Shown piece by piece: positions 1-47,464 of a DNA stretch of 47,464 nt. Location of the stretch: the IMG/VR virus record IMGVR_UViG_3300006990_003274, positions 1 through 47,464 of that record; one strand, given 5' to 3'. The first letter of the stretch is position 1. Every line of letters starts with the position of its first letter. Both the position numbers and the translations under genes were made by a program. Source of the DNA: a virus. Below the pieces are notes generated by a model that searched no databases, was not told where the DNA came from, and worked only from the letters and a program-made list of their open reading frames with translations.

Positions 1-758
1 ATGTATTCACCTTCACGGCACCAGTGATGGTGTATGTCAAGAACCAATGCACATGTGTCGACGAGCTCGAGTGAGTGTTCGAGTCCCCATTTGTTTTCGT
101 CGTTCTCGATCGTGATACAGTTTCTCGCCTCCGGAGAAAGTCTGTTGTTGACTGCGTGTTTGATACCGGCTGGACCTTGCCTACCGGATATATGGACGTT
201 GCATTTAAAGTCTTGGAAGGTACGCCCGTATCCCATCCACCTGATGACATCGGTGTGATATTCAAATTCTTCTATGCTCCTCTCAACTATTTCTTCGTTG
301 TCGCTCGCAAGTACAGTAAATTGGCCTGGGTGCATCGATAGTCGGACATCGAGGGCTCTTGCTCTCTTACCGACGTTTGCAAAGTTACTTTCACAGTAGG
401 CACGTACATCGGGCTTCTGCCAAAAGTAAGACCAATCTTCTTGCGTATATACTGGTAACACATCGCTACCCAGTCTAAGCATACGTAGTTCATTTGGTAA
501 TCCTCCTACATAGGTAATAAGATTCATATACGATTGTATATTGTGAACCATGATATCCCACAACCGTTGTTCGGCAACTTCACGTGTTTGTCTGTTAAGC
601 CACTGTACTGTTGTGCTACGTGTATTTAGTGGTCGTTGAATTTCTTCTAGTAGTTTCTTTTTTTGTTCTTGGTCTGGATGCATATACTTGCAAGCAAAGC
701 CGATACGTTGCTGTTGTGATTTCACATAGTCTCCTGCTGTTGTAAATTTAAGATCCAT
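1..758 (-). CDS. uvsE: UV DNA damage endonuclease, partial (C-terminus off window)
   Basis: UvsE/UVDE-family endonuclease, which nicks DNA 5' of UV photoproducts and other lesions. I translated it directly: about 252 codons run from ATG at 758 to the left edge without a stop. Family-like segments are IGFACKYMHP near the N-terminus, RLSMHPGQFTVLAS in the middle, and ENDE followed by VLDIHHHW toward the cut end, supplying His/Glu/Asp metal ligands of the TIM-barrel fold. A consensus sigma70-type promoter sits about 65-95 bases upstream, inside the preceding gene. Photoproduct repair fits a surface-ocean phage. The C-terminal part is not visible. Confidence 0.88.
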   Translation of the reverse strand, partial: MDLKFTTAGDYVKSQQQRIGFACKYMHPDQEQKKKLLEEIQRPLNTRSTTVQWLNRQTREVAEQRLWDIMVHNIQSYMNLITYVGGLPNELRMLRLGSDVLPVYTQEDWSYFWQKPDVRAYCESNFANVGKRARALDVRLSMHPGQFTVLASDNEEIVERSIEEFEYHTDVIRWMGYGRTFQDFKCNVHISGRQGPAGIKHAVNNRLSPEARNCITIENDENKWGLEHSLELVDTCALVLDIHHHWCREGEY

Positions 759-774
759 AAGTTACCATTTTCTG

Positions 775-1467
775 TTATACATACGTTTTTAATATGTCCC
801 AAGTTTCGTTATAATCCTTTACATTATAGCATGTTCCCATATCGTTGTCAAGTATTATTTTCTTCAAAGGATAGTCGTTTCCTGCAGGATCCATACGATC
901 ACCAAAGAACACAAGTTCTTCGTCATCTATAAACTTAATTACTTGACTTTTATCTGATCCTTTTGGACCAATATCAATTCCTGTTTCACCACCTGCCATA
1001 GCAACAAGCTCAGGGAAGCGGAAGTTAAACTGTGCTACAATGTGTAGACGTTCTAAATTGTTTTCATCCCAATCAACATACTGTTTACGTTCATCCATTG
1101 TTGCATTACGTCCTACAACACTAAAGTTTATCATGCCAGGACGTTCTTCAATATGTTTACCTGTACGTAAATTAAAGTCACTTTGTTCTAATTTTTCTTC
1201 TAACCAATTTCTTGCTGTTACAGGTAACGTCCAGTCATTAGTATGCGTCTGCCTGCCATAAAAATTTACATCATTCCCATTACAATTAAAACTATACTTT
1301 GCACCAACAAACATATCTAAACCAACTTGTTCGATAGTTTTATCTCTATCACTTCCTGTTACAAAACAGTAGTTCTGTATATTTTCTTGGAACCACCATT
1401 TAAAAACATTATTAATTTCTCTACGGCTTGGAGTAAGTGTGCCGTCTACATCAAATACAAACATCAT
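775..1467 (-). CDS. Eukaryotic-type phosphomannomutase-like HAD phosphatase
   Basis: HAD-superfamily enzyme of about 230 residues resembling eukaryotic alpha-phosphomannomutase (mannose-6-P/mannose-1-P interconversion). The N-terminal FDVDGTLTPSR carries the nucleophile Asp6 and Asp8. Later come VTGSDRDKTIEQVG, NFSVVGRNATMDER (cap-domain substrate site), GGETGIDIGPKGSDKSQ and FFGDRMDPAGNDYPL, all in the order of that family. I place the start at ATG 1467, since AAAGGAG lies 8 bases upstream and the ATG overlaps the glycosyltransferase stop as ATGA; a longer reading from 1488 lacks this support. Translational coupling to a glycosyltransferase suggests sugar activation for surface glycans. A sugar phosphatase is possible instead. 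Confidence 0.75.
   Translation of the reverse strand: MMFVFDVDGTLTPSRREINNVFKWWFQENIQNYCFVTGSDRDKTIEQVGLDMFVGAKYSFNCNGNDVNFYGRQTHTNDWTLPVTARNWLEEKLEQSDFNLRTGKHIEERPGMINFSVVGRNATMDERKQYVDWDENNLERLHIVAQFNFRFPELVAMAGGETGIDIGPKGSDKSQVIKFIDDEELVFFGDRMDPAGNDYPLKKIILDNDMGTCYNVKDYNETWDILKTYV
823..851 (-). promoter_or_regulatory. Sigma70-type promoter for uvsE
   Basis: Minus strand TTGACA, 17-base spacer, TATAAT: a perfect consensus lying inside the phosphomannomutase gene and pointing at uvsE (start 758). It gives the repair gene transcription independent of the operon upstream. Confidence 0.8.
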
Positions 1468-2369
1468 TTCCAATTCTCCTTTACCCAATTATCTTCGCAT
1501 TGGTGTGGGTGTGGTTCACCATGGAATACTGCTACACATGTCTTTGGTAGTACTTTAGGATCTTTCTTTTCTCTAAAGTTACGAGGTTGATTGTGTAATT
1601 TAACTAAATCGTTTCTATCACGCATTTCCCATTTGTAACTTAGAATCCATTCGTCTGGCCAAAATGCCCAGTCCTTTCTATTAGGTCCTACTTCAGCAAA
1701 AATCCAATCTTGGTCTCCGTGGAATCTACGCATATTCATTGCATGATCTTTCATGAAGTTGTCAAATACATATCCCATTGAACATGATTTTAGTCTAAAG
1801 ATACTGCTGTTCATTCTGCTCCAATCAGATCGTAATGAACGATTGAAGTCACGTATAATACAAAACTTATCAGGTTGATGTGTAAACAACTTATCAATAT
1901 TTGCATTAATAACAATATCTAAATCCATGTACAGTAAAGTACCATCAAGAGGAAAATTCTTGTCAAAGAACATAGGCTTGTACCACCAACCTGACACACC
2001 AATCTCCTTTAGTGTAATGGTTTTGATATTTGCATCAATACCACGTAGGTCGTCTGTAAAGCAAACAAATTCAAAAGGCACTGTTAAATGTCTTTTGCAC
2101 ATGTTGTGAAGTTTATTGACATACTCTGATGAGTACTTACTGCCATGTTTTAAACAAACTACATAATTTTTAGTATCTTGATTATGTACTTCGATAGTAG
2201 AGCTTACCGTTGGCTCTTGCGGAGGTATTACGGCCTCAACCGGGGGACTGCTTTTTGCTAATTTTTCTTGTGCTTTCTCAGCTCGTCGTTGATCTTTTTC
2301 AGCTCTCCTAGCCGCACGAACAATATTCCATTGTGCTTTAGTGTACTGACTTTTATCAACCTTGGCCAA
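1464..2369 (-). CDS. Glycosyltransferase with basic N-terminal extension
   Basis: 301-residue protein with a GT-A/GT8-like core. Residues 1-45 are a Lys/Arg/Glu-rich, probably helical extension followed by a Pro-rich linker to about 60. The core begins at NYVVCLKHGSKY and has the metal-binding DxD in LYMDLDIVINA, with GDQDWIF and WILSYKWEMR downstream. Such transferases are common in marine T4-like phages and may modify host or virion glycans, or DNA bases. The acceptor cannot be inferred. Its stop overlaps the start of the phosphomannomutase-like gene by four bases. Confidence 0.72.
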   Translation of the reverse strand: MAKVDKSQYTKAQWNIVRAARRAEKDQRRAEKAQEKLAKSSPPVEAVIPPQEPTVSSTIEVHNQDTKNYVVCLKHGSKYSSEYVNKLHNMCKRHLTVPFEFVCFTDDLRGIDANIKTITLKEIGVSGWWYKPMFFDKNFPLDGTLLYMDLDIVINANIDKLFTHQPDKFCIIRDFNRSLRSDWSRMNSSIFRLKSCSMGYVFDNFMKDHAMNMRRFHGDQDWIFAEVGPNRKDWAFWPDEWILSYKWEMRDRNDLVKLHNQPRNFREKKDPKVLPKTCVAVFHGEPHPHQCEDNWVKENWK

Positions 2370-2371
2370 TT

Positions 2372-2821
2372 TTATGCCTCGTATATTGCCGAGTTAGCGC
2401 CGTGTTCTGCACATTCAACTCTTACAACATAACAACGGTTATCACTTTGTTCTCTAATTAGTTTGTCTGCAAAGTTAAAAGCATGTTCTGCAAACTTCTC
2501 TGCACCAACACCATCAAAGACTCTAATCTCTGCAAGGTCAAGTGCTTCAAGTTGCTCCATTACATCCATGTGCGGATCTTTTTTGTCAACTGCTACTTTA
2601 TGATCAAAGTTATCTTCAAGCCATGCTTTGATTTGTTTTAGTCCACCAAAGTCTACTGCCCAGTTCTTGTTATCTAATTCATCACATCCAAAAGTAAATG
2701 TAAATGCTAGACTGTAACCATGTAACAAATGACAGTGTGAATGACCTGCGTTTGGTTGTCTAAAGACGGCACTCAACCCAATGTTGTGTCCGTAATGTTT
2801 TGTGCTATAATGTTTTCCCAT
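2372..2821 (-). CDS. queD: QueD / 6-pyruvoyl-tetrahydropterin synthase homologue with altered zinc site
   Basis: 149-residue member of the QueD/PTPS family; QueD makes 6-carboxy-tetrahydropterin on the route to preQ0, preQ1 and queuosine. The catalytic Cys (C30 in CHLLHGY), the Asp-His pair (NFDHKV) and the C-terminal Glu (VECAEHGANSAIYE) are visible. Against E. coli QueD, two of the three zinc histidines look changed: the AAH position reads AVF (Phe20) and the second His of HGH is Tyr36. Nearby His27, 29 and 31 might compensate. SD TAGGAG precedes the ATG by 6 bases. It has its own promoter and a 13-codon upstream ORF. Confidence 0.8.
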   Translation of the reverse strand: MGKHYSTKHYGHNIGLSAVFRQPNAGHSHCHLLHGYSLAFTFTFGCDELDNKNWAVDFGGLKQIKAWLEDNFDHKVAVDKKDPHMDVMEQLEALDLAEIRVFDGVGAEKFAEHAFNFADKLIREQSDNRCYVVRVECAEHGANSAIYEA

Positions 2822-2830
2822 TATGTTCTC

Positions 2831-2872
2831 CTATAAGTATAACGGCGGAGTATTTAAAGAGGGTCGACGCAT
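2831..2872 (-). CDS. 13-codon upstream ORF in the queD leader
   Basis: Reads MRRPSLNTPPLYL. An AGAGGA Shine-Dalgarno precedes its ATG by about 4 bases. Its TAG stop is part of the TAGGAG SD of queD, so ribosomes finishing here would be placed to start queD. The Pro-Pro pair could slow translation. It may be a leader peptide, or chance given its length. Confidence 0.35.
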   Translation of the reverse strand: MRRPSLNTPPLYL

Positions 2873-2896
2873 AAAGTCCTCTGTGTTAATGTACTT

Positions 2897-2925
2897 ATTA
2901 TACTACAAATTGTTTAGCGTGTCAA
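2897..2925 (-). promoter_or_regulatory. Sigma70-type promoter for queD
   Basis: Minus strand TTGACA, 17 bases, TATAAT, overlapping the last codons of the upstream gene. The transcription start would be near 2890, about 70 bases ahead of queD. Confidence 0.82.
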
Positions 2926-3457
2926 GTGAAACATTATCCAATTTCCACTCTTTTGGCAGTTGCCAATCAGCTGTATTGTATATTCTAAATGTTGTCTTTG
3001 GAAACCATTCGAACACTTTGGCTATTTGATATATCCAATAACTGTGATCAACGGCATGTGAGTCAGCACTACTGTATCCTTCTGTGCCTTTGTATATATT
3101 ATTAACTTTATTATTAGTACTATATAGATCAAATCCTATAACATTAATTTTATTGTCAAGTGTTGCACCTAGAAGTAATGCGTAAGGTCCACTGCCCCAA
3201 TGAAAGGGATCATCCATTCTTTGTGTACCTTTTTCAATTAAACTAGGTAATGCTAATACACCTAATTCTTTGTTCCAACGTTGCCTAGTGTATATATTTT
3301 TGTGATGTGTTAGTGCTTGTTTAACCATACGCTTGTCGCAACATACTAGATGCTGTACATAATGATCTCTAAAGATTGCATTACAGCCTATTTTTTCTTG
3401 ATATATTTTGTCAAGAGGTATACTACTACGGCTAGATCCGTTTCCAATTACTAACAT
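2903..3457 (-). CDS. Hypothetical protein, possibly glycosyltransferase-like Rossmann fold
   Basis: 184 residues, not securely recognised. It opens with MLVIGNGSSR, a glycine-rich strand-loop like a nucleotide-sugar site. HWGSGPYALLLGA and NVIGFDLYSTNN follow in the middle, a pattern seen in DUF115/sialyltransferase-like phage proteins. No signal peptide or membrane segment is present. No clear SD precedes the ATG, which is 9 bases after the stop of the upstream gene, so translation is probably coupled. Calling it a sugar transferase is an inference from fold-like motifs only. Confidence 0.45.
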   Translation of the reverse strand: MLVIGNGSSRSSIPLDKIYQEKIGCNAIFRDHYVQHLVCCDKRMVKQALTHHKNIYTRQRWNKELGVLALPSLIEKGTQRMDDPFHWGSGPYALLLGATLDNKINVIGFDLYSTNNKVNNIYKGTEGYSSADSHAVDHSYWIYQIAKVFEWFPKTTFRIYNTADWQLPKEWKLDNVSLDTLNNL

Positions 3458-3465
3458 AAATTTAT

Positions 3466-3945
3466 TTAGCGGGGGTCTACTTTTAGATAGATGTTATCGA
3501 ACTCTTGCTTTTTGTGTGTTTTAAATATCAAGTGTACACATGTAAACTCGCCTGTCATACTAACACGATACTCGCCACCATGTACCATATCATCAGGCAC
3601 TTTCATATGCCAACCATTTTCAACTCGCTCGCCTGGTGCTGTGTTTTGCACATAGCGTTTTGTAAATGTGTTTAGTTGATGTGAGTGTGAGCCGTCTGTT
3701 GCGTATGCTACACCATATGCGGCTGTGCTGTTGCATTCGTAACGCTTTGATCCTACCATGTAGAACTCTATGTCTTGGTCTGCTGTTACTGGATTGTTTG
3801 TTACGCTTATTTCTGTATCTGTAAACACAAATGCATTGTCAAAGCTCATGTACATTATACCTAACGATATAATTGTTACCATACTAAGTCCGCTTATCAG
3901 ATTTAGTATTGCTTTTTTTAATATAAATTTTCTATTACTGTTCAT
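3466..3945 (-). CDS. Hypothetical membrane-anchored periplasmic protein
   Basis: 159 residues. A basic N-terminus (NSNRKFILKK) is followed by one hydrophobic helix at about 15-35, giving a type II anchor or uncleaved signal. The rest is a beta-rich exported domain with two cysteines (Cys73 and one near residue 137) and many His/Tyr/Thr. It overlaps the upstream membrane-protein gene by 11 bases, so the two are probably coupled and share control by the upstream riboswitch-like element. Function unknown. Confidence 0.6.
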   Translation of the reverse strand: MNSNRKFILKKAILNLISGLSMVTIISLGIMYMSFDNAFVFTDTEISVTNNPVTADQDIEFYMVGSKRYECNSTAAYGVAYATDGSHSHQLNTFTKRYVQNTAPGERVENGWHMKVPDDMVHGGEYRVSMTGEFTCVHLIFKTHKKQEFDNIYLKVDPR

Positions 3946-4252
3946 TTCTAAGTTCCTGTACTTCTCTAGAAACTGCTTTAAATTCGCTTCGTACTTCAGA
4001 CAAGTTCTTACTAGCTCTATTTAGCGTCTTTACTAGTTGTCTTATCGTGTAAATTGTCCAGAACCACCACGTTACTGCTGTTACAGCAAATAGCCCTAAC
4101 CCTACATAAAATGCTTGTTCAAAATTAATTACACCTGTAGCAACTAAGATTCCGGCAACCACCAGAAAAATAGTAGGGACTATCCTTGCGAATGTATCCC
4201 ATCTCTCGACTTGGGCTTCTATTTGTTTTTCGTTTAATTCCATAATCTTCAT
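3935..4252 (-). CDS. Small two-TM membrane protein behind a preQ1-I-like element
   Basis: 105 residues: a short charged N-terminus, two hydrophobic helices at about 25-42 and 46-68 separated by a tight turn, then a charged coiled-coil-like tail to the end. A holin-like or structural membrane role is possible, and no family is recognised. Its ATG is 4 bases after AAAAGG, the SD that forms the 3' tail of a candidate preQ1-I aptamer, so translation may respond to preQ1. ATG at 4243 is an alternative start. Confidence 0.6.
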   Translation of the reverse strand: MKIMELNEKQIEAQVERWDTFARIVPTIFLVVAGILVATGVINFEQAFYVGLGLFAVTAVTWWFWTIYTIRQLVKTLNRASKNLSEVRSEFKAVSREVQELRNEQ

Positions 4253-4255
4253 TCT

Positions 4256-4289
4256 GCCTTTTGTTATCGGAGGCTCGTGGCGAACTCCG
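4256..4289 (-). promoter_or_regulatory. Candidate preQ1-I riboswitch masking an SD
   Basis: On the minus strand: P1 arm CGGAG (4289-4285), loop TTCGCCACGAGC, P1 arm CTCCG (4272-4268), A-rich tail ATAACAAAA, then GGC (4258-4256), which can pair with GCC of the loop to make an H-type pseudoknot. Spacing matches the known preQ1-I layout: P1 of 5 bp, UUC, three P2 bases, five bases, then the ligand-pairing C just before P1 closes. GG of the tail belongs to the SD AAAAGG, so ligand binding would hide the ribosome site. A separate small hairpin (ATGAC/GTCAT) lies just upstream at about 4299-4314. Confidence 0.6.
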
Positions 4290-4358
4290 TGTTACTCATG
4301 ACTTTAGTGTCATAACGCATACTATTTAATACTTTCTAAGGGTTGATTAAATTGGAAC

Positions 4359-4778
4359 TTAACCTGATATTGCACCAAAAGATCTCCACTCACCTGGAGT
4401 ACCAGTTCTAACACAAATCCAACCTAAGTTGCCGCCTGGGGTAGGTGCATCATGCCATACAATATCACCTTGATTGTAAAGACCAATAGTTGGGATACCG
4501 TCACCAACTTCCATCTTTTTGTTTTGAAACTTAACAGGTCCGTTAGTTTCTAATGCTACGCCATTTGATACTGCTGAAACACCAATTCCTACATTACCTT
4601 CAAATACTGTGTTTGAAGATCCTTGTACTTTAAGTGTGCCGCCGCCATCAATAATAAGTCTTGATGTTGTATCGTCTCCAGCGATTTGATTGATTGATAG
4701 AAGTGCATTACCTAAACTGTTTAGACCTTCTTTAATTGCAAGAACGTTCTCTGCACTTATGTTTACTAATGCTGTCAT
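4359..4778 (-). CDS. Tail-fibre-associated protein
   Basis: 139 residues from ATG 4778, which overlaps the preceding fibre gene's stop as ATGA. It reads like the distal part of a marine myovirus fibre: a helical N-terminus (MTALVNISAENVLAI), a repeated-strand middle (VFEGNVGIGVS), and a C-terminal NQGDIVWHDAPTPGGNLGWICVRTGTPG shared in pattern with the end of the upstream gene (NQGDIVYDTNP, GWVCVESGAPG). The two therefore seem to be paralogous fibre tips. Likely role in host recognition. Confidence 0.72.
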   Translation of the reverse strand: MTALVNISAENVLAIKEGLNSLGNALLSINQIAGDDTTSRLIIDGGGTLKVQGSSNTVFEGNVGIGVSAVSNGVALETNGPVKFQNKKMEVGDGIPTIGLYNQGDIVWHDAPTPGGNLGWICVRTGTPGEWRSFGAISG

Positions 4779-5842
4779 GCTTCTATCTTCCCAAATTGTT
4801 TCCATGTACCAGGTGCACCACTTTCTACACATACCCAACCCATAAAGCCTCCTGCTTGTGGATTAGTATCGTATACAATATCACCTTGGTTGTTGTTTCC
4901 TGTAGTAGGCATTTCGTTACCTACTGCTAATCTTTTGTCTGCAAATCTAATTGCGCCTGCTACTTGTAAATCTACATCGTCACCTGGATACTGTACTTTA
5001 ATACCTAGTGTGCCTTTTACTTCAACACCGCCTTGTTCTTTAATAACAATACGTTCTTTGTTGTCTGTAATTAGACTCATTTTACTTGTAGTATATGCAC
5101 CTACTCTAATATGATCAAACTCAGGATCAACTACAAACTCTGCTTCGTTACTTGCTACACTTAATTGTGCATTAGGTGCTTCAGCACCAATAGCAAAACG
5201 CATTGTTCCACTATCGTATGTAACAAATTCGTCAACACTTAGATCGCCTGCTATACGTAGACTGTTTAATGTTCCTACAGTTTCAAGTTCACTGTGCTTA
5301 ACAGTAACACCTAACTTGTCTGCACTTAGTACAGGAATATTATCAATTTCAATTACTGCATTTCTATGTAGGTCAATTGTATTACTAATGTAGAATCTAT
5401 CTCCACGCCATACAATTTGTTTAGTTGCTTCACCGTCTTGTCTCCATTGCATACCCATCATGTCAATGGTTCCGCCTTGAGCAGTAAAGTCAATATTTTG
5501 TGTAACTTTTTGTGTTGAACTTAGTTCTTCAACGTGTAGTTTGCCAGCAGTGAGAGTTCCCTGCACATTTAATGCTCCACTTACGTCAATGTCGCCTATT
5601 AGGCTATCAACGTCCATACTACCTACAGTAATCAAATCATCTTCTACAAGCAAACTAGTTCTAGTTGCTTTGTCATTGATACCTGTACTTCTAAGTAGTG
5701 TAATTTTACCGCCATGCACTGCATTACCGCTAATACTGTTTACAGTTGCGGGTGGCATTTCTGCGGCTTGTGTGTTTGCTATGGTCTCAACAGTCGTTGC
5801 TAGACGTGCGAGGCCTTCTCTTATATTATCTATCTGGCTCAT
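4775..5842 (-). CDS. Tail-fibre protein
   Basis: About 355 residues. A short helical N-terminus (MSQIDNIREGLARLATTVETI) leads into beta-rich fibre sequence and ends with the NQGDIVYDTNPQAGGFMGWVCVESGAPGTW-type motif. I prefer ATG 5842 because a GATAAATA late-promoter-like element ends 5 bases before it. TTG 5857, overlapping the upstream TGA as TTGA with GAAGG nearby, is an in-frame alternative. Likely part of the host-recognition apparatus. Confidence 0.72.
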   Translation of the reverse strand: MSQIDNIREGLARLATTVETIANTQAAEMPPATVNSISGNAVHGGKITLLRSTGINDKATRTSLLVEDDLITVGSMDVDSLIGDIDVSGALNVQGTLTAGKLHVEELSSTQKVTQNIDFTAQGGTIDMMGMQWRQDGEATKQIVWRGDRFYISNTIDLHRNAVIEIDNIPVLSADKLGVTVKHSELETVGTLNSLRIAGDLSVDEFVTYDSGTMRFAIGAEAPNAQLSVASNEAEFVVDPEFDHIRVGAYTTSKMSLITDNKERIVIKEQGGVEVKGTLGIKVQYPGDDVDLQVAGAIRFADKRLAVGNEMPTTGNNNQGDIVYDTNPQAGGFMGWVCVESGAPGTWKQFGKIEA

Positions 5843-5847
5843 GTAAG

Positions 5848-5855
5848 TATTTATC
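5848..5855 (-). promoter_or_regulatory. T4-late-type promoter element before tail fibre
   Basis: GATAAATA followed by CTTAC and ATG. With T4 late geometry (element ending at -6), the transcript would begin at the A of the start codon, giving a leaderless message. Confidence 0.45.
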
Positions 5856-7161
5856 AACTTACCTTCAGAAGCACTGTATCCGCATTTATCCTACCGTTAA
5901 GTTTAATGTCTACAGCATTGATATCTTCTAAGAATGTACGTAGTTTAACCTTGCCTGCCTCTTTAAACTCTTTAAGTTTTTCTTCAGGCTTACGCATTGT
6001 CTTTTGAATACTTTCTGTTTCATTAAATCCAATAATAGTAGTACCTTTTACACTAAGTCCACTACCTTCACGTTGCATACCTTGCGGATCTATGTTCTTA
6101 GCAACATACTTACCAATCTTACGTGTCTTAACATTAAACACCCAAAGCTCATTTGCATAGATAATTTCTATTGGATTAATACTTGCAAGACTGTTCTTAT
6201 TGTCCACTTTGCAATATTTTAACTTCTCAACTAGTTTCTCAGCACTCTTAGGCTTACGTTTTCTAGTCTTACGTGTTGCTTTACTTGTATCAACTACTAG
6301 TTGGCAAGCCATTTGTATATTGCCCATTGCTTCTAATATTTTTTTAACATCATCTTTGTTAAGATGTGCATATGCTTCTTTGAGTTGTTCCAACATGTCT
6401 TGTGCATGTTCGTCCATCTTTGCAATTTTAGCCTTACTAGGATAGTTCAATAGTTCTGTGTACTCTGATATTTCATCATCATAGAAACTAGATATTCTAC
6501 GTGCATGAGCTTGTGTTACACCAAAGTTTTGAAAGTGTTGTTTAAAATTAAACCCTTTAGGGTCAAATGACTTTGGGTCTGTTATCCACCCATCTAACCA
6601 TTCTTCAATTTCTTCTGATTGAATATTTACTTGCTCACGTATACGTTCTTGTATAGTAGGTTGATGTACTTTTGCTTTTTCTTCTTCTACTTCTTTCTTT
6701 TGTGTAAGTAGATATTCGCCTTGTGATATTGCTTCTACAATACGTTTCTTTAAGAATACACTAGCAGGAGCAACATCGCCCATTGTTCCAGCAAGTGTTT
6801 GCCAGTAGTCGTCATGCTTCTTATTGTAGTCAGGCATTCCTGCCATTAATAGTTTAGCAGTAATGCTACCTGTAATGCTTAATGCATGTGTTGGTGCGGC
6901 CCTAACTGCTTTAATTTGTTCTTTTGTATAACCTTCTTTAGTCATCCAACCTGAAACTGCTGGATATAAGTCTGCAGGTTTATAATTCTCGTAATACCAT
7001 GCTCGTGCATGTTGACTGGCTTTGTGAAACTGCTCTCCAGTCCATTCTTCCCAACCGTCCCAACTAGGTTCAGTAAGTTTATTGCCTCGTTTAATACGTG
7101 GTGCACCACGGGGAGCCTTCTTTTTAACAGCTCTACCTGTGATCTTATTTACTCTAGCCAT
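5854..7161 (-). CDS. Conserved phage protein of unknown function
   Basis: 435 residues. The first 30 residues are very basic (KKKAPRGAPRIKRGNK), then come Trp-rich helices (WDGWEEWTGEQF) and a helical central region with charged stretches (KKEVEEEKAKV, RKTRKRKPKSAEK). The C-terminal third is beta-rich and basic (IIYANELWVFNVKTRKIGKYV). The pattern suggests nucleic-acid or virion-scaffold binding, but I recognise no named family. GAGGAG precedes the ATG, and a sigma70-type promoter lies 25-55 bases upstream. Confidence 0.6.
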   Translation of the reverse strand: MARVNKITGRAVKKKAPRGAPRIKRGNKLTEPSWDGWEEWTGEQFHKASQHARAWYYENYKPADLYPAVSGWMTKEGYTKEQIKAVRAAPTHALSITGSITAKLLMAGMPDYNKKHDDYWQTLAGTMGDVAPASVFLKKRIVEAISQGEYLLTQKKEVEEEKAKVHQPTIQERIREQVNIQSEEIEEWLDGWITDPKSFDPKGFNFKQHFQNFGVTQAHARRISSFYDDEISEYTELLNYPSKAKIAKMDEHAQDMLEQLKEAYAHLNKDDVKKILEAMGNIQMACQLVVDTSKATRKTRKRKPKSAEKLVEKLKYCKVDNKNSLASINPIEIIYANELWVFNVKTRKIGKYVAKNIDPQGMQREGSGLSVKGTTIIGFNETESIQKTMRKPEEKLKEFKEAGKVKLRTFLEDINAVDIKLNGRINADTVLLKVS

Positions 7162-7187
7162 GTGCCACTCCTCTAATGTGTATAAAC

Positions 7188-7216
7188 AGTATATAGCCGA
7201 CTTAACAAAAAGTCAA
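7188..7216 (-). promoter_or_regulatory. Sigma70-type promoter
   Basis: TTGACT, 17 bases, TATACT; the -35 is followed by TTTTTG, a flank shared with several other promoters of this window. It drives the 435-residue gene. Confidence 0.75.
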
Positions 7217-7219
7217 GCA

Positions 7220-7921
7220 TTATTGGAAATATTTTTTTTGATGAAATGCTCGTTTGTACATATTATGTAAGAACAAGTTCATTTTACTTCTAGTAGTTGG
7301 AGCCTCATATTTGAGTGTATGCTTCCAATTTTCTCTTTTAAAAGGTATTACTTGTACCAACGGTTCGCCTGGCTTAATTAGTTTTACAGGATCAGTTAGG
7401 TAACAAGGAAAATTAAGATTGTTTAAATCAAATTCATCAGTATCAATAATTGCAGGCATTATTACAAACTCTTGATCAAAATGCCAAAACGGTTGTACAA
7501 ACAAACAACTATAACCCGGAGGAGTTTTGATCTTCCAAGGCACAGATACTTTAATAAAAGATTTCTTTTTGCCTTGTATGTGTACAGGACATTGTTGGTT
7601 TGAATGAAATGCACTTGGAGAAGTAAACTTGTTTTGTACTTCCATAAACTCACCAATGCGTTCAACAGGATATACTCTTTCAAGTTCTTCTTCGCCTGTA
7701 TCATGATTAGTTTGTGCTATAATTTCTTGTTCATATACATTAGGTATAATGTAACCTGCAGTTACCATATCTCTCACAGGCCAACAGCCTGCAATGGTTG
7801 GAACACCATTGTCGTCATTTGCTTTAAGACTGCTATACCAATCAGGCAAGCAATCTTTAGCAGGTACGATAGGAAAATTTGTTAAGACACTTTTGTCACC
7901 ACAAATAAATTCGATATCCAT
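7220..7921 (-). CDS. Conserved phage protein, DUF6065-like
   Basis: 233 residues, soluble, no signal peptide. It has MDIEFICGDK at the start, CLPDWYSSL, then a jelly-roll-like centre (KTPPGYSCLFVQPFWHF), FPCYLTDPVKLIKPGEPLVQVIPFKRE and a basic tail. This arrangement (PPGYS, QP, KPGEPLVQ-PF) resembles a family of uncharacterised proteins frequent in marine phages. The DUF6065 assignment is from memory and tentative. Function unknown. Confidence 0.5.
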   Translation of the reverse strand: MDIEFICGDKSVLTNFPIVPAKDCLPDWYSSLKANDDNGVPTIAGCWPVRDMVTAGYIIPNVYEQEIIAQTNHDTGEEELERVYPVERIGEFMEVQNKFTSPSAFHSNQQCPVHIQGKKKSFIKVSVPWKIKTPPGYSCLFVQPFWHFDQEFVIMPAIIDTDEFDLNNLNFPCYLTDPVKLIKPGEPLVQVIPFKRENWKHTLKYEAPTTRSKMNLFLHNMYKRAFHQKKYFQ

Positions 7922-8106
7922 TAAGTACTTTCGTTCATGTTAATACAAATTGCTTGATGTCCTGCTTCAAAGTAACCATTACCTTTGCCATGTTCTACAC
8001 TAAGAACATCTCTTGCTTGAAAGCATTCAGTCATTGTTGAATGAACACTAACAAGTTCTGCAAAAGGTGTTACTTCAAAAAAGTATACAAATACTAGAGT
8101 CCACAT
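7921..8106 (-). CDS. Small hypothetical protein
   Basis: 61 residues from ATG 8106, which follows GGAGGTGGAG by 6 bases and lies 2 bases from the upstream stop. The hydrophobic N-terminus (MWTLVFVYFFEV) could be a short signal or anchor. The remainder contains two Cys and a His-rich end. Not recognised. Confidence 0.55.
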   Translation of the reverse strand: MWTLVFVYFFEVTPFAELVSVHSTMTECFQARDVLSVEHGKGNGYFEAGHQAICINMNEST

Positions 8107-8107
8107 A

Positions 8108-8341
8108 TTATTCTCCACCTCCAGAAACTACGTATGTTCCTACTGTGCGATTATATGCTTCTATAAGCATTTCCCACATTTCGTTACTTAATAATAACAT
8201 TTCGTCAACATCGATAGTTTCGTTGTACTGCACAAGATACACACCCTCTTCATCAAAGTGTGCTTTTACATCTTCAAACTTTCCTGTTGTATCCATTACA
8301 GTTACAACAGATTCGTCAAAGTTTTCTTCTACAGTAAACAT
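8108..8341 (-). CDS. Small acidic hypothetical protein
   Basis: 77 residues, acidic, predicted soluble (FTVEENFDES, YNETIDVDEMLLLSNEMWEMLIEAYNR). It sits in a chain of small genes downstream of ligase-region membrane genes. No family recognised. GATTATAAA precedes the ATG, with no strong SD. Confidence 0.5.
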   Translation of the reverse strand: MFTVEENFDESVVTVMDTTGKFEDVKAHFDEEGVYLVQYNETIDVDEMLLLSNEMWEMLIEAYNRTVGTYVVSGGGE

Positions 8342-8342
8342 T

Positions 8343-8483
8343 TTATAATCCTAGTATACCAAATAGGTTGAACCAACCCATTGATGTTCCAATAATTATA
8401 GGTACACCTAACATCATAAAAGCAATGATGAAGAACGCTATGCCTACACCTTTGTTGTGATATGGTTCGTTTGGATTACTCAT
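8343..8483 (-). CDS. Single-TM small membrane protein
   Basis: 46 residues from ATG 8483, overlapping the upstream gene by 8 bases. A hydrophilic start (MSNPNEPYHNKG) is followed by one long hydrophobic segment to the C-terminus. The longer in-frame reading from 8558 lies wholly inside the upstream gene and is unlikely. Unknown; small phage membrane proteins of this shape include spanin or holin accessories. Confidence 0.5.
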   Translation of the reverse strand: MSNPNEPYHNKGVGIAFFIIAFMMLGVPIIIGTSMGWFNLFGILGL

Positions 8484-8916
8484 GTTCGCCACCATAACCA
8501 CGTGAGTTAATTCCGTTGTCTCTACGGAACGCACTTGGATTACGTTTTGCGGTTTCAAATGTTGCTACTGTTACTGCAATCGCTCCTAGCAATAGTGCGT
8601 GTATAATCATACTAATTACACCTGCCCACATACTACTTACAATAATTGCAAATACAATACACCACATCCATGCAAGTACTTGCATGATCATATGTCGTGT
8701 GCTAAAGTCTGGAATGTTACTCAACGGATTCATATTATGATCCATTACTACATTCCAACAATTATAAATCCATTCTCTCATTGATATAACCTTTCTAAAT
8801 GTTACCTTTACTGGATAATGTGCGTCGGCGACATCGCGCCAATCTATTGCGTCATACAGATCATGAAATGTCTGTGTAACTTTGTGATTCTTAAAATATG
8901 CTGTGACCTTATACAT
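8476..8916 (-). CDS. Two-TM membrane protein
   Basis: 146 residues. The N-terminal 70 are soluble (YKVTAYFKNHKVTQTFHDLYDAIDWRDV), a compact alpha/beta piece. Two hydrophobic helices lie at about 78-96 and 99-118, then a basic tail ends in GYGGEHE. Its ATG overlaps the ligase stop (TAATG), so it is coupled to ligase. Unknown function. Confidence 0.55.
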   Translation of the reverse strand: MYKVTAYFKNHKVTQTFHDLYDAIDWRDVADAHYPVKVTFRKVISMREWIYNCWNVVMDHNMNPLSNIPDFSTRHMIMQVLAWMWCIVFAIIVSSMWAGVISMIIHALLLGAIAVTVATFETAKRNPSAFRRDNGINSRGYGGEHE

Positions 8917-10238
8917 TAGATCTTCTCACCAGCTTGAAATCCACGAAACGTTTTGAATCGTGGAAATCTCAAACTGTAAGTGTCACTGTCTTGTGATTGT
9001 GTTCGAGCATCTGCTCTAATTTCAATTAACTGACCAATGAGACTAGAACGTTCAGTCCAGTACTCATCACGTTGAGCGTCAGTGAAACCGCTCCCACAGT
9101 TAAGGCGATAATTGTATCCATCGTCTTCTCCTTCTACTATTACGGCACCTAGTCTTCCTTCGTTACGTCCTGTGCCTTCCTCAACGTCAACGACGGTTAG
9201 TGTAATTTCAATAAATGGTTTTGCTTTGAGCCAAGCATGTGTACGTTTACATTCGTAGGGTGCATCAATGTCTTTTATCATAACCCCTTCATAGCCACCG
9301 TCTACAGCCGTCTTATTAAGCTCTACAAAGCGTCTATTGCCTTCATCAGTACTCAAGTCTACCTCTTCCCATTCACACGCTGTAACGTGCTCTAAGAGGT
9401 CTTGATTCTCCAGTACCCAATACTTGACTAAGTTACTACGATATGTTTGTGGTTTATCCCAACCACCTTCTAAAAAGTCTTTCAATGGAATAAAGTCAAA
9501 CAAGTGTAGTACACTATCAGTTGCGGCTTTACCATCTTTTCTATGTACTTGCTTCATAAGGTCTTGGAAGTCTTTGCTCATTACTTCGCCGTCAAGTACA
9601 CAATCATATGGACTAGGCTTTGCGGCAAGTACTGCTTCAATCTCTGCGATGATGTGCGGAAAGTTATGAAACTGTTTTCCATTACGTGAGAACAATTCTA
9701 CCTTACCACCTTTGCATACTGCTAGTACACGAACACCGTCTAGTTTAACTTCAATTTGTTTTTTGCCTACCATCTTCTTTTCATGGTTAGCTGAGTCGTG
9801 TGCAAGTGAACAAGTAAATGTAGGAATTGCATACTGTGGAAACTTTTTAGCAATCTTGTTTACAGTCTTTTCACTACAACCACAACGTAGGTCTTTGATT
9901 AAGATACGTCTATAAAATCCATTCCACTGTTCAGTAGTAGCAACACCCATTGCTAATATGATAGCATCACGTGCCGCATGACCTGTAAGTTCTCTATTAA
10001 TAAGTTGGTTAGCAAGGACTTTAAATGTATCCCAATCTAATCCTTGTCCTGTAAGCACATCTGTACGTTCAGGTACTTGCTTCACACCAAATGTAACAAG
10101 TGGATCAAGAGCCATACGTACACCTTCAAAGAACTCATCTAGTCCTTCTTCCATTGCTTCTAGTATTACTTGTTCCTTAGCAAGACGTGAATTATCTGCT
10201 TCTAACTTTTCTATAATAGCCTGTGGTTGCGTTCTCAT
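8916..10238 (-). CDS. ATP-dependent DNA ligase
   Basis: 440-residue ligase. The adenylation motif KLDGVR (Lys in KQIEVKLDGVRVL, about residue 164) starts the nucleotidyltransferase domain. LFSRNGKQFHNFP (motif Ia/III region), DGEVMSKDF, EGVMIKDIDAPYECKRTHAWLKAKP (motifs IV-V) and a C-terminal OB domain (GAVIVEGEDDGYNYRLNCGSG, IRADARTQ) follow. The first 140 residues are a helical T4 gp30-like N-domain. It seals nicks in phage DNA replication and repair. GAGG lies before the ATG, and a consensus promoter is 30-57 bases upstream. Confidence 0.93.
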   Translation of the reverse strand: MRTQPQAIIEKLEADNSRLAKEQVILEAMEEGLDEFFEGVRMALDPLVTFGVKQVPERTDVLTGQGLDWDTFKVLANQLINRELTGHAARDAIILAMGVATTEQWNGFYRRILIKDLRCGCSEKTVNKIAKKFPQYAIPTFTCSLAHDSANHEKKMVGKKQIEVKLDGVRVLAVCKGGKVELFSRNGKQFHNFPHIIAEIEAVLAAKPSPYDCVLDGEVMSKDFQDLMKQVHRKDGKAATDSVLHLFDFIPLKDFLEGGWDKPQTYRSNLVKYWVLENQDLLEHVTACEWEEVDLSTDEGNRRFVELNKTAVDGGYEGVMIKDIDAPYECKRTHAWLKAKPFIEITLTVVDVEEGTGRNEGRLGAVIVEGEDDGYNYRLNCGSGFTDAQRDEYWTERSSLIGQLIEIRADARTQSQDSDTYSLRFPRFKTFRGFQAGEKI

Positions 10239-10266
10239 GTGTGCCTCATTAATTAATTATGTTACT

Positions 10267-10295
10267 ATAATAGCATCAGTATATACAAATGTCAA
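10267..10295 (-). promoter_or_regulatory. Sigma70-type promoter for DNA ligase
   Basis: AGG-TTGACA-TTTG, 17-base spacing, TATTAT. It belongs to the recurring CCAAAA-AGGTTGAC-TTTG promoter set. Confidence 0.82.
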
Positions 10296-10315
10296 CCTCT
10301 TTTGGACAATAAAAT

Positions 10316-10389
10316 TGGCATAGGTGGAGGGAATCGAACCCCCATTAACTGGTTTGGAATCAGTTGTGTTACCATTACACCACACCCAT
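10316..10389 (-). tRNA. tRNA-Trp (CCA)
   Basis: 74 bases with encoded CCA. Acceptor ATGGGTG pairs with CACCTAT with one G-T wobble; discriminator G73 and the A1-U72 pair are as in bacterial tRNA-Trp. The T-arm has GGTTCGATTCC. The anticodon loop TTCCAAA gives CCA. The top anticodon-stem pair is A/C mismatched. It lies immediately after a terminator whose transcript carries a 19-codon ORF with one Trp codon. Confidence 0.88.
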
Positions 10390-10427
10390 AAAAAAAGCCC
10401 CTAATAAAATTAATTACTAGGGGCTTA
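10390..10427 (-). terminator. Rho-independent terminator just before tRNA-Trp
   Basis: On the minus strand, AAGCCCCTA and TAGGGGCTT pair around an AT-rich loop and are followed by seven Ts. It ends the short transcript that contains the 10456-10515 ORF, and any read-through would enter tRNA-Trp directly. Confidence 0.85.
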
Positions 10428-10455
10428 CTGAAATAACTTTTTTTACAAAGTCATG

Positions 10456-10515
10456 TCAAGACATACCCCCGGATGGTGGCCAACAAGTAATATATGTTGT
10501 ATTAGTCTGTGACAT
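10456..10515 (-). CDS. 19-codon leader-like ORF with a Trp-Pro-Pro motif
   Basis: Reads MSQTNTTYITCWPPSGGMS. It has a consensus promoter about 30 bases upstream, an AAGGA SD at 8-base spacing, and a strong terminator 28 bases after its TGA. This unit (promoter, SD, tiny ORF, terminator, tRNA-Trp) has the layout of an attenuation leader. The single Trp codon precedes two Pro codons, a combination able to stall ribosomes. It could instead be a genuine micropeptide. Confidence 0.5.
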   Translation of the reverse strand: MSQTNTTYITCWPPSGGMS

Positions 10516-10546
10516 GTTAGTATTCCTTATTTCTTATTATGTATTT

Positions 10547-10575
10547 AATATACACTCTTTATTTTAGTTTGTCAA
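10547..10575 (-). promoter_or_regulatory. Sigma70-type promoter for the 19-codon ORF
   Basis: TTGACA, 17 bases, TATATT, overlapping the end of the zinc-ribbon gene. The start site near 10540 gives a 25-base leader to the tiny ORF. Confidence 0.8.
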
Positions 10576-10732
10576 CATCTTTTTTGTCTGCTCTACCTTT
10601 TTTTCCGCAGTGTGGACAATGAAATGTTGTTCGTTCAATGCAATACTTGTCTTCCATAGTAGCGAATGTAAACCAGCCCTTACATTGAGTGCAGGTTAAA
10701 TGCCATATGATTTCTTTTACCGCATTGAACAT
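10559..10732 (-). CDS. Small zinc-ribbon protein
   Basis: 57 residues beginning MFNAVKEIIWHLTCTQC. Two CxxC pairs (CTQC and CPHC) about 25 residues apart fit a single zinc ribbon, followed by a Lys-rich tail (GKKGRADKKDVDK). Likely nucleic-acid or protein binding. No SD adjoins the ATG; instead a CTAAATA late-type element ends 8 bases before it, suggesting a very short leader. Confidence 0.6.
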   Translation of the reverse strand: MFNAVKEIIWHLTCTQCKGWFTFATMEDKYCIERTTFHCPHCGKKGRADKKDVDKLK

Positions 10733-10759
10733 TGTAAAAGTATTTAGCTTACCTATCTT

Positions 10760-10912
10760 TTAGATTTTTTGTAATCTTGGATCTGAACTTAGTATGTTCT
10801 TTTCAGCTCTTGGTCTAGACAAACGATTCTCAGCCATTTTGCGTATTATTGCTTTATGTGCTAGTTCTGTTTTTCTTTTCTTACGAGCTAGTTCGAAGTC
10901 TTTGTGATTCAT
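10760..10912 (-). CDS. Small basic protein
   Basis: 50 residues, strongly basic and helical (NHKDFELARKKRKTELAHK, ENRLSRPRAEK). GGGAGAG lies 5 bases before the ATG, a good SD. Not recognised; perhaps nucleic-acid binding. Confidence 0.6.
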   Translation of the reverse strand: MNHKDFELARKKRKTELAHKAIIRKMAENRLSRPRAEKNILSSDPRLQKI

Positions 10913-10986
10913 AACACTCTCCCTTTTACAGTTAAGTGCGTTCCTTCGCTTAGTGCTACTTCCGGGCTTATTGCCTGAACGTAATA

Positions 10987-11364
10987 TTATTTAGCTCTAG
11001 ATTGGTAGTCTTTTATTGCTGATTTGATTGCATCTTCGGCAAGTACACTGCAATGTATCTTAACTGGCGGTAGTGCAAGTTCTTCTACAATGTCCATATT
11101 CTTAACTGCTGATGCTTCGTCTAGTGTCATTCCTTTTACCATTTCAGTTACTAAACTTGAACTTGCTATTGCACTACCGCAACCGTAAGTTTTGAATTTA
11201 GCATCTACAATAACGTTATCTTCTACTTCTATCTGTAGACGCATAACATCACCGCAGGCAGGTGCTCCTACCATTCCTGTTCCGATGTTATCTTTACTAG
11301 GATCAAACTTTCCAACGTTGCGGGGGTTTTCGTAATGGTCCATTACTTTTTCTGAGTAGGCCAT
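10987..11364 (-). CDS. iscU: IscU-type Fe-S cluster scaffold
   Basis: 125 residues, full length for IscU. The three cluster-binding cysteines are present: Cys37 in PACGDVM (with Asp39), Cys62 in YGCGSA and Cys105 in KIHCSVLAED. So is the LPPVK loop recognised by the HscA chaperone. It assembles [2Fe-2S] clusters on a desulfurase partner; no IscS is visible here, so it would have to use the host's. Its substrates during infection may include host or phage Fe-S enzymes. It follows a tRNA cluster on the same strand, with a CATAAATA element 29 bases upstream. Confidence 0.9.
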   Translation of the reverse strand: MAYSEKVMDHYENPRNVGKFDPSKDNIGTGMVGAPACGDVMRLQIEVEDNVIVDAKFKTYGCGSAIASSSLVTEMVKGMTLDEASAVKNMDIVEELALPPVKIHCSVLAEDAIKSAIKDYQSRAK

Positions 11365-11392
11365 ATAATAGTCTCTGTAGTTATACTACATT

Positions 11393-11400
11393 TATTTATG
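11393..11400 (-). promoter_or_regulatory. Late-type promoter element before iscU
   Basis: CATAAATA on the minus strand, 29 bases ahead of the IscU start and just after tRNA-Glu. One base off the T4 late consensus TATAAATA. Confidence 0.35.
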
Positions 11401-11409
11401 ACCATTAGT

Positions 11410-11484
11410 TGGTAGTCCCAAGGGGAATCGAACCCCTCTTTTCAGGATGAAAACCTGATGTCCTAACCGATAGACGATGGGACC
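11410..11484 (-). tRNA. tRNA-Glu (TTC)
   Basis: 75 bases with encoded CCA. Acceptor GGTCCCA pairs with TGGGACT; T-loop GGTTCGATTCC; stem TCAGG/CCTGA around loop TTTTCAT gives anticodon TTC. Last of a four-tRNA cluster transcribed toward iscU. Confidence 0.9.
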
Positions 11485-11494
11485 ATATCTTACT

Positions 11495-11569
11495 TGGCTG
11501 GAACGATAGGACTCGAACCTATAATCACTTGTACCAAAAACAAGGGCATTACCATTATGCTACGTTCCA
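11495..11569 (-). tRNA. tRNA-Gln (TTG)
   Basis: 75 bases with encoded CCA. Acceptor TGGAACG/CGTTCCA, stem CTTGT/ACAAG around TTTTGGT, anticodon TTG, T-loop TTCGAGT, discriminator G. The weak U1-A72-type end is typical of tRNA-Gln. Confidence 0.9.
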
Positions 11570-11582
11570 TTACCAGTTAAAC

Positions 11583-11658
11583 TGGTGCCGGCACACGGAC
11601 TCGAACCGCGGACCTACTGATTACAAATCAGTTGCTCTACCAACTGAGCTATGCCGGC
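11583..11658 (-). tRNA. tRNA-Thr (TGT)
   Basis: 76 bases with encoded CCA. Acceptor GCCGGCA/TGCCGGC, D-arm TAGCTCAGTTGGTAGAGCA, stem ACTGA/TCAGT around TTTGTAA, anticodon TGT. Confidence 0.92.
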
Positions 11659-11660
11659 AT

Positions 11661-11750
11661 TGGCGGAAGATGTAGGATTCGAACCCACGGTAGAGTCACC
11701 CCTACGACGGTTTAGTAAACCGCTCCTTTAAACCACTCAGGCAATCTTCC
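11661..11750 (-). tRNA. tRNA-Ser with unusual ACT anticodon
   Basis: 90 bases, class II, encoded CCA. Acceptor GGAAGAT/ATCTTCC, discriminator G, a variable-arm hairpin (GTAG/CTAC) and T-loop GGTTCGAATCC identify tRNA-Ser. The anticodon stem-loop GCGGT-TTACTAA-ACCGT reads ACT. Bacteria normally use GCT for AGU/AGC codons; A34 in this split box is very rare. Confidence 0.85.
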
Positions 11751-11760
11751 AGTTTGTTAT

Positions 11761-12171
11761 TTATTTTGTAAACTTTAGTCTTTGTTGTTTACCGTTATAC
11801 ATAAAAGTTACAACCGAATGACTATAAACTTCACGCTGTGATTCTTCATATCTAGTTTCAATTTGACACTCTCGACGTGTACCACTTGGTTTCTTTTGTG
11901 CTTTATCTGCACCAATAACTCCTCCAAGTATTGCACCTGCCGCGGCACCTTTATCATTACCACCTAGTACTTTACCTAGTACACCGCCGATAATCATTCC
12001 GCCCAAGGCACCTTCTCCTGCATTAGATCCTTGAACAGTTACATCTTTACACACTTCAACTCTGTAAGGTGTTTGCTCAATAACTATTTTATATTGATCT
12101 GTTACAGTTTCAGCTATTGCTGATGTAGACATCAAAGTAAAAATTCCTGCTGTAATAAATTTATTCATCAT
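11761..12171 (-). CDS. Glycine-zipper outer-membrane-type protein
   Basis: 136 residues with a signal peptide (cleavage likely after STSAIA). The centre has a glycine-zipper membrane segment (GEGALGGMIIGGVLG, GAAAGAILGGVIGADK) like the rickettsial 17 kDa antigen/Gly-zipper 2TM family. A C-terminal soluble domain has paired cysteines. It probably inserts in or spans the host envelope. AAGGAG precedes two adjacent ATGs; the second, at 12168, has the better spacing. It directly precedes the tRNA cluster. Confidence 0.7.
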   Translation of the reverse strand: MMNKFITAGIFTLMSTSAIAETVTDQYKIVIEQTPYRVEVCKDVTVQGSNAGEGALGGMIIGGVLGKVLGGNDKGAAAGAILGGVIGADKAQKKPSGTRRECQIETRYEESQREVYSHSVVTFMYNGKQQRLKFTK

Positions 12172-12334
12172 TGTCTCCTTTTAATTGTTTAATTCTATCT
12201 TTCATCCAACCAATTGCGGTATGTATATGTCCTGTGTCATGTTCTTGTAACTGACTCTGTGCATATTTAACTTCATCTTCTAAGTACTTGACTCGGATAA
12301 GGTTTCCGCTAAAGTCTTTTAATTTTCCTTCCAA
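12161..12334 (-). CDS. Small coiled-coil phage protein, TTG start
   Basis: 57 residues, helical and charged: KYLEDEVKYAQSQLQ, then DTGHIHTAIGWMKDRIKQLKG. The DTGHIHTAI segment is one I associate with small proteins of many marine phages. The only in-frame start after the upstream stop region is TTG at 12334, overlapping the upstream gene by 16 bases. The 3' end overlaps the glycine-zipper gene by 11 bases. Confidence 0.5.
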   Translation of the reverse strand: MEGKLKDFSGNLIRVKYLEDEVKYAQSQLQEHDTGHIHTAIGWMKDRIKQLKGDNDE

Positions 12335-12669
12335 AACTCACCTAACCTTACTTTGTAATCTTCTTTAGCAATAACTTCAATGTTAGTTACTCGGTCGTAT
12401 CTAAAACTACGAAAGCCTTTTGATTCAACTGCCCACACTGCACAGACTTTGTCCGATATCTCTCGAACTTTCTTTTGGGTGATTGCATCATCTTTTTTAG
12501 CTGGAGGAAGAAAGTCTGCAATAAGTGTACAAGGCATTTTGCGTTCATCACCATTTAATTTTTTAAATGTAACTACTGCTACTTCTTTCTTTAACAACTC
12601 CATAAGTGCATCTCTTGTTGGGATGCCTTTTAAACTTGCTACTGTTTCTTCTACAGTTGTATCTACCAT
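12319..12669 (-). CDS. SH3-barrel WYL_2/DUF2693-like protein
   Basis: 116 residues from ATG 12669 (GGAG 6 bases upstream; the GTG at 12681 overlaps the SD). Segments VVTFKKLNGDERKMPCTLIADFLPP and VCAVWAVESKGFRSFRYDRVTNIE match the layout of the Sm-like SH3 beta-barrel family (WYL_2, formerly DUF2693) widespread in T4-like phages. Function unknown; nucleic-acid binding has been suggested from the fold. Confidence 0.7.
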   Translation of the reverse strand: MVDTTVEETVASLKGIPTRDALMELLKKEVAVVTFKKLNGDERKMPCTLIADFLPPAKKDDAITQKKVREISDKVCAVWAVESKGFRSFRYDRVTNIEVIAKEDYKVRLGEFWKEN

Positions 12670-12687
12670 ATTCTTCTCCACTTTTTA

Positions 12688-12795
12688 TTATTGCTGTGTA
12701 CTGTAAAATTGACACTGAGAACAGTTAGTATAAATTACTGTTAGGACAGTTGCTAACATAAACAGTACAATGAAAATTTGTTTACCCATGCTCAT
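12688..12795 (-). CDS. 35-residue membrane miniprotein
   Basis: MSMGKQIFIVLFMLATVLTV then a short polar tail with a CSQC pair. One TM helix. AGGAG lies 11 bases upstream, inside the end of the preceding small gene, so it is probably coupled. Confidence 0.5.
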   Translation of the reverse strand: MSMGKQIFIVLFMLATVLTVIYTNCSQCQFYSTQQ

Positions 12796-12799
12796 GGAA

Positions 12800-12964
12800 C
12801 TATAACTCCTCTACAATACCAAGTATTTCTGCAACAAGAAATCCTACGGCTAACCAGCCCCAACTATATGTAACTAATGCAACTACACAACCTGCAATAC
12901 GTACTGCACTTTTTACAAGACTAATATAAAAATGTTTCTTACTTACGTCTACTGGTTCAGCCAT
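12800..12964 (-). CDS. Small membrane protein coupled to clpP
   Basis: 54 residues with a short cytosolic start (MAEPVDVSKKHFY) and two hydrophobic stretches separated by YSWGW. The ATG overlaps the clpP stop as TAATG, with GGAG 7 bases before it. Not recognised. Confidence 0.6.
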   Translation of the reverse strand: MAEPVDVSKKHFYISLVKSAVRIAGCVVALVTYSWGWLAVGFLVAEILGIVEEL

Positions 12965-13554
12965 TACATTTTCTCCACAATGCGATCAATAAGTCCGTAC
13001 TCAAGAGCTTGCTGTGCAGACATAAATGTATCTCTATCCATGTCTCTAGTAAAGTCCTCAAATGTTTTACCTTTAGTGTTGTGCTTTACATACAAATTAG
13101 TAAGCATTTCTTTATAGTGCATAATCTCTTTGTATGAGATTTCAATATCACTAGCCATACCTCTTGCTCCGCCACTAGGCTGATGAATCATGTGCCTTGC
13201 GTGTGGTAACATCATTCTATGTCCTGCTTCTCCTGCCTGTGCTAGGAAACTACCCATTGAACATGCTTGACCCATTACAATAGTATGTACTGGTGACTTA
13301 ATAAATTGCATTGTATCGTAAATGCTTAGACCGTCACTGATAACACCGCCTGGACTATTAATATAAAAACTAATAGGCTTACCTGGTGCTTGTGATTCTA
13401 AGAATAATAATTGTGATACAATTAGACTTGCTGACATTGAATTAACATCAGTGTCCATAATTATAATACGGTCCTTTAGTAGTCGACTATAAATGTCATA
13501 ACTACGTTCACCTTTAGATTCTTTTTCAACAACAACTGGTACTAAATTAGGCAT
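12964..13554 (-). CDS. clpP: ClpP protease subunit
   Basis: 196 residues, full length. Catalytic triad: Ser99 (GQACSMGS), His124 (HMIHQPSGG) and Asp175 (DRDTFMSAQQALEYGLID). The handle region and the oligomerising N-terminus (RSYDIYSRLLKDRIIIMD) are present. It forms the tetradecameric chamber that works with ClpX or ClpA; neither ATPase is in this window, so host unfoldases are likely partners. ClpS (26.9 kb) and a tmRNA (37.5 kb) in the same genome make a tagging-degradation set. Confidence 0.95.
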   Translation of the reverse strand: MPNLVPVVVEKESKGERSYDIYSRLLKDRIIIMDTDVNSMSASLIVSQLLFLESQAPGKPISFYINSPGGVISDGLSIYDTMQFIKSPVHTIVMGQACSMGSFLAQAGEAGHRMMLPHARHMIHQPSGGARGMASDIEISYKEIMHYKEMLTNLYVKHNTKGKTFEDFTRDMDRDTFMSAQQALEYGLIDRIVEKM

Positions 13555-13747
13555 CTTTCCACTCCATTAACGGATCAACTGATTGCGAGTCGTGCCAGTC
13601 AGTTTGATCTTTATTAAATTTACGTGATGTTATTTCTTTACGTAGCATACCGTCTTTGATTCGATATGTAATTAGTTCTTGTTTAACAACACCTGTAGGT
13701 TCAGTTTGAAAAGCACTTACAAGTGGGCCATCGTATTTTTCGTTCAT
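13547..13747 (-). CDS. Small hypothetical protein upstream of clpP
   Basis: 66 residues, soluble (MNEKYDGPLVSAFQTEPTG, ITYRIKDGMLRKEITSRKF). It overlaps clpP by 8 bases and starts in TAATG overlap with the previous gene, so the chain is translationally linked. Not recognised. Confidence 0.6.
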   Translation of the reverse strand: MNEKYDGPLVSAFQTEPTGVVKQELITYRIKDGMLRKEITSRKFNKDQTDWHDSQSVDPLMEWKDA

Positions 13748-13968
13748 TATCGTCCTTCCTTTACATTATATGATTCTGGTCCTGGTGTAGTAAATTCGTA
13801 TCCAAACGCATTACCTACATACACTCTTCCGTTATATTTCATATGGATTTTATTAGTAGCCATAAACACATTCATAGACTCTTTAGTTCTAAAGTTATCT
13901 ACTTCTGCTTCTACAATCTTATCGTTGTTTGTACATGTTACCATGCATTTGTTTTCAAATACTTCCAT
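13747..13968 (-). CDS. Small hypothetical protein
   Basis: 73 residues from ATG 13968 (AAGGTG 4 bases upstream, at the end of the preceding gene). Beta-rich sequence (KCMVTCTNNDKIVEAEVDNF, YNGRVYVGNAFGYEFTTPGP) suggests a small barrel. A longer reading from 14016 lies inside the upstream gene and is unlikely. Unknown. Confidence 0.55.
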   Translation of the reverse strand: MEVFENKCMVTCTNNDKIVEAEVDNFRTKESMNVFMATNKIHMKYNGRVYVGNAFGYEFTTPGPESYNVKEGR

Positions 13969-13969
13969 T

Positions 13970-14689
13970 TTACACCTTATAAAGTTTAACGTAGTTAAGT
14001 CTAGTTTCGTTTGCACTAAACAATTTGTTTTTTGTTTGAGCTTTTACTTTGCCTTTTACACGTAGCATACGGCCTACGTCATATGGAAACTTATTCATAA
14101 AGCTCACTAAGTTTCCATCTATAACTGCTGTGTAGTTATAGCTCTCCCAATGTTCGCTGTAACGCTTGTCGAGAATCTTTATAACACCTTCAACAATATC
14201 TTTTTCTTTGCCTAGGTATTGGCTGTCACGATACTCAATACGGATTTCTTTTGTAAGTCCTGTTTCGTGTTTGTCACGTTTTACAAACTCTGGTACAAAT
14301 GCAATAAGTCCTAGTCTAGTAACAGGTACATTGTTTTCTGCTACTGCGTTAATTATATCACGTTTGAAATTATCTAGGTCAGCAAGTCCTAACATTACAT
14401 AACGTTTCATCCATTTATGTATTTCTGCTACTTCTTCGTAGTCTTGTGCTGTTAGTGTAGGCTTTACATAATCGGTTGGCGCATGAAAATCAAAGAAGAA
14501 TCTAACAATCTCTTTGTTACTAAACTGTGTTTTGTTTTCTGGTTCTGAAAAGCGTCTAGTATCTTTGATATAATTACCATTAATACGTTGTGCCGCTACT
14601 GCAATAGCAAGTGCATCTTGTATAGGTACTGTCTTCAATGGTAAAACGTTTTCATTCTTTACGTATCCGTCTTTAACTTGTGTCAACAT
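13970..14689 (-). CDS. Conserved hypothetical protein with OB-like C-terminus
   Basis: 239 residues. The N-terminal part is mixed; the middle is helical (DYEEVAEIHKWMKRYVM). The C-terminal 60 residues (YNYTAVIDGNLVSFMNKF, GRMLRVKGKVKAQTKN) look like a small OB-type barrel as in single-strand-binding or regulatory proteins. It is first in an operon leading to clpP and has a consensus promoter 30-58 bases upstream. The DNA-binding idea is inference only. Confidence 0.5.
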   Translation of the reverse strand: MLTQVKDGYVKNENVLPLKTVPIQDALAIAVAAQRINGNYIKDTRRFSEPENKTQFSNKEIVRFFFDFHAPTDYVKPTLTAQDYEEVAEIHKWMKRYVMLGLADLDNFKRDIINAVAENNVPVTRLGLIAFVPEFVKRDKHETGLTKEIRIEYRDSQYLGKEKDIVEGVIKILDKRYSEHWESYNYTAVIDGNLVSFMNKFPYDVGRMLRVKGKVKAQTKNKLFSANETRLNYVKLYKV

Positions 14690-14718
14690 TTTAAGCCTTT
14701 AATTAATTTTACTTGTAT

Positions 14719-14747
14719 ATTATAGCATCTACTAATACACTTGTCAA
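14719..14747 (-). promoter_or_regulatory. Sigma70-type promoter of the clpP operon
   Basis: TTGACA, 17 bases, TATAAT: perfect consensus ahead of the gene at 14689 and the clpP chain. Confidence 0.85.
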
Positions 14748-14750
14748 GTA

Positions 14751-15218
14751 TTAATCTTCCAAAACCCAATGTTTTTTTGCAAGTCCTTCTGCTTCACAGT
14801 AACGTATAAACAATCCTATTTCACGTCCGTGTGCTTCTATTTCCCAAGGTTGATCCCAGTAAGTAGGTTCTTTAGGTAACCACTTACCTTTCCAGCGATG
14901 CTTGTTAGTACGCCCGCTTTCGTAAAGTTCTCCACGTGCAAATTGCTTTACGTGTACAAATTCATGTGCTACAGTTTCTAATAGTCTACGTAATTTGATT
15001 TTCTTATTAATATCTATATCAAATTCTCTTGGACGAGCCGCATCTGCATAGTCAGTAGGTATGCAATAACCATAGCTCTCGTCTTTGCCAAAGTCACGAA
15101 ATCTTATATTAAGTTCAAGACTATGCATACGTGGCATTAGTTTAGATTTACAGAAACGTAAAATCTTTTCAGTATGCTTGCGTTGAGACTTCGAGCCGCC
15201 TGTAAAGTTAATCTGCAT
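14751..15218 (-). CDS. SprT-like zinc metalloprotease
   Basis: 155 residues. The zinc site HEFVH in ETVAHEFVHVKQFARGE lies near residue 89. A further conserved-looking segment, PWEIEAHGREIGLFIRYC, supplies a possible third ligand (Glu or His). Short SprT-like proteases occur in many phages; the family includes proteases that cleave DNA-protein crosslinks. A basic N-terminus (GGSKSQRKHTEKILRFCKSK) would suit DNA contact. Substrate unknown. Confidence 0.7.
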   Translation of the reverse strand: MQINFTGGSKSQRKHTEKILRFCKSKLMPRMHSLELNIRFRDFGKDESYGYCIPTDYADAARPREFDIDINKKIKLRRLLETVAHEFVHVKQFARGELYESGRTNKHRWKGKWLPKEPTYWDQPWEIEAHGREIGLFIRYCEAEGLAKKHWVLED

Positions 15219-15245
15219 CTATCGTTCCTCTGTTAGTATCTTATT

Positions 15246-15274
15246 ATTATACTACTATTTACGACAAATGTCAA
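15246..15274 (-). promoter_or_regulatory. Sigma70-type promoter for the metalloprotease
   Basis: TTGACA-TTTG, 17-base spacer, TATAAT, 28 bases before the gene start. Confidence 0.85.
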
Positions 15275-15283
15275 GTTTTTTGG

Positions 15284-15757
15284 CTATAACATATACTCAA
15301 AGTTTTGGCAAGAATCGTGCTTTGCGACTAGTTTAGCGCCGTTGCGTAGATGAAAACGCTCTGCCATCTCAGTTAAAGGGCTCAAAGTTACGAATCTTTT
15401 GGCTTTTTTGACACGTTTTAGCTCACGAGCAACATCAAATACTATCTCACGGCCAGCACCTTTTGAGTAACTCCATACAGTATAAAACACTGCAATGTCG
15501 CCTTTTTGTCCGTCTTGACATGCTTGTTGACTATACAAATCTAGCTCATATTCGTCCTTAGGAACTTCATTAGTATAGGCTACACATATAATTGCACGTA
15601 TATCATCATCTGGATAATGTTCTACTGCATACTTACTTTCATATAATGCATATACTTCTCTGTCTGCATCTAACCTAAAGTCAGATGTTAAGTGTGGACG
15701 TACAGGATCGTCCTTTAAAATAATTTTTACTTTGTCTTTACCAATACTCGTTATCAC
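15284..15757 (-). CDS. Possible GNAT-like acyltransferase
   Basis: 157 residues. The C-terminal half (GAGREIVFDVARELKRVKKAKRFVTLSPLTEMAERFHLRNGAKL) matches the shape of a GNAT acceptor half: helix, strand with SPLTEMAERF, then a short helix. The acetyl-CoA loop is not canonical. It overlaps the upstream gene by 20 bases. A degenerate or phage-specific GNAT is my best guess. Confidence 0.4.
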   Translation of the reverse strand: MITSIGKDKVKIILKDDPVRPHLTSDFRLDADREVYALYESKYAVEHYPDDDIRAIICVAYTNEVPKDEYELDLYSQQACQDGQKGDIAVFYTVWSYSKGAGREIVFDVARELKRVKKAKRFVTLSPLTEMAERFHLRNGAKLVAKHDSCQNFEYML

Positions 15758-16043
15758 GTTGTCCTCTTTTCACTAGTAGTGCTTTGTTATATTTAAGTGC
15801 AAATAAAGTTGCTTGTTTTGAGTCTTCTACATCTACATATATATCACAACGACAGTATGTAGCTCCAGGTAGTATTTGACTGTCACTTCTAACATAGACT
15901 AAATCAAATCCTGGTTGATTGCATTGTAGGAATAGTTCGTCGCCTAGTTCGCGCCTTACCCATATGTCTTCCATTTCCATGCGGGCGTGGTTCCATTTAT
16001 ATTCACACTGGGATAGAAAAAATCTCAATTGGTTTGTTTCCAT
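15738..16043 (-). CDS. Small hypothetical protein
   Basis: 101 residues, soluble, with Cys at CEYKW, FLQCNQ and YCRCD. It overlaps both neighbours (19-20 bases), which implies a coupled operon from the peroxiredoxin promoter down. No family recognised. Confidence 0.55.
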   Translation of the reverse strand: METNQLRFFLSQCEYKWNHARMEMEDIWVRRELGDELFLQCNQPGFDLVYVRSDSQILPGATYCRCDIYVDVEDSKQATLFALKYNKALLVKRGQRDNEYW

Positions 16044-16210
16044 TTTTCATATGCTTCTTCAAATCCTTCTAAAGCATATTGAGATCTTTCGTGATTTCCC
16101 CATAGTCTTTTAAAGTAACCGTTATAAGAATCTTTCATAGTTTCAAGTTCTACTAAATGTCCTTTAACCATATAAAAGATTCTTGCAATTTCTTTTTCGT
16201 CTATGTCCAT
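16025..16210 (-). CDS. Small helical hypothetical protein
   Basis: 61 residues from ATG 16210, overlapping the upstream stop as TAATG. Charged and helical (DIDEKEIARIFYMVKGHLVELETM, YALEGFEEAYEKWKQTN). Unknown. Confidence 0.55.
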   Translation of the reverse strand: MDIDEKEIARIFYMVKGHLVELETMKDSYNGYFKRLWGNHERSQYALEGFEEAYEKWKQTN

Positions 16211-16419
16211 TACCACCATCCTATAGTTTTAGAATTACCTGCTATAATCATAAGACAAGTAGTAACATGCAACACAATCCAAAAGGTACGAAAGGCCAGT
16301 GCCTTCTTTACATCTGATTGTGTAATAGGAAGGAACTCTGGCTTATCGTTGTCATCAATGCCAACTGGCATGCCAACGGTTCTAGCCCATACTCTAAGCC
16401 ATCGCCGTTGTCCGCTCAT
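16210..16419 (-). CDS. Small single-TM protein coupled to peroxiredoxin
   Basis: 69 residues. A basic start (SGQRRWLRVWARTVG) resembles positive-inside topology; one hydrophobic helix is at about 45-62 (TFWIVLHVTTCLMIIAG). Its start overlaps the end of the peroxiredoxin gene. Unknown. Confidence 0.55.
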   Translation of the reverse strand: MSGQRRWLRVWARTVGMPVGIDDNDKPEFLPITQSDVKKALAFRTFWIVLHVTTCLMIIAGNSKTIGWW

Positions 16420-16940
16420 TAGTGATTACCTTTGAGGTAGTCTAAACAATTCTTTGGAGTTGATTGCTCATACGGATCATCATCAGCACCTTCGTTGTTG
16501 ATGCCAGGTTCTTGCCACCATTGCTCAACTACGCCGTCATTGACAATACACATAAAACGCCAACTACGTAATCCAAAGCCTAGATGGTTTTTACCAATAA
16601 GCATTCCTAAGAAACGTGTCATGTTACCACTACCGTCTGGAATAACTTTTACGTGTTTGATACCCTGGTCTTTTGACCAAGCGTTCATTACAAATGCATC
16701 GTTAACACTCATACAATAAACTTCGTCAATATCATTATTACGAATGTTATCGTAGCTTTCTTCAAACCCTGGTAGTTGGTATTCACTACACGTAGGTGTA
16801 AAGGCACCCGGTAGGCTGAATAATACTACTCGCTTGCCTTTGAAGTAATCTTCTGTTGTTTTATCTTCCCAACGATAATCTTCACCATCGCGGACTCTTG
16901 TTTTAAATGTTACATGCGGTAACTTAAAACCTTCAATCAT
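16419..16940 (-). CDS. Peroxiredoxin, Prx5-like
   Basis: 173 residues. The peroxidatic Cys51 lies in PGAFTPTCSEYQLPGF, the signature of the Prx5/AhpE-like group. The conserved Arg appears in LRSWRFMCIVNDG. A late Cys (Cys165 in PKNCLDYL) could be resolving. It reduces H2O2 or organic peroxides using thiol donors; the phage glutaredoxin (39 kb) is a possible donor because Prx5 enzymes often use glutaredoxin. It has its own promoter, with a palindrome in the spacer. Confidence 0.88.
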   Translation of the reverse strand: MIEGFKLPHVTFKTRVRDGEDYRWEDKTTEDYFKGKRVVLFSLPGAFTPTCSEYQLPGFEESYDNIRNNDIDEVYCMSVNDAFVMNAWSKDQGIKHVKVIPDGSGNMTRFLGMLIGKNHLGFGLRSWRFMCIVNDGVVEQWWQEPGINNEGADDDPYEQSTPKNCLDYLKGNH

Positions 16941-16972
16941 AGTCTTTAATCTCCATTGTTAGTATTAGTGTA

Positions 16973-17001
16973 ATATTAACACCTATAGGTGCAAAAGTCA
17001 A
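16973..17001 (-). promoter_or_regulatory. Peroxiredoxin promoter with palindromic spacer
   Basis: AGG-TTGACT-TTTG, 17 bases, TAATAT. The spacer contains the perfect 12-base palindrome CACCTATAGGTG (16980-16991), placed where a repressor would block RNA polymerase. Confidence 0.65.
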
Positions 17002-17042
17002 CCTATATTTTCTTACTCAAATATTTATAAATTGCATAATAA

Positions 17043-17070
17043 TTGCATTGCAAACATGGCTAAATATAAT
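17043..17070 (+). promoter_or_regulatory. Plus-strand promoter for the small-gene island
   Basis: TTGCAT, 16-base spacer, TATAAT, with an expected start near 17077 and the first gene at 17104. The only clear forward sigma70-like promoter I found. Confidence 0.5.
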
Positions 17071-17103
17071 TAGGGTCAACGAAGTATAGAGGGCAAAGTA
17101 AAT

Positions 17104-17382
17104 ATGGATTTTTTAACAATAGCAAAAGATTTAGGATTCCCAATCGCAGGGGCACTTGGTGCTGGCGGCTTTGTATTTTTAACACTTAAATTTATCCTAG
17201 CAGGTGTTACTGACTCTGTGACTACACTCAAAGGAATTATTGGATCTCTTGACAATCGTGTTCAAACTATGAACAACGACTTAGTTAAGATTGATGCACT
17301 ACTGAGTCACGCATTACATATTAAACCAAACGTAGACAGAATTGCCGCTAACGAAGGCAAGGATGACGCAAGACGAGATTAA
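17104..17382 (+). CDS. Holin-like small membrane protein A
   Basis: 92 residues: MDFLTIAKDLGFPIAGALGAGG then one TM helix (FVFLTLKFILAGV) and a coiled-coil-like tail (LDNRVQTMNNDLVKIDALL). The start resembles protein B at 17603 (KDLGFPVVAALGLG), so the two look like paralogues. A short N-terminus, one TM and a coiled coil suit a holin or pinholin accessory. GAGGG lies 11 bases before the ATG. Confidence 0.55.
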   Translation: MDFLTIAKDLGFPIAGALGAGGFVFLTLKFILAGVTDSVTTLKGIIGSLDNRVQTMNNDLVKIDALLSHALHIKPNVDRIAANEGKDDARRD

Positions 17383-17395
17383 AGGAGAAACTAAA

Positions 17396-17599
17396 ATGAT
17401 GTGGTTAGATTACACAATTAACCAAGCACCAGGAAGAGGCTTTAAAGTCGAAGGTGACACTCCAACAGAAGTAATGGACAAAGGCTTGTATAAGCCAGGC
17501 GATGTGTTTATTGTTAATGAAAGCGGCTGGCTAGTTAAGTCAGACGAATTATCATCAATGATAATCAAACACGAAGCAAAGAAAAAGGAACCAGCATAA
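17396..17599 (+). CDS. Small hypothetical protein between holin-like genes
   Basis: 67 residues from ATG 17396 (AAGGAG 8 bases upstream). It is a compact soluble beta-rich protein (MMWLDYTINQAPGRGFKVEG, YKPGDVFIVNESGWLVKSDE) with a basic tail. Starts further upstream overlap the previous gene and lack an SD. Unknown. Confidence 0.6.
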   Translation: MMWLDYTINQAPGRGFKVEGDTPTEVMDKGLYKPGDVFIVNESGWLVKSDELSSMIIKHEAKKKEPA

Positions 17600-17602
17600 T
17601 CT

Positions 17603-17932
17603 ATGGAGTCAGAACTAACAAACGTAATTAAAGACTTAGGATTTCCAGTAGTTGCCGCTCTAGGTCTTGGTTACTTCATTTACTTTATTTGGAAATGGGT
17701 TACAGAAGTTATTGATCCTGTTATAGGTCAAACTATGGGTACACTAATTAAATTAGTTGACCGTGTGCGTATGTTAGATAATGATATTATTCGCTTAAAC
17801 ACAAAGTTAAGCATGGTATTAGAAAACGAAGCCAAACTAGATAAAAAACGTAGAGCTGAACTAGAAGAAATAGTTTCAAAATATACAGACATAACAAACG
17901 ACCCATTTAATACAACGGGTACAAAAGATTGA
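17603..17932 (+). CDS. Holin-like small membrane protein B
   Basis: 109 residues. N-terminal SELTNVIKDLGFPVVAALG parallels protein A. One TM (LGYFIYFIWKWV) is followed by a long amphipathic or coiled-coil tail (LVDRVRMLDNDIIRLNTKLSMVLENEAKL). The stop TGA overlaps a TTG start for the next ORF. Function inferred only from architecture. Confidence 0.55.
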   Translation: MESELTNVIKDLGFPVVAALGLGYFIYFIWKWVTEVIDPVIGQTMGTLIKLVDRVRMLDNDIIRLNTKLSMVLENEAKLDKKRRAELEEIVSKYTDITNDPFNTTGTKD

Positions 17933-18093
17933 TAGGGCCAGTTCGCTACTGTGAGAGTTGCGGACATAGATGTCACTGTTACCAACCAGACTGCAAGGAG
18001 TGTGTGAATGATGTATGCACAAACTGCAAATGTAAAGATTCCAATGGAACACTACATAGCAAAACTAAAGGAACACGAAGCAAAGAGACTTAG
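17929..18093 (+). CDS. Cys-rich zinc-binding miniprotein, TTG start
   Basis: 54 residues if read from TTG 17929, which overlaps the previous stop as TTGA. Nine cysteines lie within residues 8-35 (CESCGHRCHC, CKEC, CTNCKC), typical of zinc or iron clusters in small treble-clef or ribbon domains, followed by a basic tail. There is no ATG. The TTGA overlap recurs at csgG, supporting this start. Confidence 0.45.
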   Translation: MIGPVRYCESCGHRCHCYQPDCKECVNDVCTNCKCKDSNGTLHSKTKGTRSKET

Positions 18094-18145
18094 TACTAAC
18101 GAGCGTAATGCTTATTGGAAAGCGTACTTACTTACTTCGAAGTAG
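18008..18145 (+). CDS. Small hypothetical protein overlapping the Cys-rich ORF
   Basis: 45 residues, MMYAQTANVKIPMEHYIAKL then a Lys/Glu-rich end. AAGGAG lies 7 bases before the ATG, a strong SD inside the Cys-rich ORF in a different frame. It overlaps the 3' end of the oppositely transcribed cyclase by 14 bases. Unknown. Confidence 0.5.
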   Translation: MMYAQTANVKIPMEHYIAKLKEHEAKRLSTNERNAYWKAYLLTSK

Positions 18146-20180
18146 CAATAAACACACCGGACCAGTCTTTAGGAAGGTCTTGTGTTTTCTGGAATTCACA
18201 ACGTTCAATCCACATGTCATAGTATGCACTCATTTTGCCATCAAAGTGGCTGTGTAGTGTATTACATAATTCTATTGCTTTGTCAAAGTCTTGTGCTAGA
18301 TATGCTTTGTGCATTTCTTCATGCTTACGTTGTGCTGTACGCCAAGCAGGGCGTCTATTATCTAACACTGTCCATATTGTAATACCTACAGTTTTACCTT
18401 TAACTGCTAAATCGTCGATTTTTAAATAGAAAAAGTCGGTTTTAGTACGTTGGTATGTCGCATCTCCAACAAGTAATACACATCCGTATTCTTTACACTT
18501 GCTTTCAATACGAGCGGCTGTACTGACTGAGTCTCCAAGGACGTCATAACTGTGTCGGGCTGTTGAACCCATCTCGCCAAGATAGCCAAGACCAGTATTA
18601 ATACCAGCCCCCATACCCACTGGGGGTCTTCCTTCTTTGGTAATCTTATCATTAAATATCTCCACTGCTTTTAACATATCCAATCCGCATTGTACTGCTG
18701 TCTTTGGATGTTGCGGATCTTCAATTGGTGCATTGTGTACGTGCATACTTGCATCGCCAATGTACTTAATAACCATACCGTCTGCGTCAAGTATAGGTTG
18801 TGTGATGGCATCCATGTAACCATTCATAATTTTTGTTAGACCTTTTACATCATCACCAAATGATTCACCTAATGGTGTAAAGCCTCTTAGGTCTGAGAAA
18901 CAAATTGAAACTTCTTTCTTCATACCATCTTTTATAAGTGCAGGATTCTCTTGTAGCATACGTACTACTGTTGGTGATGCATATCCTGCAAACTGTTTTT
19001 TGATTGCTTGTTTCTGTGCATACTCACTTACAAATCTATTAAAGATTGCATGTAAGCCTACTACAAATACAGTTACCATAGGCATTGTACCATCTAACAA
19101 GTACAAATAATTAACCCATGCATAATGTACACTATAGGTGAGTCCTCCCACAAACGCAACTAATATTCCTCCAGCCAACCAGTAAGGGGCAAACCTTCCA
19201 ACGCACACCAGTGCTATGCCTAGTAGTCCGGTTGTGATAAGCTCTGCTAAGAATGCCCAATAGGGACGCTCAATTTGATCGCCATCTATCACAGTTTGAA
19301 GTGTTACTGCGGCCGGTATATAGTTGTGTTGTGGTCCAGTCGGACTAGCGATTAAACCACCTATGCCTTCTGCGGTTACTCCTATAATAACAGTCTTCCC
19401 TTCAAACGATCTATAATCATCTGAGGCCGCACTAATAGTTTCAAATTGTTTATTCCATCTCAACCATATCTGTGCATTAGGATCTGTTTTTATAATTGGG
19501 TAACCAGGAACTCGTACTGCTTCTATTCCACCACCAGCTTCTTTAACTTGGTAACTAGGGTTTCCTGTTGCTACACGAATAACTTCAATTGCTAAAGCGG
19601 GATACGTGTCTTCGCCGACACGCATTAGGAGTGGTACTCGTCTTACAACACCGTCGATTTCTGGGTTAGTGTTCAACACGCCCACACCGTCAGCATTATC
19701 TCCTAGCAATTGGATTGGTCCTAACATTCCTGGCCATTCAAACATATATGGCACAGGATCACCAATTTTCGCAATGCCTCGAGGGACCGCATTACGATTG
19801 GCTTGGGTACTTCCTACTTGTGCTATTACAACACCGTTACCCGCAAGTGCTTCAGCTAATTGAATATCACCACCTAGTCTATCTGTCTCAGACATGATAA
19901 CAGGAATTACGATGATACCAGCACCTGCTTCGCGAAGTTTCCAGATTATATCTGCAATTATATCACGCTTCCAGGGCCATTGCCCGTACTTTTCAATGGC
20001 GGCTTCGTCAATGGTCACGATGCCGACGTCCTGGGATAATGTTGCCTTATCAGTTTGTTGAAGTAAGTCGAATTGCTTAAGGCGAGCAGTCTGCACTAAT
20101 TGACCATCTGTGTAATGCAGACCTATCATAATGAACGCTGTGACAAACGCCACAGTCCAATGTGTAATATACTTCGTCAT
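18132..20180 (-). CDS. CHASE2-domain class III adenylate cyclase
   Basis: 682 residues. Order: N-terminal TM (about 6-22); extracytoplasmic CHASE2 sensor (about 25-300, with GIVTIDEAAIEKYGQWPW and GKTVIIGVTAEG); three TMs (307-327, 332-352, 358-378); class III cyclase domain (about 420-605); short helical tail. Catalytic residues: metal Asp430 (FSDLRGF) and Asp476 (KYIGDAS), adenine-selecting Lys472 and Asp546 (SYDVLGD), and Arg557 (AARIE). The usual transition-state Asn of the GDxVNxAAR motif is Ser553, so activity needs testing. It is last in the curli/FecR operon and would let infected cells make cAMP in response to a periplasmic signal. Confidence 0.9.
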   Translation of the reverse strand: MTKYITHWTVAFVTAFIMIGLHYTDGQLVQTARLKQFDLLQQTDKATLSQDVGIVTIDEAAIEKYGQWPWKRDIIADIIWKLREAGAGIIVIPVIMSETDRLGGDIQLAEALAGNGVVIAQVGSTQANRNAVPRGIAKIGDPVPYMFEWPGMLGPIQLLGDNADGVGVLNTNPEIDGVVRRVPLLMRVGEDTYPALAIEVIRVATGNPSYQVKEAGGGIEAVRVPGYPIIKTDPNAQIWLRWNKQFETISAASDDYRSFEGKTVIIGVTAEGIGGLIASPTGPQHNYIPAAVTLQTVIDGDQIERPYWAFLAELITTGLLGIALVCVGRFAPYWLAGGILVAFVGGLTYSVHYAWVNYLYLLDGTMPMVTVFVVGLHAIFNRFVSEYAQKQAIKKQFAGYASPTVVRMLQENPALIKDGMKKEVSICFSDLRGFTPLGESFGDDVKGLTKIMNGYMDAITQPILDADGMVIKYIGDASMHVHNAPIEDPQHPKTAVQCGLDMLKAVEIFNDKITKEGRPPVGMGAGINTGLGYLGEMGSTARHSYDVLGDSVSTAARIESKCKEYGCVLLVGDATYQRTKTDFFYLKIDDLAVKGKTVGITIWTVLDNRRPAWRTAQRKHEEMHKAYLAQDFDKAIELCNTLHSHFDGKMSAYYDMWIERCEFQKTQDLPKDWSGVFIATSK

Positions 20181-20184
20181 ACTG

Positions 20185-20192
20185 TATTTATG
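20185..20192 (-). promoter_or_regulatory. Late-type element before the cyclase
   Basis: CATAAATA, then CAGT and ATG. If used as a T4-type late promoter the message would be nearly leaderless. No SD is visible before the cyclase start. Confidence 0.35.
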
Positions 20193-20405
20193 TTACTTTG
20201 TGAGGTGTGAAGATTTTATTATTTCACGCTGTTCTAGTTGTTGTTTGAACATTGCTCGAACTTCAGGTGCGTTGTCTGTTGCTTCTAAGAACTGTAATAT
20301 ACCGCTCCAACTGTTGCCCATAAACAGTATCCAACCGTCCTTGTATAATACGCTACGGCTGTTTAAATTTTTGAAGTAGAAGTTTTTATAGTGATATTCG
20401 TTCAT
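20193..20405 (-). CDS. Small hypothetical protein between curlin hybrid and cyclase
   Basis: 70 residues from ATG 20405. Aromatic-rich start (NEYHYKNFYFKN), then a short beta region (VLYKDGWILFMGNSW) and a charged helix. No signal peptide or SD. CTAAATA lies just upstream, partly formed by the preceding stop codon. Unknown; position suggests a cytosolic partner of the operon. Confidence 0.5.
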   Translation of the reverse strand: MNEYHYKNFYFKNLNSRSVLYKDGWILFMGNSWSGILQFLEATDNAPEVRAMFKQQLEQREIIKSSHLTK

Positions 20406-20414
20406 CACTAATAT

Positions 20415-21845
20415 TTAGTTTTGGGTAATAGTAGTTGTGCCACAACCATTTGCGTTTACACAATTTTGATTTATTGAATATACTTGTCCTGTTGAACTAT
20501 CTTGTGTAAGATCAAGTCCTGAGTCATAACCTGACATTGAGATACTAGCATTGTGATTGCCACTTCCGTCTTGTGTTATGTCAACTGTTTGATCGTTACC
20601 TACTGCTATTTCTGTATAGTGAGATCCTGATCCCCATTGGTTAACATCTATATCGTTGTCATCACCTTGTACAGAAATAAATGCTTTTTTATCACTGTCA
20701 TTTAACTGGCTGGTATTAACATTATTAATATCTCCATCTATATCTACTGCAATATAGTGTCCGTTGTTACCTACAGTATTATTATGATTTTGTGTAATAC
20801 TTAATATATTAGAGTCACCGTCAATATCAAACTCAACTCTATTATCATCTGCACCTGTTGTAACTCCTTGGTCAACTGTTGTTGTATTAGAGTTGCCAGT
20901 AATCCCAAACAATATAACATTGTTTTCACCTTTTTGTTTGAGTGTAGTGTTGTTATTATCTCCAACTATCTCTGCTTTTGCTAAACTGCCGTTACCTGCA
21001 ATAAGATTGTCATCGCCGTCTTGTACGATAGTAAGTGTATTGCTGTCTCCTATTTGTTCAATGTATACACCGTTGCCACTGTGTGTTACACCTCTGGCTG
21101 TTGAGATCTGATTAGTTTGTGCATTGCTTATACTTGAAGTATATGTTGTCGTTGTTGCAACTAATCCTGCTTCTGTCATTGCACGAGTTAGGAAGTCTAC
21201 CATGTTATTACTATATTGATGTGTTGATAGTAATTGTCCATAACCAAATGAAACTGTAATTGATCCACCATTACTACCATACTCCCAATTATACCAAGTG
21301 TTCCAACTACTGCCTGTACTATTTTTTGCCATTGCTGTACCGCCACTTGCTGTAAACAGTTTGTCTGGTCCTGGCAATGTGTTTTCACTTGATGTGCTTG
21401 AAGCATAATCGCCTACCGCATATGAACCCCAACAGGTATTACAACTACCTGCTATATACATACTTCCTACACTTAATTTACTTTCAACCAACGATTCAAT
21501 GCTACCTATTCTATTGGTTGCTCCGTTGGGTGCAAGAATGACTACGTGTCCTCCGTTGCCTATAAAACTTTCATAGTTTGTTTTACACGTACTGCCACAG
21601 TTTGAAGTTCCTGCTATATCAATTACAAGTTCTTTGCCTGATAGATCATTTGAACTTACTGTGCCACTTGTACTTCCTGTCACAGTAAAACCTAAATCTT
21701 CAAGTTCACTTTTTAAATGATTGTAGTGTGAACTTGTGTTTGTTCCACCTGTGCTGTAATATATTAAGGCATCATTTGCCCAACTAGTTGTTGGACTGAA
21801 TAATAGTAATACTATTAGTGCCTTCGCTACCCAATCTATAGTCAT
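20415..21845 (-). CDS. Secreted hybrid: amidotransferase-like domain plus curlin repeats
   Basis: 476 residues from ATG 21845. A signal peptide (to TTSWA) precedes an N-terminal domain (about 25-225) of alternating strands and helices (DALIYYSTGG, GKELVIDIAGTSNCG, GGHVVILAPNG) that resembles a ThuA/GATase-like fold with a Cys-containing surface. The rest is curlin-type repeats rich in Asn, Gln, Gly and Asp (YIEQIGDSNTLTIVQDGDDN, TLKQKGENN, LSITQNHNN). It probably exits through the CsgG pore and joins a fibre. The gene overlaps the FecR gene by 62 bases; AAGGAG is 12 bases before the ATG. Confidence 0.75.
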   Translation of the reverse strand: MTIDWVAKALIVLLLFSPTTSWANDALIYYSTGGTNTSSHYNHLKSELEDLGFTVTGSTSGTVSSNDLSGKELVIDIAGTSNCGSTCKTNYESFIGNGGHVVILAPNGATNRIGSIESLVESKLSVGSMYIAGSCNTCWGSYAVGDYASSTSSENTLPGPDKLFTASGGTAMAKNSTGSSWNTWYNWEYGSNGGSITVSFGYGQLLSTHQYSNNMVDFLTRAMTEAGLVATTTTYTSSISNAQTNQISTARGVTHSGNGVYIEQIGDSNTLTIVQDGDDNLIAGNGSLAKAEIVGDNNNTTLKQKGENNVILFGITGNSNTTTVDQGVTTGADDNRVEFDIDGDSNILSITQNHNNTVGNNGHYIAVDIDGDINNVNTSQLNDSDKKAFISVQGDDNDIDVNQWGSGSHYTEIAVGNDQTVDITQDGSGNHNASISMSGYDSGLDLTQDSSTGQVYSINQNCVNANGCGTTTITQN

Positions 21846-22938
21846 ATAGGAAGAAATCTCCTTGTTCAATATCTAGTGTGTAATCGTGTCTAGTATTTAA
21901 TCTTAATCTAATAAAACCGCCTTGTTCAAAGTCTTCACGTTGCCATACCCAGTGCGGTTCTATTTTGTCTAATCTAATTTGTGTTTTAGGATCAAACCCT
22001 ACCTTAGGAACATTTGATAATAGTCTTGCGTTTTGTCTTTTTAATTCATCTTGGAACAATGCCGCTAGTGCTTCATTAAGTTTGTCTAGCATGTCATGTA
22101 GCATGTCAGCTAACATGTAATCAGTTTCGTCTAGTGCTGTTTTCCAAATACCTTCAATGCTATCTTTGAGTGCATCGCCTTCTAAGCCGTCAAACTCTAA
22201 AAAGTCAACACCTAAGAAGTCTGCTAGTTTTCTACGTCTTTGCATTTCTGCTTCTGAGTATTCATCAATAGGTGTACGCTTACGCAATAGTAATAGGTTG
22301 TTGATTTGGTCTTCGCTTAGATCTAACAGTACTGGCGGTGTTGGCTTACGCATACCATGTACTGTTGCTGTTGCCTGGAACGCTTGATTCATAATAACCA
22401 TACCAGCATCTGTTTCTACAGTAATTTCTCCTACGTAGCACATGCCTGCTGTATCACAACTAGGCAATAGTGTAATCATTGACCCGCCCACTTCATCTAC
22501 GACCATTACGAAGTCTGTACCACGAACACCAATAGTAGCACTAGGTGTTCTTATCTTTACATTCTGTTTGTATTTTTTTGCAATTTGGCCACTTGCATAA
22601 CGCACTGTGCCTAAACTTGCTTTGAGGGAAAGTGACCCTACATCGTTTGCTGGGTCGTATACAAACTCGTCAATTACTAGTCTTGATTGTTCTGTAAGTT
22701 CAACTCTTGTTTCGTCAACAAAGTCAATACGCATAGTACCGTTTGCTGTAACAGCAGAGTCCATGCTTTGAACACCAACACCTGCGTCTCCTTCAATAAC
22801 AACATCGCCGTCTCTTTCAAGTACACCTGATCCTTTGATCTGTCCGATCTCTCCTACATTACCATATGCAGGTCTAGCTATAATAGCTATTACTATCAAA
22901 CCTAGGAGCAGAAACCATGTATACTTGTTCGGCGCCAT
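21784..22938 (-). CDS. FecR-domain periplasmic/surface protein
   Basis: 384 residues from ATG 22938 (AAGGA 6 bases upstream). Signal peptide or N-terminal anchor, then a FecR domain (about 25-150) with GDVVIEGDAGVGVQS, GTMRIDFVDETRVELTEQSRLVIDEF and KIRTPSATIGVRGTDF, the core FecR motifs. A helical domain follows (about 215-320) and a beta-rich C-terminus. Bacterial FecR-domain proteins are often encoded beside CHASE2 cyclases, as here, suggesting a sensing partnership. It lies between two curlin genes. Confidence 0.85.
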   Translation of the reverse strand: MAPNKYTWFLLLGLIVIAIIARPAYGNVGEIGQIKGSGVLERDGDVVIEGDAGVGVQSMDSAVTANGTMRIDFVDETRVELTEQSRLVIDEFVYDPANDVGSLSLKASLGTVRYASGQIAKKYKQNVKIRTPSATIGVRGTDFVMVVDEVGGSMITLLPSCDTAGMCYVGEITVETDAGMVIMNQAFQATATVHGMRKPTPPVLLDLSEDQINNLLLLRKRTPIDEYSEAEMQRRRKLADFLGVDFLEFDGLEGDALKDSIEGIWKTALDETDYMLADMLHDMLDKLNEALAALFQDELKRQNARLLSNVPKVGFDPKTQIRLDKIEPHWVWQREDFEQGGFIRLRLNTRHDYTLDIEQGDFFLYDYRLGSEGTNSITIIQSNN

Positions 22939-22947
22939 TGTCATTCC

Positions 22948-23697
22948 TTAGTCGCTTTGTGTTATATCAACGTCTTGATCATCACCAGCAAAATCAGCGT
23001 CAACCATATTATCGTTGACTCCACTTTGTGTAACTGTATAACTACTTGCACCGCCTGTAGCATCAATTTTAACTGTGTGTCCTGCACTGTCGCCGTCACC
23101 ACTTATGTTAATATCAACTACATTACCTGCACCACTTGATGTTAAATTGTTTCCACTAGCCGCACCGCCACTTGCTGTGCTTGAACTATTGTTTACAGTA
23201 ACCGCAACCAATGCACTTTTGCCGTCAACGTTTGAGTTAATAACGTTTCCGTCTCCAGTGATTGTGAATCCAATTGTAGATCCATCTGCATCAGCTGTAT
23301 CGCCAATGTCAAATGTAAATGCGTTTGAATCACCTGTTGCTGTAATATTTAAAGTTATGTTTTCACAATTGGTTCCACTTGTACTATCACAACTTAAATC
23401 CACTGTGTTACTATCTCCTGTAAACACCCATGTACCAGTATAAGTGTCACCTTGGATATCTGCTACGATTGTGTTTAAGCTACCTGTTTGTGTTATAGCA
23501 AATGTCATCGAGTCACCATCTAAGTTTACGTCTGTTGTTGATGTACCGATTACGTTATTTGCTCCGTCTTGCACAATATCTAAATCTAATGTATCACCCA
23601 CTTGCTCAATGTATATGTCGTTAGCCAAAGCAGGAGCCACACTAAAGATTAGTAGTACTAATGCTGTTAAGCTATTTGAAATGTACTTTCTTGTCAT
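22948..23697 (-). CDS. Curlin-repeat fibre subunit (CsgA/CsgB-like)
   Basis: 249 residues. Signal peptide to PALA (about residue 25), then NDIYIEQVGDTLDLDIVQDGANNVI, a classic curlin repeat, and several further Ile/Val-x-Gln/Thr-x-Gly-x-x-Asn units (FAITQTGSLNTIV, IGFTITGDGNVI, YTVTQSGVNDNMV). Low charge, rich in Gly, Ser, Asp, Asn. Expected to polymerise as an amyloid-like surface fibre after export by CsgG. GAGGG sits 7 bases before the ATG; it overlaps csgG by 26 bases. Confidence 0.85.
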   Translation of the reverse strand: MTRKYISNSLTALVLLIFSVAPALANDIYIEQVGDTLDLDIVQDGANNVIGTSTTDVNLDGDSMTFAITQTGSLNTIVADIQGDTYTGTWVFTGDSNTVDLSCDSTSGTNCENITLNITATGDSNAFTFDIGDTADADGSTIGFTITGDGNVINSNVDGKSALVAVTVNNSSSTASGGAASGNNLTSSGAGNVVDINISGDGDSAGHTVKIDATGGASSYTVTQSGVNDNMVDADFAGDDQDVDITQSD

Positions 23698-24664
23698 TGT
23701 TGTCCCTCGTTGTATTTGTTATTATTTTTTCTTCAGCTTCTATAGGCCAACATAAATCTTTCTCGCTACAGTACAATCTAGCTTTAGGCCATTTTTCCAA
23801 TGCATCTTTTAATGGTAATGGTCTCAGCTTAGGCACCTCGCCTTTGTATTTTGTACTGACCTCTTTAAACTTCCAAAGTCCTTCCTTTTCACCTTCATAT
23901 ACCAGTTGCACTACACCTGCTTCAATTGCCGCCCTTACAGCATAATTTACTGGCTCGTTAACAGAGTAACCTGTCTCCGACTCTATCAATTTAGTTCCCA
24001 TATCTAAGAACTTAAATACGTCTGCTCCAGACCTTGAACTTGCAATAGTTTTTTCTGTTGCAATACTCAATAACACCTTTCCAGTGCTAACTGATACAAT
24101 TCTCATCACTACTGTGACTGTATCAACTCTATACTCAGTTTGTGCGCCTACTCCAAGATATCTTGCACCAGCACCTCCAATAGCTACATTGCTATCGTAA
24201 CCAATAATGCCGCCTTCAAGTATCAGTCCTGCAAATACCATTGGCTTTAATGCTCTTGGACCGTTCGGTAAGTTTTTCTCGTATACTTCTCTAGTGTTAC
24301 GGATCAACTGTCTTTCTTTAATCAAGTTATCCATACCTATACGTTCAACAACTTCGAACCATGTTTTGTTGCCTATATCTTGCAGAGCTTTTATAACCCA
24401 AACCTCTGAACCTTGCGTTACTGCACTAGATAGATTAGCAATATTATCTGCAGGTTTACGTTGTCCAGTTTTATCTGAAAAACTATAAACTGCAATAGTA
24501 ATTTTCTGCCCGTCTAACTCAGGAACTGCAATCATCCTGTCTGCTAATGGAGCCGGCTGTATCCTTGGTGGACCAGCATTTTCCTTTATAGCCAGTGACT
24601 GTTGCATTGTTCCACTGCATCCAGTTAGTAACAATAAGCCTATGATAGTTAAGATCTTGTTCAA
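23672..24664 (-). CDS. csgG: CsgG-like curli secretion lipoprotein, TTG start
   Basis: 330 residues. A lipoprotein signal with lipobox LTGC (Cys16) is followed by a CsgG domain: KITIAVYSFSDKTGQRK, SSAVTQGSEVWVIKALQD, WFEVVERIGMDNLIKERQLI, LILEGGIIGYDSNV, GARYLGVGAQTEYRVDTVTVVMRIVSV. It forms the outer-membrane nonameric pore for curlins. The start must be TTG 24664 (overlapping the csgF TGA as TTGA), since the next Met would remove the signal peptide. It is longer than E. coli CsgG (277) by a C-terminal extension. Confidence 0.92.
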   Translation of the reverse strand: MNKILTIIGLLLLTGCSGTMQQSLAIKENAGPPRIQPAPLADRMIAVPELDGQKITIAVYSFSDKTGQRKPADNIANLSSAVTQGSEVWVIKALQDIGNKTWFEVVERIGMDNLIKERQLIRNTREVYEKNLPNGPRALKPMVFAGLILEGGIIGYDSNVAIGGAGARYLGVGAQTEYRVDTVTVVMRIVSVSTGKVLLSIATEKTIASSRSGADVFKFLDMGTKLIESETGYSVNEPVNYAVRAAIEAGVVQLVYEGEKEGLWKFKEVSTKYKGEVPKLRPLPLKDALEKWPKARLYCSEKDLCWPIEAEEKIITNTTRDNNDKKVHFK

Positions 24665-25131
24665 AAGTTAAAATTCCCTGAGCCTGGTATTTCAATAGTA
24701 GTAGTGCTTCCATCTTCTTCAACAATGGTTAGCGTAATTGCTCCTGTTGTTGTGTCTTTAGCCCACGATATTTGCGAACCTTCGATTTCTGCTGATCCAC
24801 TGTTTGCACAACTATTACCACAATCAGCGAACATACTATCTACCATTTGCTTACTTAACGTTGCGTAAATTCTTGACTCAACGTTCTTAATAAACTTATT
24901 CAGGGTAGTATTTTCTAACTCTCGTTCTAATCTTTTAGCCTCTGCGTTTGCCTCATCTTGTAAATCTTTCTTTCTATTAAATTGTAGTTGCTCAACACTT
25001 AAAACATGTGACGAGTAACCATTTCCATAATGGAAAGCTGGAGATTTAAAACCCCAAGTAAGTTCGGCGGCCACTGGCTTGCTGATTAATAACATAATTG
25101 TAACGCCTATGTATATAATACTTTTGTACAT
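24661..25131 (-). CDS. csgF: CsgF-like curli assembly factor
   Basis: 156 residues. Signal peptide to about residue 22 (PVAA), then ELTWGFKSPAFHYGNGYSSHVLSVEQLQFNRKKD, which matches the CsgF N-terminus that plugs into the CsgG pore (FxxPxF pattern). A coiled-coil middle follows, then a short beta-rich tail with a CGNSC pair. In E. coli CsgF couples CsgG to the nucleator CsgB. First gene of the operon; TAGGAG lies 9 bases before the ATG. Confidence 0.88.
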   Translation of the reverse strand: MYKSIIYIGVTIMLLISKPVAAELTWGFKSPAFHYGNGYSSHVLSVEQLQFNRKKDLQDEANAEAKRLERELENTTLNKFIKNVESRIYATLSKQMVDSMFADCGNSCANSGSAEIEGSQISWAKDTTTGAITLTIVEEDGSTTTIEIPGSGNFNF

Positions 25132-25274
25132 TTGTCAGACTCCTATATATGATATTTATCAGATCGTAATAGTGTTGCCTCCCTCACGCTTTACACATCT
25201 ATTTATATATAGGTGTAAATAATTTTACACCAATATAACATACTTACGTATAGATAAGCATACTAAATACTTTT
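25132..25274. promoter_or_regulatory. Divergent control region of the curli operon
   Basis: 143 bases between csgF (minus) and an HTH gene (plus). It holds a perfect inverted repeat GGTGTAAA-TAAT-TTTACACC (25212-25231), a minus-strand TATAAATA late promoter right beside it (25200-25207), a second GATAAATA at 25153-25160, a copy of a 24-25 base repeat (25170-25194) also found at 25519-25542, and a plus-strand CTAAATA ending 5 bases before the HTH gene's ATG. It looks like a switch controlling both directions. Confidence 0.6.
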
Positions 25275-25505
25275 ATGACAACATATAAAGAAGAACAAGA
25301 TGGATTATGGGCCGCATTAGACGAAGCATTTCCTATCAACACTAAATTACAAACAAATCTTAATGATGAAGTTACTAAACTTGAAATGAGTCGTATAAGT
25401 GAAGCACTAAGAGAACATGATGGTAATCAAACTAAAGCCGCAAAGTCTTTGGATTTAGGTAGAGTTACATTTATTGCTAAGGCAAAAAAGTACGAATTAG
25501 TTTAA
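25275..25505 (+). CDS. Fis/NtrC-type HTH regulator
   Basis: 76 residues. The C-terminal 40 (ISEALREHDGNQTKAAKSLDLGRVTFIAKAKKYEL) have the pattern of the Fis/NtrC C-terminal HTH_8 DNA-binding domain (GNQTKAAKSLDLGR as turn and recognition helix). The first 35 residues are short and acidic, with no AAA+ or receiver domain. It is divergent from the curli operon, faces a palindromic operator-like sequence and so likely regulates that operon. No SD; a CTAAATA element ends 5 bases before ATG. Confidence 0.75.
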   Translation: MTTYKEEQDGLWAALDEAFPINTKLQTNLNDEVTKLEMSRISEALREHDGNQTKAAKSLDLGRVTFIAKAKKYELV

Positions 25506-25518
25506 TATTATTTCTTTG

Positions 25519-25542
25519 TAGTGAGGCGCCCTCACGCTCTAC
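25519..25542. repeat. Imperfect repeat of the curli control region, with palindrome
   Basis: TAGTGAGGCG then CCCTCACGCTCTAC. Its partner at 25170-25194 shares TAGTG and CCCTCACGCT-TAC (one base different in the last 14). The two copies flank the HTH gene. The second contains the inverted repeat GTGAGG-CGC-CCTCAC, which could act as a hairpin at the end of the HTH transcript or as an operator. Confidence 0.5.
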
Positions 25543-25551
25543 TATAAGTAT

Positions 25552-26238
25552 TTATTTAATCTTAGGAAAGAGCATGTCTGTGCAGAATTTATCAACGTCT
25601 GCTTCATTAAGCCCTAGGCTTTTCATTACTCTTGGGGTATGTGGATTTTGTTGCTGATTATGGCAATAGTAGTTTTGACTTGCAATAGTTAAGTCTCTAT
25701 CACCTTCGCCTGTATAATGGCCAACGGAATCAAAGTACGTTTCAAGGTTGTCAAGCGCCAGTTGAATAATAACAGTTGCTTCTTCTTCCTTTACATTGCT
25801 TGCCGCAATCATACTTGGAGTAAAGATGTTTGTTGCCCACTCGGGTAACTCACGCTTCTTTTCTGGCACAAAGTCTTGTACTGCACTCTGATACCATTGA
25901 ACCATAGGGTGATCTTCTCCGCCTGAACTAGCAGAAAAATCATGGAAAGCACCAGTCATTTTAGTCTTTCCTGCAATAACGTCAAATCCGTAAATTGGAC
26001 CGTTATTGTTAAGTTGTGGAAATACACAAACATGCATCATCCACAAACCTTTAGTATCTCTTGCGTCGACTACATCAATATGAGCTCTGCGAACATGTTC
26101 GTTCTCCCATACTCTGTTAATCCAACTCCCGTCAGCCTGATTAAAATGGTCCATTCCTGGTTCATTTATTTCAGTGCCGCGGGCATTGAACATTTGAATG
26201 ATATCTTCTTGACAGTCGACGAGTTGATCCCAGATCAC
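25552..26238 (-). CDS. pcyX: Ferredoxin-dependent bilin reductase, PcyX-like
   Basis: 228 residues from GTG 26238 (GGAGAG 4 bases upstream). The core PQLNNNGPIYGFDVIAGKTKMTGAFHDFSAS carries the proposed catalytic Asp of the HDFSA segment. FTPSMIAASNVKEEEA and QNYYCHNQQQNPHTPRVMKSLG match this reductase family (PcyA, PebS, PcyX). Context (immediately after heme oxygenase, phage genome with alphaproteobacterial traits) fits PcyX, known from uncultured pelagiphages, which reduces biliverdin to phycoerythrobilin. Electrons would come from a ferredoxin not seen here. PebS is the alternative. Confidence 0.85.
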   Translation of the reverse strand: MIWDQLVDCQEDIIQMFNARGTEINEPGMDHFNQADGSWINRVWENEHVRRAHIDVVDARDTKGLWMMHVCVFPQLNNNGPIYGFDVIAGKTKMTGAFHDFSASSGGEDHPMVQWYQSAVQDFVPEKKRELPEWATNIFTPSMIAASNVKEEEATVIIQLALDNLETYFDSVGHYTGEGDRDLTIASQNYYCHNQQQNPHTPRVMKSLGLNEADVDKFCTDMLFPKIK

Positions 26239-26257
26239 TTTACTCTCCTACTTAACT

Positions 26258-26851
26258 TTAGTAAGTGAAATTGTTTAGTTCTTCAAAAATTGCTGTTGAA
26301 AGTTCAAAAGCCTTATTAGCTTCGTCAGCCATGCTATCTTTAGTACGCTTACGAATTAATGCTTTCATTTCATCTACAGAATGATTCATATCTGCGAATG
26401 CATACATTCTACCTGATCCAGGTACTTTGTTTGCAATCATTTGTCCGCCACTCAAATCGCCCATGTGTCTTACATAAACGTGTGCAAACAATTTGTCTTT
26501 ATCGTGTTGACAATTTTTTACAATGTGACTTCTGTATGCTTCTGCTGAAGGTGCTATCTGTGGTGGATTTGAACCATCTTCGGCTCCACCTAATTCTACG
26601 TAGTCTGCCCAAATATCATCTGCTTGGATTAAACCATCTAATGGTAGATCGTCATCCGGCATTGATAAATCTTCTGGTCCAAAACAACCCATGCTTAGTG
26701 CAACATCTTCTAGGATGTCATATACTAACCACATGTTGTATAGGTATGTTTTATATTTTACTTCGCTCATTTTGCCAGACATCATTTCTCTTGCGAATTC
26801 CTGACGTTCTGCGTTCTGATGAGCGGCTTGTGTTAGTGATGCTAAACTCAT
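26258..26851 (-). CDS. Heme oxygenase
   Basis: 197 residues, HO-1/HugZ-independent classic fold. Proximal His in LTQAAHQNAE (His11) and the distal helix HVYVRHMGDLSGGQMIA with the Gly-rich heme-contact motif GDLSGGQ. It opens heme to biliverdin, CO and iron. The product feeds the PcyX-like reductase next door (20 bases between the genes). A TATAAATA late promoter lies 44 bases upstream, so the pair is probably expressed late. Confidence 0.93.
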   Translation of the reverse strand: MSLASLTQAAHQNAERQEFAREMMSGKMSEVKYKTYLYNMWLVYDILEDVALSMGCFGPEDLSMPDDDLPLDGLIQADDIWADYVELGGAEDGSNPPQIAPSAEAYRSHIVKNCQHDKDKLFAHVYVRHMGDLSGGQMIANKVPGSGRMYAFADMNHSVDEMKALIRKRTKDSMADEANKAFELSTAIFEELNNFTY

Positions 26852-26894
26852 TTAATTACTCCTTGTGTAATAGTTATCATTCAATTTACTAGTG

Positions 26895-26902
26895 TATTTA
26901 TA
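26895..26902 (-). promoter_or_regulatory. T4-late promoter TATAAATA for heme oxygenase-pcyX
   Basis: Exact TATAAATA on the minus strand, between clpS and the heme oxygenase gene. Confidence 0.6.
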
Positions 26903-27214
26903 CTATTCTTTTTCAATTGCCACCTGTAAAGGATAGCCATGTTCTCTAGAAATCTTAGTACATTCCACTGCTTTTTGTTCAGCAATCTCATATGTGTATA
27001 GTCCAACTACTGCTGAACCTTTCTCATGTATTGCCATAGTTAGTTCTTGTGCAGTTTGTGCTGAATGCCTAAAAATATCTACTAATAAATCTACAACAAA
27101 ATCCATAGGAGTTTCGTTGTCGTTAGCAAAGATTACTTTGTATTTGCCCGGCTCTTGGACAACTTCTTTAATCTTTTCTTTTACATTAATTTCTGTTTCT
27201 AGTTCTACGCTCAT
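26903..27214 (-). CDS. clpS: ClpS protease adaptor
   Basis: 103 residues. Core YKVIFANDNETPMDFVVDLL is the ClpS signature (NDD/E-TPM-FV), then the pocket helix (VDIFRHSAQTAQELTMAIHEKGSAVVGLYTYEIAEQKA) and CTKISREHGYPLQVAIE. ClpS delivers N-degron proteins to ClpA(P). The acidic N-terminal arm needed to trigger ClpA is present. A phage ClpP gene is at 13 kb; ClpA is absent here, so host ClpA is assumed. Confidence 0.93.
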   Translation of the reverse strand: MSVELETEINVKEKIKEVVQEPGKYKVIFANDNETPMDFVVDLLVDIFRHSAQTAQELTMAIHEKGSAVVGLYTYEIAEQKAVECTKISREHGYPLQVAIEKE

Positions 27215-27262
27215 ATCATTTTCCTTTGTTTCGGGGGAGTTATTGCACTCCCCCTAGACTGT

Positions 27263-27721
27263 TTACTTACTTTCACCGTCAATTGTAAGACCATCATTGA
27301 TCTTAATTGTTTTAGGCTTTAATGCCTCTGGCAATTCACGTTCTAAGTGAATGTTAAGCATGCCTAGCTCAAGGCTTGCATTTTTAACATTTACATGATC
27401 TGCAAGTGTAAACTCCCTGCGGAAACTACGTCCGCCAATACCTTTGTGTAGGTAATTGACTTGTTCATCTCCTTTAGGGGCAGTTCCTTCAATCTTTAGT
27501 GTATCACCGTCCTTAGTAATATTAAGATTGTCCATACCAAAGCCAGCAACTGCGACTGAGATCATATACTCGTCATCGTTGATTTGTGCTATGTTGTATG
27601 GTGGATACCCATTTCCGTTTGGACTATTTGCGAACTGCGTGTTCATTTGTTCAAATAATCTATCAAAGCCTACTGTGGCTCTGTGGAAGTGTGGTAGGTC
27701 TAGAGTTGTTAGTCTTGTCAT
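27263..27721 (-). CDS. Hsp20 small heat-shock protein
   Basis: 152 residues. N-terminal HFHRATVGFDRLFEQM, then an alpha-crystallin domain (about 40-130: NIAQINDDEYMISVAVAGF, LKIEGTAPKG, RSFRREFTLADHVNVKNASLELGMLNIHLERELPE) and the short tail KPKTIKIN with an IxI-type motif. It prevents aggregation, often during phage assembly. The leader carries three hairpins, the last pairing the SD like a ROSE thermometer. Confidence 0.93.
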   Translation of the reverse strand: MTRLTTLDLPHFHRATVGFDRLFEQMNTQFANSPNGNGYPPYNIAQINDDEYMISVAVAGFGMDNLNITKDGDTLKIEGTAPKGDEQVNYLHKGIGGRSFRREFTLADHVNVKNASLELGMLNIHLERELPEALKPKTIKINDGLTIDGESK

Positions 27722-27727
27722 TGTTTT

Positions 27728-27802
27728 CTCCTTATATTAAGCAAGATTAATTTTACAGTCCCTTATGGGCACTGCATGTACATTGAGCTCTTCTCTTTGT
27801 AC
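27728..27802 (-). promoter_or_regulatory. ROSE-like RNA thermometer in the hsp20 leader
   Basis: Three stems on the minus strand: GTACA/TGTAC (27802-27777), CAGT-CCC/GGG-ACTG (27774-27756 region), and a final stem CTTGCTT / AAGGAG (27745-27728) around loop AATAT. In the last, SD AAGGAG pairs with TTGCT through a G-G mismatch, the hallmark of ROSE elements before alphaproteobacterial small heat-shock genes. The ATG is 6 bases downstream. Confidence 0.6.
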
Positions 27803-27806
27803 GTTA

Positions 27807-28925
27807 TTATTTATCATCTGACGCATATACTCCATTAAATTGTTGAGTACAACGTACAAACGTTGTGCATTTGCTAAGTTGCTTTAGCTTCAAAGCGCCT
27901 GCGTATGTGCAAGTACTACGCAAACCGCCTAGTATATCCTGCACTGTAACCGCGACATCGCCCCTATACGGAACAAAAACTTCGCGGCCTTCTGATGAAC
28001 GATAGTCTTTAAGTCCACCAAAATGCTTTGTGTTAGCGGCATCACTACTCATACCGTAGAACTGTACAAACTGTTTTTCTTGTACTTTACGTTTATGATT
28101 ACTTAAATGATCGCCAACTTCATATTCTAATTCATCTGTCTGATAGTACTTGGTAATTACTTCACCGCCGCCTTGATCATGGCCAGCAAGCATACCACCG
28201 AGCATAACATAGTCTGCTCCACCTGCAAAGGCCTTAGCAACATCACCAGGGCAAGTACACCCACCGTCAGCAATAATGTGACCCCCAAGTCCATGGGCGG
28301 CATCTGCACATTCGATGACGGCAGATAACTGCGGATATCCAACACCAGTTTGTATCCGAGTAGTGCAAACACTCCCGGGACCAATACCCACTTTAACAAT
28401 ATCTGCTCCACTTAAAATTAACTCCTCTGTCATTTCTCCGGTAACCACGTTACCTGCTATAATTACTATATCTGGAAACTTTTCACGTACTTTACGTACT
28501 CTTGCCGCAAAGTGATCCGAGTATCCATTTGCAATGTCCATACAAACATATTTTAAATTATGTACTACATTGTTGTACACATCAACCAACTTATGAAAGT
28601 CAGCATCACTTGTACCAATACTCATAGCAACATTGGCTGTACGCTCTGGTATGTCACTGTTAAAGTATTCCGTAAGTTGTTCTACTGTATATGTCTTTAC
28701 TAGACACGTAAAGATGTTACCTTCAGCAAGTTTGTCTGCCATTTCAAATGTACCAACACCGTCCATGTTAGCCGCCATAATAGGAACACCTTCGTATTCT
28801 GCTTTACTGTTTCTAAATTTAAACTTGCGTTCAAGCCTAACTTGTTTGCGTGATACAAGTGTTGAACGCTTTGGACGTATTAATACATCTTTGTAGTCTA
28901 GTTTGATATCTTGATCAATCCGCAT
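27807..28925 (-). CDS. guaC: GMP reductase
   Basis: 372 residues, IMPDH/GMPR TIM barrel. [19 protein letters not shown] at the start is GuaC-like, and there is no CBS insertion. The catalytic Cys lies in [17 protein letters not shown]; the [34 protein letters not shown] loop and the mobile flap ([23 protein letters not shown]) follow. It converts GMP to IMP with NADPH, shifting purine pools toward adenine nucleotides, fitting an AT-rich genome. A late element at its 3' end serves hsp20. Confidence 0.9.
27808..27815 (-). promoter_or_regulatory. Late-type promoter GATAAATA for hsp20
   Basis: GATAAATA at the end of guaC, giving an hsp20 leader of about 80 bases that contains the three hairpins. 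Confidence 0.5.
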
Positions 28926-29502
28926 TTTTTGGTTTCATCCCGTAATTAAAAGAAATACTAATTCTATCTTCGTTGGATAGGTTAGGTTGTACACTATGCT
29001 TTAACCAGCCTGGAAAGATATAAATTGCATTTGTCATTGCTTTGTATGTTGTTGCTGTACTTGTAAAGTAATTAGGCTTCTCCATAGGTGGAAGGAAATA
29101 TTCAGCATTGTCACCTCTTTCAAAAAAGATGTTACCTTGCTCTGGAGTTGCTTTTACATAATATACTCCACTAAGTATACTACCTGCATGATTATGCAAG
29201 TGATTATATGATCCTGGTGTATTTACATTGATCCAAATATTTTGAATTTCTAGTTTTGGTATATCTGCTTGTACGGCACAATTATTAACTTGTTCTGTAA
29301 TTGTTCCAACTAACTTATCAAATTCTTCGTTATCACCATGTCGCATTGGGCCACTTTGCCAACCTATATAGTTTGATACTTGTACACCTTCGTCAAGTTG
29401 TTTACGGTCTTGAGCATATGTTTCAATTGCAGAATTATCTACACCGTCCATCATACCAGACCAAATGACCGAAGGGAACCACTGTTCAGCAGTAAGTGCC
29501 AT
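28915..29502 (-). CDS. 2-oxoglutarate/Fe(II) oxygenase-like protein
   Basis: 195 residues. [25 protein letters not shown] gives the facial His pair region, [15 protein letters not shown] follows, and [15 protein letters not shown] with [13 protein letters not shown] supplies the distal His and 2OG-binding Arg. This arrangement matches the TIGR02466-type oxygenases common in marine phages. Substrate unknown. It overlaps guaC by 11 bases. Confidence 0.75.
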
Positions 29503-29798
29503 TAGTAACCTCTATCGACTTTTGATTTTTCTTGTAATTTTAACCAACGCTTACGTCCAGCCGCTTTTGCTTTTTTACGTTTAGCACTAGGCTTTTCGTA
29601 GTGTTGTCTTTCTTTGTATTCTTGTAGAATACCTTCTTCTTGAACTTTCTTCTTAAAAATTCTAAGAGCTTTCATAACGTCACCGTTACGCACTTCTACA
29701 TAAAGACCTCTTTTAGATGCCATTGGATCTTTGTTGTCAAAGTTACGTCTTGGTTTAAAGTTGCTTGAACCTCTTCTGTTATTATTGTTGTACGCCAA
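29502..29798 (-). CDS. rpsU: Ribosomal protein bS21 homologue with N-terminal extension
   Basis: 98 residues. The last 70 (LYVEVRNGDVMKALRIFKKKVQEEGILQEYKERQHYEKPSAKRKKAKAAGRKRWLK) match bS21, the protein that helps 30S initiation and SD recognition. The first 28 residues are an Asn/Arg-rich extension (AYNNNNRRGSSNFKPRRNFDN) absent from the short bacterial protein. Phages including pelagiphage HTVC008M carry bS21, presumably to bias host ribosomes. It has a promoter inside the preceding gene. Confidence 0.92.
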   Translation of the reverse strand: MAYNNNNRRGSSNFKPRRNFDNKDPMASKRGLYVEVRNGDVMKALRIFKKKVQEEGILQEYKERQHYEKPSAKRKKAKAAGRKRWLKLQEKSKVDRGY

Positions 29799-30174
29799 AG
29801 TAGTTTACTCCTTCCATAAATTGTTTTAGTTCGTATATTCTATTATTATTAATTACATTATACACTGTTTCAGGGGTGTTTGTCAAGTAAAAAGTTTTAC
29901 CAAAACCTAACAAATATCCAATAATCCAATGCGAAACATTAGTATTATCAATATCCAAAATAATATAATCTACAACCTGTGATACTTCTATTAGCCAACC
30001 TAGGTTAACTTCTGCATTCTCATGTAAGTATAAATTTACATCATTCTCAAACTGTTGAGCATAATGGTTAAAATTTTCTTTAATTGTATCACTAGGGTTT
30101 ACTAACAACAAACTAGGATTGTCGTTGAATAGTTTATCAGGTGAAGTGATTAAGTTTAATACAGGATCAGACAT
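29782..30174 (-). CDS. Hypothetical protein upstream of rpsU
   Basis: 130 residues, soluble. It has an acidic centre (FENDVNLYLHENAEVNLGWL), then a small alpha/beta unit (QVVDYIILDIDNTNVSHWIIGYLLG, KTFYLTNTPE). It overlaps the rpsU start by 17 bases. No family recognised. Confidence 0.55.
   Translation of the reverse strand: MSDPVLNLITSPDKLFNDNPSLLLVNPSDTIKENFNHYAQQFENDVNLYLHENAEVNLGWLIEVSQVVDYIILDIDNTNVSHWIIGYLLGFGKTFYLTNTPETVYNVINNNRIYELKQFMEGVNYFGVQQ
29857..29886 (-). promoter_or_regulatory. Internal sigma70-type promoter for rpsU
   Basis: TTGACA, 18 bases, TATAAT inside the hypothetical gene, 59-88 bases before rpsU. Confidence 0.65.
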
Positions 30175-30179
30175 TAATA

Positions 30180-32204
30180 TTACTTATTGTTGTCGTCTTG
30201 TATTTTCTTCCAAACTGAACTTTCACTTTGTTCTGCATTTTGTACATAACCTTCTTGTTCATTTTCTATTGGTGCCCATGGTAGTTCGTGTATTCTACCT
30301 GACACATATGCTTGTTTCCAATCCTTTATACTTTGATCAGGATTGTCATCTTTCCATTTACGTTTTGCTTTTGTCCATTCCGCATCATTTTCGTACTTTG
30401 CAACAAGAGTAGCTCTTTCTTTAATCTCTTGTGATTTAAGATTGTCGTCTCCAAACATCACTGCTTGTTCTTGAGCAACTTCTTTCTCTGCGGCCTCAAC
30501 CCATTTGTTCCATTGTTCAATGTCACTAGGTTCTTCTTTTAATTCTTCCGATGATTCTTGTTCTTTTTTTTTAGGTTCTTCTTTCGGAGTATCTGCTAGT
30601 TGCTCTAGTATTTCTTTATCTTCTTCCATAATCTCTTCAGCAACTTTAACTGCTTCGTCTACAGGCTCCTCTTCAGGAGCATCAGGCTTTTTTGGCGTTT
30701 CATTCCTCGCAATCATATTACCACGATTAGTTTCATAGTCTTTCCATTCTTTGCTTCTTCCATTCTTTCTAGCAAACTCAAATGTGTATTGTGAGGCAAT
30801 CAATAGCAATACTGCTAGTGGATCAAACACAAAGATAATAATCATAATGACCCAACGTACTGCTTCTTCAAGCATTGTGTTGTCAGCAGTTTCACCATAA
30901 ACAAATTCAGCAATGTATTTGATTGGCCCTACTTCAGCTTCGAGCAAACGATACTCGCCTTCTAGTTTGTATTTCTTTTCAGTTAGTACATCTATTTCGC
31001 CTTCAGCAGTTTTAATTTTTAATAGTTGTTCATCTACAGACGCATCAATTTCATCTGCTTTATCTGTTTGTGCTAGTTGTGAACGTAGACGTTCAATTAG
31101 TGCTTGACTGTTAACTACTGAGTCTTCAGCACTCTTACGAAGTCTTTGTATTTCATCTCTTGCTGTTTGTATAACAGGTGATTCTGTTTGACGTACTTCA
31201 TCAATCTTACCTAGCATTACAAGTTCACGTTCTTTGAGTGCAGGTATTTGTACTTCACGTATATCTTTAACTACATTTGCTAAACGGAAACGTTCCATCT
31301 TAACTGTTTTAGTTGCTTCGTTACGTACTGACGCTACTTCGCCTTGTATTTGTGTAATTCTATCACGTTGTCCTTGTACCCATTTAGCAAGAGCAGTTCT
31401 AGTGTTGCCACCAAATAGCCCGTCACTTGATACACCAATGATTGCTTGTCCGGCACGTATCTCGCCTTTTTCAGTTGATTGTAATTGATTAGTTACACGA
31501 ATAATTTCTTGTTCTAGTGCATCTATTTGTGCTAGTAAAGGTTCAACTCCACTGTTGTCTGTGTCTAAGTTTTCAATCTTTGCTTCATACTCTTTGGCAC
31601 TAGTTTCTAAACGTAGAACTTCTGCTTGTATATTTGTTAATTGATCTTCATAAGGCTTAGTACGACTTGTGTCAGTTGCTCTAGCATCTGTAATAATTTT
31701 GTTCTGTTGTTCAATAGCAGGTTTAATACGATCAAACGCTTTGTCTATACGATCTTGCTCTTTGTCAATTTGTGCTTGTAAGTTAGCATCACTACCTGTA
31801 CCACTTGTTTCAAGTGCTTCAATCTTATCGTCAGCACGTTTAATAATTGCTTCAAGTCTAATGACTTCACTTTCAATCTGCTGTACTTGTGCAACACTTT
31901 CTTCGCCTGCACTTGTTTGTTCAATATGTGCTTTTGATAAGAAGCCAAAGATACCCATGCTTGTGATAAACATGAGTACAAGAACTGCTGTTGCAAGGTA
32001 GTACTTTAACCACCACCTAGCTTGACTCCAATACTTGTGTAGCCAAACTGCTGTAACTAATTTACCTATTTCTAAAACACCACCCATAATCATAATGGGT
32101 ACTGCCGCGGCCGCAAAGATTGCAACTAAACCTGCGATACTATAATATATCGCTACAGCCGAGATACTCAAAGCCGTAATTAAAACTAATATTCCTAATG
32201 CCAT
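30180..32204 (-). CDS. Large coiled-coil membrane protein
   Basis: 674 residues. Three N-terminal hydrophobic segments within residues 1-90 (GILVLITALSISAVAIYYSI; LVAIFAAAAVPIMIMGG; TAVLVLMFITSMGIFGFL). A long coiled coil runs from about 95-430, with a peptidoglycan-binding-like motif GISSDGLFGGNTRTALAKW-type near 265. Another TM segment lies near 475-500. The C-terminal tail is charged and Glu/Lys-rich (EEEPVDEAVKVAEEIMEEDKEIL). It may be an envelope-spanning scaffold made in the host. A late-type GATAAATA lies 26 bases upstream with an AGGA SD. Confidence 0.6.
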   Translation of the reverse strand: MALGILVLITALSISAVAIYYSIAGLVAIFAAAAVPIMIMGGVLEIGKLVTAVWLHKYWSQARWWLKYYLATAVLVLMFITSMGIFGFLSKAHIEQTSAGEESVAQVQQIESEVIRLEAIIKRADDKIEALETSGTGSDANLQAQIDKEQDRIDKAFDRIKPAIEQQNKIITDARATDTSRTKPYEDQLTNIQAEVLRLETSAKEYEAKIENLDTDNSGVEPLLAQIDALEQEIIRVTNQLQSTEKGEIRAGQAIIGVSSDGLFGGNTRTALAKWVQGQRDRITQIQGEVASVRNEATKTVKMERFRLANVVKDIREVQIPALKERELVMLGKIDEVRQTESPVIQTARDEIQRLRKSAEDSVVNSQALIERLRSQLAQTDKADEIDASVDEQLLKIKTAEGEIDVLTEKKYKLEGEYRLLEAEVGPIKYIAEFVYGETADNTMLEEAVRWVIMIIIFVFDPLAVLLLIASQYTFEFARKNGRSKEWKDYETNRGNMIARNETPKKPDAPEEEPVDEAVKVAEEIMEEDKEILEQLADTPKEEPKKKEQESSEELKEEPSDIEQWNKWVEAAEKEVAQEQAVMFGDDNLKSQEIKERATLVAKYENDAEWTKAKRKWKDDNPDQSIKDWKQAYVSGRIHELPWAPIENEQEGYVQNAEQSESSVWKKIQDDNNK

Positions 32205-32229
32205 GTATTATTCCTGTTCTACAATGTAA

Positions 32230-32237
32230 TATTTATC
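32230..32237 (-). promoter_or_regulatory. Late-type promoter GATAAATA for the coiled-coil membrane protein
   Basis: GATAAATA on the minus strand, overlapping the end of the upstream lipoprotein gene. Confidence 0.5.
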
Positions 32238-32673
32238 GGATAAAACGCCAGGAATTATCTACTGCATTAATACATGCTGTTTCTTTAAAGTCTCTCTGCT
32301 TGTTATTGTAAACAATTTGACTCATAATTACCCGACAATAACCACTACCTTGTGGATATGTCATAGATACTTTTACAGCACCTTGGGCACCTGTGTTACC
32401 GTTATACCAACGAGTAACTTCTCCGTTCTGCAAGTTATTTAGTGCAAAGAACACTGACTGTTCTTGCTGTTGCTGATCGTATGGCTCCATTCGATTAATT
32501 GTCCAAGACATATAATTTAGCATAGCACCTACACTAGTGTCTACTGGTTGGTAGTCAGACTGTGTACTTGCATACGAACTTTTACTTGTATGTGTTAGTG
32601 TATTTTGTGCCGAACAAGCAGATAACAATCCAATACTAATTGTAAGGATGGTTAACGATTTCCCAAGTGCCAT
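32233..32673 (-). CDS. Lipoprotein with RT0821-like surface domain
   Basis: 146 residues from ATG 32673. The lipobox LLSAC (Cys20) ends the signal. The mature part (NYMSWTINRMEPYDQQQQEQSVFFALNNLQNGEVTRWYNGNTGAQGAVKVSMTYPQGSGYCRVIMSQI, ACINAVDNSWRFI) matches the C-terminal domain of rickettsial/proteobacterial outer-membrane surface antigens. It overlaps the previous gene by 38 bases. A longer reading from 32766 lies inside that gene and would bury the signal. Confidence 0.65.
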   Translation of the reverse strand: MALGKSLTILTISIGLLSACSAQNTLTHTSKSSYASTQSDYQPVDTSVGAMLNYMSWTINRMEPYDQQQQEQSVFFALNNLQNGEVTRWYNGNTGAQGAVKVSMTYPQGSGYCRVIMSQIVYNNKQRDFKETACINAVDNSWRFIR

Positions 32674-32992
32674 CAATTTTCTGACACACGAAACCACGTT
32701 GTCTAACACGTTTTCCATTAAGATTAATAACATAATAATGCTCCCTGCAATCCTTGGCCATGCCACTGTATGCTAGAAAATGTTTGTCTTTAGGATCGTC
32801 TGTACAATTTACATCAACCCTACTGTTTGCCTTATTACCATTCTTCAAAGTATACTCACTTTTAGTATGACAATACTGCGGTTCGAACTGTGCCATAGTC
32901 GGCATAGTGTTGGAGGAGCAAGCCGATAATGCCAACACTGCTCCTACAATTATAAATGTTTTAGTTGTTGTTAGATGCGATAACTTTTGCAT
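32636..32992 (-). CDS. Small lipoprotein
   Basis: 118 residues. Signal with lipobox ALSAC (Cys25); the mature domain is small, with several Cys (QYCHTKSEY, VNCTDD, KDCREHYYVI, FVCQKIDGTWEIV). Middle of three consecutive lipoprotein genes. Unknown function; the C-terminal pattern recalls the RT0821-like domain of the next gene. Confidence 0.6.
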   Translation of the reverse strand: MQKLSHLTTTKTFIIVGAVLALSACSSNTMPTMAQFEPQYCHTKSEYTLKNGNKANSRVDVNCTDDPKDKHFLAYSGMAKDCREHYYVINLNGKRVRQRGFVCQKIDGTWEIVNHPYN

Positions 32993-33479
32993 TTTTCGCC
33001 TCCGCTACAAGTGCATCAAAGATTTGTTTGTTCATTTTAAGTTTGACAAACGTATACTGTTTGCCTGCATACTTAAATGTACCAGTCTCTTTTGAAATAT
33101 GTTCACGGATAACGGTATCCTTTACAACATAACTGATTACAGTTCTAGTCTTTCTAGACTCTGAACCATTTTGATCGTAAAACTCTAACTTAGTTTCTGA
33201 ATTCACTTCACTGTTAATACGTTTTGCAAAGTTGTTCATTGCAATCGCATACATCTGCTCTTCAGCCGCTTGTTGGAAAATGCTTTCACCTGCACCGCAA
33301 GCATACGCCATTTCTTCTTTCCACCAAAACCAGCCTTCATAGCCTGATTCGACACAGTTAGCATACCATTTAGGTTGTGCATATGTATCACGTTCTGCGA
33401 TTTCTACATACTTACCGGAACATGCTCCAAGCATACCGAGAAGTCCTAGGGTTACGCCTATTTTAATAATGCCTTTCAT
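32961..33479 (-). CDS. LPP20-family lipoprotein
   Basis: 172 residues. Lipobox MLGAC (Cys20). The mature domain includes YANCVESGYEGWFWWKEEMAYACGAGESIFQQAAEEQMYAIAMNNFAKRI, YAGKQYTFVKLKMNKQIFDAL, the layout of LPP20-type outer-membrane lipoproteins. Promoter 44-72 bases upstream. First of the lipoprotein trio. Confidence 0.65.
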   Translation of the reverse strand: MKGIIKIGVTLGLLGMLGACSGKYVEIAERDTYAQPKWYANCVESGYEGWFWWKEEMAYACGAGESIFQQAAEEQMYAIAMNNFAKRINSEVNSETKLEFYDQNGSESRKTRTVISYVVKDTVIREHISKETGTFKYAGKQYTFVKLKMNKQIFDALVAEAKNAKVIASNNN

Positions 33480-33522
33480 TTTAGCCTCTTTCTGTGTTGC
33501 CGTTGTTTTGCATTGTCTTTAC

Positions 33523-33551
33523 ATAATAACACCGTTTAAACAAAAGGTCAA
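33523..33551 (-). promoter_or_regulatory. Promoter of the lipoprotein operon
   Basis: CCAAAATAGGTTGACC, 17 bases, TATTAT; shares the CCAAAATAGG upstream flank with the promoters at 34682 and 35072. Confidence 0.75.
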
Positions 33552-33567
33552 CCTATTTTGGTTAACC

Positions 33568-34140
33568 TTATTGCCAGCGATAAAATATATGTGTAGAGAT
33601 ACTACCAACAAGCTGAATCTTGCTTGCCCAACGAGGACTCACGTAGTCAGCATGGTAGTGTGTTGCGCCTTCTGTAATGCCTCGCATCTTATCAGTATGT
33701 ACAATTTTATATGCTATAATTTGTGCCATACGCCAAGCATCATGATCTCTTACTGTGTCAGCCTTGCCATCACAGTACCAAGAGAATTGACATCTATTCT
33801 TTTTTGGATAATAGATGCGTTCATCATCAGAAAGATCAGGATTTTGTTTTGTTTTCCAACTTTCTTTGATTGGTCCGTCTTTGACAACTTCGCATATTGT
33901 GTTAGGATAACGAGTATCGTTAACACGATTAAGAACTACATCAGCAACAGCATACTGCCCTGCTAGTGGTTCTGACTTAGCTTCAAAGTAAATGTTTTGT
34001 GCCAGACAATAAAGTTCTGGTTGATTTTCTTGTGTATATAATTCCTCAGTTTCTGCGTTTTGGAATGTACTTGCTCCTGCTTGGGCGAAAGCGGTTGACA
34101 CCGTCATAACGGCTACTGCCCAATATAAATTTAATTTCAT
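33568..34140 (-). CDS. Secreted SleB-type cell-wall hydrolase (endolysin candidate)
   Basis: 190 residues from ATG 34140. Cleavable signal (to AFAQAGA), then a Hydrolase_2/SleB domain: LYCLAQNIYFEAKSEPLAGQYAVADVVLNRVND with the catalytic Glu in YFEAKSEP, TICEVV, CQFSWYCDGK, AWRMAQIIAYKIV, GATHYHADYVSPRW. It cleaves peptidoglycan. A signal peptide in a lysin suggests Sec export to the periplasm rather than holin-only release. GAGG lies 8 bases before the ATG. Confidence 0.85.
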   Translation of the reverse strand: MKLNLYWAVAVMTVSTAFAQAGASTFQNAETEELYTQENQPELYCLAQNIYFEAKSEPLAGQYAVADVVLNRVNDTRYPNTICEVVKDGPIKESWKTKQNPDLSDDERIYYPKKNRCQFSWYCDGKADTVRDHDAWRMAQIIAYKIVHTDKMRGITEGATHYHADYVSPRWASKIQLVGSISTHIFYRWQ

Positions 34141-34193
34141 AATCTGCCTCATGTTTTATTTAAAGTTGTTTAGCACATACTTTTGTATGTACT

Positions 34194-34646
34194 TTAGTTT
34201 CTTCTCATTTGTGCTATTTCAGTTGCTTGCTTTGATCCTGTCTTATCGTCATCATCTGCAAATACTGGCACCATGTTGCTTTTGTGCATAGTTGCAATAC
34301 CTACGAGTCTACGCTCGCCTGAGTATTGTAATGGTTGTTTCTGTAGTGCTGGGGCAAAACTATCCTTAGTAACACGACTAGGAACGTGCTGTGTTTCACG
34401 TACTTTAGGACCTTCATATGTCCATGCCTTGTTAGATGTTTTTGCTTTGGGTTTGAAGTTGCCACTTACATATTCTACGTACTCGTCAAACGTCATACAA
34501 TTACTATGTGCGTGAATACGTTTCATATATTTGTTGTGTTCACGATGATCTTTTTGTAGTTTCTGTAGTCTACTGGCAGTCATCTTAGTTGCCTTACGTT
34601 TTTTGGTGTTTAGCGATGTCATACCGCGTACTAAACTCATTGTCAT
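34194..34646 (-). CDS. Hypothetical basic protein
   Basis: 150 residues. Lys/Arg-rich helical N-terminus (SLNTKKRKATKMTASRLQKLQKDHREHNKYMKRI), then a low-complexity linker and a beta-rich piece (GERRLVGIATMHKSNMVPVFADDDD). Conserved appearance among marine phages, function unknown. It has its own sigma70-type promoter. Confidence 0.5.
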   Translation of the reverse strand: MTMSLVRGMTSLNTKKRKATKMTASRLQKLQKDHREHNKYMKRIHAHSNCMTFDEYVEYVSGNFKPKAKTSNKAWTYEGPKVRETQHVPSRVTKDSFAPALQKQPLQYSGERRLVGIATMHKSNMVPVFADDDDKTGSKQATEIAQMRRN

Positions 34647-34681
34647 GTTCTGCGCCTATCTGTTGCCTTATTATTAATACT

Positions 34682-34710
34682 ATAATAACACTGATAGGCG
34701 CAAAAGTCAA
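34682..34710 (-). promoter_or_regulatory. Sigma70-type promoter
   Basis: CCAAAATAGG-TTGACT-TTTG, 17-base spacing, TATTAT. It drives the gene at 34646. Confidence 0.8.
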
Positions 34711-34728
34711 CCTATTTTGGTAACTTAA

Positions 34729-34989
34729 TTAGGCAGTTACTCTTCTTCTTGAAATAGAGTACTCAAGAGCTGGTCTACCTTGGTAACCAGTTTCTGCTGT
34801 TTTAGTTTTTACGTTAAAACCAGCATCTCTGATTTCAGAAATTCTAGCACCTGGACTAGCAATATCCATTTTCTCTCTTAAACCGTCAAGAGTGAAAGTT
34901 TTACCAGTACCCCAGTATTTTGCTAGGATTTGTTGATTCTGTGATCCTACTCTAAAGTATTTAGATCCAGTTGTATTTGATTTTACCAT
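34729..34989 (-). CDS. Small winged-helix-like protein behind a leader terminator
   Basis: 86 residues from ATG 34989 (AAGGAG 6 bases upstream). FTLDGLREKMDIASPGARISEIRDAGFNVKTKT has the look of a winged helix (helix, turn, recognition helix, wing), with ALEYSISRRRVTA as the last strand. Possible DNA-binding regulator. In-frame ATGs upstream at 35064 would translate through the leader hairpin and lack an SD. Confidence 0.55.
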   Translation of the reverse strand: MVKSNTTGSKYFRVGSQNQQILAKYWGTGKTFTLDGLREKMDIASPGARISEIRDAGFNVKTKTAETGYQGRPALEYSISRRRVTA

Positions 34990-35010
34990 ATTGGTCTCCT
35001 TTGTTAAGAA

Positions 35011-35034
35011 AAAAGAGCTCAAAAGAGCTCTTTT
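35011..35034 (-). terminator. Leader terminator/attenuator hairpin
   Basis: Ten-base-pair stem AAAAGAGCTC/GAGCTCTTTT with a 4-base loop, followed by Ts on the minus strand. It lies between the promoter (35072-35101) and the SD of the 86-residue gene, so it must be passed for expression. Confidence 0.65.
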
Positions 35035-35071
35035 CATTGTTTCTAGTTTATCTAATTTAAACATAATGTAT

Positions 35072-35101
35072 ACAATATACACTCTTTAAATCAAAAGTCA
35101 A
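35072..35101 (-). promoter_or_regulatory. Sigma70-type promoter of the attenuated gene
   Basis: CCAAAATAGG-TTGACT-TTTG then TATTGT at 18 bases (or ATATTG at 17). The -10 is weaker than in the sister promoters. Confidence 0.6.
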
Positions 35102-35115
35102 CCTATTTTGGTAAA

Positions 35116-35604
35116 TTATTTGCTTTCCATCAATTTAACTGCGGCATCGTAGTCTTCTTGTGAAATTACGCCTTCACGTAGGAGTTTTGTTCTGTTTACA
35201 AGGTGTTTTGCGGCAATTTCTTCCTTGTTGCCACCAAAATATGCTACTGCATGTCCTTCTTCAACAAGTATATCTGTTACAAGTTCAGCTGGTTTATTTT
35301 CCCAACGCTCTACTTTGAAGTCTCCTAGGATACGTCCAAACTTGCCTTTCATATCTTCGCCTTTGCGATCTTCAGTAGTAATAAGTTTACCACCGTCTGC
35401 CATAAGTTCTTTTAAACGTGCTTTGGCGGCTTCGCCAAACAAGTCTTCTACTTTGTCTCTTGTGCGTGATTCAGGCGTATCAATGCCCATAATTCTAACA
35501 CGTTCATCTTTTAGAGTTACACCAAAACCTAGATCAATATCTACGTCTACTGTATCTCCGTCGACTACTTTAACGACTGTCACGTCATATTCATTCTTTT
35601 GCAT
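35116..35604 (-). CDS. Thermonuclease (SNase-like) with SHOCT-like tail
   Basis: 162 residues. VVKVVDGDTVDVDIDLGFGV, RVRIMGIDTPESRTRDK (catalytic Arg and Asp), EAAKARLKELM, KFGRILGDF and LVEEGHAVAYFGG match staphylococcal nuclease. It ends in LREGVISQEDYDAAVKLM, a short SHOCT-type helical hairpin. No signal peptide, so it is intracellular; possible host DNA/RNA degradation. GAGGG precedes the ATG. Confidence 0.88.
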   Translation of the reverse strand: MQKNEYDVTVVKVVDGDTVDVDIDLGFGVTLKDERVRIMGIDTPESRTRDKVEDLFGEAAKARLKELMADGGKLITTEDRKGEDMKGKFGRILGDFKVERWENKPAELVTDILVEEGHAVAYFGGNKEEIAAKHLVNRTKLLREGVISQEDYDAAVKLMESK

Positions 35605-35621
35605 TTTATTTCCCTCATTTG

Positions 35622-35963
35622 TTATTCATCCAAGTTTAATGCTTGGTCGCCCCATTCTTCCATTATAAACTCTGCGAATGCTTGTCCGAAGAGCCACATT
35701 AGTGTAAGAATTACTGCTCCTGCACATATTATCATTGTCCACACCCAAATTTGTAATAATGGATGCTTGCCTTCTGTCCAATGTGCTACTTTCTTAATCT
35801 TGTTCTTTACGCCATCTAATAGATAATTGCCTATTATCCAACGTGCTAATCTCATTACAATTAGTATAGGTGAACTTAGTACGTCAAATAGTATTAAGAA
35901 CAGGTCGACAGCTAGATCTACAATATGGTCTATGTTTAACCATTTGCGAAACCGTTGCCACAT
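35622..35963 (-). CDS. Two-TM membrane protein
   Basis: 113 residues: amphipathic, hydrophobic N-terminal half (IDHIVDLAVDLFLILFDVLSSPILIVMRLARW), basic loop (KNKIKKVAHWTEGKHP), a TM (IWVWTMIICAGAVILTLMWLFG) and an acidic tail. In line with other membrane genes here. Unknown. Confidence 0.55.
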   Translation of the reverse strand: MWQRFRKWLNIDHIVDLAVDLFLILFDVLSSPILIVMRLARWIIGNYLLDGVKNKIKKVAHWTEGKHPLLQIWVWTMIICAGAVILTLMWLFGQAFAEFIMEEWGDQALNLDE

Positions 35964-36160
35964 CAGTCATTCCGATGTTTCAAAATGTCTTTCATGACAT
36001 TAGTTGCTGTATTAGTAAAGCACCTTGGTGCTATGCTGTGTATTATTAGAGCAGGCACCAACAGTTGTAACTTTACTGCTGTTTTCAATGCTGTTGCCAT
36101 ATGCTCTAATGGTTTTTGGTTGACTGATTCTAAGTGTAACTTGCACTGCTTACTGAACAT
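35963..36160 (-). CDS. Small membrane-associated protein
   Basis: 65 residues from ATG 36160, overlapping the upstream gene by 11 bases. One hydrophobic helix (LKTAVKLQLLVPALIIHSIAP) and a basic tail. A longer start at 36193 would lie within the upstream gene. Unknown. Confidence 0.45.
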   Translation of the reverse strand: MFSKQCKLHLESVNQKPLEHMATALKTAVKLQLLVPALIIHSIAPRCFTNTATNVMKDILKHRND

Positions 36161-36350
36161 TGTCGCCAACCATATCAAACAACGCAGGACCAAAACTACT
36201 TGCGGCCCAACCTAATGCTACCAAAGTGATTACTCCGTAGACTAACCATTTAACTTTAAAGTCATCTACTACCATCTTGATGCCTACTAGTTCGTTTCCT
36301 AGTATACGCAATGATACTTCCATCTTTCCTGTGTTATCTTCTTTCGACAT
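36150..36350 (-). CDS. Single-TM protein
   Basis: 66 residues. Cytosolic start (MSKEDNTGKMEVSLRILG), one TM (WLVYGVITLVALGWAASSF), short tail. Starts one base after the stop of the basic small gene. Unknown. Confidence 0.55.
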   Translation of the reverse strand: MSKEDNTGKMEVSLRILGNELVGIKMVVDDFKVKWLVYGVITLVALGWAASSFGPALFDMVGDNVQ

Positions 36351-36494
36351 TTACTTCCCCTGTCCTTTGTATTTCTTATAACTTCTCTTCTTACTCTTGT
36401 TCATAGAACTAAACTTTGTTCTACTGTGATTGTTTCCTATACTCGTCTTCTTTGGCTGTGTTTCATGTGCTTCAAAAGTTTTGTGTAACTTCAT
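36351..36494 (-). CDS. Small basic protein
   Basis: 47 residues ending SSMNKSKKRSYKKYKGQGK. GGAGGGTT directly before ATG is a strong SD. The Lys-rich tail suggests nucleic-acid contact; proteins with this tail seem common in marine myoviruses. AATAAATA lies 20 bases upstream. Confidence 0.6.
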   Translation of the reverse strand: MKLHKTFEAHETQPKKTSIGNNHSRTKFSSMNKSKKRSYKKYKGQGK

Positions 36495-36540
36495 AACCCT
36501 CCTTGGTTATGTACGTATTTATTCTCTTTCAGCCGTAAAA

Positions 36541-36563
36541 AAAGGCCGCACTAGGCGACCTTT
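36541..36563 (-). terminator. Rho-independent terminator after porin
   Basis: AAAGGTCGC / GCGGCCTTT, nine pairs with one G-T, loop CTAGT, then TTTT on the minus strand. Ends the porin transcript. Confidence 0.85.
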
Positions 36564-36588
36564 TAAGTTAGTTCTAAGACTGCTTTAC

Positions 36589-37407
36589 TTAAAACTTAAA
36601 TTTGATTCCAGCTTGTGGTGACACATCTTTTGAATCTGTATCATAGTCAACACCTGCTGATAGCTCTGCACCGTTCCATGCAACAACATACTCACCACCA
36701 ATGTGTTGTAGTTTGTTATCGTCATCACCGTTGATGTATGTTGATAAGCCGTTTAATGCTAATGAACCTTCATACGCCATTTTTGATGCGTCTGTGTCAT
36801 ATGTCATCATTCCGCCTGCAGATAGTCCAGCTAGTTCTAAGCCTGATACTGCTCCACCTAATACTGTGTTTTCAGTTGTACGGTTATAGTCAGCACTTGC
36901 AGTTAATGCAAGATCACCAGCGTTTACTGTGTATGCACCTTGTAGGTGATTTACTTCAGTTACGTCTGTTGTCCAGTTTGTTAAGCCTACTGCTACACTT
37001 GCCGCACCCATTGTTACTTGCAATGACTCAGTCATTGTTGATACGTTTAGTGTTCCGTCTGCTGTTGTGTTTGCACCTGTTTCTGGTAATAGGCCATTGC
37101 TATCGCCAAATGCTAATGCTACTGCACCTGCTGTTGTTCCAACAGTCCAAGTGTCTAATGTTAGTGAACCGCCGTCGGTTGCTTTGAAATCTAAATCAAC
37201 TGTTGCAAGATCTCCTGCATCAATATCAAGTTCAACACCCATTGTTCCGGCTGTTTTGTTTGTCGCTGTCTCTGCAAAGTCAAGTGATACTGCACCTGAA
37301 ATAATTGGAGTAGGCGCCACTACCGCTACTGTTTCGTCTGCGGTCGCTAGTGTCGCTGATGAAAGCGCCAAAGTCGCCATAGCGACTGTGATTAAAGTCT
37401 TTTTCAT
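36589..37407 (-). CDS. Outer-membrane porin
   Basis: 272 residues. Cleavable signal (to about TLATA), then a sequence of alternating hydrophobic/polar short strands with Gly/Thr/Asp turns (LDFAETATNKTAGTMGVELDIDAGDLATVDLDF, LALTASADYNRTTENTV) and a terminal Phe (KFKF) needed for BAM insertion. This is the profile of a small beta-barrel porin, shorter than most (about 300-370). Isolated between a late TATAAATA element and its own terminator, so it is an independent late unit. Likely alters host permeability or blocks superinfection. Confidence 0.8.
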   Translation of the reverse strand: MKKTLITVAMATLALSSATLATADETVAVVAPTPIISGAVSLDFAETATNKTAGTMGVELDIDAGDLATVDLDFKATDGGSLTLDTWTVGTTAGAVALAFGDSNGLLPETGANTTADGTLNVSTMTESLQVTMGAASVAVGLTNWTTDVTEVNHLQGAYTVNAGDLALTASADYNRTTENTVLGGAVSGLELAGLSAGGMMTYDTDASKMAYEGSLALNGLSTYINGDDDNKLQHIGGEYVVAWNGAELSAGVDYDTDSKDVSPQAGIKFKF

Positions 37408-37503
37408 TTTTGATTTTCCTCGTTTTTATGAAGTGTAGTTCTCTTTGTCTACAATGTATAGTTATCTAACCCTTAGATAAAGTGTGCGTTTTCTGGCACG
37501 ATG

Positions 37504-37511
37504 TATTTATA
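37504..37511 (-). promoter_or_regulatory. T4-late promoter TATAAATA for porin
   Basis: Exact TATAAATA on the minus strand about 97 bases before the porin start, just after the tmRNA 3' region. Confidence 0.55.
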
Positions 37512-37514
37512 GAG

Positions 37515-37850
37515 TGTGGGGAAAGAGTTAAAGTACGACTTTTCTGTTGCTAGGTAAGTCGCCAACCCCGAGCGATTATGCCGCTAGGGCGAAATCCTCA
37601 TTGACAGCGAAGTCATTAAGTGCACCGAAGTTCACGAAAGTAAATTCGCCGTTGTTTATATTTGCTTTTGCAATTATAAGTTTCGTTCGCGTTAACCGAG
37701 CTTACATCCGGGCAACTCCACTCTTCTACTAATCCGCCTGTCGATCCCATGTCATCCCCATCATAAGCACACTCAGTAAATGTGTTTATGGTGGAGATGC
37801 CGGGAATTGAACCCGGGTCCAGCTCGTCGTTTGAATTGCTTCAACGTTAC
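37515..37850 (-). ncRNA. ssrA: Circularly permuted two-piece tmRNA
   Basis: Order on the minus strand: acceptor piece (about 37850-37789) with T-loop GGGTTCAATTCCC and encoded CCA; a 29-base intervening piece (37788-37760); then the coding piece starting GGGGATGACATGGGATCGACAG. GGGGATG pairs with CATCTCC of the acceptor piece. This permutation, cut out during maturation, is the alphaproteobacterial layout. The tag reads ALNDFAVNEDFALAA (37623-37579) then TAA, with a ClpXP-type ALAA end. Pseudoknot arms (GGGG/CCCC, GCGACTT/AAGTCGT) follow; the 3' limit is approximate. Confidence 0.9.
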
Positions 37851-37857
37851 ATTTATA

Positions 37858-37886
37858 TTTATACAGTCTTTTTAGAGAGATGTCAA
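37858..37886 (-). promoter_or_regulatory. Sigma70-type promoter for tmRNA
   Basis: TTGACA, 17 bases, TATAAA; the start site near 37851 coincides with the acceptor-piece 5' end. The -10 also forms part of TATAAATA, so early and late use are both possible. Confidence 0.75.
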
Positions 37887-38252
37887 GAGAAGAATGTAAG
37901 AAAGATAACAAGTATAATGCAATATTTGATCTATTGACTGTGTTACCCAATAACTATTGTCTGACGGTGTCCATTTATATCTTTTGACTATTTTTGTTTT
38001 ATAATGATCAATAGCAAAATGAAGTATATAATCTAGTAATGCAATTATAATAGCATTTACAAAGTTAAATGTAATTAATAATATAACAAGAAATGTTCCT
38101 ACACTATGATCACCGGCATGAATGTATCCTTTAGAACTTCTAAGGTCGCCTTTGTCTCCTGGTAGGTTACGGAAAGATTGCAATGCCAAATCAGCAATAG
38201 CATGTTTAACAAACAGTCCCCAAAGCAATAATAAACTTTCTATCATGCCCAT
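37872..38252 (-). CDS. DUF3307-family membrane protein
   Basis: 126 residues, mostly hydrophobic with three to four TMs. GLFVKHAIADLALQS, GYIHAGDHSVGTFLV, ALLDYILHFAIDHYKTKIVKRYKW and QSIDQILHYTCYLSYI contain the conserved His/Asp pattern (HxGDH, DxxxHxxxDxxK, DQxLH) of DUF3307. Function unknown. AAGGAG lies 8 bases before the ATG; its 3' end overlaps the tmRNA promoter. Confidence 0.75.
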   Translation of the reverse strand: MGMIESLLLLWGLFVKHAIADLALQSFRNLPGDKGDLRSSKGYIHAGDHSVGTFLVILLITFNFVNAIIIALLDYILHFAIDHYKTKIVKRYKWTPSDNSYWVTQSIDQILHYTCYLSYILLLTSL

Positions 38253-38267
38253 TGGACTATCTCCTTA

Positions 38268-38483
38268 CTATTCTGGTGTGTGGATAATTGCTATATCAAT
38301 TGCTACAGGCTTGCCATTATGGTCGTCAAGTTCATAGTCGATAACCATGCCTTCAACTACCTTCTTAACGCCTGCTTTACGAAACTCTGAAATGTGTACA
38401 AATAGATCCGCTTGTCCTTCGTCACGTGAAATGAAACCATATCCTTTAACGTGATTGTACCATTTTAATTTGCCCTGCTTCAT
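38268..38483 (-). CDS. Cold-shock domain protein
   Basis: 71 residues, CspA size. MKQGKLKWYNHVKGYGFISRDE holds RNP1 (KGYGFI) and ADLFVHISEF holds RNP2, then the C-terminal barrel strands. Single-stranded RNA/DNA chaperone. GAAGGG precedes the ATG. A strong stem lies just upstream in the leader. Confidence 0.92.
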   Translation of the reverse strand: MKQGKLKWYNHVKGYGFISRDEGQADLFVHISEFRKAGVKKVVEGMVIDYELDDHNGKPVAIDIAIIHTPE

Positions 38484-38500
38484 GTCTTGCCCTTCTTAAA

Positions 38501-38537
38501 GTATACAGGGCGTAGAAACAATTCCTACGCCCTATAC
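38501..38537 (-). promoter_or_regulatory. Leader hairpin before cold-shock gene
   Basis: Thirteen-pair stem GTATA-GGGCGTAG / CTACGCCCTATAC with a 2-base bulge and a 9-base loop, no T-run, ending about 18 bases before the ATG. Could be an RNase-processing, stability or temperature element. Confidence 0.5.
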
Positions 38538-38545
38538 AGTATTTA

Positions 38546-38722
38546 TTACATATTATTCTTTTTTTCTTGGATCTCAGCTCGCTTTGCTTTTGCAAGTTTA
38601 CCCATTTCGCCTAGTGCTTTTCTAGCTCTAGCCGCGGCCGCTTTAGTACCGCCTTCAAATTTATCGTTTTCTGCTAGGTATGCTTCATACTGTGCAACGA
38701 TTTGTTCGTGAATTGTTGACAT
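38546..38722 (-). CDS. Small basic protein with histone-H1-like Ala/Lys tail
   Basis: 58 residues: MSTIHEQIVAQYEAYLAEND, then GGTKAAAARARKALGEMGKLAKAKRAEIQEKK. The Ala/Lys/Arg-rich helix resembles short DNA-compacting or core proteins of phages. AAGGAG precedes the ATG by 7 bases. Confidence 0.6.
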   Translation of the reverse strand: MSTIHEQIVAQYEAYLAENDKFEGGTKAAAARARKALGEMGKLAKAKRAEIQEKKNNM

Positions 38723-38734
38723 CTTTATCTCCTT

Positions 38735-39025
38735 TTAGTTAATCTTTATGCCGGTTGTTGATTCAATGTATTGGTCTGCCATTCCTTTTTCAGTCTTAGC
38801 AATAAACACGATAGTTGATAAGTTAATATCTAGTTCACTATCGCGACCAACAGTAAAAGTAAACGGCACCATGCCGATACCGTCTTTAGTCATAGTCAAA
38901 GCCATAGGCTTTTTAACTTTCATCGAATCTGTTTCTTTTTTTACTAGGCGTGCAATTACTTCTTCACCTGCTACAGTTTTAAAACTAATTGTGTCGCCGT
39001 CTTTATATGTGTTTTCTAATAACAT
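38735..39025 (-). CDS. Sm/SH3-like small phage protein
   Basis: 96 residues from ATG 39025, with GGGGAGAG overlapping the glutaredoxin stop region. Five-strand pattern (DGDTISFKTVAGEEVIARLVKKETDSMKVKKPMALTMTKDGIGMVPF) typical of Sm-like or SH3 barrels in marine T4-like phages. Possible RNA binding. Confidence 0.55.
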   Translation of the reverse strand: MLLENTYKDGDTISFKTVAGEEVIARLVKKETDSMKVKKPMALTMTKDGIGMVPFTFTVGRDSELDINLSTIVFIAKTEKGMADQYIESTTGIKIN

Positions 39026-39026
39026 A

Positions 39027-39305
39027 TTATGATAAGCTCTCCCCTGTTCCGTTCCATCCTGTTTGATCAATGTAGGAAACTAATGCTTCATAGCCTCCAA
39101 TGTGTTGATCGCTAATAAAGATTTGCGGAGCAGTCCTTGGTGCTGGCAATCCCTTCTCTTCAAAGAGTGCCATTAATTGACTTGGCTGTATATCTGTGCC
39201 AATACTTTTTGCTTCGTAAGTAACGTTCATCTTATCCATTAATGCTTTTGCTTTAACGCAAGAAGGACAGTTAGGCTTACTGTATATCACTACTGACTGT
39301 GTCAT
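39027..39305 (-). CDS. Glutaredoxin
   Basis: 92 residues. Active site CPSC (KPNCPSCVKAK), cis-Pro in APQIFISD, and GGYEAL glutathione-site loop. Provides electrons to ribonucleotide reductase. It overlaps nrdB by four bases. Confidence 0.92.
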   Translation of the reverse strand: MTQSVVIYSKPNCPSCVKAKALMDKMNVTYEAKSIGTDIQPSQLMALFEEKGLPAPRTAPQIFISDQHIGGYEALVSYIDQTGWNGTGESLS

Positions 39306-40405
39306 AGACTAAATCCTTTCAGTGAATCCTTGTCTACGTCTTGTTTGATACCGCCAATGATATACGACTCTACTTCAGTCTCTTGTGGAGCCACTTGTAA
39401 TCCTGACGAACTCAACCAATGCTGTGTCCAAGGTAGTGGGTTAGTGTTTAGTGGACGATCATAAATTGGTTTGTAACCAAGTGCTTTAAGCCTACGGTTA
39501 GCAATATACTCAACATAATGATACAACAGTTCTTCGTTAAGTCCGATGATAGCACCGTCTTTAAACAAATAGTCTGCCCACGCTTTTTCTTCGTTAACGC
39601 ATTCACGCCACATGTCTAATACTTCTTCTTCACACTCTTTAGCAATATCAGCAAACTCTTTATCGTCAAGTCCTTTGATCCAATTCTTAAGAACAGAAGT
39701 TGATAGGTTCAAATGTGTTGCTTCGTCTCTTGCAATCAACGAAATAATTTTTGCACTGCCTTCCATAACTTTGGATTCAGCAAAGGCAAATGTGCAAGCA
39801 AAGGAAACGTAGAAACGTAGTCCTTCAAGAATGTTAACATTGTGCATTGCTAAAAATAGTTTCTTTTTAACATCACGCATGTTACCTTCTTTACGATGGA
39901 TGTAAGCATCCGCCGCTTCTGTAAACGCATCGTAGTTTTTAGTAACTGCGGTAGCACGTTTTAGAATTTCTTTATCATCTAAGATTGTATCAAATACTTC
40001 AGTAGGATCTGAATACACGTTCTTCATAATATGTGTATATGAGCGTGAATGGATTGTTTCAAAAAAGTCCCAAGTAACAATACAACCTTCTAGCTCAGGT
40101 AGTGATACATGTGGCAAGAATGCCAAACTAGGACCACGTCCTTGTACACTATCTAATAGTGTTTGATATTTTAAGTTACTAGTAAAGATATGTTTTTGTT
40201 CTGGTCTAAAGTTAGCAAAGTCTGCTCTATCTTTTTGCAAACTAACTTCTTCTGGTCTCCAAAAATATCCTAGCATAGTTTGATTCAATTTATCAAACTC
40301 TGGGAACTTAAACACATCATAACGCTGTGTGTTTTGATCAGGTCCAAAGAACATTGTGCTCTTGGTGAAGTCTACCTTCTCTTGATTAAATACTGTTTTT
40401 GCCAT
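39302..40405 (-). CDS. nrdB: Ribonucleotide reductase class I small subunit
   Basis: 367 residues. Diiron ligands lie in the LLDSVQGRGP, ETIH (EGCIVTWDFFETIHSRSY), LEGLRFY and ARDEATH motifs. The radical Tyr is present in ETIHSRSYTH, so it is a standard class Ia enzyme, not a metal variant. It makes the tyrosyl radical used by NrdA. Order nrdA-nrdB-grx is phage-like. It has its own promoter. Confidence 0.96.
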   Translation of the reverse strand: MAKTVFNQEKVDFTKSTMFFGPDQNTQRYDVFKFPEFDKLNQTMLGYFWRPEEVSLQKDRADFANFRPEQKHIFTSNLKYQTLLDSVQGRGPSLAFLPHVSLPELEGCIVTWDFFETIHSRSYTHIMKNVYSDPTEVFDTILDDKEILKRATAVTKNYDAFTEAADAYIHRKEGNMRDVKKKLFLAMHNVNILEGLRFYVSFACTFAFAESKVMEGSAKIISLIARDEATHLNLSTSVLKNWIKGLDDKEFADIAKECEEEVLDMWRECVNEEKAWADYLFKDGAIIGLNEELLYHYVEYIANRRLKALGYKPIYDRPLNTNPLPWTQHWLSSSGLQVAPQETEVESYIIGGIKQDVDKDSLKGFSL

Positions 40406-40433
40406 CTCTTTTCCTTTATCTCATAACTGTACT

Positions 40434-40462
40434 ATAATAACATCATTGTATCAGCATGTCAA
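40434..40462 (-). promoter_or_regulatory. Sigma70-type promoter for nrdB-grx
   Basis: AGG-TTGACA, 17 bases, TATTAT between nrdA and nrdB, giving extra nrdB expression. Confidence 0.8.
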
Positions 40463-40465
40463 CCT

Positions 40466-42775
40466 TTAAATTGCACATGCCTCGCAATATTCTTCATATT
40501 CTTCATTTGACCCTGCAAATTCTTCTCTTGCAAGTGGTTGTTCTGCAACATCTGCCATATCACCATCTGTCTTATAATCATAAGTGTTTTGGTAGTATGA
40601 TGTTTTCCATCCATACTTATACGTGTTTAACAAATCACCTATCATAACACTCATTGGCACTTCATTATTGTCAAAGTGTGTAGGATTGTAACTCCAGTTA
40701 CCACTAATTGCTTGGTCAAAGAACTTTTGCATTACTGCTACGATATTGATATAACCTTCGTTACTTGGCATATCCCATAGTAGTGTGTAGTGTTGCTTTA
40801 GTGTAGTATACTGTGGAACAACCTGCTTAAGAGGCCCTTTTTTGCTTTTCTTAACGGACAAGTAGCCTCTAGGTGGTTCGATTCCGTTGGTAGCGTTCGA
40901 CACAACGGAACTACTCTCCGAAGGCATCTGTGCGGACAATGTTGAGTGCCGTAGCCCGTGTTCCTTGATGTCTTTGCGTAAAGTATTCCAATCATAATTT
41001 AATTTAAACTTTCCTAACTCATCGACTTCTTTTTTGTAAGTATCGATTGGCATAATGCCTTCTGAGTATTTAGTGCGACTAAAGTATTCACATGCACCAC
41101 GCTCTTTTGCAATGCTATTACTTGCTTTTAGTAAGTAGTATTGGAATGCTTCTGTTAGATTGTGTACTAATTTCCATGCTTCTTTATCATCATACTTGAC
41201 ATGATTCTTTGCAAGATAATGTGCTAGTCCAATGTAGCCTACGCCCAATGAACGTCTTGCTTTTGTACTAATCTCTGCCGCTTTAATTGGATAACGTTGA
41301 TAATCAATAATTTCTTCTAATGCTCTTACTGCTAGTTCACATAGTTCTTCTAAGTCATCTAACTCTCTTAGTGTACCAACATTGATAGCTGACAAAATAC
41401 ATAAAGCAATTTCACCTTCTTCGTCATCAATATGATCAAGTGGCTTAGTAGGCAGTGTAATCTCTTGACACAAGTTACTCATGTATACTTTGTCTTTGAA
41501 TGAGCTGTGTGTATTACAATGATCAACATTCATAATATAAATGCGTCCTGTTTCAGCACGTTCTTTGATCAACGCAGAAAACAAATCCATTGCTGGGATA
41601 GAATGTTTCTTAATGCTTGTCTTACGCTCATACATTTCATACAGTTCTTTAAACTTATCAGCATCACCAAAGTATGCTTCATACAATCCTGGTACATCAT
41701 GTGGCGAGAAAAGAGTTATGTTTCCGCTGGTTAATAATCTTTCATACATAGTTTTATTAAGTTGAATAGAATAATCTAACTTACGTACACGATTATCTTC
41801 TGTGCCTTTGTTGTTTTTCAACACAAGAATGTCTTCAATCTCTTGATGCCAAAACGGGAAGTGTGTAGTAGCACTTCCGCCACGTACACCATTTTGTGTA
41901 CAACAACGTACTGTTGCTTCGAACTTTTTAAGGAACGGAACCACACCTGTGTGTGCAACCTCTCCACCTCTAATCTTAGAGTTTACTCCTCTAATTCTTC
42001 CTGCGTTGATTCCGATGCCTGCCCTTTGCGCCGTATAACGTCCAATAGACATATCGCTGGCAAAGATGCTATCAAGGGTATCGTCAGAGTCAACAAGAAC
42101 GCAACTTGCAAACTGCCTGACAGGGGTCCTGACGCCTGCCATGACTGGCGTTGGGATATTGATTTTAAATAATGAGGTCGAGTCATAATATCTCCTTACA
42201 TAATGTAACCTATCTTCTTTAGGATAGTTAGCAAACAATGTAGCCGCAATCATCATATACATATGTTGTGGGGTTTCAAATAACTCTCCTGTTGAACGAT
42301 CCTGTACTAGGTACTTGTCAACTACTTGACGTAGTCCTGCATAGGTAAAGTTCTCATCACGCTTGTGGTGAATGTATGAATCCAACTTAGCAAACTCATC
42401 ATCAGTATATGAATTTAGTATTTCTGGATCGTATATATTGCGTTCAATATTTTTAGTAATCATCTCTCTAAGGGAAATCTTTTCAAAGCTACCATACACA
42501 TCTTTATACACACCGTACAATAACAAACGTGCCGCCGCATATTGATAATTTGGCTGTTCAAGTGTAATCAAATCATTTGCTGATCTAACTAATAAGTCTT
42601 GAATTTCTTTTGTTGTCATGCCGTCTGCAAATTGAATACCTGCGTTCATTTGAATAAGACTACTACTCACACCTGCCAGTCCTTCACATGCAAAATTTAC
42701 TACTTTGTGGATTTTTTGAATATCCAACGGCATTGTTTCTCCGTTGCGTTTTAGAATATTTAGGTTTGTTTTCAT
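40466..42775 (-). CDS. nrdA: Ribonucleotide reductase class I large subunit
   Basis: 769 residues. N-terminal ATP-cone (ILKRNGETMPLDIQKIHKVVNFACEG), active-site Cys in RQFASCVLVDSDDT, NLCQEITLPTKP with the second Cys, SAINVGTL, and a C-terminal redox pair YCEACAI. Reduces NDPs to dNDPs with NrdB. AAGGGAAG lies before ATG. Confidence 0.96.
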   Translation of the reverse strand: MKTNLNILKRNGETMPLDIQKIHKVVNFACEGLAGVSSSLIQMNAGIQFADGMTTKEIQDLLVRSANDLITLEQPNYQYAAARLLLYGVYKDVYGSFEKISLREMITKNIERNIYDPEILNSYTDDEFAKLDSYIHHKRDENFTYAGLRQVVDKYLVQDRSTGELFETPQHMYMMIAATLFANYPKEDRLHYVRRYYDSTSLFKINIPTPVMAGVRTPVRQFASCVLVDSDDTLDSIFASDMSIGRYTAQRAGIGINAGRIRGVNSKIRGGEVAHTGVVPFLKKFEATVRCCTQNGVRGGSATTHFPFWHQEIEDILVLKNNKGTEDNRVRKLDYSIQLNKTMYERLLTSGNITLFSPHDVPGLYEAYFGDADKFKELYEMYERKTSIKKHSIPAMDLFSALIKERAETGRIYIMNVDHCNTHSSFKDKVYMSNLCQEITLPTKPLDHIDDEEGEIALCILSAINVGTLRELDDLEELCELAVRALEEIIDYQRYPIKAAEISTKARRSLGVGYIGLAHYLAKNHVKYDDKEAWKLVHNLTEAFQYYLLKASNSIAKERGACEYFSRTKYSEGIMPIDTYKKEVDELGKFKLNYDWNTLRKDIKEHGLRHSTLSAQMPSESSSVVSNATNGIEPPRGYLSVKKSKKGPLKQVVPQYTTLKQHYTLLWDMPSNEGYINIVAVMQKFFDQAISGNWSYNPTHFDNNEVPMSVMIGDLLNTYKYGWKTSYYQNTYDYKTDGDMADVAEQPLAREEFAGSNEEYEEYCEACAI

Positions 42776-42807
42776 CTTACTTTACTTCCCTTTGATTTAA
42801 AAAATAT

Positions 42808-43233
42808 TTAGTGTAGCGGAGGCAGTTGGATCACCTTTTGTGATACAATGCTTTGCGGTATTGAGTTGCTTGATGATACTTCGTCGTTATATCCTAAAAC
42901 AATACTTCCGTCCAAATACACTAGGTACATGTTTACTTCTTTTTCTATGTCCTTACTGATATGTATCTCTACTTTTGCCTGGCTAAACCTATCAGTTAAC
43001 TGTAAAGTATAGCCGCATAATAGTGCAATTTCATACTCAGTAAACGACTTGTTTTCAATCAAGTGCCACGGAAGTGCCACGCTTTCAGGATCCCATGGAT
43101 TCTGTTTACGAGTACTTCTTGGTAGGCTCTGGATAAAATCGTTTAGTACCCGGAAAGGCTCATAGGCTGACTCAAGGTCTTCCCTTACTTCTTTCCAGAC
43201 TCGTACTTTGTCTTCAAATTTTAATTCATGCAT
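42808..43233 (-). CDS. Hypothetical protein adjoining the tailspike
   Basis: 141 residues. Helical N-terminus (HELKFEDKVRVWKEVREDLESAYEPFRVLNDFI), then WDPESVALPWHLIE, CGYTLQLTDRF, and a beta-rich tail. Start overlaps the tailspike stop. Possibly a fibre chaperone because of position, but this is inference. Confidence 0.5.
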   Translation of the reverse strand: MHELKFEDKVRVWKEVREDLESAYEPFRVLNDFIQSLPRSTRKQNPWDPESVALPWHLIENKSFTEYEIALLCGYTLQLTDRFSQAKVEIHISKDIEKEVNMYLVYLDGSIVLGYNDEVSSSNSIPQSIVSQKVIQLPPLH

Positions 43234-44849
43234 TAACTTCGAACTTTGATTTTGTAGTTAAACTCACCTTGATCGTTTGTAATAGAGTTTAACATAGAAA
43301 CTATGATCGTGTCAACCCCTAAATTGCCATCTGTGTTAACAGTTGCGGCAGTAAAGGTTAATGCATTTTCGTAGTTACTATCTCCTTGATAATTGTATTC
43401 ATCTTCAAATAATAGTGTGTTTGTACTAACATCTAACATGATAGTCATTGTACCGCTACGTTGTGCATTTGCTATTGAACTCGAATAGTTATATTCTATG
43501 TTATAAGTTCGACTGTAGTCACCTGGTAATCTAAAGAAGTAAGTGGACGAAGTCGCCTCTTGCACTTCTAGATTATTAAGGCCGCCAAGTGTAGCATTTA
43601 CTTTGCCTTTAATCTCTGATACATATTTGTATGTTGAGATATATGTTTGATTGTAACCAAGGTCAGCAGTTCTAGCAAAGTAATCTTCTACACTAGAGTT
43701 GCCTGCTTTGTTATAATCAATTACGCTGAATTGTGCATTACCTTCGTTACCACCCATGTTACCCACATTTTCAAAATTATTATGTGAGCTTATGTTGTTG
43801 ATACCTTGTGTAATTACAATAGCTTCTTTGTCAATGTCTGTAAAAGAACTTTGACTAATTTTATTCTTACATGGAGCAGTTGATTGTCCTTGAGCACCTA
43901 ATGCTGTTCCTTCACCAAACAATGCTCCGTATCCTAGATTCATAAAATAACTACAATGCCAATGGTTGTTATAGATATCATCGTCACTAGCAATACCAAC
44001 ACTAAGTCCGCTAAACATAATATGATCGAACTTGTTCTTTTGTGTTCCTACTAATGCACTTAATGATTCTAATTCAATTCCTGCATTGTCTGTAGTGATT
44101 GCTGTTCCTGTTGTCCAAGGACCTGTAATTTTAATTTCTTTAAAGTGGCTGTTCTTACAACTTTGTAATTTCACTGCTGGTTGTGCAGTTGCTACAGTTG
44201 TAATTGTAAATCCTTCTAAATGAATATTAGTTGCTTGATTTAATGTTGTACTAGTACTATCATCAGCATAGTTACCTGGTGTACTTGAACTGTTTACTGT
44301 TTGAAATACAGGAGCATTGCCTGTCATATTAAACTTAGTCTTGTCCATACCATCACCGTATATTGTTGTATAAGGTGGTAGGTAAATTGTTGCTGATACT
44401 TTGTATAATCCTGCTGGAATATATAATCTTACACGACTTTGCTCTGTGCCTTTAGTTGAACTATTAATATACAGTTGATCAATAGCTCTTTGTATTGCTA
44501 CAGTTTCGTCTGTTGCTCCATCACCTGTTGCACCAAATGATTTAATATTAACAATTTCATCTAGTCTAGATTGTAATGTTCTTTTAACAGGAGAAGTTGA
44601 ACTTGGTCCTGTTTGAACTGTTACACCATTTAAGTAGGTGTAGGTGTTTGCTAGTGTAAATAGGTCATCATGCTCTGTGATAATCTTTGTGTTACCTACT
44701 GCTGGTGATCCTTCTGCAACACTACCGTTACCAATATATAATGCACGATTGTCTACTGCCCAACCAAATTCACCTCCAGCTAATTGTGGAATACCATTTG
44801 TGCCCTTACCACGTCTAACTTGGATTCTTGAAATTTGTACGACTGCCAT
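43233..44849 (-). CDS. Tailspike/tail fibre with pectate-lyase-like beta-helix
   Basis: 538 residues. N-terminal domain SRIQVRRGKGTNGIPQLAGGEFGWAVDNRALYIGNG is a phage-fibre head seen in T4-like marine phages. It is followed by a helix-rich linker and NIKSFGATGDGATDETVAIQRAID, the start of a right-handed parallel beta-helix (pectate_lyase_3), running to about residue 400, then a beta-rich tip. Probably binds or cleaves surface glycans. AAGGAG before the ATG and a late GATAAATA upstream support late expression. Confidence 0.85.
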   Translation of the reverse strand: MAVVQISRIQVRRGKGTNGIPQLAGGEFGWAVDNRALYIGNGSVAEGSPAVGNTKIITEHDDLFTLANTYTYLNGVTVQTGPSSTSPVKRTLQSRLDEIVNIKSFGATGDGATDETVAIQRAIDQLYINSSTKGTEQSRVRLYIPAGLYKVSATIYLPPYTTIYGDGMDKTKFNMTGNAPVFQTVNSSSTPGNYADDSTSTTLNQATNIHLEGFTITTVATAQPAVKLQSCKNSHFKEIKITGPWTTGTAITTDNAGIELESLSALVGTQKNKFDHIMFSGLSVGIASDDDIYNNHWHCSYFMNLGYGALFGEGTALGAQGQSTAPCKNKISQSSFTDIDKEAIVITQGINNISSHNNFENVGNMGGNEGNAQFSVIDYNKAGNSSVEDYFARTADLGYNQTYISTYKYVSEIKGKVNATLGGLNNLEVQEATSSTYFFRLPGDYSRTYNIEYNYSSSIANAQRSGTMTIMLDVSTNTLLFEDEYNYQGDSNYENALTFTAATVNTDGNLGVDTIIVSMLNSITNDQGEFNYKIKVRS

Positions 44850-44869
44850 TATATGCTCCTTATTTTATA

Positions 44870-44877
44870 TATTTATC
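44870..44877 (-). promoter_or_regulatory. Late-type promoter GATAAATA for tailspike
   Basis: GATAAATA at the end of the nuclease gene, 20 bases before the tailspike ATG. Confidence 0.6.
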
Positions 44878-45553
44878 CATGTTTGTCGTAATACTGATAC
44901 ACTCTATCCCACCACATTTGTTCATACTTGTCAAACTCGTCTGGCCATACATCAAACTGTTGATACTGTAGGTCTCTTGAACACATAAAGATGTGTCCTT
45001 CACGTATGTTGGTGCCAAATACTTCGTTGTGAGCGAGAGCATAGGCTGTGAGCTGTAAGTAATAGTCTTCAACCCATTCAGGCTTTTTAGGCTTGTTTGT
45101 TTGTTTAAAATCCATTATACAAGGCTGTCCTTTATACTGTCCAACCAAGTCAGTTGTACCTGCATATAATTTAGGATGGAATAAGTTTATCTCTGATCCC
45201 CATATTTCGTCAACATCGACCATAGCGTTGTCACGGATCTGTTCAGCCATCTTGTGAGCTTGCTGTGCATAAGGGTTAGATCCAGGTGTAGGCCATTCGC
45301 CAAAGTCAACATAGTCTTCCAAATACTTGTGCATACGTGTACCAACACTGGCCGCTTCAGTAACAATTTCTTGTGCTTTTGCTTCACCTACACGTTTGCG
45401 CCATGCAATTAAATGGGTCTTATCTTTCGTTTTATCAAGGATAGTTGTAACACTTGCGACAGCGTTTCCGTCTGGACATGCGTATAAACGCTTGCCATTT
45501 ATCTGTTTACGTTTGATTTCTTTGTAGTCGTACTTCTCTATAATTAAACTCAT
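44873..45553 (-). CDS. PD-(D/E)XK nuclease
   Basis: 226 residues. Catalytic core AGTTDLVGQYKGQPCIMDFKQTNKPKK (Asp, then D-x-K) and the QxxxY helix DYYLQLTAYALAHNE are as in RecB/Cas4/lambda-exo-like nucleases. The N-terminal region (SVTTILDKTKDKTHLIAWRKR) is typical of PDDEXK_1. No iron-sulfur cysteines are seen, so not a full Cas4. Possible recombination or host-DNA degradation role. Overlaps hemC by one base. Confidence 0.85.
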   Translation of the reverse strand: MSLIIEKYDYKEIKRKQINGKRLYACPDGNAVASVTTILDKTKDKTHLIAWRKRVGEAKAQEIVTEAASVGTRMHKYLEDYVDFGEWPTPGSNPYAQQAHKMAEQIRDNAMVDVDEIWGSEINLFHPKLYAGTTDLVGQYKGQPCIMDFKQTNKPKKPEWVEDYYLQLTAYALAHNEVFGTNIREGHIFMCSRDLQYQQFDVWPDEFDKYEQMWWDRVYQYYDKHG

Positions 45554-46308
45554 TAGTTCTCCGTGTAGTATACTGCTTCCAGCTTTATTGGATTGCTACC
45601 TGTTGCATGACCTGCAACTTTTGTAGAACAATCTCCGCCTATTCCTTTTAGTAATGCTCTTTCTAATTGTGCCTGTTCGTATGTTAGTTTATGATTTGCT
45701 TTGCTTACAATAGCATTTGTTGCTTCATCATCCTTGCGTGTCTGTAGTGCAATAATTCCTTGTCCAACTGCTGGCACTATGCTAGTCAAACGTTCGTAAT
45801 CTCTTTTGATACCTAGTGCATCTAATCCTGCTTCTGCAAGTACAATAGCATCATATTCACCTGCATCTAACTTTGCAAGTCTTGTATCAATGTTACCACG
45901 TATAGGTTTAACTTGCACATTAATTCCAGCATACAGTTGTTCTAGTTGTGCTTTGCGTCTTGGACTACTAGTACCTATTACAAAGCCGTCAAATACTTTA
46001 CCTATCAATACATCATGTGGCCTATTACGTTTTAACACTGCACATATATGTAAGTCAGGATGTTCTATATCTCCTGGCATATCTTTTAAACTGTGTACAC
46101 CAACATCAATAAGCCCGTGCTTCAATCCGTATTCAATAGCATTACAGAATACACCTTTACCACCTATCTCATGTATAGGAGTATCAGGATTGAGATCACC
46201 ATCTGTTTGTATTACTTCAATAGTTCCTTGGCCCATTGCTTTTATAGCCTTGTCAGCATATGCTAATGCTAACTTACTACCACGCACACCTACTCTAATC
46301 AATGTCAA
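45553..46308 (-). CDS. hemC: Hydroxymethylbilane synthase
   Basis: 251 residues against about 310 in bacteria. IRVGVRGSKLALAYA, GGKGVFCNAIEYGL, VGVHSLKDMPGD (catalytic Asp region), IGTSSPRRKAQL, IRGNIDTRL, EAGLDALG and the dipyrromethane-cofactor Cys in GIGGDCSTKVAGHA are all present. Domain 3 is shortened after the cofactor loop. Converts porphobilinogen to hydroxymethylbilane, upstream of heme, which the phage heme oxygenase then opens. Confidence 0.93.
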   Translation of the reverse strand: MTLIRVGVRGSKLALAYADKAIKAMGQGTIEVIQTDGDLNPDTPIHEIGGKGVFCNAIEYGLKHGLIDVGVHSLKDMPGDIEHPDLHICAVLKRNRPHDVLIGKVFDGFVIGTSSPRRKAQLEQLYAGINVQVKPIRGNIDTRLAKLDAGEYDAIVLAEAGLDALGIKRDYERLTSIVPAVGQGIIALQTRKDDEATNAIVSKANHKLTYEQAQLERALLKGIGGDCSTKVAGHATGSNPIKLEAVYYTEN

Positions 46309-46894
46309 AATCCCATACTAAGCAACGTCTGTTATCTTCAGTTGGATAAGCACCATGCCATACTCTATCGTCCATAACAACTACTCTACCTGGAGTAGGA
46401 TGGAACTTGTGATCATATGTATAACCAAATTGGTTTTGCATAACTGTATACATACAACCATTAAACTGATTTGTCTTTGAAGGAGTTATATGATCAAACA
46501 ACATTACACTAGATGCAAAACGTTTGTTAGTTTGCCCCATTCTATCTATTGAATGAAAGTGTCCTGCTTGCCAGCCGCCAGGAAAATAATTAATAGTCCA
46601 GGCTTTCTCTTCCTGTCCTTCAGTACGTTCTGTTATTTGTGTAACAGGAAGGTCAACTTGTTTAAAACAATCAAGCAACCAAGTTTTGTAAGTAGCTCGT
46701 TGTTTATTCCATTCGTCATACTTTAATGGCTTTTGTATTCCATTAACTGTACAAGTGCCTGCGGCAATATCAGCTGACGTAAAGTCAAACAAACATTCCA
46801 TGTCCTTGTAATGAGGATAGATTGCACTTACAACCCAATGTTGATTTTGGGTCATGTACAATTCTATGTCGTTAATTTTCTTTAAAAGACTCAT
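46295..46894 (-). CDS. 2-oxoglutarate/Fe(II) oxygenase-like protein
   Basis: 199 residues. INYFPGGWQAGHFHSIDRMGQ gives a first His/Asp pair, SVMLFDHITP follows, and PTPGRVVVMDDRVWHGAYPTEDNRRCLVWDFDI contains the distal His and the Arg for 2OG. Jelly-roll proteins of this type are frequent in marine phages. Substrate unknown. Overlaps hemC by 14 bases. Confidence 0.72.
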   Translation of the reverse strand: MSLLKKINDIELYMTQNQHWVVSAIYPHYKDMECLFDFTSADIAAGTCTVNGIQKPLKYDEWNKQRATYKTWLLDCFKQVDLPVTQITERTEGQEEKAWTINYFPGGWQAGHFHSIDRMGQTNKRFASSVMLFDHITPSKTNQFNGCMYTVMQNQFGYTYDHKFHPTPGRVVVMDDRVWHGAYPTEDNRRCLVWDFDID

Positions 46895-46914
46895 TCTTAA
46901 CTCCTATACTATGT

Positions 46915-46943
46915 ATTATATAACAAAAGTACTAAGAAGTCAA
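46915..46943 (-). promoter_or_regulatory. Sigma70-type promoter for oxygenase-hemC-nuclease
   Basis: TTGACT, 17 bases, TATAAT, 21 bases before the oxygenase gene. Confidence 0.82.
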
Positions 46944-46956
46944 GTTCTTATTTGAT

Positions 46957-47464
46957 TTATTTTAGTGCGTTTTTAGTAGCAGACTTTGCCATGTTATCTA
47001 CGGTTTTGTCTTCTGGTTTTGCTTGAGGTTCTTCGCCGCCTGCTAGTACTAGGCCAGCTTCATCAAAACTATTAACTAAGTTTTGTAAACGTTGATCGTT
47101 ATTGTATGCAACGACGAAGCTCTCTCTATTGTATTGTTCTGCGCCTGCGTTTGCTAGGAACTTATTTAATTGTTCCCAACCAATTCTAGATGCGCCTTGC
47201 TGTGCTTGTAGGTGTATTACTTGTGATAACTTATCAGATACTGTTTCAGATAATGAGTTTAGTCTTTTTTTTTCGAATCTGCTAATAGCAAACCTAAACG
47301 CTTTGAAAGCTCAATGCTTTCTCGCTTTCCTCTATCATCTGACTCATCTCCGCCTGTTGATGCGTCTGCCGCCGCAAACTCATCATCGCCTTCAGGGGCG
47401 TCTGCTTCCGCATCTGCGTCAACGGTTGGCTCCATGTCCATGTCATCTGCAGGTACTTCATCGC
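46957..47464 (-). CDS. Acidic protein, partial, possible -1 frameshift at A9
   Basis: The N-terminus is off the window. From the edge to about 47274 the frame encodes an Asp/Glu/Ala-rich linker, then IELSKRLGLLLADSKKK. At nine As (47265-47273) this frame reads D-stop (stop 47259-47261). Re-reading one A (-1) continues 103 codons: RLNSLSETVSDKLSQVIHLQ, GWEQLNKFLANAGAEQYNRESFV, ending NALK-stop at 46957. Both parts look coding, so the full product needs a shift or the run is miscounted. Family unknown. Confidence 0.6.

Follow-up and report, generated by a model that had tools for sequence, protein, structure and literature searches.

The question raised by this locus is whether a phage gene for a small, uncharacterised membrane protein stands under the control of a riboswitch of the preQ1-I class. 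The window, by which we mean the whole 47,464-nucleotide stretch analysed (IMG/VR virus record IMGVR_UViG_3300006990_003274, positions 1 to 47,464), had been given a preliminary description from its sequence alone, in which such an element was proposed. The presence of a preQ1-I-like element in the window is confirmed here. It is a real RNA element with class I preQ1 architecture and a consensus of its own, found in phages and in Alphaproteobacteria, and it likely works like a preQ1-I riboswitch.

Architecture and detection of the element

On the minus strand, positions 4255-4289 form a 35-nt H-type pseudoknot with class I preQ1 geometry, CGGAG-UUC-GCC-ACGAG-C-CUCCG-AUAACAAAA-GGC-A. The 5' strand of a 5-bp helix P1 (CGGAG, 4285-4289) is followed by UU (4283-4284) and by the 5' strand of a 3-bp helix P2 (GCC, 4279-4281); a C at 4273, the candidate specificity base, abuts the 3' strand of P1 (P1'; CUCCG, 4268-4272). 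The A-rich L3 (AUAACAAAA, 4259-4267) runs into the 3' strand of P2 (GGC, 4256-4258), giving AAAAGGC at the start codon, with the ATG beginning three bases past the end of P2. The preliminary description had recognised this architecture (P1, a GCC loop, a C before P1', an A-rich tail and GGC), which the minus-strand sequence bears out, and had placed the GG within the Shine-Dalgarno (SD) sequence; the GG of the SD-like AAAAGG indeed lies in P2. It had the site right at 4256-4289, the element being one base longer, and its placement before an uncharacterised membrane gene is supported.

A generic descriptor with the geometry of the Bacillus subtilis aptamer, drawn up after the element had been seen, matches the window at a single site, compared with a mean of 0.07 matches in first-order Markov sequences modelled on it (n = 60, 56 of them without any). 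The B. subtilis aptamer fits this descriptor, with a 5-bp P1, the same 12-nt loop and P2 at the same offset. The aptamer of T. tengcongensis does not fit it; only two of the four P2 steps of that aptamer are canonical according to PMC11625349. Covariance model R2, built without the window sequence and without that of locus L034, which carries the same element sequence, scores the window at 57.9 bits (E 1.2e-12).

Searching with the Rfam preQ1-I model had been put forward as a check, and here the outcome was negative: RF00522 does not report the element, even at E<=10. No Rfam family reaches its gathering threshold at the element site, and at E<=10 the site yields two irrelevant weak matches, RF00522 not being one of them. 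RF00522 was likewise missing over the whole virus record and, at E<=10, in 12 loci with relatives. Single-sequence folding of the stretch gives a plain hairpin that is not significant (z -0.45), so the case for the element rests on comparison.

Relatives in phages and covariation

Relatives of the 105-aa protein encoded downstream of the element are found in 48 IMG/VR loci. By reading, 18 of these have a clear element, one (L009) a degenerate one and 29 a different leader; presence of the element before this gene is thus variable. A pattern scan of viral sequences returned 89 stretches, and two freer scans returned five and six. P1 was absent by reading from the five and present in all of the six, which brought the new pairs CCCAG/CUGGG and AGCAG/CUGCU and, in three hits of one lineage, a P2 of CCC/GGG. 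L047, with a distant protein relative (40% identity), has P1 AGGAG/CUCCU and P2 AAC/GUU. In L047, L048, L092 and L101 the position of the specificity C is naturally U while P1 and P2 are compensated, which possibly reflects a changed ligand. A side observation concerns L049, L093, L027 and L030, where a second AAAAGGC follows that of P2 at a distance of a few bases; the two 3' strands could compete for one P2 partner.

Covariance model R1 found one match below E 0.01 in each of the 15 element-bearing records searched (14 at 9e-9 or better, L009 at 9.6e-5), none below this value in 14 element-less relatives (best E 0.05) and none in the record of L045. Two named phages, HTVC008M and Melnitz, hold no convincing copy (R1, best E 0.06). 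In the named-phage collection, neither the element nor the leader found a match, nor did the 105-aa protein or a 60-aa N-terminal piece of the 163-aa protein described below (E<=0.01). Kinship to HTVC008M and Melnitz suggests sea water as the source of the phage contigs.

Absence of covariation in related phages had been named as the observation that would speak against the element; instead, P1 and P2 covary, with double-sided changes in the relatives. Among 26 phage sequences, 208 of 208 cells are paired and five of the eight pairs change on both sides. An alignment of 48 distinct phage and bacterial rows, from which the window was left out, has 99.2% of its 384 P1/P2 cells paired and again double changes at five of eight pairs, a number reached by one of 500 shuffles. 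Its covariation score was reached by none of 500 shuffles and lies far above that of slid controls, these shuffle-based measures being inflated by kinship among the sequences. As alignment rows were partly picked for pairing, tests with pairs left free weigh more. Of these, the first viral pattern scan, with two of the three P2 pairs free, gave 25 distinct hits, in all of which P2 forms fully and in 24 of which the outer P1 pair forms. Three inner pairs, A-U and G-C in P1 and C-G in P2 (the last fixed in some search patterns), never vary in the 48 rows and are therefore no evidence for pairing.

Alignment A2 was made from 30 unique hits and omits L010 (a false hit), L016 (misaligned by MAFFT in A1), L066 and L118, the latter two of which pair fully. 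Alignment A5 omits the same sequences as well as the window sequence, duplicates, L009 (degenerate, 23 bits), L177 (a phage-like contig in a MAG), L203 (longer L3), and L202 and L204 (match not placed).

Copies in Alphaproteobacteria

When 84,980 species genomes were scanned with P1 left free, 24 stretches were obtained. Sixteen are alphaproteobacterial, five of them on SAR116-labelled contigs, and P1 forms with five of five pairs in every one; in the eight stretches from other groups only 0-2 of the five pairs form. One of the sixteen, L162, encodes the 163-aa protein known from the phages and probably represents a binned phage contig. The order to which a SAR116 single-cell genome belongs is represented by 136 genomes, 16 of which have R1 matches at E<=0.001, with one to three copies each; two weak R1 matches in this order, L202 (the sole match in genome G081) and L204, were not placed.

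Most bacterial copies stand 6-16 nt before genes for proteins of 43-68 aa; by eye, these proteins show a basic patch and an ATNGL/NAMT-like stretch, and most have one transmembrane (TM) segment. Neither a family name nor a TM segment at the threshold was obtained for the products at L165 and L193. The element of L200 precedes an OmpA-family gene with no long open reading frame (ORF) between, and some bacterial copies have phage-like surroundings by eye. In L196 and L199, the element and a 47-aa one-TM protein are followed by a helicase-like gene (by eye), an arrangement that is possibly a mobile island; the element of L199 lies about 300 nt after a tRNA-Phe gene, and no tRNA was found in L196.

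Genes downstream of the element

The controlled gene varies: it encodes members of at least three dissimilar phage protein families or the tiny bacterial proteins, and most of the products span the membrane. The preliminary description did not remark on this variety, on the endolysin genes often nearby or on the bacterial copies. A hydropathy segment of at least 1.6 is present in 42 of 68 distinct downstream proteins of at least 30 aa and absent from six others; the remaining 20, which are the members of the 162-166-aa family (that of the 163-aa protein), reach maxima of 1.09-1.59. BLAST unites the 105-aa protein with those of L088 and L090 in one family, and below E 0.05 the 163-aa protein, the LEKQN family and two tiny representatives match nothing else. 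None of the controlled proteins could be named reliably from the protein-family libraries.

In the window, the controlled gene (3935-4252, minus strand) follows tail-fibre-like genes and encodes a protein of 105 aa, which AlphaFold2 models as two long helices (mean pLDDT 83.8, pTM 0.53). By reading, the helices would form a two-TM hairpin with a C-terminal coiled coil. The model had no match at E<=0.001 in a viral structure library, and a match of the protein to DUF948 is sub-threshold. Translation may in fact begin at a second ATG, at 4243; relatives start 9-15 nt after P2. The next gene (3466-3945, minus strand, 159 aa) overlaps it and encodes an N-terminal helix, TM by reading, and an all-beta domain; the protein has two invariant Cys. 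T4 holin T was considered for this second protein and rejected: its AlphaFold2 model is a helix with a beta sandwich that resembles many Ig-like folds, and no holin appeared in the sequence search or among the best 50 of 1723 PDB fold matches. The endolysin-like gene of the window (Hydrolase_2, 33568-34152) lies far from the element.

The family most often found behind the element in phages is that of the 163-aa protein, with 43 of the 92 loci. An endolysin (phrog_181, E 2.4e-68; PG_binding_1 in Pfam) is encoded about 2 kb upstream on the same strand in all 35 testable loci, that is, those with enough upstream DNA, many being close relatives or near-identical. Sixteen of the 35 also share the same Rz-like spanin (phrog_739, E 6.5e-16). 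No holin family in the protein-family libraries matches the 163-aa protein; we infer that it is holin-like. The LEKQN family has weak PHROG matches to 'hemolysin' and 'holin' (E 0.005-0.4). The 289-aa gene after it has an SLT transglycosylase domain (E 1.4e-6) and no PHROG match, and is present in only four of 16 LEKQN-family loci. A 329-aa gene after the 48-aa protein of L203, taken by eye for a transglycosylase, had no Pfam match at E<=0.001 and was dropped as such. The gene behind the element in L144 and L147 is by eye tail-fibre-like, and a short ORF is not obvious there.

The window holds further features of note, all on the minus strand: a permuted tmRNA of alphaproteobacterial type (37532-37890), a CsgG curli pore gene (23672-24664; nearest named phages HTVC008M and Melnitz), and genes for a bilin reductase, a heme oxygenase and a porphobilinogen deaminase (25552-26851 and 45553-46308). 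A 682-aa protein with CHASE2 and adenylate/guanylate cyclase domains (18132-20180) is encoded beside genes that by eye are FecR-like and curlin-repeat-like.

Queuosine genes and the candidate ligand

The preliminary description had pointed to a QueD homologue 1.4 kb downstream and had linked it to the element. The gene is there, a QueD-like PTPS at 2372-2821 on the minus strand (PF01242, E 6.8e-14), about 1.4 kb downstream; it is syntenic and the link does not hold. PF01242 is found in 14 of 14 element-less records of the same family and in 14 of 32 element-bearing records; within the protein family of the window, 10 of 11 records with the element have it as compared to 14 of 14 without, which is no difference. 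Since element-less relatives carry QueD too, QueD is no proof of the ligand. De novo preQ1 synthesis by the phage was discarded, QueC being found in none and FolE in one of 27 records (the window, HTVC008M and Melnitz included). Directly downstream of the element, no queuosine synthesis or uptake gene was seen in the phage and bacterial loci examined; in the protein family of the window, QueD stands farther along.

Among the 16 element-bearing bacteria, TGT is present in 12 (two partial) and QueA in 10, and those without TGT (four) or QueA (six) include incomplete genomes. PF06508 (QueC) matches in 10 of the 16, eight over the cut-off, and in full length only in G057. The other matches, in frames of 371-680 aa, reach no further than the first third of the model and are presumably other PP-loop enzymes. 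The YhhQ-like match of G057 lies on the same contig as its QueC, a contig that may be a binning error; YhhQ was found in one of 24 records. In the order as a whole, two of 136 genomes have a QueC match at E<=1e-20. With full-length QueC so rare in both sets, preQ1 or preQ0 would come from outside, and the element-bearing bacteria probably import one of them. The lack of QueC is order-wide and thus does not track the element.

Pocket contacts of preQ1-I aptamers comprise the G-C floor, U6, the specificity C and the L3 adenines, U6 reading the minor-groove edge of preQ1 in the known aptamers (PMC11625349). The corresponding letters are kept in the 48 rows: the G-C floor, UU and the AAAA in L3 in all 48, and the C in 47. 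The two letters before P1' are GC in 43 rows, AC in three, CC in one and AU in one. preQ1 is a plausible ligand of the element: the retention of these contacts, and of TGT and QueA in most of the bacteria, speaks for it, and the G before the C, the silence of Rfam, the rarity of YhhQ and the lack of any queuosine gene seen directly downstream speak against it.

Discussion

Our best reading, which we rate slightly better than even, is that of a preQ1-I-like cis-acting RNA with a new type of consensus, serving as a translational off-switch via preQ1 or a close 7-deazaguanine. The ligand would dock between P1 and P2, paired to the specificity C, and would stabilise P2. P2 so stabilised would hide AAAAGG(C), and often also the AGGA after it, and initiation and translation would fall, the way translational preQ1-I switches act. 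A holin-like lysis gene would thereby be restrained in those phages that encode the 163-aa protein, and the genes controlled in SAR116-order bacteria, which apparently depend on imported preQ1 or preQ0, would be those of the tiny proteins, most of them with a single TM segment. Since the 163-aa family, L049 and L093 have another purine-rich SD that is not part of P2, occlusion there would be indirect. The listed starts of the LEKQN family lie 33-58 nt past the element; these distances and the second AAAAGGC in L049 and L093 imply that details of the mechanism differ.

A wider proposal is tentative, and we lean against rather than towards it. The element may represent a fourth class I consensus type, common to phages and to SAR116-order bacteria apparently unable to make preQ1, in which a scavenged micronutrient gates small membrane proteins including a holin-like gene of a lysis cassette. 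The timing of lysis, and perhaps an undiscovered preQ1 uptake protein, would then respond to the supply of preQ1.

The same scaffold might read another ligand, the guanine-reading C being kept while G16 and the invariant C-G ceiling select a different purine-like metabolite. The G before the C in 43 of 48 rows, the inner C-G pair of P2 in all 48 (fixed in some search patterns), the natural C-to-U change in L047 and the lack of any queuosine gene seen under the control of the element would fit such a ligand. However, the B. subtilis aptamer has a C-G ceiling too, and all three class I types bind preQ1 despite differing consensus models, as described in PMC11625349. TGT and QueA are, moreover, kept in most element-bearing bacteria, and on balance we think a different ligand unlikely.

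We regard as similarly improbable a translational operator without any ligand. Protein binding, or opening by ribosomes, would let such a pseudoknot set the timing or level of membrane-protein synthesis. What the controlled genes have in common is the type of product, small and mostly membrane proteins, and not a pathway, and T4-type phages have a pseudoknot operator at gene 32; against this stand the invariant loop letters, which match the ligand contacts of preQ1-I, and the occurrence of the same RNA before dissimilar proteins in phages and bacteria. A chance match or a plain hairpin would account for the insignificant fold and for the silence of Rfam, yet it is hardly credible given the covariation of both helices, which weighs strongly, the conservation before dissimilar genes and the restriction of the hits to certain clades.

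If the element binds preQ1, one of the smallest known riboswitch classes gains a type missed by the standard covariance model, and the class moves from queuosine genes to membrane and lysis genes, placing phage lysis under a metabolite switch. Such binding would, in addition, hint at novel small proteins in bacteria that apparently salvage preQ1 without the known transporter. If it does not bind preQ1, an aptamer-like scaffold has another ligand to be found.

Comparison with known systems

In the open-access literature searched, we found no description of the element. For preQ1 riboswitch and phage, the best of the matches listed was phage Seurat, where the phrase occurs only in a reference. 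The terms preQ1, riboswitch and SAR116 stood together in none of the papers searched. Searches for preQ1 with holin and for Puniceispirill with riboswitch gave none on the element as judged by the listing, nor did riboswitch with holin in phage lysis, by the titles of the matches listed. For pelagimyophages, PMC7029224 reports that Riboswitch Scanner detected no riboswitches. A glutamine riboswitch is described in Melnitz-like phages, of a related T4-like group, where the authors speculate on a control of lysis (PMC9004378). The window has one too (RF01739, 42.5 bits, 10935-10983, minus strand), between a NifU/IscU-like gene (10987-11364) and a 50-aa ORF, and its phage would hence hold two riboswitch-like elements, the glutamine riboswitch being of another family and for another ligand.

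Three types of class I preQ1 riboswitch were reportedly defined in a paper of 2014. The published types have UC (type I) or AC (types II and III) before P1' (PMC11625349); with GC at this place in 43 of 48 rows, the element is not filed under any of the three. Type III, known from the E. coli yhhQ leader, shares with it the UU after P1 and an AAGG leading into P2, that is, SD sequestration; it differs in its loop, which is shorter and pyrimidine-rich, in a longer tail, in the AC before P1' and in its target, the transporter gene yhhQ (PMC11625349, PMC10622847). With type II, the element shares the 5-bp P1, the G-C floor, the UU, the 12-nt loop and the canonical 3-bp P2 of the B. subtilis aptamer, and with both type II aptamers (B. 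subtilis, T. tengcongensis) the A-rich L3 of 8-9 nt and the C before P1'. The L3 of the T. tengcongensis aptamer, UUAACAAAA (sequences in PMC10639078), recurs identically in L019, L145 and L155. The element differs from type II in having GC where type II has AC, in the C-A-C at the end of the P2 strand, and in standing before membrane proteins, whereas type II stands before queuosine genes.

Follow-up and report, generated by a model that had tools for sequence, protein, structure and literature searches.

In viruses, a type VIII secretion (T8SS) module has been described from pelagiphages (Wittmers et al. 2022, PMC9599517), and the gene order CsgF-CsgG-curlin-FecR-curlin-cyclase is found in the cultured phages HTVC008M (NC_020484) and Melnitz (MZ577095). 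The union of curli genes with FecR and a CHASE2 cyclase in one operon, which an earlier note on the DNA studied here had taken to be new to viruses, was thus already published. The study of Melnitz (PMC9004378) reports no clumping by cytometry or TEM. Here we describe a module of this kind from a 47,464-nt stretch of viral DNA (IMG/VR record IMGVR_UViG_3300006990_003274; hereafter the window). Measured against what these publications say of the operon, the new elements are bacterial operons of the same kind, the nature of the FecR-domain protein and its tail, a derived cyclase domain that is repeatedly swapped between sensors, exchangeable N-terminal domains of the second curlin, and a divergent Fis-type gene that often precedes csgF. 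The features of the locus are as follows:

25275 to 25505, plus strand: divergent Fis-family HTH regulator adjoining csgF, 76 aa (Pfam PF02954, 2.9e-10)
25200 to 25207, minus strand: T4-type late-promoter motif TATAAATA upstream of csgF, recognized by comparison across phages
24661 to 25131, minus strand: csgF, CsgG-associated extracellular chaperone with signal peptide, 156 aa (Pfam PF10614, 4.4e-13; PHROG 35372, 1e-51)
23672 to 24664, minus strand: csgG, 330 aa, curli secretion channel of the outer membrane with a lipobox (LTGC, residue 13) (Pfam PF03783, 1.9e-48)
22948 to 23697, minus strand: curlin 1, signal peptide and degenerate curlin-like repeats, 249 aa (homology to phage curlins)
21784 to 22944, minus strand: FecR-domain protein, 386 aa (Pfam PF04773, 3.9e-9)
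20415 to 21845, minus strand: curlin 2, a hybrid protein, 476 aa (Curlin_rpt, 1.3e-11)
20193 to 20408, minus strand: small gene, apparent accessory insertion, 71 aa (recognizable reading frame in the compared locus L009)
18132 to 20180, minus strand: CHASE2 class III cyclase, 682 aa (Pfam CHASE2, 1.3e-38; Guanylate_cyc, 1.7e-16)

The seven minus-strand genes from 25131 to 18132, ending with an intact cyclase, are all present as the earlier note had chained them, and domains and gene order bear out its reading as one phage operon in which curli export and curlin repeats are combined with FecR and a CHASE2 cyclase. Its wording that most neighbors overlap is slightly strong, since three of the six junctions do (CsgF/CsgG by 4 nt, CsgG/curlin 1 by 26 nt, and FecR/hybrid by 62 nt counted from the ATG at 21845) while the other three are gaps of 3, 6, and 12 nt. 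That note had named two outcomes as fatal to its proposal, a chimeric window with homologues only in bacterial chromosomes and a lack of operon conservation in related phages, and neither was found. Two further viral contigs match the cyclase at 100% (L004 and L005), and L004 is 97-100% identical to the window across 15.6-27.3 kb, which rules out a chimera; the locus is phage DNA. When distinct viral CsgG loci are limited to those followed by 7.5 kb or more of downstream sequence (n = 26), a second curlin, FecR, and the CHASE2 cyclase are present in every one, and the order is the same in 25. Together with the cultured relatives, this count excludes an operon unique to one phage.

The window thus holds the pelagiphage module, i.e., CsgF, CsgG, curlin, and FecR in the conserved order followed by a second curlin and a cyclase. 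Compared with their counterparts in Melnitz and HTVC008M, CsgF is 52-55% and curlin 1 46-59% identical, while the cyclase shares 65% identity with that of Melnitz and 46% with that of HTVC008M. The phages differ in their accessory parts: HTVC008M combines PA14 on curlin 2 with a cyclase domain of the N-type, curlin 2 of Melnitz lacks any extra domain, and the window has a GATase/ThuA-like domain at this place as well as the divergent Fis-type gene. With the curli system of E. coli (structures 3x2r and 6l7a) the operon shares CsgG and CsgF homologues, and its CsgG matches the E. coli CsgG structures in profile searches at 1.6e-64. Unlike E. coli curli, it adds FecR and the CHASE2 cyclase, and no equivalent of CsgE, CsgD, or CsgC was found among the neighboring proteins scanned.

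Published work states that FecR and the cyclase are not part of bacterial curli operons. This is contradicted by three Caulobacterales chromosomes (L167, L168, and L322) that have CsgF-CsgG-curlin(s)-FecR-CHASE2 cyclase in a single orientation between cellular genes, in one case on a 705-kb contig. In the CsgG tree, the viral proteins form one clade (97) nested in bacterial CsgG, and its sister (93) consists of these three operons. FecR and the cyclase as viral additions are ruled out by the presence of both in the Caulobacterales operons, and we read the tree and the gene sets as pointing to descent of the phage module from a complete bacterial operon. The bacterial versions differ from the window in their cyclase sites (S/T plus Asn), their cellular flanks, and the absence of a second curlin past FecR. 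FecR-CHASE2 neighborhoods are common in chromosomes, also without curli.

The locus encodes the main parts of type VIII secretion: a CsgG channel with its lipobox, CsgF, and curlin-repeat subunits predicted to be secreted, with Curlin_rpt recognized in curlin 2 and curlin 1, below detection in the Pfam search, assigned by homology. Curlin 2 consists of a signal peptide, an N-domain of ca. 220 aa resembling GATase/ThuA/IFT52 proteins, and curlin repeats; its start is more likely the ATG at 21845 than the TTG at 21869, because the signal peptide read from that ATG is common to L007 and L164. Fold searches with the N-domain gave no significant E-value (best 0.02) and leaned to IFT52/ThuA/flavodoxin-like alpha/beta folds. 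Among 73 distinct curlin 2 copies, the window included, phmmer finds this N-domain in 10, while 7 have PA14 instead and 55 no extra domain, so that these domains are exchangeable parts. The 71-aa gene looks like an insertion rather than a core part, since it has a relative in L009, yet none in Melnitz, HTVC008M, or L007.

The most natural reading of this gene content would be a role in surface fibers and envelope sensing. We thus propose, with slightly more confidence than doubt for the proposal as a whole, that a phage curli-type module builds amyloid-like fibers on the host cell, probably at a late stage of infection, together with its own envelope sensor, and that it derives from an alphaproteobacterial operon with FecR and cyclase whose sensor and catalytic halves and fiber-tip domains were later exchanged by phages. 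CsgG and CsgF would export the two curlins through the outer membrane, and the exchangeable N-domain of curlin 2 (PA14 in some phages, GATase/ThuA-like in the window) would be displayed on or near the fiber. The phage might benefit through host clumping, receptor masking, or control of export. The motif TATAAATA counts for a late-acting module: it lies upstream of csgF in 26 of 95 distinct regions, with 0.011 expected per region, compared to 8 of 438 for internal genes. Within the window alone its count is at chance, so that the promoter assignment depends on comparing phages. A Fis-type gene often stands divergently before csgF, being placed as in the window in 22 of 87 further distinct viral csgF loci and elsewhere in only 4.

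Late action would also fit the suggestion of PMC9004378 that the CsgG/CsgF pore was repurposed as a gated, pinholin-like channel that times lysis, with fibers secondary or absent. As far as that study sets it out, the argument builds on a modeled narrowing of the pore and the lack of observed clumping but also on missing csgA/csgB, whereas in its GenBank record the Melnitz operon has two proteins annotated with curlin repeats. A second curlin is moreover retained in all 26 viral CsgG loci, and such a channel leaves FecR, its curlin-like tail, the exchangeable fiber-tip domains, and the cyclase unexplained. We consider it quite unlikely.

The FecR-domain protein is composed of a signal peptide, a FecR beta domain (31-194), a helical part (211-310), and a curlin-like C-terminal segment (about 316-386) in which the AlphaFold model (pLDDT 80) shows a beta meander. 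This tail is a remote match to curlin and is not clear in the Caulobacterales locus L322. In profile-profile comparison, the C-terminal 50 columns of FecR match the curlin C-terminus (hhalign 83%, E 8.8e-6), compared to 32% for the overlapping segment 326-375 and at most 2.2% for segments ending by residue 350; this comparison decides the link, as a single-sequence HMM of curlin tails is too weak alone (4 of 86 FecR tails at E<0.01). The ending N.[IVLA].[IVL].Q is present in 76 of 86 FecR proteins and 2 of 3613 other ORFs.

A sequence search of the PDB with the FecR profile gave nothing convincing, while Foldseek matched the anti-sigma regulators FecR/PupR (6ovk and 4m0h) over the FecR-type signaling domain alone. 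The phage protein shares this beta domain with them, yet has an N-terminal signal peptide in place of the cytoplasmic anti-sigma domain ahead of a transmembrane helix, and FecR is its only Pfam domain. Its architecture is that of a signal-peptide protein with a curlin-like end and not of an anti-sigma regulator. The FecR domain is what speaks for an uptake or iron response, suggested in PMC9599517, in which the pore would import cofactors or siderophores and FecR would regulate by iron; given the signal peptide, the restriction of Foldseek matches to the signaling domain, and the finding of neither a sigma factor nor a TonB-dependent transducer among the neighboring proteins scanned, we regard this as very improbable. 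Under the fiber proposal, the protein would instead reside in the periplasm and, ending in a curlin-like segment, could touch curlin or the fiber on one side and the periplasmic CHASE2 domain on the other, the latter contact being suggested by gene neighborhood, while the cyclase would report the state of export or of the fiber to the cytoplasm.

The cyclase protein has the layout of a CHASE2 receptor cyclase, with a hydrophobic segment at the N-terminus, CHASE2 (15-321), further hydrophobic stretches at 309-327 and 361-379, a class III cyclase domain (421-601), and a C-terminal extension. It shares the fold and the metal, Arg, and Lys sites of class III adenylate cyclases (CyaB 3r5g and adenylate cyclase 2w01), unlike which it has Ser at the catalytic Asn of the alignments and Asp at the base site (sites D430, K472, D476, D546, S553, and R557). 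Of the canonical active site, with two metal Asp, Lys and Asp/Thr/Ser at the base site, and a transition-state Asn and Arg, the Asn alone is missing. Each of the 81 distinct viral cyclases read has D430, K472, D476, and R557, and in 62 of them Ser replaces the catalytic Asn. Owing to this replacement, the activity of S-type cyclases may be low or altered. In comparisons with other S-type cyclase domains, that of the window shows dN/dS of about 0.04-0.17. It is a derived phage type, with Ser in place of Asn, that evolves under purifying selection; its open frame and low dN/dS rule out a decaying pseudogene. No bacterial source of the S-type domain was found, the matches listed from 385 alphaproteobacterial genomes being at most 43% identical; of the best 30 bacterial matches, 26 were readable and all have S/T plus Asn.

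That the infected cell would make cAMP, as the earlier note had it, is too strong given S553 and remains uncertain. A cAMP-CRP route is doubtful because class III cyclases are lacking in the sampled SAR11 genomes and CRP-type cyclic-nucleotide-binding domains are rare, being absent from 110 of 117 SAR11-order genomes sampled; they are also absent from all 10 phage records searched.

The two halves of the protein have separate histories. Grouping the S-type as one clade is rejected by the CHASE2 tree (AU p 8e-43) whereas the cyclase tree does not reject it (p 0.38), and between the window and L007, dS is 0.28 for CHASE2 against 2.09 for the cyclase. Both comparisons show repeated swapping of the cyclase domain between CHASE2 sensors. 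A cyclase that spreads independently of its sensor, with a strongly conserved, phage-specific D546/S553 pair and in hosts without the usual receptor, could also act alone, by depleting ATP or by disturbing host or rival-phage signaling with its cyclic nucleotide, and sit in the operon by descent. We find this unlikely, as CHASE2 and FecR accompany the cyclase in all 26 CsgG loci with enough sequence and the pairing is already present in the Caulobacterales operons. Within the fiber proposal, a more specific and rather doubtful version has fiber export wired to the cyclase: the FecR tail would report via CHASE2 to the phage-specific cyclase, whose product would be read by something other than CRP, with a mobile catalytic half exchanged independently of the sensor.

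The recurrent swapping of a catalytic domain between sensors is a clear case, found in nature, of phages exchanging genes at the level of domains, and the Caulobacterales operons provide cellular relatives for testing the link between FecR, CHASE2, and curlin. If the fiber proposal is true, marine phages would equip abundant hosts with two things that these lack, a surface structure and a second-messenger system.

The operon on the minus strand of the window (25131-18132) is a real and conserved viral operon that has already been published. All seven ORFs of the proposed chain are present with Pfam matches to CsgF, CsgG, FecR, Curlin_rpt, CHASE2, and Guanylate_cyc, though only three of the six junctions overlap as the earlier note had said of most, the others being gaps of 3-12 nt. 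Its cyclase recurs in 100% identical copies on two further viral contigs. CsgG and the cyclase occur together in 69 distinct viral loci. Where a distinct viral CsgG locus had 7.5 kb or more of downstream sequence (26 cases), FecR, second curlin, and CHASE2 cyclase were always present, with identical gene order in 25; all 26 were taken from the 80 best hits of the CsgG scan and are therefore biased towards relatives of the window.

The suggestion that this combination was new in viruses did not hold because CsgF-CsgG-curlin-FecR-curlin-cyclase is present in two cultured phages, HTVC008M of Pelagibacter and Melnitz of Methylophilales (with FecR and second curlin of HTVC008M annotated as "hypothetical"), and because the entire module including FecR and adenylate cyclase, together with its metatranscriptome expression, is described in Wittmers et al. 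2022 (PMC9599517). The curli cluster was reported by Zaragoza-Solas et al. 2020 (PMC7029224), and a role in lysis was suggested by Buchholz et al. 2022 (PMC9004378). What we add about ancestry, the FecR protein, the cyclase, the fibre tip, and regulation was not found in the consulted parts of PMC7029224, PMC9004378, and PMC9599517.

The window, a virus record of 47,464 bases, also encodes tRNAs and T4-type genes, e.g., a ribonucleotide reductase large subunit with 72% identity to the versions of Pelagibacter phage Mosig and cyanophages. Three further features are listed here:

10935-10983, minus strand, glutamine riboswitch
37532-37890, minus strand, permuted alphaproteobacterial tmRNA
25275-25505, plus strand, Fis-family HTH gene divergent from csgF

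A tmRNA with glutamine riboswitch is described for Melnitz and Mosig in PMC9004378. By inference, the host would likely be a streamlined marine bacterium, either SAR11 or one resembling it.

Several other genes were noted in the window. Heme oxygenase and ferredoxin-dependent bilin reductase genes (25552-26851, minus strand) adjoin the operon, the reductase being closest in the phage collection to that of Mosig (53%), and porphobilinogen deaminase (45553-46308, minus strand; Pfam 6e-58) is a further tetrapyrrole gene of this phage. ClpS adaptor and Hsp20 chaperone genes are found at 26903-27214 and 27263-27721 (minus strand). Convergent with the operon, 17104-17382 and 17603-17932 (plus strand) encode two small PHROG 18771 proteins, each with a hydrophobic N-terminal part.

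Regarding regulation, a divergent Fis-family gene adjoins csgF in 22 of 87 other distinct loci and lies elsewhere in the locus in four. A late-promoter motif sits ca. 75 nt upstream of csgF in the window and occurs in 26 of 95 distinct csgF upstream regions, compared to 0.011 expected per region.

The FecR protein begins with a signal peptide, and the FecR domain is its sole Pfam match. In its model (mean pLDDT 80), a FecR beta domain with a Foldseek match to an anti-sigma-factor signalling domain is followed by a helical part and, at the C-terminus, a beta meander. A profile of the curlin C-terminus matched the final 50 FecR columns (hhalign 83%, E 8.8e-6), compared to 32% for the overlapping segment 326-375 and at most 2.2% for segments that stop at residue 350 or earlier. 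The C-terminal motif N.[IVLA].[IVL].Q is shared by 76 of 86 FecR proteins vs. 2 of 3613 other ORFs.

Among 73 distinct second curlins, repeats begin within 53 residues of the N-terminus in 55, while 18 carry an extra ca. 180-230 residues that are PA14 in seven and GATase/ThuA-like in eleven (ten by phmmer with the window's domain, the one at locus L142 by alignment only). The window's second curlin does not align to those of L007 and L078, relatives with FecR and CHASE2 matches of 74-89% and 89-97%, respectively. Second curlins of L007 and of L164, a locus with a viral-type operon, have the signal peptide in common with the window's second curlin and a replaced mature part.

All 81 distinct viral cyclases read retain D430, K472, D476, and R557, and 62 combine Asp 546 with Ser 553 in place of the catalytic Asn (S-type); the others have Ser/Thr with Asn (18) or Asp with Asn (one). 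Ser/Thr with Asn is also found in bacterial-operon cyclases, nine chromosomal CHASE2 cyclases, and the 26 readable of the 30 best relatives from 385 alphaproteobacterial genomes. In class III cyclases, losing this Asn should weaken catalysis. In cyclase-domain comparisons of the window with further S-type sequences, dN/dS is about 0.04-0.17, which shows that the variant is maintained. A single S-type clade is compatible with the cyclase tree (AU p 0.38) and rejected by the CHASE2 tree (p 8e-43), which forces at least seven changes. Between the window and L007, dS is 0.28 in CHASE2 vs. 2.09 in the cyclase domain, and identity falls near 19200-19050; against locus L090, cyclase dS is 0.67 and the CHASE2 halves are saturated. 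These comparisons show that the catalytic half has been exchanged repeatedly.

Cyclic-nucleotide-binding domain PF00027 was absent from 10 phage records and one Pelagibacter MAG. In this MAG's order, it occurred in 7 of 117 genomes, each time within a long ORF, of 870 aa in six genomes and 372 aa in G852, and class III cyclases occurred in none of the 117. Given this rarity, a cAMP-CRP route is doubtful in SAR11.

A FecR-profile scan of bacterial genomes, together with CsgF searches of the class and the order to which its first hit belongs, led to three Caulobacterales chromosomes (L167, L168, and L322) that carry CsgF-CsgG-curlin(s)-FecR-CHASE2 cyclase operons with cellular flanks such as acyl-CoA dehydrogenase, methylmalonyl-CoA mutase, TonB receptors, glycosyltransferases, and acetyl-CoA hydrolase; neither FecR nor CHASE2 was present at the remaining CsgF loci examined. 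FecR of L167 and L168 ends in a similar terminal strand (GGTIINVTQD), with no clear ending of this type in L322. FecR also adjoins CHASE2 cyclases without curli in many chromosomes. Separately, four loci in MAGs assigned to Pirellulales, Rhodobacteraceae, Flavobacteriaceae, and Pelagibacter (L164, L165, L166, and L176) are probably misbinned phage contigs because their operon is viral-type, and 350-kb Brevundimonas phages (ON529851-ON529860) encode CsgG-like proteins that are distantly related (about 27% identity), with curli assembly as the annotation of one of them. In the CsgG tree, viral sequences form a single clade (97*) with the three chromosomal loci as sister (93), both nested in bacterial CsgG. 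Since these three operons contain them, our results show that FecR and cyclase can belong to bacterial curli operons, contrary to a published statement.
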